From the NCBI GenBank assembly GCA_021844645.1, contig JAKBTA010000035.1, positions 1 to 12,832 on the forward strand: a stretch of 12,832 nt of DNA, given 5' to 3'. This document shows, in pieces, positions 1 through 12,832 of the stretch (positions are counted from its first letter, which is position 1; each line of letters starts with the position of its first letter). Made by a program: the position numbers and the translations under genes. The notes below the pieces were generated by a model. The model was given only the letters and a program-made list of their open reading frames with translations, was not told the DNA's origin and did not search any database. Source of the DNA: Nitrospirota bacterium. Its GTDB lineage: Bacteria > Nitrospirota_A > Leptospirillia > Leptospirillales > Leptospirillaceae.

Positions 1-122
1 CCAGTTTGTAGCGGGACAGATTGCCATTGTCTTTACCTTTCTTCCCGCCTTTATCCTTTCCGGATTCATTTTTGATATCCATTCGATGCCGCCCTTCATC
101 CAGGCCATTACACACATTATCC
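1..122. repeat. Inverted copy of 287-408 (122 bp, perfect)
   Basis: Read on the opposite strand, these bases are identical to positions 287-408 inside the neighbouring permease gene. Identity holds for all 122 bases and breaks at base 123; the two arms are separated by 164 bases. Because the match begins at the first base of the window, it may continue beyond it. The copy lies antisense to the direction in which the operon should continue and interrupts the next gene after six codons. A perfect inverted copy of coding sequence at a sequence edge is typical of a chimeric clone, a multiple-displacement artefact or a folded contig end, although a real inverted duplication cannot be excluded. Confidence 0.95.
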
Positions 123-138
123 TGAGCAATCGTTGCAT
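121..138 (-). CDS. Start of a further gene in the efflux operon, probably second ABC-2 permease (truncated)
   Basis: On the minus strand the permease stop TAA (140-138) shares one base with an ATG (138-136). A good SD (GAGGA, about 150-146) lies seven bases upstream of that ATG. The frame reads Met-Gln-Arg-Leu-Leu-Arg and then runs into the inverted copy at 122-1, where it stays open only because it is reading antisense permease sequence. In E. coli the equivalent place after ybhS holds ybhR, the second permease subunit, so that identity is inferred from gene order alone. Only about 16 to 18 bases of genuine gene remain. Confidence 0.5.
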
Positions 139-1286
139 TATTCAATCCTCTTTCTGCTGACGCGGAGAATCAGTGCAAACAGGAAAATAGCAAACAGCGC
201 AAGTGCCACTGAATTGGGAATGATGACTTTCGGAATGTCTCCCGCTAGAAAGACAGACTGGAGTATGGTGACGAAATAGCTTGCGGGGATAATGTGTGTA
301 ATGGCCTGGATGAAGGGCGGCATCGAATGGATATCAAAAATGAATCCGGAAAGGATAAAGGCGGGAAGAAAGGTAAAGACAATGGCAATCTGTCCCGCTA
401 CAAACTGGTTTTTTGCTGCAGTGGAAATCAGAAGTCCCATTCCGAGTGCCGTTGTCAGAAACAGTGAGGATGTCAGCGCGAGGGTGATAACCGAGCCCCG
501 AAGGGGAACTTCGAAGAGAAACCGGCTCATGAGAACAGACAGCGCCATTCCGCTCATTCCCAAGATAAAATAAGGAATGAATTTTCCGACCAGAATTTCC
601 CCGATCGAAACAGGTGTGACAAACAGTGCCTCCATGGTGCCTCTCTCCCACTCCCTGGCGATTACAAGGGCCGTCAGAAGTGCTCCGATCAGGGTCATGA
701 TGACGGCAATCAGTCCAGGGATGAGAAAATCCCGGCTCCTGTTATCAGGATTGAACCAGATCCTGACCTGAAGCTCTGCTGGCAAGGGGGATGATAGTCG
801 CCCTCGTTGAGCCCGAAGGTGCAGCCATGTTTGCCATGTATTGTTGAGATAGCCCTCGACAAGTCTTGCCGTGTTGTCGTCGACACCATCGACAATGACA
901 TGAATCGGGGCATTATGAAATGATTCGATTCCCCTCCCAAAGTTTTCCCTGAGCCAGAGGATTCCTTCGACATCCTGACGTTTAAGGGCTCCGATGGCAT
1001 CATGAATATTGGCATAGGGTTTTGGTGAAAACCATCGGGAATTTCTGAGGCTTGCGATAAATCCCTCCGATGCGGGGGTGCGGCTGTCCTGCACAACGGC
1101 AATCGGGACATGGCTCGCATCGAGGGAGACTCCATAGCCAAAAATCAGAAGAAGAACAAAAGGAAGGACAAGCGCAATGGCAAGACTCGATGGATCCCTG
1201 ACAATCTGCAGTGACTCCTTGTAAACAAGAGCTCTGATTCTGTTGAGCCGGGCAGAGAAAAATGCACGGCTGGATGAACTATTCAT
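138..1286 (-). CDS. ybhS: ABC-2 type transport permease, YbhS-like
   Basis: Inner-membrane permease subunit of an ABC exporter, 382 residues, the usual length for the family. A cytoplasmic N-terminus with the motif KESLQIVRDPSS leads into a first membrane helix (about residues 35-53). A soluble extracytoplasmic domain follows (about 55-185), then a C-terminal block of five helices from about residue 190, including the conserved AREWERGTMEAL stretch typical of ABC-2 permeases. The sequence closely resembles E. coli YbhS from memory. The ATG overlaps the stop of the upstream ATPase gene as ATGA, and an AGGGTGA SD lies six bases before it, so translation is probably coupled. Its partners are the two-cassette ATPase and HlyD protein encoded upstream; a second permease is expected just downstream. 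The substrate cannot be read from the sequence; the E. coli relatives have been linked to drug and cation export. Bases 287-408 of this gene recur inverted at the window edge. Confidence 0.93.
   Translation of the reverse strand: MNSSSSRAFFSARLNRIRALVYKESLQIVRDPSSLAIALVLPFVLLLIFGYGVSLDASHVPIAVVQDSRTPASEGFIASLRNSRWFSPKPYANIHDAIGALKRQDVEGILWLRENFGRGIESFHNAPIHVIVDGVDDNTARLVEGYLNNTWQTWLHLRAQRGRLSSPLPAELQVRIWFNPDNRSRDFLIPGLIAVIMTLIGALLTALVIAREWERGTMEALFVTPVSIGEILVGKFIPYFILGMSGMALSVLMSRFLFEVPLRGSVITLALTSSLFLTTALGMGLLISTAAKNQFVAGQIAIVFTFLPAFILSGFIFDIHSMPPFIQAITHIIPASYFVTILQSVFLAGDIPKVIIPNSVALALFAIFLFALILRVSRKRIE
287..408. repeat. Partner arm of the 122-bp inverted repeat
   Basis: This arm sits within the permease reading frame, in the part encoding its C-terminal membrane segments. 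It is uninterrupted there and codes for conserved-looking ABC-2 sequence, so this is the native copy and 1-122 is the secondary one. Confidence 0.95.
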
Positions 1287-3064
1287 TGGTGGTCACCCTG
1301 CGTTCTGCTGAAGTCCGAGAGAAGGGAGACAAATGCGTCCTCAAGGGATGGTTCCGGCATTTGGGGTGTACGGGTCTTTTCCTTGATTTCCTCAGGATTG
1401 CCCATCGCGAGAAGTGTTCCCTGTGCCATGATGACAAGTCGATCACAGTATTCGGCTTCTTCCATGAAGTGGGTTGTGACCAAAACGGAGACACCGACGA
1501 TCGCCAGTGCATTGATGATATGCCAGAACTCCCGTCTGGCATTGGGATCAACGCCTGATGTCGGTTCGTCGAGAAAAAGAATGGATGGCTCATGGATCAG
1601 GGCGCAGGAAAGGGCAAGTCTTTGTCTGAATCCCAGTGGGAGGATGCCGGAAGAGACATTCCTGTAGGGTTCAAGCTCAAAGAAGGTCAATGAGTTCTGG
1701 ATTTTTTCCTTTTGCAGAGAGCCGGAAAGCCCATAGGCACTACTGAAGAAGATCAGGTTCTGGAAAACAGTCAGCTGGGAGTAGAGGGAAAACTTCTGGG
1801 CCATGTATCCGATGTTCTGCCTCGCCTGTGCAGCGGCCTTCCGGACATCTTTTCCTGCTACGATGAGTTTCCCTCCGCTTGGCTCCAAAAGACCTGCAAG
1901 CATCCGGAACGTTGTTGTCTTTCCTGCACCATTGGCTCCAAGGAGTCCGAAAACTTCCCCTTTCCTGACATGGAATGTCAGATTGTCCACCGCCCTGAAG
2001 GTTCCAAAATCCCGGACAAGGTTCTCGACATCAATGGCGTTTTCAGGCTTTTCCGGAATATTTTTCTGTTCCTGTGAATGTTTTGGGTAAAGTCGGTCAA
2101 TGGAAATGGTTTTGGGGTTTTCCCTTGTCACTTTTTTAATTCTGGACATGAATGCATCTTCAAATCGTGGCGGTGCTGGATGGAGAAGGATCTTCCCCAA
2201 ACCTTGAGGAACAGATGGCGGCATATCGCTATCCATGACAACCCGCACGGTTGATCCTTCAAGAACGGTGTCCACAACTCCCGGAAGAACTGAAAGCTTG
2301 GGTTCGACAACCCTGAGCGACTGCCCAGGGGCCTCGGCCCGGTATCCTCGTCCTGCCACTTCCATCCTGAAGGCTTCCGGGGTACCGTTCCCAAGGATTT
2401 TTCCATTGTAGAGAATCAGGATTTCGTTGCATCGTTCCGCTTCGTCAAGGTATGAGGTGCTGACAAAAAGGGTGGAACCAGATTCGCTGACAAGCTTCTT
2501 AAGGATTTCCCAGAGCTCCCGGCGTGAAACAGGATCAACTCCAACGGTTGGTTCATCCAGGAGAAGAATGGGTGGCTGATGGACCAGCGAGCAGGCAATC
2601 CCCAGTTTTTGTTTCATCCCTCCGGACAGTTGGCCCGCCAGCCTTTTTTGAAAGGGGGAAAGCCCGGTCATTGCAAGAAGAGGGACGTAGAGATCCTCTC
2701 TGCGATCTTGGGGAACACCCTGAAGGCTGGCATAGAGATCAAGATTTTCCTGGACGGACAGATCCTCGTAAAGTCCAAATTTCTGGGGCATGTATCCAAT
2801 AGATCCCTGGACCGACAAGGGGTCTTTTGATGGGTTGATACCCATGATTTTGATTTCCCCCGAGTCGGGTAAAAGGAGGCCCGCAAGAAGCCTCATCAGT
2901 GTCGTCTTTCCGGCTCCGTCAGGACCGATGAGGCCGGTGATCGACCCTTTTTTGAGGGAAAAGGTAATATCGTCGAGAGCGGTTACAAGGCCTCTTGGAG
3001 AAGGGAATGTTTTTGTCAGGCGATTGGCCGTGATCAGCCCTTCTGGCGAGTCTGGCTCAGCCAC
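1283..3064 (-). CDS. ybhF: Double-cassette ABC transporter ATP-binding protein, YbhF-like
   Basis: Energises the exporter by ATP hydrolysis at the cytoplasmic face. One chain carries two nucleotide-binding domains. The first has Walker A GPDGAGKTT (about residues 47-55), signature LSGGMKQ (146-152) and Walker B ending in DEPTVGVDP. The second has Walker A GANGAGKTT (376-384), the altered signature LPLGFRQ (475-481), Walker B ending in DEPTSGVDP and the switch histidine in TTHFMEEAE (530-538). In the first domain the equivalent of that histidine segment is STSYLDEAE, so the histidine is absent. The frame could open at a TTG at 3127 (614 residues) or an ATG at 3091. I prefer GTG at 3064 (593 residues), which overlaps the upstream stop by eight bases, has GGAA about ten bases upstream and gives the short N-terminus seen in relatives; the start is uncertain. 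The 3' end overlaps the permease gene by four bases. Confidence 0.93.
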   Translation of the reverse strand: MAEPDSPEGLITANRLTKTFPSPRGLVTALDDITFSLKKGSITGLIGPDGAGKTTLMRLLAGLLLPDSGEIKIMGINPSKDPLSVQGSIGYMPQKFGLYEDLSVQENLDLYASLQGVPQDRREDLYVPLLAMTGLSPFQKRLAGQLSGGMKQKLGIACSLVHQPPILLLDEPTVGVDPVSRRELWEILKKLVSESGSTLFVSTSYLDEAERCNEILILYNGKILGNGTPEAFRMEVAGRGYRAEAPGQSLRVVEPKLSVLPGVVDTVLEGSTVRVVMDSDMPPSVPQGLGKILLHPAPPRFEDAFMSRIKKVTRENPKTISIDRLYPKHSQEQKNIPEKPENAIDVENLVRDFGTFRAVDNLTFHVRKGEVFGLLGANGAGKTTTFRMLAGLLEPSGGKLIVAGKDVRKAAAQARQNIGYMAQKFSLYSQLTVFQNLIFFSSAYGLSGSLQKEKIQNSLTFFELEPYRNVSSGILPLGFRQRLALSCALIHEPSILFLDEPTSGVDPNARREFWHIINALAIVGVSVLVTTHFMEEAEYCDRLVIMAQGTLLAMGNPEEIKEKTRTPQMPEPSLEDAFVSLLSDFSRTQGDHQ

Positions 3065-3959
3065 GGGGTGAGAATTCCGGTTTGCGGCCATCCGGACAGG
3101 TTGATGGAGGTGGCTGGTCGGAGACAAGAGGGATTGTTACGGTGACAGGCATCCCGAGCCGGAGCTCTGTTGTTGGACAGCTGAGGTAGACTCTCATTCT
3201 GTAAACAAGAATTGTTCTTTGATGGAGGGTCTGAACTTCTTTGGGAGTGAATTCCGAAGTTGGTGAGATGTACCCGATATAGCCGTAATATTTCCTGCCG
3301 GGGTATGAATCCGATGTGACCGTTGCGATCATTCCCTCATGGACTTTTCCAAGCTCCGGCTCTTCCACATAGACGCGTGCCCATAGAGGGTGGGATCGGG
3401 CGATGGTATAGACCGGGGATGCGGGAAATGCCATGTCACCAGGCTCAAGAATGCGATTCTGGACGATTCCATCGACGGGGGCATAGACCTTTGTGTCGAC
3501 AAGCTGGCGCTGATCAAGGGCAAGTTGGGCTTCGGACTGTCTGATCGAGGCTTTTGCGGCATCCAGGGCCGCTGTGGCATCGTCGAGTTTTTGTTCGGAA
3601 TTGAACTTGGCATGGGCAAGCCTTTTGACCCGGACATAGGTTCGTTGTGCATCTGTCAGCTGAATTCTGGCTCGGTCGAGAGTGGCTTTGTCCGCATCAA
3701 CCATGTCCTGGTAGCGTATGGGGTCAAGTGTTGCCATCAAATCGCCTTTCTTGACGGAAGAGCCTTCAAGATAAAGGAGTTTTTCGATCCTGCCCGTGTC
3801 GTGAAATGCGAGCTGGACCTCCCGTAGGTCAATGTTTCCATAAAGGGTCAGACTGCTTTTCCCTTGATCGCCGGACGAAAAGAGCTTTTTGTGGAAGACG
3901 GTAACAAGGATGGCGGAAAGGATCAGAATCACCAGGAAAATTCGTTTTTTGGGTAGCAT
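3057..3959 (-). CDS. ybhG: HlyD-family membrane fusion (periplasmic adaptor) protein, YbhG-like
   Basis: Periplasmic adaptor that would link the inner-membrane ABC transporter to an outer-membrane channel, 300 residues. A short basic N-terminus and one membrane helix (about residues 6-23) anchor it. A split biotinyl-lipoyl-like domain is seen around residues 40-80 (containing LEGSSVKKGDLMATLD) and again around 160-190 (KVYAPVDGIV, then EPGDMAF). Between them, about 82-158, is an Ala/Gln/Asp-rich coiled-coil hairpin. The C-terminal part is beta-rich. I start at ATG 3959 because GGAG lies seven bases upstream and the membrane helix follows at once; an in-frame extension to 4055 would place 32 unlikely residues in front of it and run into the divergent promoter region. 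It is the first gene of the minus-strand operon and overlaps the ATPase gene downstream by a few bases. Confidence 0.93.
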   Translation of the reverse strand: MLPKKRIFLVILILSAILVTVFHKKLFSSGDQGKSSLTLYGNIDLREVQLAFHDTGRIEKLLYLEGSSVKKGDLMATLDPIRYQDMVDADKATLDRARIQLTDAQRTYVRVKRLAHAKFNSEQKLDDATAALDAAKASIRQSEAQLALDQRQLVDTKVYAPVDGIVQNRILEPGDMAFPASPVYTIARSHPLWARVYVEEPELGKVHEGMIATVTSDSYPGRKYYGYIGYISPTSEFTPKEVQTLHQRTILVYRMRVYLSCPTTELRLGMPVTVTIPLVSDQPPPSTCPDGRKPEFSPRG

Positions 3960-4079
3960 GCCTGCACTCCATGGCGAAAAGTTGTGATTTCGATCAACCA
4001 AATGGCATGATACCACAGCTTGGCAAAATGATGATTTTAAAAGACAGTGCCTCATGCATAAGACGTGGGAGAGGTGTTC
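3960..4079. promoter_or_regulatory. Divergent intergenic region of the efflux locus
   Basis: These 120 bases separate the start codons of the adaptor operon (minus strand) and the outer-membrane factor (plus strand), so promoters for both directions and any shared operator should lie here. The region is AT-rich in the middle (about 4025-4045). I could not find a convincing -35/-10 pair: TTGGCA at 4020-4025 lacks a good -10 at normal spacing. The SD of the plus-strand gene, GGAGAGG at 4068-4074, is at its right edge. No regulator gene is visible nearby. Confidence 0.45.
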
Positions 4080-5456
4080 GTGGCAGTGTGCTCCATTCGT
4101 ACACGTTTTTTCCTGGTTATTCTTGTCCCATTGATTGCGCAGGCGTTCCTGTCTGGCGCCAATATCACTCCTGCGGTTGCTTCCGGTGAGGTTGTTTCTC
4201 TTTCAGAGGCGGTTTCGGAGTCATTGGCGAACCGTCCGGACCTCAAGGCCGAGATCTACCGGGTGAAGAGCGCAAAGGAGAGGGTAGGAGAGTCAAAGTC
4301 AAATTATTATCCTCAGCTTTCTTTAAGTTTTGAAACTATTTATGGGAACAGTTTCTTCGGGTTTTTTCTATTTCCGGGTTATAATTATGCCGATCTGAAT
4401 TTGTTGACGGTCACTCTTTCCCAGACCATCTATGATTTTGGCAGGACTGGTTCGCAAGTTTCCCGGAGCCGATGGGCTCTTGAGCTTGAAAAGGGCCGGG
4501 AAGCAGAAATCTATCAGAATACGATTCGTGCGGCAGAGACTGATTATTTCAACCTTCTTTCGAGTCAGCACCAGGTCCTGGCAGACAAGGAGAACCTTGC
4601 CGATGCCCAGGAACAGCTTGCCCGGGCGGAATACCGGTTCAAGGCCGGAGATGGTGTTATTCTTGATGTCACGAGAGCCCAGGTCAATGTGGAGTCGGAC
4701 AAGCTTCAGCTGATCAGGGACAAGGATGCGGCAAGGTCGATTGCGATCGATCTCGCCCAGGTTATGGGCCGCTCGAAAAGTGAGCGGATTGTTGCCGAAG
4801 ATGTTTCCGTCGATCCAAACAAGGAATCTTTGCCTGATTTTCAAGCCGATCTCGCCAGGGCCATGAAGCACAGGCCCGTGATGATCGAAGCGGTGGACCA
4901 GGTTCGGATGTCCCGGTCGGCCCTGGAAAATGCAAGATCCCAAAACTATCCTTCTGTGACGGGCCTTTTTCAGTCCTTTACCGCAACAATGCCACAGGGA
5001 AGCTTGCCCATTCCTTACGCACCCAACAACACACCTTACTCAACGATCAATCTTGGTGGCGTCATCAATATACCGATCTTTGAAGGAGGGCTGATCATGC
5101 ACCAGATGTCCCAGGCGCATTACGACCTCTCTTCTTCCATTGAGTCCAGAAGGTCTGTGCGGCTGAGGGTCATCACGGACCTCAAAAAGGCCATTCTGGA
5201 GATCCGCGATGCCAGACAGAGACTTGTGGAGGCAAAAACGGAAAGGATGAATGCCGAGAAGAACGAAGTTCTTGTTGAGGAGGCCTATCGTGTAGGGTCC
5301 GTTCACTCTGTCGATGTCATGGATGCGCAAGCCGCCTTGAGACAGGCCCGTGAGTCTGTCATCCAGGCCCGCTACCAGTTGATGGTCGGGTATGCTGATT
5401 TTCAGTATGCCCGAGGGACGTTATCCGTTGAAAGCCTTTCTCCTTCCGGAAGGTAG
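4080..5456 (+). CDS. TolC-type outer membrane efflux protein
   Basis: Outer-membrane channel with a periplasmic alpha-barrel, 458 residues, normal for the family. A signal peptide occupies roughly the first 30-36 residues: a basic start, then a hydrophobic run ending near TPAVASG. The mature part shows the internal two-fold repeat of outer-membrane efflux proteins. A strand motif LSQTIYDFG (113-121) in the first half is matched by INIPIFEGG (329-337) in the second, and each is followed by long Ala/Gln/Arg-rich helices. The C-terminal helix segment RVGSVHSVDVMDAQAAL is typical. Several in-frame GTG codons could start it; I choose GTG 4080 because GGAGAGG (4068-4074) is five bases upstream, whereas the frame start at 4065 has no such site. 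It diverges from the HlyD/ABC operon and is the natural third component of that pump. A 12-base palindrome (5442-5453) precedes the stop but has no T-run. Confidence 0.93.
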   Translation: MAVCSIRTRFFLVILVPLIAQAFLSGANITPAVASGEVVSLSEAVSESLANRPDLKAEIYRVKSAKERVGESKSNYYPQLSLSFETIYGNSFFGFFLFPGYNYADLNLLTVTLSQTIYDFGRTGSQVSRSRWALELEKGREAEIYQNTIRAAETDYFNLLSSQHQVLADKENLADAQEQLARAEYRFKAGDGVILDVTRAQVNVESDKLQLIRDKDAARSIAIDLAQVMGRSKSERIVAEDVSVDPNKESLPDFQADLARAMKHRPVMIEAVDQVRMSRSALENARSQNYPSVTGLFQSFTATMPQGSLPIPYAPNNTPYSTINLGGVINIPIFEGGLIMHQMSQAHYDLSSSIESRRSVRLRVITDLKKAILEIRDARQRLVEAKTERMNAEKNEVLVEEAYRVGSVHSVDVMDAQAALRQARESVIQARYQLMVGYADFQYARGTLSVESLSPSGR

Positions 5457-5498
5457 CATCCGTTTGTCCAGTCAAAACTCTGTCATCTCCCGGTCATC

Positions 5499-5527
5499 TT
5501 GACAGTGTCAGGCATATTTCCTATTCT
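5499..5527 (+). promoter_or_regulatory. Sigma70-like promoter for the TPR lipoprotein gene
   Basis: A perfect -35 TTGACA (5499-5504), a 17-base spacer and TATTCT (5522-5527; four of six to consensus) lie about 80 bases upstream of the lipoprotein start. This is the clearest promoter in the window. Just downstream, GTTGAGA occurs twice (5530-5536 and 5553-5559), of unknown meaning. Expression was not tested; the call rests on hexamer match and spacing. Confidence 0.6.
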
Positions 5528-5606
5528 GTGTTGAGACTAAGTTTCATGTTCTGTTGAGATCATCCTTCTTCCATCAAGGGGTCCTTTTCGTTCAGAACTG
5601 GGGTGG

Positions 5607-6170
5607 ATGCTGAAAAAGATCGTTCCCTTCATGTTGTTTGCTCTCTTGATCCTTTTGTTCCAGGGATGTGCAGCGGTACAGATGCAAAATCCCTCCAAGC
5701 GCTCTCTTATGGAAGCGTATTCAAGGGACATGCGCTCAAACCATTTCGATCTGGCCCGTTCGGCTCTTCTTGAAGGGACCCGGAGATATCCTTCCGAGAC
5801 CGTTTTCTGGAATGATCTCGCATATCTTGATTTTCGTCAGGGTCACTATCCATCGGCCGAGAAAATGCTGAATAGAGGACTCAGGATCGACCCCGGGAAT
5901 CAGGGGCTTCTGCTGAACGAGGCGCGTCTTTATCTGGCGGAAGGCAGGCTTGCTGATGCAAGGCGGATCCTTTTCCAGATGTTGCCCCGGCACCCATGGC
6001 TCCATGGGTACAGACTCCTTCTTGCCATTGTTGAGGTCAAGGATGGAAACAGTGAGGCGGGACGAATCCTGTTTGAAGATCTTTACGATCATCATCCCGG
6101 AGACCTTCTTGTCAAAAGCTATATTGAAAAATTTTACCATTTGCCCGTGAATCCGATCCAAGGCCGGTAG
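5607..6170 (+). CDS. Small TPR-repeat lipoprotein
   Basis: A 187-residue lipoprotein. The N-terminus is a lipoprotein signal: two lysines, a hydrophobic core and the lipobox-like LFQGC with the acylated cysteine at residue 21. The mature part is helical and divides into about four 34-residue TPR-like units (roughly residues 34-66, 68-101, 102-135 and 136-170). Repeating signs are Ala-Arg pairs in the second helix (LARSAL, LADARRIL), Gly-x-Tyr/Leu turns and a Pro at unit ends (RYPSE, IDPGN, RHPWL, HHPGD). Such proteins are protein-protein scaffolds at the envelope, as in outer-membrane assembly, secretion or polymer export; the partner is unknown. ATG 5607 is preceded by GGGTGG. It stands alone between the efflux factor and an unknown membrane protein, with its own likely promoter, so it need not belong to either neighbour. 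Confidence 0.85.
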   Translation: MLKKIVPFMLFALLILLFQGCAAVQMQNPSKRSLMEAYSRDMRSNHFDLARSALLEGTRRYPSETVFWNDLAYLDFRQGHYPSAEKMLNRGLRIDPGNQGLLLNEARLYLAEGRLADARRILFQMLPRHPWLHGYRLLLAIVEVKDGNSEAGRILFEDLYDHHPGDLLVKSYIEKFYHLPVNPIQGR

Positions 6171-6249
6171 GAGAAGCCATCTTTATAATGGAAGGGCTTC
6201 CCATTCAGTCTGACGAGACATTTTCTTGCTCTCCCGCGCAGTGCGGACG

Positions 6250-6306
6250 GGTCGATCACGTCAAAAACATGGTCGATCCTTGCAATCCTCCGGTTATGGC
6301 CGGAGG
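6250..6306 (+). promoter_or_regulatory. Leader with spaced repeat GGTCGATC and a 7-bp hairpin
   Basis: In the 163-base gap between 6170 and 6334, GGTCGATC occurs at 6250-6257 and again at 6271-6278, 21 bases apart and so on the same face of the helix. It is followed by a perfect hairpin: CCTCCGG (6287-6293), a six-base loop, CCGGAGG (6300-6306). No T-run follows, so it is not a standard terminator. It ends about 28 bases before the start codon, near the SD. The repeat could be an operator and the hairpin an mRNA structure; neither matches a regulatory family that I recognise. Confidence 0.35.
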
Positions 6307-6333
6307 CGAATATCAATTGTCAGGAGATATATT

Positions 6334-7443
6334 TTGTCTTTTCAGTTAACGGATCATTCTCGCCGCTCATTGTGGGAACAATTCAAGCTCGTAGTCCTCC
6401 CGATGATCTTTTCTGTGCTGATCATTTCTGCACTTGTTCTCTCCGTCCATTTTTATCGCATGTCCTATGCTCCCGGAGTCAATTTTTCTCCATTGACACC
6501 AAAATCCCAGCGCTCTTTTTCTTTCAATGTGTCCAAAGATCATCTTCCGGATCTGCCTGGCGGTACCCTTTTTCTGAAAATCCGCAAGGAGAAGGGTTCC
6601 TTCGGAAGTGCGAGTTACTGGCACTCGGGGAAAACGGTTTTTTCTGTTCCTCTCCGGATTTCATCCTGTGGCATTTGTATCCGTCTTGCGCTCTGGGATC
6701 CAGGGATTTACCGCATAACTCTTTCTGATCCATCCGGGCGTCAGGTTTTTTCTTCGCCGCTGCGAGTCATCGCTCCTTTGGCCCTCTATAGAGATGACCT
6801 TGTTCTGATATTTTTGACGGTTTTCTTGTCCTGGGGCTCAGGGAAACTTGCTGCTTCGGTATTGGGGGAGGTTAAGCCCTGTCTGACATCAAGTCTTCAG
6901 CAGAAAATCCGTCTGGTGATCCTTGCTGCAGGGTTAATGGCTTTGGGTCTGATCTTTATCCCCTATCCGGAGATGAAGGAGCACCACTTCCCATTAATTT
7001 CCTCGATGCCCGCGGGCACCGTGCCGGACAAGGGTGTTGTGGCATCAGCGCCGGAGTCGGAGGGGCGCAGTGAAGCCAACCCTCTTCCCCTGTCTCCGCT
7101 GGAGGCAAATGGTTCTCCTGGCTATCTGACCATTCGTCATCACATGGACTCATGGACAGAGTTTGGTCGTACATTGACCATTTTTGAAGGAGAAGTCGGT
7201 ATTCTTGGATCAAAAAATTCCTTTTTCCTCCCTCCTGATGATGGACGCTATTTTCTGTCCCTTTGGTCAATTGCCTCTTCGGGAAGATCCCTTGTCGACA
7301 CCCATTGGGCTCTCCGGTCGATTCCTGTTTCTCCGCCAATTCCCCTGGCTCTTCTTTCCGGTCTTGCTCTTTTCTCCCTGTCCGGTTTTTTGGGAGGGGT
7401 TTTGCTGGGCAGATCCGTTCGCGATAAACACAGAAGATTGTGA
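6334..7443 (+). CDS. Membrane protein of unknown function, two beta-domain/helix-pair modules
   Basis: I do not recognise a family. The TTG at 6334 is preceded at six bases by AGGAGA (6322-6327), which fixes the start well and gives 369 residues; an in-frame TTG at 6226 lacks such a site. Hydrophobic helices lie at about residues 20-39, 156-178, 194-213 and 336-358. Two non-cytoplasmic segments lie between helices 1 and 2 (about 40-155) and between 3 and 4 (about 214-335). Both look beta-rich and both end in a similar pattern (DPGIYRITL and DDGRYFLSL followed by polar residues), suggesting two related domains, each flanked by a helix pair. The second is preceded by a Pro/Ser/Glu-rich linker (about 220-260). 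The C-terminus is basic (RSVRDKHRRL), consistent with the cytoplasm. It lies just upstream of squalene-hopene cyclase on the same strand, but that gene has its own likely promoter, so a link to hopanoids is only suggested by position. Confidence 0.75.
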   Translation: MSFQLTDHSRRSLWEQFKLVVLPMIFSVLIISALVLSVHFYRMSYAPGVNFSPLTPKSQRSFSFNVSKDHLPDLPGGTLFLKIRKEKGSFGSASYWHSGKTVFSVPLRISSCGICIRLALWDPGIYRITLSDPSGRQVFSSPLRVIAPLALYRDDLVLIFLTVFLSWGSGKLAASVLGEVKPCLTSSLQQKIRLVILAAGLMALGLIFIPYPEMKEHHFPLISSMPAGTVPDKGVVASAPESEGRSEANPLPLSPLEANGSPGYLTIRHHMDSWTEFGRTLTIFEGEVGILGSKNSFFLPPDDGRYFLSLWSIASSGRSLVDTHWALRSIPVSPPIPLALLSGLALFSLSGFLGGVLLGRSVRDKHRRL

Positions 7444-7510
7444 CGGTGATCCTGCTCCGGATTTCCTGAAATTATCCCTTCCACAAAATCATCAAGTTTA
7501 TGCCGATTTC

Positions 7511-7539
7511 TTGCAGACAGTCGGTTCTCCCTGTAGAAT
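7511..7539 (+). promoter_or_regulatory. Sigma70-like promoter for the hopanoid genes
   Basis: TTGCAG (7511-7516), a 17-base spacer and TAGAAT (7534-7539; five of six to the -10 consensus) lie about 80 bases upstream of the cyclase start. The -35 keeps the TTG core only. It would give a leader of roughly 70 bases ahead of the cyclase-phosphorylase genes. Confidence 0.55.
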
Positions 7540-7571
7540 GAACACATTAGAAAAAATCCTTAATGCAAGAA

Positions 7572-7607
7572 GAGCGGGGTTCTTTTACGCGATCCGCTCC
7601 CTGGAGG
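7572..7607 (+). promoter_or_regulatory. Leader hairpin next to the cyclase ribosome binding site
   Basis: GAGCGG (7572-7577) can pair with CCGCTC (7594-7599) around a 16-base loop. The stem ends three bases before the SD GGAGG (7603-7607), which sits ten bases before the cyclase ATG. A structure this close could affect ribosome access. It has only six pairs and a long loop, and may be chance. Confidence 0.3.
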
Positions 7608-7617
7608 TTTTGACACG

Positions 7618-9669
7618 ATGGAGAAAGTAGCTTCCCCCAATGCAGGGGACCGGTCCTTATCGGATGACGAGAAACCGTTTCTGGATTCGAAAGGGAGTTC
7701 TGGCTCCAGTTTTAGGGAAAGACTGGAAGAAGCCATCGCAAAGGCTGCCAGATCTCTTCTGGATCGCCAGCATCCGGAGGGGTATTGGGTCGAACCTCTT
7801 GATGCAGATGTAACCATTCCTGCTGAGTATGTCATGTTTCAGTTTATCCTCGGGAGAAAGGATGAGGTTTTTTTCCGCGATGTAGCGGAGTACATCCTTT
7901 CGATTCAGGGTGAGGATGGGGGGTGGCCTTTATTTACAGGAGGGGCAGCTGACATCAGTGCCAGCGTCAAGGCTTATTTTGCCTTGAAGCTTTTGGGGTA
8001 TTCTCCCGATCATCCGGCTCTGGCAAAAGCGCGTGCGCTCATTCTTGAAAGGGGCGGAGCCACTACTGTCAATGTTTTTACCCGGATCACCCTGGCTCTT
8101 TTTGGGCAATACGACTGGAAGGGTATTCCGGCCTTGCCTTGTGAAATGATTCTGCTGCCAAAATGGTTCCCTCTTTCGATCTATACCGTTTCCTACTGGT
8201 CAAGAACGGTCATTGTTCCCTTGCTGATCATCTATCACTATAAGCCGGTTACCCCGGTTCCTCCGGGACAGGGAATGGATGAGCTGTTTTTAAAACCGAT
8301 GGAGGAGGTTCACTTTGGCTATTCCTGGGATAAAAAACTTTTTTCCTGGAAAAACCTGTTTTTTGTCCTGGATTATTTTATCCAGCACTGGAACCGCCAC
8401 CCCCCTGGATTTTTAAGGAAAAGAGCTCTTGCAAGAGCTGTCGAATGGCTGATTCCCAGAATGAAAGGAGAGGGGGGCCTCGGTGCGATTTATCCGGCAA
8501 TGGCCAACAGTGTCATTGCAATGAGGCTTTCAGGGTACTCGGATGATCATCCGCTTGTGAAAAGGGCTATTGCATCGATTGATGACCTTGTCTTTGCCCG
8601 GGACAACATGCAGTCCGTTCAGCCTTGCCATTCTCCGATATGGGATACTGCGCTCAGCCTTGGGGCCCTTTTTGAGGCGGGTGTTTCTGCCGATCATCCG
8701 GCAATTACCCGCGCACTTGAATGGTTTCGCAGAAAAGAAGTCAGGACTGTTGGCGACTGGTCGGTTCATGTCAAGGGTGTCGAGCCTGGTGGTTGGGCCT
8801 TTGAATTTGAAAACGATTACTACCCTGACGTTGACGATACTGCTGTTATTCTGATGGACTTTGCCAAGTGGACCAATGGATTCAAGGGATATGAAGATGT
8901 TGTGAGGAGAGCTGCCAGATGGGTTCTGGCAATGCAGTGCACGGATGGGGGCTGGGCCTCCTTTGACAAGGACAATGATCTCCTGTTTTTAAACAACATA
9001 CCTTTTGCCGATCACGGGGCGCTGCTCGATCCGTCAACGGCCGATCTGACGGGGCGTGTCCTGGAGTTTTTGGGGCTGTACGGTTATCGGCCCGATTTTC
9101 CACCGGTTGCGCGGGCTCTCGATTACTTGCGTCGTGAGCAGGAAGCTGACGGTTCATGGTATGGTCGATGGGGAGTCAACTATATTTATGGCACATGGTC
9201 TGTGATTTCGGCATTGAAGGCGTTGGGGATCGATATGAAGTCATCGATGGTTCAGCGTGCAATGGGCTTTTTACTTGATCACCAGAATCCAGATGGGGGA
9301 TGGGGCGAAAGCTGCCTCTCCTATTACAAAAAAGAGTCTGCAGGTGTGGGGGATTCAACTCCATCGCAAACAGCGTGGGCTCTTATTGCGCTGGTTCATG
9401 GGGAACATGCGGACAACCCAAAAGTCCGGAAGGGAGTTTCCTGGCTTCTTGAGAATATGCGACAAGATGGCCGCTGGGATGAATCACTCTATACCGGAAC
9501 CGGTTTCCCCAGGGTTTTTTATCTTCGCTATAACATGTACAGAGACTATTTCCCGTTGTGGGCACTAGCCCTTTACCAGAATGTCCATTTCGAGGGGGCT
9601 TCCCGTGTTTCCGGGAAAGTAGCCGTATGGAGGAAGCAGCCCTTTGCCCCTCTCGCCTCATTTTTCTGA
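7618..9669 (+). CDS. shc: Squalene-hopene cyclase
   Basis: Membrane-bound terpene cyclase that folds squalene into pentacyclic hopene/hopanol, the committed step of hopanoid synthesis; also called HpnF. It has 683 residues, within the usual 620-690 range. The catalytic acid motif DVDD (Asp404, Asp406, Asp407) matches the family's DXDD proton donor. Several QW repeats are visible: QHPEGYW from 51, QGEDGGW 97-103, QCTDGGW 440-446, QEADGSW 508-514 and QNPDGGW 556-562. Internal alpha/alpha-barrel repeats also carry the recurring pattern DHPxxxxA (for example SPDHPALAKA, SDDHPLVKRA and SADHPAITRA). All expected core parts are present, so the enzyme looks functional. ATG 7618 has GGAGG ten bases upstream. 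The last 26 bases overlap the next gene, whose SD lies inside this one, implying coupled translation with the phosphorylase. The first 35 or so residues are polar and probably a variable extension. Confidence 0.97.
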   Translation: MEKVASPNAGDRSLSDDEKPFLDSKGSSGSSFRERLEEAIAKAARSLLDRQHPEGYWVEPLDADVTIPAEYVMFQFILGRKDEVFFRDVAEYILSIQGEDGGWPLFTGGAADISASVKAYFALKLLGYSPDHPALAKARALILERGGATTVNVFTRITLALFGQYDWKGIPALPCEMILLPKWFPLSIYTVSYWSRTVIVPLLIIYHYKPVTPVPPGQGMDELFLKPMEEVHFGYSWDKKLFSWKNLFFVLDYFIQHWNRHPPGFLRKRALARAVEWLIPRMKGEGGLGAIYPAMANSVIAMRLSGYSDDHPLVKRAIASIDDLVFARDNMQSVQPCHSPIWDTALSLGALFEAGVSADHPAITRALEWFRRKEVRTVGDWSVHVKGVEPGGWAFEFENDYYPDVDDTAVILMDFAKWTNGFKGYEDVVRRAARWVLAMQCTDGGWASFDKDNDLLFLNNIPFADHGALLDPSTADLTGRVLEFLGLYGYRPDFPPVARALDYLRREQEADGSWYGRWGVNYIYGTWSVISALKALGIDMKSSMVQRAMGFLLDHQNPDGGWGESCLSYYKKESAGVGDSTPSQTAWALIALVHGEHADNPKVRKGVSWLLENMRQDGRWDESLYTGTGFPRVFYLRYNMYRDYFPLWALALYQNVHFEGASRVSGKVAVWRKQPFAPLASFF

Positions 9670-11806
9670 TCACGATTCTCGTTTGTCTTCACGGCCCCTT
9701 TTGATTCTTACACCACTTGAGGAAGAGGCCCGATGTTTGATGTCAGGGCTTCTTCCTGTGCTTAAAAGGCATGGTTTATTGATTCAGCGGGAGAGGGTGG
9801 GGTCTGTTTTCTCCCCGGGGCTCTTCCGCTTGCAGGTTATCGGGATGGGGCCTCCCGATGAGGATGATGATGCGTTCTTGTCGCGCCTGAAACCAGATGA
9901 TGTCGTTTTCCTGGTCGGTTTTGGGGGTGGAATTTCGAGCCGTGCCCAGAGGGGAGATGTTTTCTTTCTCTCTTCGGTCTCCACTTTTCAGGAAAAGGAT
10001 GGCGAGGAATCCCGGCGTTTTTCGGAGGCATCACTGCCTGGCTCATCAATAATGGGGAGAATCTTGGGATTCCCGCTTGGGACAGGGGTCTCCCTTTTGA
10101 AAATTGCAGGAAGTCCCGAAGAAAAAAAAGAGCTTTTCCGGTTGACAGGCTCTGATGTTTGCGACATGGAAACCGGAGCATGGGAAAGAGTCATTCAGTC
10201 GAAGGGGTGCCGGTTTATTGTGGCAAGAGTCATATCTGATTCAGTTGAAGAAACATTGCCGGAGTTTTTAGGGGATCTCATCCAGAAAAACGGGAAGCTG
10301 TCCCTCAGAAAACTGTTGCTTGCGCTTCTTTCACCTCAAAAGCTTCTGGCACTGGTCAAGATCGGTTACTCACAGAGAGTTGCGAGAAAAGGTCTTGCCG
10401 AGCTTGGAAGAAAAATTGGCGTCTTGTTGACGGAAGAATCAAAAGATAAAACCATGGGGGAAGTTTTTCGGGGCTTTTTTCTTGGAGTCCTGGTGATGCT
10501 CTTCCTGGGGAGTTTTTCTGTCAGCGCTTATGCGATTCCTCTCCCGCCACCTGCATCTTCGTCGGGGCCACCGGGAACCGGGCCTTTTTTGAATCCGGGC
10601 AATGGCGAAAGCTTTCCACAGTTGCCGATTGGTGTCCCATCTCCGTTTTCTTTCAGTACTCCAACTCAGAATACGGTTGTCATTCCACTTCCTGCTATCG
10701 GTGTCAGCTACAATACGGGGGTAACGGTCGGGACGATTGTTCCCATCCTTTCTGCCTTGCCCAGCGGCCGTATTACTTCAATCCTTGCACCATCCATCAC
10801 CTACAATCCTTACCTGGGTACCCAGGTGGGCGCGCGTTATTACCGTTATTACAAAGGTAATCTCAAAAGATGGCATCTTATCGGGCTTCAGTCGAACTCT
10901 ATCTGGAACTTTTATGAGTTTCATTACAGAGACCTTTCCATGGGAGATGGTCGATATATTCTTGATATCCGTCTGAAGGATTTCAAGAATCCCGCTGCCC
11001 GATTCTATGGCTTGGGGCCGGACTCCGCTTTTGGAAATCAGTCAAATTACACACTGTCTGAAGCCTCGGCCCATGTGACGGTGGGTGCGAATCTTGACCA
11101 TCAGAAAATCCGGGCCTGGTTTATGGAGCGACTCAGGGAATATGGTGCCTCCCCCGGAGTGATTCCCGGCCTGCCCTACTCCGGGACGGTTTTCCCTAAT
11201 GTCAATGGTCTTTCAAACAATCCTGTGATTATCTCCCATCGGGCGAATGTGACTTATGATACCAGGGACAACCACCTGATTCCGTCGACAGGGACCTATG
11301 CACGGGCTTTTGCAGAACTTGACCAGAACGAAACGGCCGGTGAGGTAAGTGTATTCGATCGCTTCAATGCCGAGTATAAAACATGGATACCCCAGGGGGA
11401 GAATGATCAGAATGTGCTTGCGATCAGGGGGATGGTGAACCTGATGAATGGTCCGAATATTCCCTTCTACGCACAAAGCATGCTGGGAGGCGCGTATACC
11501 CTTGAAGGGTTTGGTACTGGACGTTTCTATGATCTTGATGCGGCCCTTTTTAATGTTGAAGAGCGGATACAGGCTTTTGACATGACACTTCTCGGTGTAA
11601 CCAGTTCCTGGCAAATCGCTCCGTTTTTGGGGGTAGGAGAGGTTTTTCATGATCAGAGGGAGCTTACAAATCCCTCGCTTTATGCAATCAATCCGGGCGT
11701 CGGCTTCCGGGCCCTTGTCGAGCCCAATGTGGTTGGGCGTCTTGACATGGGTTATTCCACCCAGGCGGGGGTCGTGGAGTATGTGGGAATCGGGTTCCCC
11801 TTCTGA
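9644..11806 (+). CDS. hpnG: HpnG-type hopanoid phosphorylase fused in frame to an Omp85-like outer membrane barrel
   Basis: One open frame of 720 residues with two unrelated parts. Residues 1-265 form a nucleoside phosphorylase/nucleosidase-fold protein: TPLEEEA (23-29), GMGP (67-70), GFGGG then RGDV (92-105), DMETGA (174-179) with the ribose-binding Glu176, and RVISDS with catalytic-type Asp199. Directly after squalene-hopene cyclase this fits HpnG, which removes adenine from adenosylhopane to give ribosylhopane. Residues 271-297 are a classical signal peptide ending AYA, then a Pro/Ser-rich stretch, then a beta-barrel with YDTRDN (538-543), LGGAYTLEGF (614-623) and a C-terminal Phe, as in Omp85-type surface antigens. 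The TTG at 9644 has GGAGGAAG ten bases upstream, inside the cyclase gene. A cytoplasmic enzyme ahead of a signal peptide is unlikely as one protein; expect two products or a base error near 10441. The 3' end overlaps a convergent lipoprotein gene. Confidence 0.8.
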   Translation: MPLSPHFSDHDSRLSSRPLLILTPLEEEARCLMSGLLPVLKRHGLLIQRERVGSVFSPGLFRLQVIGMGPPDEDDDAFLSRLKPDDVVFLVGFGGGISSRAQRGDVFFLSSVSTFQEKDGEESRRFSEASLPGSSIMGRILGFPLGTGVSLLKIAGSPEEKKELFRLTGSDVCDMETGAWERVIQSKGCRFIVARVISDSVEETLPEFLGDLIQKNGKLSLRKLLLALLSPQKLLALVKIGYSQRVARKGLAELGRKIGVLLTEESKDKTMGEVFRGFFLGVLVMLFLGSFSVSAYAIPLPPPASSSGPPGTGPFLNPGNGESFPQLPIGVPSPFSFSTPTQNTVVIPLPAIGVSYNTGVTVGTIVPILSALPSGRITSILAPSITYNPYLGTQVGARYYRYYKGNLKRWHLIGLQSNSIWNFYEFHYRDLSMGDGRYILDIRLKDFKNPAARFYGLGPDSAFGNQSNYTLSEASAHVTVGANLDHQKIRAWFMERLREYGASPGVIPGLPYSGTVFPNVNGLSNNPVIISHRANVTYDTRDNHLIPSTGTYARAFAELDQNETAGEVSVFDRFNAEYKTWIPQGENDQNVLAIRGMVNLMNGPNIPFYAQSMLGGAYTLEGFGTGRFYDLDAALFNVEERIQAFDMTLLGVTSSWQIAPFLGVGEVFHDQRELTNPSLYAINPGVGFRALVEPNVVGRLDMGYSTQAGVVEYVGIGFPF
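10454..11806 (+). CDS. Outer membrane beta-barrel protein (Omp85/surface-antigen type), likely separate product
   Basis: Internal ATG at 10454, in frame with the phosphorylase, begins a self-contained 450-residue outer-membrane protein. A 27-residue signal peptide (hydrophobic core GVLVMLFLGSFSVSAYA) is followed by a Pro/Ser-rich linker to about residue 75. Alternating aromatic/polar strands then run to a C-terminal Phe, the usual barrel insertion signal. YDTRDN and LGGAYTLEGF match the surface-antigen (BamA/TamA barrel) pattern, but the usual Arg of the RGF/RGY loop motif is Glu here. No POTRA domain is visible, unlike BamA or TamA. The SD before this ATG is weak: GGAAGA is about 16 bases upstream. 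Substrate and partners are unknown; the location in a hopanoid cluster is suggestive only. Confidence 0.6.
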   Translation: MGEVFRGFFLGVLVMLFLGSFSVSAYAIPLPPPASSSGPPGTGPFLNPGNGESFPQLPIGVPSPFSFSTPTQNTVVIPLPAIGVSYNTGVTVGTIVPILSALPSGRITSILAPSITYNPYLGTQVGARYYRYYKGNLKRWHLIGLQSNSIWNFYEFHYRDLSMGDGRYILDIRLKDFKNPAARFYGLGPDSAFGNQSNYTLSEASAHVTVGANLDHQKIRAWFMERLREYGASPGVIPGLPYSGTVFPNVNGLSNNPVIISHRANVTYDTRDNHLIPSTGTYARAFAELDQNETAGEVSVFDRFNAEYKTWIPQGENDQNVLAIRGMVNLMNGPNIPFYAQSMLGGAYTLEGFGTGRFYDLDAALFNVEERIQAFDMTLLGVTSSWQIAPFLGVGEVFHDQRELTNPSLYAINPGVGFRALVEPNVVGRLDMGYSTQAGVVEYVGIGFPF

Positions 11807-12426
11807 ATTTCCCTTCTCAGACGGTCTTCGGCTGCCCGGTCATTTTTTTTGATAACCTTTTGGACAGATCTTTTATTGCTGTCCAGAAGGCTGCAGGAGA
11901 GATAGGAGACGGGCGACAGAAACAGGTCAACTGTCCCCATCAGAAGTCCATCTGCGAGGAATGTTGGAAAAGAAACATCACCATAGTGCCTGAAGGTGAA
12001 AGCAGGCCGGGCAAAGATACATGTCGCGAGAGATGTTGTTGTTGTTCTCCCCAGCTTGTGCACGTCCCGTGCTGAGTTGACCATATAACGGTTAATGGAA
12101 TATTTATTTGGCCGCAGCAGGGCAGAGTAACGGGTGATATGCCAGTTCTGGTTCTGGTCAAACCAGAAGAGCTCATTCCCTTTGACAAGGTGCTTTCCAA
12201 GAGAGTATCTGGGGTCTGTCCATGAAAATCCGTCTTTTTTGAGAATCGGCTCTATCTGGGCCTCTGCCTTGCGGGACGGGAAAACGGTATCGGGAAGATC
12301 AATTTGAGCTGTATCGAGGGCATTCTGTTTTTCCAGTGGAACCGGCGCCGTGTTGCATGAAGCAATAGACAGCAGAAGGGCGGAGAGGGCGAGGAACTTT
12401 TTTATGACTTTTATTGGGCCGATCAA
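11752..12426 (-). CDS. Lipoprotein of unknown function
   Basis: A 224-residue lipoprotein. The N-terminus has several lysines, a hydrophobic core (FLALSALLLS) and a lipobox IASC with the acylated cysteine at residue 24. The mature part is polar with scattered aromatics and one hydrophobic patch (about residues 150-180, with a Gly/Leu-rich run ending VDLFLSPVSYLSC). A charged segment follows (about 182-205). I do not recognise a family. The start is TTG 12426, strongly supported by GAAGAGG five bases upstream. The gene is divergent from hpnA across 126 bases and convergent with the outer-membrane barrel gene, overlapping its 3' end by 55 bases, so the last 17 or so codons of both genes are antisense to each other. 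Its place between hopanoid genes, on the other strand, could mean a linked envelope role or chance. Confidence 0.8.
   Translation of the reverse strand: MIGPIKVIKKFLALSALLLSIASCNTAPVPLEKQNALDTAQIDLPDTVFPSRKAEAQIEPILKKDGFSWTDPRYSLGKHLVKGNELFWFDQNQNWHITRYSALLRPNKYSINRYMVNSARDVHKLGRTTTTSLATCIFARPAFTFRHYGDVSFPTFLADGLLMGTVDLFLSPVSYLSCSLLDSNKRSVQKVIKKNDRAAEDRLRREIQKGNPIPTYSTTPAWVE
11820..11850 (+). terminator. Possible intrinsic terminator after the barrel gene
   Basis: Fourteen bases after the barrel stop, GACGG (11820-11824) can pair with CCGGTC (11836-11841) with one bulged base. Eight Ts follow (11843-11850). It would end the cyclase-phosphorylase-barrel transcript. It lies inside the coding part of the opposing lipoprotein gene, where the T-run is the antisense of Lys-Lys-Asn codons, so codon use alone could explain it. 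The stem is short. Confidence 0.4.
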
Positions 12427-12552
12427 AAAAACCTCTTCAAAAAGGAACGATTGGAATTGTATTCAAACGGAGTTGATGATGAAACGCAACGCTTATTTAC
12501 TTTATCACAGGAGTTCCATCCTGAAAAAATTTAAAAACAGGGAGGACTCCTG
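12427..12552. promoter_or_regulatory. Divergent intergenic region, lipoprotein / hpnA
   Basis: These 126 AT-rich bases separate the TTG of the lipoprotein gene (minus) and the ATG of hpnA (plus), so promoters for both should lie here. Possible elements are weak: TTGATG at 12473-12478 on the plus strand, with a poor -10 at normal spacing; and TACAAT on the minus strand (about 12462-12457), with a poor -35. At the edges are the two ribosome sites, GAAGAGG (minus, 12438-12432) and GGAGG (plus, 12541-12545). Confidence 0.4.
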
Positions 12553-12832
12553 ATGGGAACAGGAAAGCGAACAGCTCTGGTGACCGGGGCGACTGGGTTT
12601 GTCGGCTCACATGTGGCGCAACTTCTGCTCGAAGAAGGATATTCGATCCGCTGTCTGGCAAGGGAAGGCAGCGATAAAAGAAATCTTCCCGGAGAGAGTG
12701 AGCATGTCTCCTGGGTTACGGGAGATCTCCTTGACCCATTGTCCCTTGTGCGGGCGCTCGACGGGATGCAGGAGCTGTACCATGTCGCGGCGGACTATAG
12801 ACTCTGGACCCCCCGCAAAGGTGAGATCATCC
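12553..12832 (+). CDS. hpnA: Hopanoid-associated sugar epimerase/reductase HpnA (5' part)
   Basis: The first 93 residues of an extended short-chain dehydrogenase/reductase, cut by the window edge. TGATGFVG (11-18) is the Rossmann dinucleotide-binding glycine motif. Arg33/Arg37 follow strand two and may contact the cofactor phosphate, GDLLD marks the next conserved turn, and YHVAADYRLW near the end is characteristic of HpnA. Full-length relatives have about 330 residues. HpnA is named from its presence in hopanoid clusters; its exact reaction is less settled than that of the cyclase, and it resembles dihydroflavonol reductases and sugar epimerases. ATG 12553 has a strong GGAGG seven bases upstream. 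It has the same direction as the cyclase and phosphorylase but is separated from them by the divergent lipoprotein gene, so it must have its own promoter. Confidence 0.93.
   Translation, partial: MGTGKRTALVTGATGFVGSHVAQLLLEEGYSIRCLAREGSDKRNLPGESEHVSWVTGDLLDPLSLVRALDGMQELYHVAADYRLWTPRKGEII

Follow-up and report, generated by a model that had tools for sequence, protein, structure and literature searches.

The closest described system to the gene analysed here is the cytochrome b/c1 precursor (fbcH) of Bradyrhizobium japonicum, in which one gene gives one precursor and a signal peptidase cut at an internal signal yields two proteins. Our literature searches on precedents for internal-signal polyproteins returned no paper on fbcH among the matches listed, and fbcH is not described in the available part of PMC6256036. 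The excerpt of PMC12583986 describes HpnG as a putative phosphorylase, acting on adenosylhopane to release adenine and form ribosylhopane. In the excerpts of PMC7231039, BamA is named together with hopanoid genes, and expression of the hopanoid system with BamA is linked to acid stress in mine-drainage communities; these excerpts make no mention of an HpnG–barrel fusion, although the fusion may be drawn in Figure 9, whose legend names gene fusion among its event types but not the fusion meant. Omp85 is listed within the hopanoid cluster of L. ferriphilum in the available part of PMC12654047. The accessible sections of PMC10579370 contain nothing on the gene analysed here, and those of the proteomics study PMC5772234 gave no match to the terms searched.

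The window, by which we mean the whole 12,832-nucleotide stretch of DNA analysed, contains a frame (9644-11806) that runs without a stop through an HpnG-like phosphorylase, a predicted internal signal peptide and an Omp85-like barrel. The features of this region are as follows.

7618..9669, + strand: shc, squalene-hopene cyclase (NCBIfam TIGR01507, 765 bits against a cut-off of 431)
9629..9634, + strand: Shine-Dalgarno sequence GGAGGA of the fused gene (duplex energy -9.3 kcal/mol)
9644..11806, + strand: fused gene hpnG-barrel, 720 aa, start TTG 9644, stop TGA 11804-11806
9695..10444, + strand: HpnG-like phosphorylase/nucleosidase domain, residues 18-267 (Pfam PF01048, MTAN-type fold)
10454..10456, + strand: ATG, proposed as an internal start in the earlier note; without a Shine-Dalgarno sequence and not conserved in the other fused species
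10454..10534, + strand: predicted internal signal peptide, residues 271-297 (hydropathy; aligns with the N-terminal signals of stand-alone barrels)
10526-10534, + strand: predicted AYA cut site, ending at residue 297 (small-X-small motif)
10535..10666, + strand: Pro-rich disordered N-terminus of the predicted mature barrel, residues 298-341 (pLDDT <50 over 287-341)
10673..11803, + strand: Omp85-like beta-barrel, residues 344-720, C-terminal GIGFPF

The 3' end of shc overlaps the fused gene by 26 nt, and the GGAGGA lies 9 bases 5' of TTG 9644, the motif and its spacing being identical in the window and in the related genomes G002 and G003. Database entries for the fused gene are annotated short in two cases (P0002, 688 aa; P0004, 700 aa), although the TTG start with its strong Shine-Dalgarno sequence is located upstream. 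The earlier note had read the frame as a complete HpnG-like enzyme followed by a complete signal peptide and an Omp85-like barrel, and the open reading frame, Pfam matches, hydropathy and a structure model all agree with this. The model has two well-predicted domains, at approximately residues 18-267 and 344-717, joined by a linker with a helix at 272-290 and then a disordered Pro-rich stretch. Kyte-Doolittle values above 1.5, calculated in 19-residue windows over all 720 aa, occurred only at starts 270-283.

Other genes in the window were also noted. On the minus strand, convergent with the barrel gene and overlapping its end by 55 nt, is a gene (11752-12426) for a 224-aa protein with a lipobox-like LLSIASC and no Pfam or NCBIfam match, whose protein cluster is present in 7 of 16 compared loci, the window counted. 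Adjoining the hopanoid cluster (138-5456) are genes for an ABC transporter (two proteins), an HlyD-like protein and a TolC-like protein (OEP), of which the OEP gene was named by family scan and the others from the sequence as read.

We confirmed that the fusion is genuine and is not a sequencing error. The frame is open in all three genomes of the genus found among the 61 searched (100, 82 and 81% identity): the nearest, G001, has the same open frame with 3 base differences from the window, and G002 (82%) and G003 (81%) are likewise fused. Two protein searches, in each of which the best 7994 candidates by shared words were scored, yielded 15 protein clusters, four of them fused and 11 barrel-only, the latter at identities of 73% or less. 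The fused clusters P0002, P0003, P0004 and P0005 have 13, 22, 7 and 2 members, respectively (44 in all, with the window protein itself possibly counted among the 13), and a scan of genome contigs, from which very near genomes may be missing, gave one locus. The earlier note had named a missing base near 10441 as a possible refutation, and in sister genera the two genes do lie in different frames, a situation in which a lost base could pass for a fusion. The same open frame, however, is present in assemblies of diverged species (82%, 81% and 72% identical), and its occurrence in 3/3 genomes of the genus and in 4 of the 15 clusters excludes both chance and a lost base. We consider the likelihood of a sequencing or assembly artefact at this position to be negligible.

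Outside the genus, the two domains are encoded by two genes. The junction was surveyed in 18 other genomes of the family, of which 17 were readable (G012 was without a match). In every readable junction (16/16 in the main list, plus G004), the stop codon of hpnG is TGA, which with the preceding base gives ATG, GTG or TTG in the barrel frame and so an NTGA overlap; the codon at the overlap is ATG in 3 and GTG or TTG in 14. These barrel starts are predicted from sequence, and in G016 there is an ATG a few codons downstream. The two-gene arrangement has the same genes, order and domains as the fused gene, but differs in its overlap, in its barrel having a possible start of its own, and in that the hpnG and barrel frames differ, G004 included. 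Because of this difference in frame, stop loss alone cannot fuse such a pair, and a frame-shifting insertion or deletion is required.

Separate genes with a stop between them in close relatives were also to count against the fusion according to the earlier note, and such genes are indeed the rule in the sister genera (17/17 readable junctions), but not in the genus itself (3/3 fused). This distribution dates the fusion rather than refuting it. In trees constructed from four fused rows (window, P0003, P0004 and P0005), 16 sister genomes and outgroup rows (5 for the barrel, 3 for HpnG), the fused rows were monophyletic for both the barrel (25 rows; support 98/100) and HpnG (23 rows; 100/99). The trees were drawn without P0002, the DNA copies G001-G003, G004 and the barrel-only clusters P0006-P0016, and that for HpnG carries long-branch warnings; branching among the groups of the family is partly settled. 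The fusion has become fixed in the acidophilic Leptospirillum lineage and forms a single clade.

The first part of the fused protein matches the Pfam family PNP_UDP_1 at residues 67-216, above the Pfam cut-off, and the NCBIfam model for HpnG (TIGR03468) at residues 68-253 with 74.6 bits, which is below the curated cut-off of 187.1. We therefore refer to it as HpnG-like. TIGR03468 exceeds its cut-off in only 1 of 61 relatives, and matches below the cut-off are unspecific, being found in 12 of 14 control genomes, none of which has a match above it. The part has a PNP/MTAN-type fold with conserved active-site positions. Its likeness to MTA/SAH nucleosidases and to HpnG lies in the fold and in aligned E, DME and SD positions, the matching MTAN residues being ones that we take to be catalytic; it differs from both in a C-terminus that continues into a signal peptide and in its score under the HpnG cut-off. 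In its genomic setting the HpnG part sits in a hopanoid cluster beside shc, and in a relative (locus L031) hpnA, ispH, hpnJ and an HpnI-like gene (251 bits, below the cut-off of 310) lie downstream.

It might be argued that the barrel is the only part that matters and carries a decaying HpnG passenger, given that the HpnG part changes more quickly than the barrel and falls far short of the HpnG cut-off. We regard this as highly improbable. Its dN/dS is 0.14-0.22, a rough value with synonymous sites near saturation, and 15 alignment columns are identical across all 19 HpnG rows, of which 4 are fused and 15 separate. In addition, at E <= 0.001 the only HpnG match in each of G001, G002 and G003 is the fused gene itself. 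A second HpnG elsewhere in the genus was thus sought and discarded (the genomes being 80%, 72% and 99% complete, respectively). Also within the HpnG part is a run of eight A residues (10120-10127), shared by the three fused genes for which DNA was compared. Ribosomal slippage at this run was considered and rejected, since a shift in either direction leads to a stop after 3-35 codons; two lysine codons account for the run.

The second part matches Pfam Omp85 (PF01103) at residues 474-630 with 40.5 bits, above the gathering cut-off of 24, and NCBIfam Omp85_fam (NF047779) at residues 529-720 with 107.8 bits, which is under the curated cut-off of 200; hence we call it Omp85-like. Its fold is that of a BamA/TamA-like barrel, at 11-16% identity to the BamA, TamA and Sam50 barrels of the Omp85 superfamily. 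It differs from BamA and TamA proper in the location of its gene in hopanoid clusters and in that no POTRA domain was recognised before the barrel in Pfam and NCBIfam scans. In the structure model, residues 298-341 are disordered and only short strands, with no helix, are seen at 344-371. The dN/dS of the barrel is 0.01-0.02 (again rough, with synonymous sites near saturation). Both the enzyme and the barrel are under purifying selection.

Between these two parts, residues 271-297 look like a signal peptide, as judged from hydropathy and motif. The peak hydropathy of the core (KD15) is 2.2-2.6 in the four fused proteins vs. 1.6-2.4 in nine stand-alone barrels, and the predicted cut sites are AYA|IP, SYA|IP, SYA|IP and SYA|GP, so that 4/4 retain an [A/S]YA whose residues at -3 and -1 are small. 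Such retention occurs in a junction (residues 256-297) whose protein identity between species is only 21-40%. At the nucleotide level the divergence is 53% and 50%, and frame 0 has no stop in any of the three DNA sequences. In a neutral simulation, the share of runs that kept an open frame together with an equally hydrophobic peak was 0.9%, 2.0% and 4.2% at divergences of 50%, 45% and 35%, respectively, although the simulation was crude (2000 runs, uniform substitutions and no indels). Among the 15 residues before the core, each fused protein has 2-4 that are acidic (charges of +3/-4 in the window), vs. 0-2 in the nine stand-alone barrels. What would mark a polyprotein cut at an internal signal in the manner of fbcH is found here: one frame, no conserved separate start, and a signal-like core with a small-X-small site.

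The earlier note had further suggested that the gene gives two products through internal initiation at ATG 10454. The data do not bear this out: pairing of the Shine-Dalgarno type at this ATG is weak (-0.9 kcal/mol vs. -9.3 for TTG 9644), and three other fused species are without Met there, no Met being present ahead of the signal core in P0003, P0004 or P0005. A weak Shine-Dalgarno sequence alone proves little, as 3 of 9 other open reading frame starts scored in the window are at -1.5 kcal/mol or weaker, these nine being mechanical first starts and perhaps not the true ones. Two proteins could still come from one frame if the long chain were accompanied by a barrel precursor begun at ATG 10454 or at a nearby GTG or TTG, an arrangement that would replace the ancestral NTGA coupled restart. 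This is suggested by the two coupled genes of the sister genera, in which GTG or TTG stands at the overlap in 14 of 17 barrels, by the position of the window ATG exactly at the n-region of the signal, and by weak to moderate pairing before some TTG and GTG codons in G002 and G003. The candidates, each from a single species, are G002 TTG278 (-8.0 kcal/mol), G003 TTG261 (-6.3) and G002 GTG257 (-4.2), and TTG262 of the window corresponds in the alignment to G003 TTG261. For reference, pairing at 400 random positions in the window had a median of -3.2, with the best tenth starting from -7.4 and the best twentieth from -9.0, which places G002 TTG278 in the best tenth.

Several observations speak against this arrangement. 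No in-frame start codon common to the window, G002 and G003 was found at the junction, and a chain begun at G002 TTG278 or G003 TTG280 would be without the positively charged n-region. Moreover, there is no stop between the domains, so coupling of termination to restart is not available. Overall, an internal start is unlikely and nothing conserved supports it; non-ATG starts in single species may occur.

We hypothesize that the gene instead encodes one polyprotein, consisting of an HpnG-like enzyme, an internal Sec signal and an Omp85-like barrel, that is cut into two products and leaves HpnG anchored, and based on the sequences compared here we consider this the probable arrangement. The HpnG part would fold in the cytoplasm, after which the internal signal, with its cytoplasmic N side, hydrophobic core and [A/S]YA, would enter Sec in a looped form. 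A cut by signal peptidase I after residue 297 would then free the barrel, which would reach the outer membrane through BAM, and HpnG would retain the former signal peptide as a C-terminal anchor in the membrane where adenosylhopane, the lipid on which it acts, is found. The two products would be made one to one. As the earlier note rightly observed, the topology of a single chain with a signal behind a folded enzyme is unusual, and a folded enzyme in that position could slow Sec export. The more numerous acidic residues ahead of the signal core and the non-ATG internal starts of G002 and G003 (TTG278 and GTG257, and TTG261, respectively) also count against the polyprotein.

The chain might also remain uncut, with the signal acting as a signal anchor or with HpnG staying attached to the barrel. 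Read plainly, the frame encodes one chain, and an internal signal can serve as a type II anchor. Nonetheless, this seems quite improbable, as small residues at -3 and -1 of the cut site are kept in all four fused proteins and as the barrel, which evolves very slowly, would presumably have to be freed before arriving in the outer membrane. Returning to the cut polyprotein, one internal sequence may have two successive jobs, first as the Sec signal for the barrel and then as the permanent tail anchor of a hopanoid side-chain enzyme; this is a tentative proposal, to which we give rather less than an even chance. If true, the inner-membrane synthesis of a sterol-like lipid would be tied molecule for molecule to production of what is putatively the last, outer-membrane component of a hopanoid or lipid transport route.

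Gene order in more distant relatives bears on that putative role. In all five genomes of the f10 family (G030, G038, G046, G054 and G060), hpnG, MlaE, MlaD-cluster and barrel genes occur on one contig within approximately 5 kb. The order in G060 is shc, hpnG, mlaE, an ABC gene, mlaD, an MlaC/HpnM-like gene, barrel, dxs and ispG, of which family scans identified all but shc and the ABC gene, these two being assigned only through BLAST clusters. The same location of Mla-type genes, between hpnG and the barrel in a hopanoid cluster, was noted at 3725-14052 of locus L037 (G060) and in loci L035, L036, L039 and L041, and these genes in Nitrospira-type genomes (a label assigned here) are a candidate hopanoid transport operon. 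In the f4 family the barrel was matched in five genomes. Three of these loci were viewed, and in two of them, but not in that of G041, it precedes ispH-, hpnJ- and hpnI-like genes. MlaE was found in 60 of the 61 genomes, including all 21 of the window's family (G001-G021). MlaA was considered as an outer-membrane partner in the window's family and set aside, as none of these 21 genomes (64-99% complete) gave a match; it is above the cut-off in 5 of the 61 genomes overall, all of them f10.

The position of the barrel downstream of Mla lipid-transport genes in the Nitrospira-type hopanoid cluster suggests a role in lipid export, and we reasonably infer that the barrel would be the outer-membrane component at which hopanoid or lipid transport ends. 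Its fusion with HpnG is an argument for a joint function of the Omp85-like barrel and hopanoid synthesis, a point relevant to the route by which hopanoids are delivered to the outer membrane in this phylum.

The fused gene also provides a clean evolutionary case, in which a pair of genes overlapping at NTGA has become one frame whose second start is not conserved. Its organisation resembles that of fbcH in that there is one gene and one precursor with an internal signal, cleavage being predicted for the fused gene. The two differ in their parts: the first part of the fbcH precursor is an integral membrane protein, whereas that of the fused gene is a soluble-type enzyme and its second part an outer-membrane barrel. 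As far as our literature searches show, polyproteins with an internal signal are a kind already known, and the combination of a soluble-type enzyme with an outer-membrane barrel is new. With a cytoplasmic enzyme and an outer-membrane barrel in one chain, the gene would be a natural test of which substrates the Sec pathway and signal peptidase can handle.
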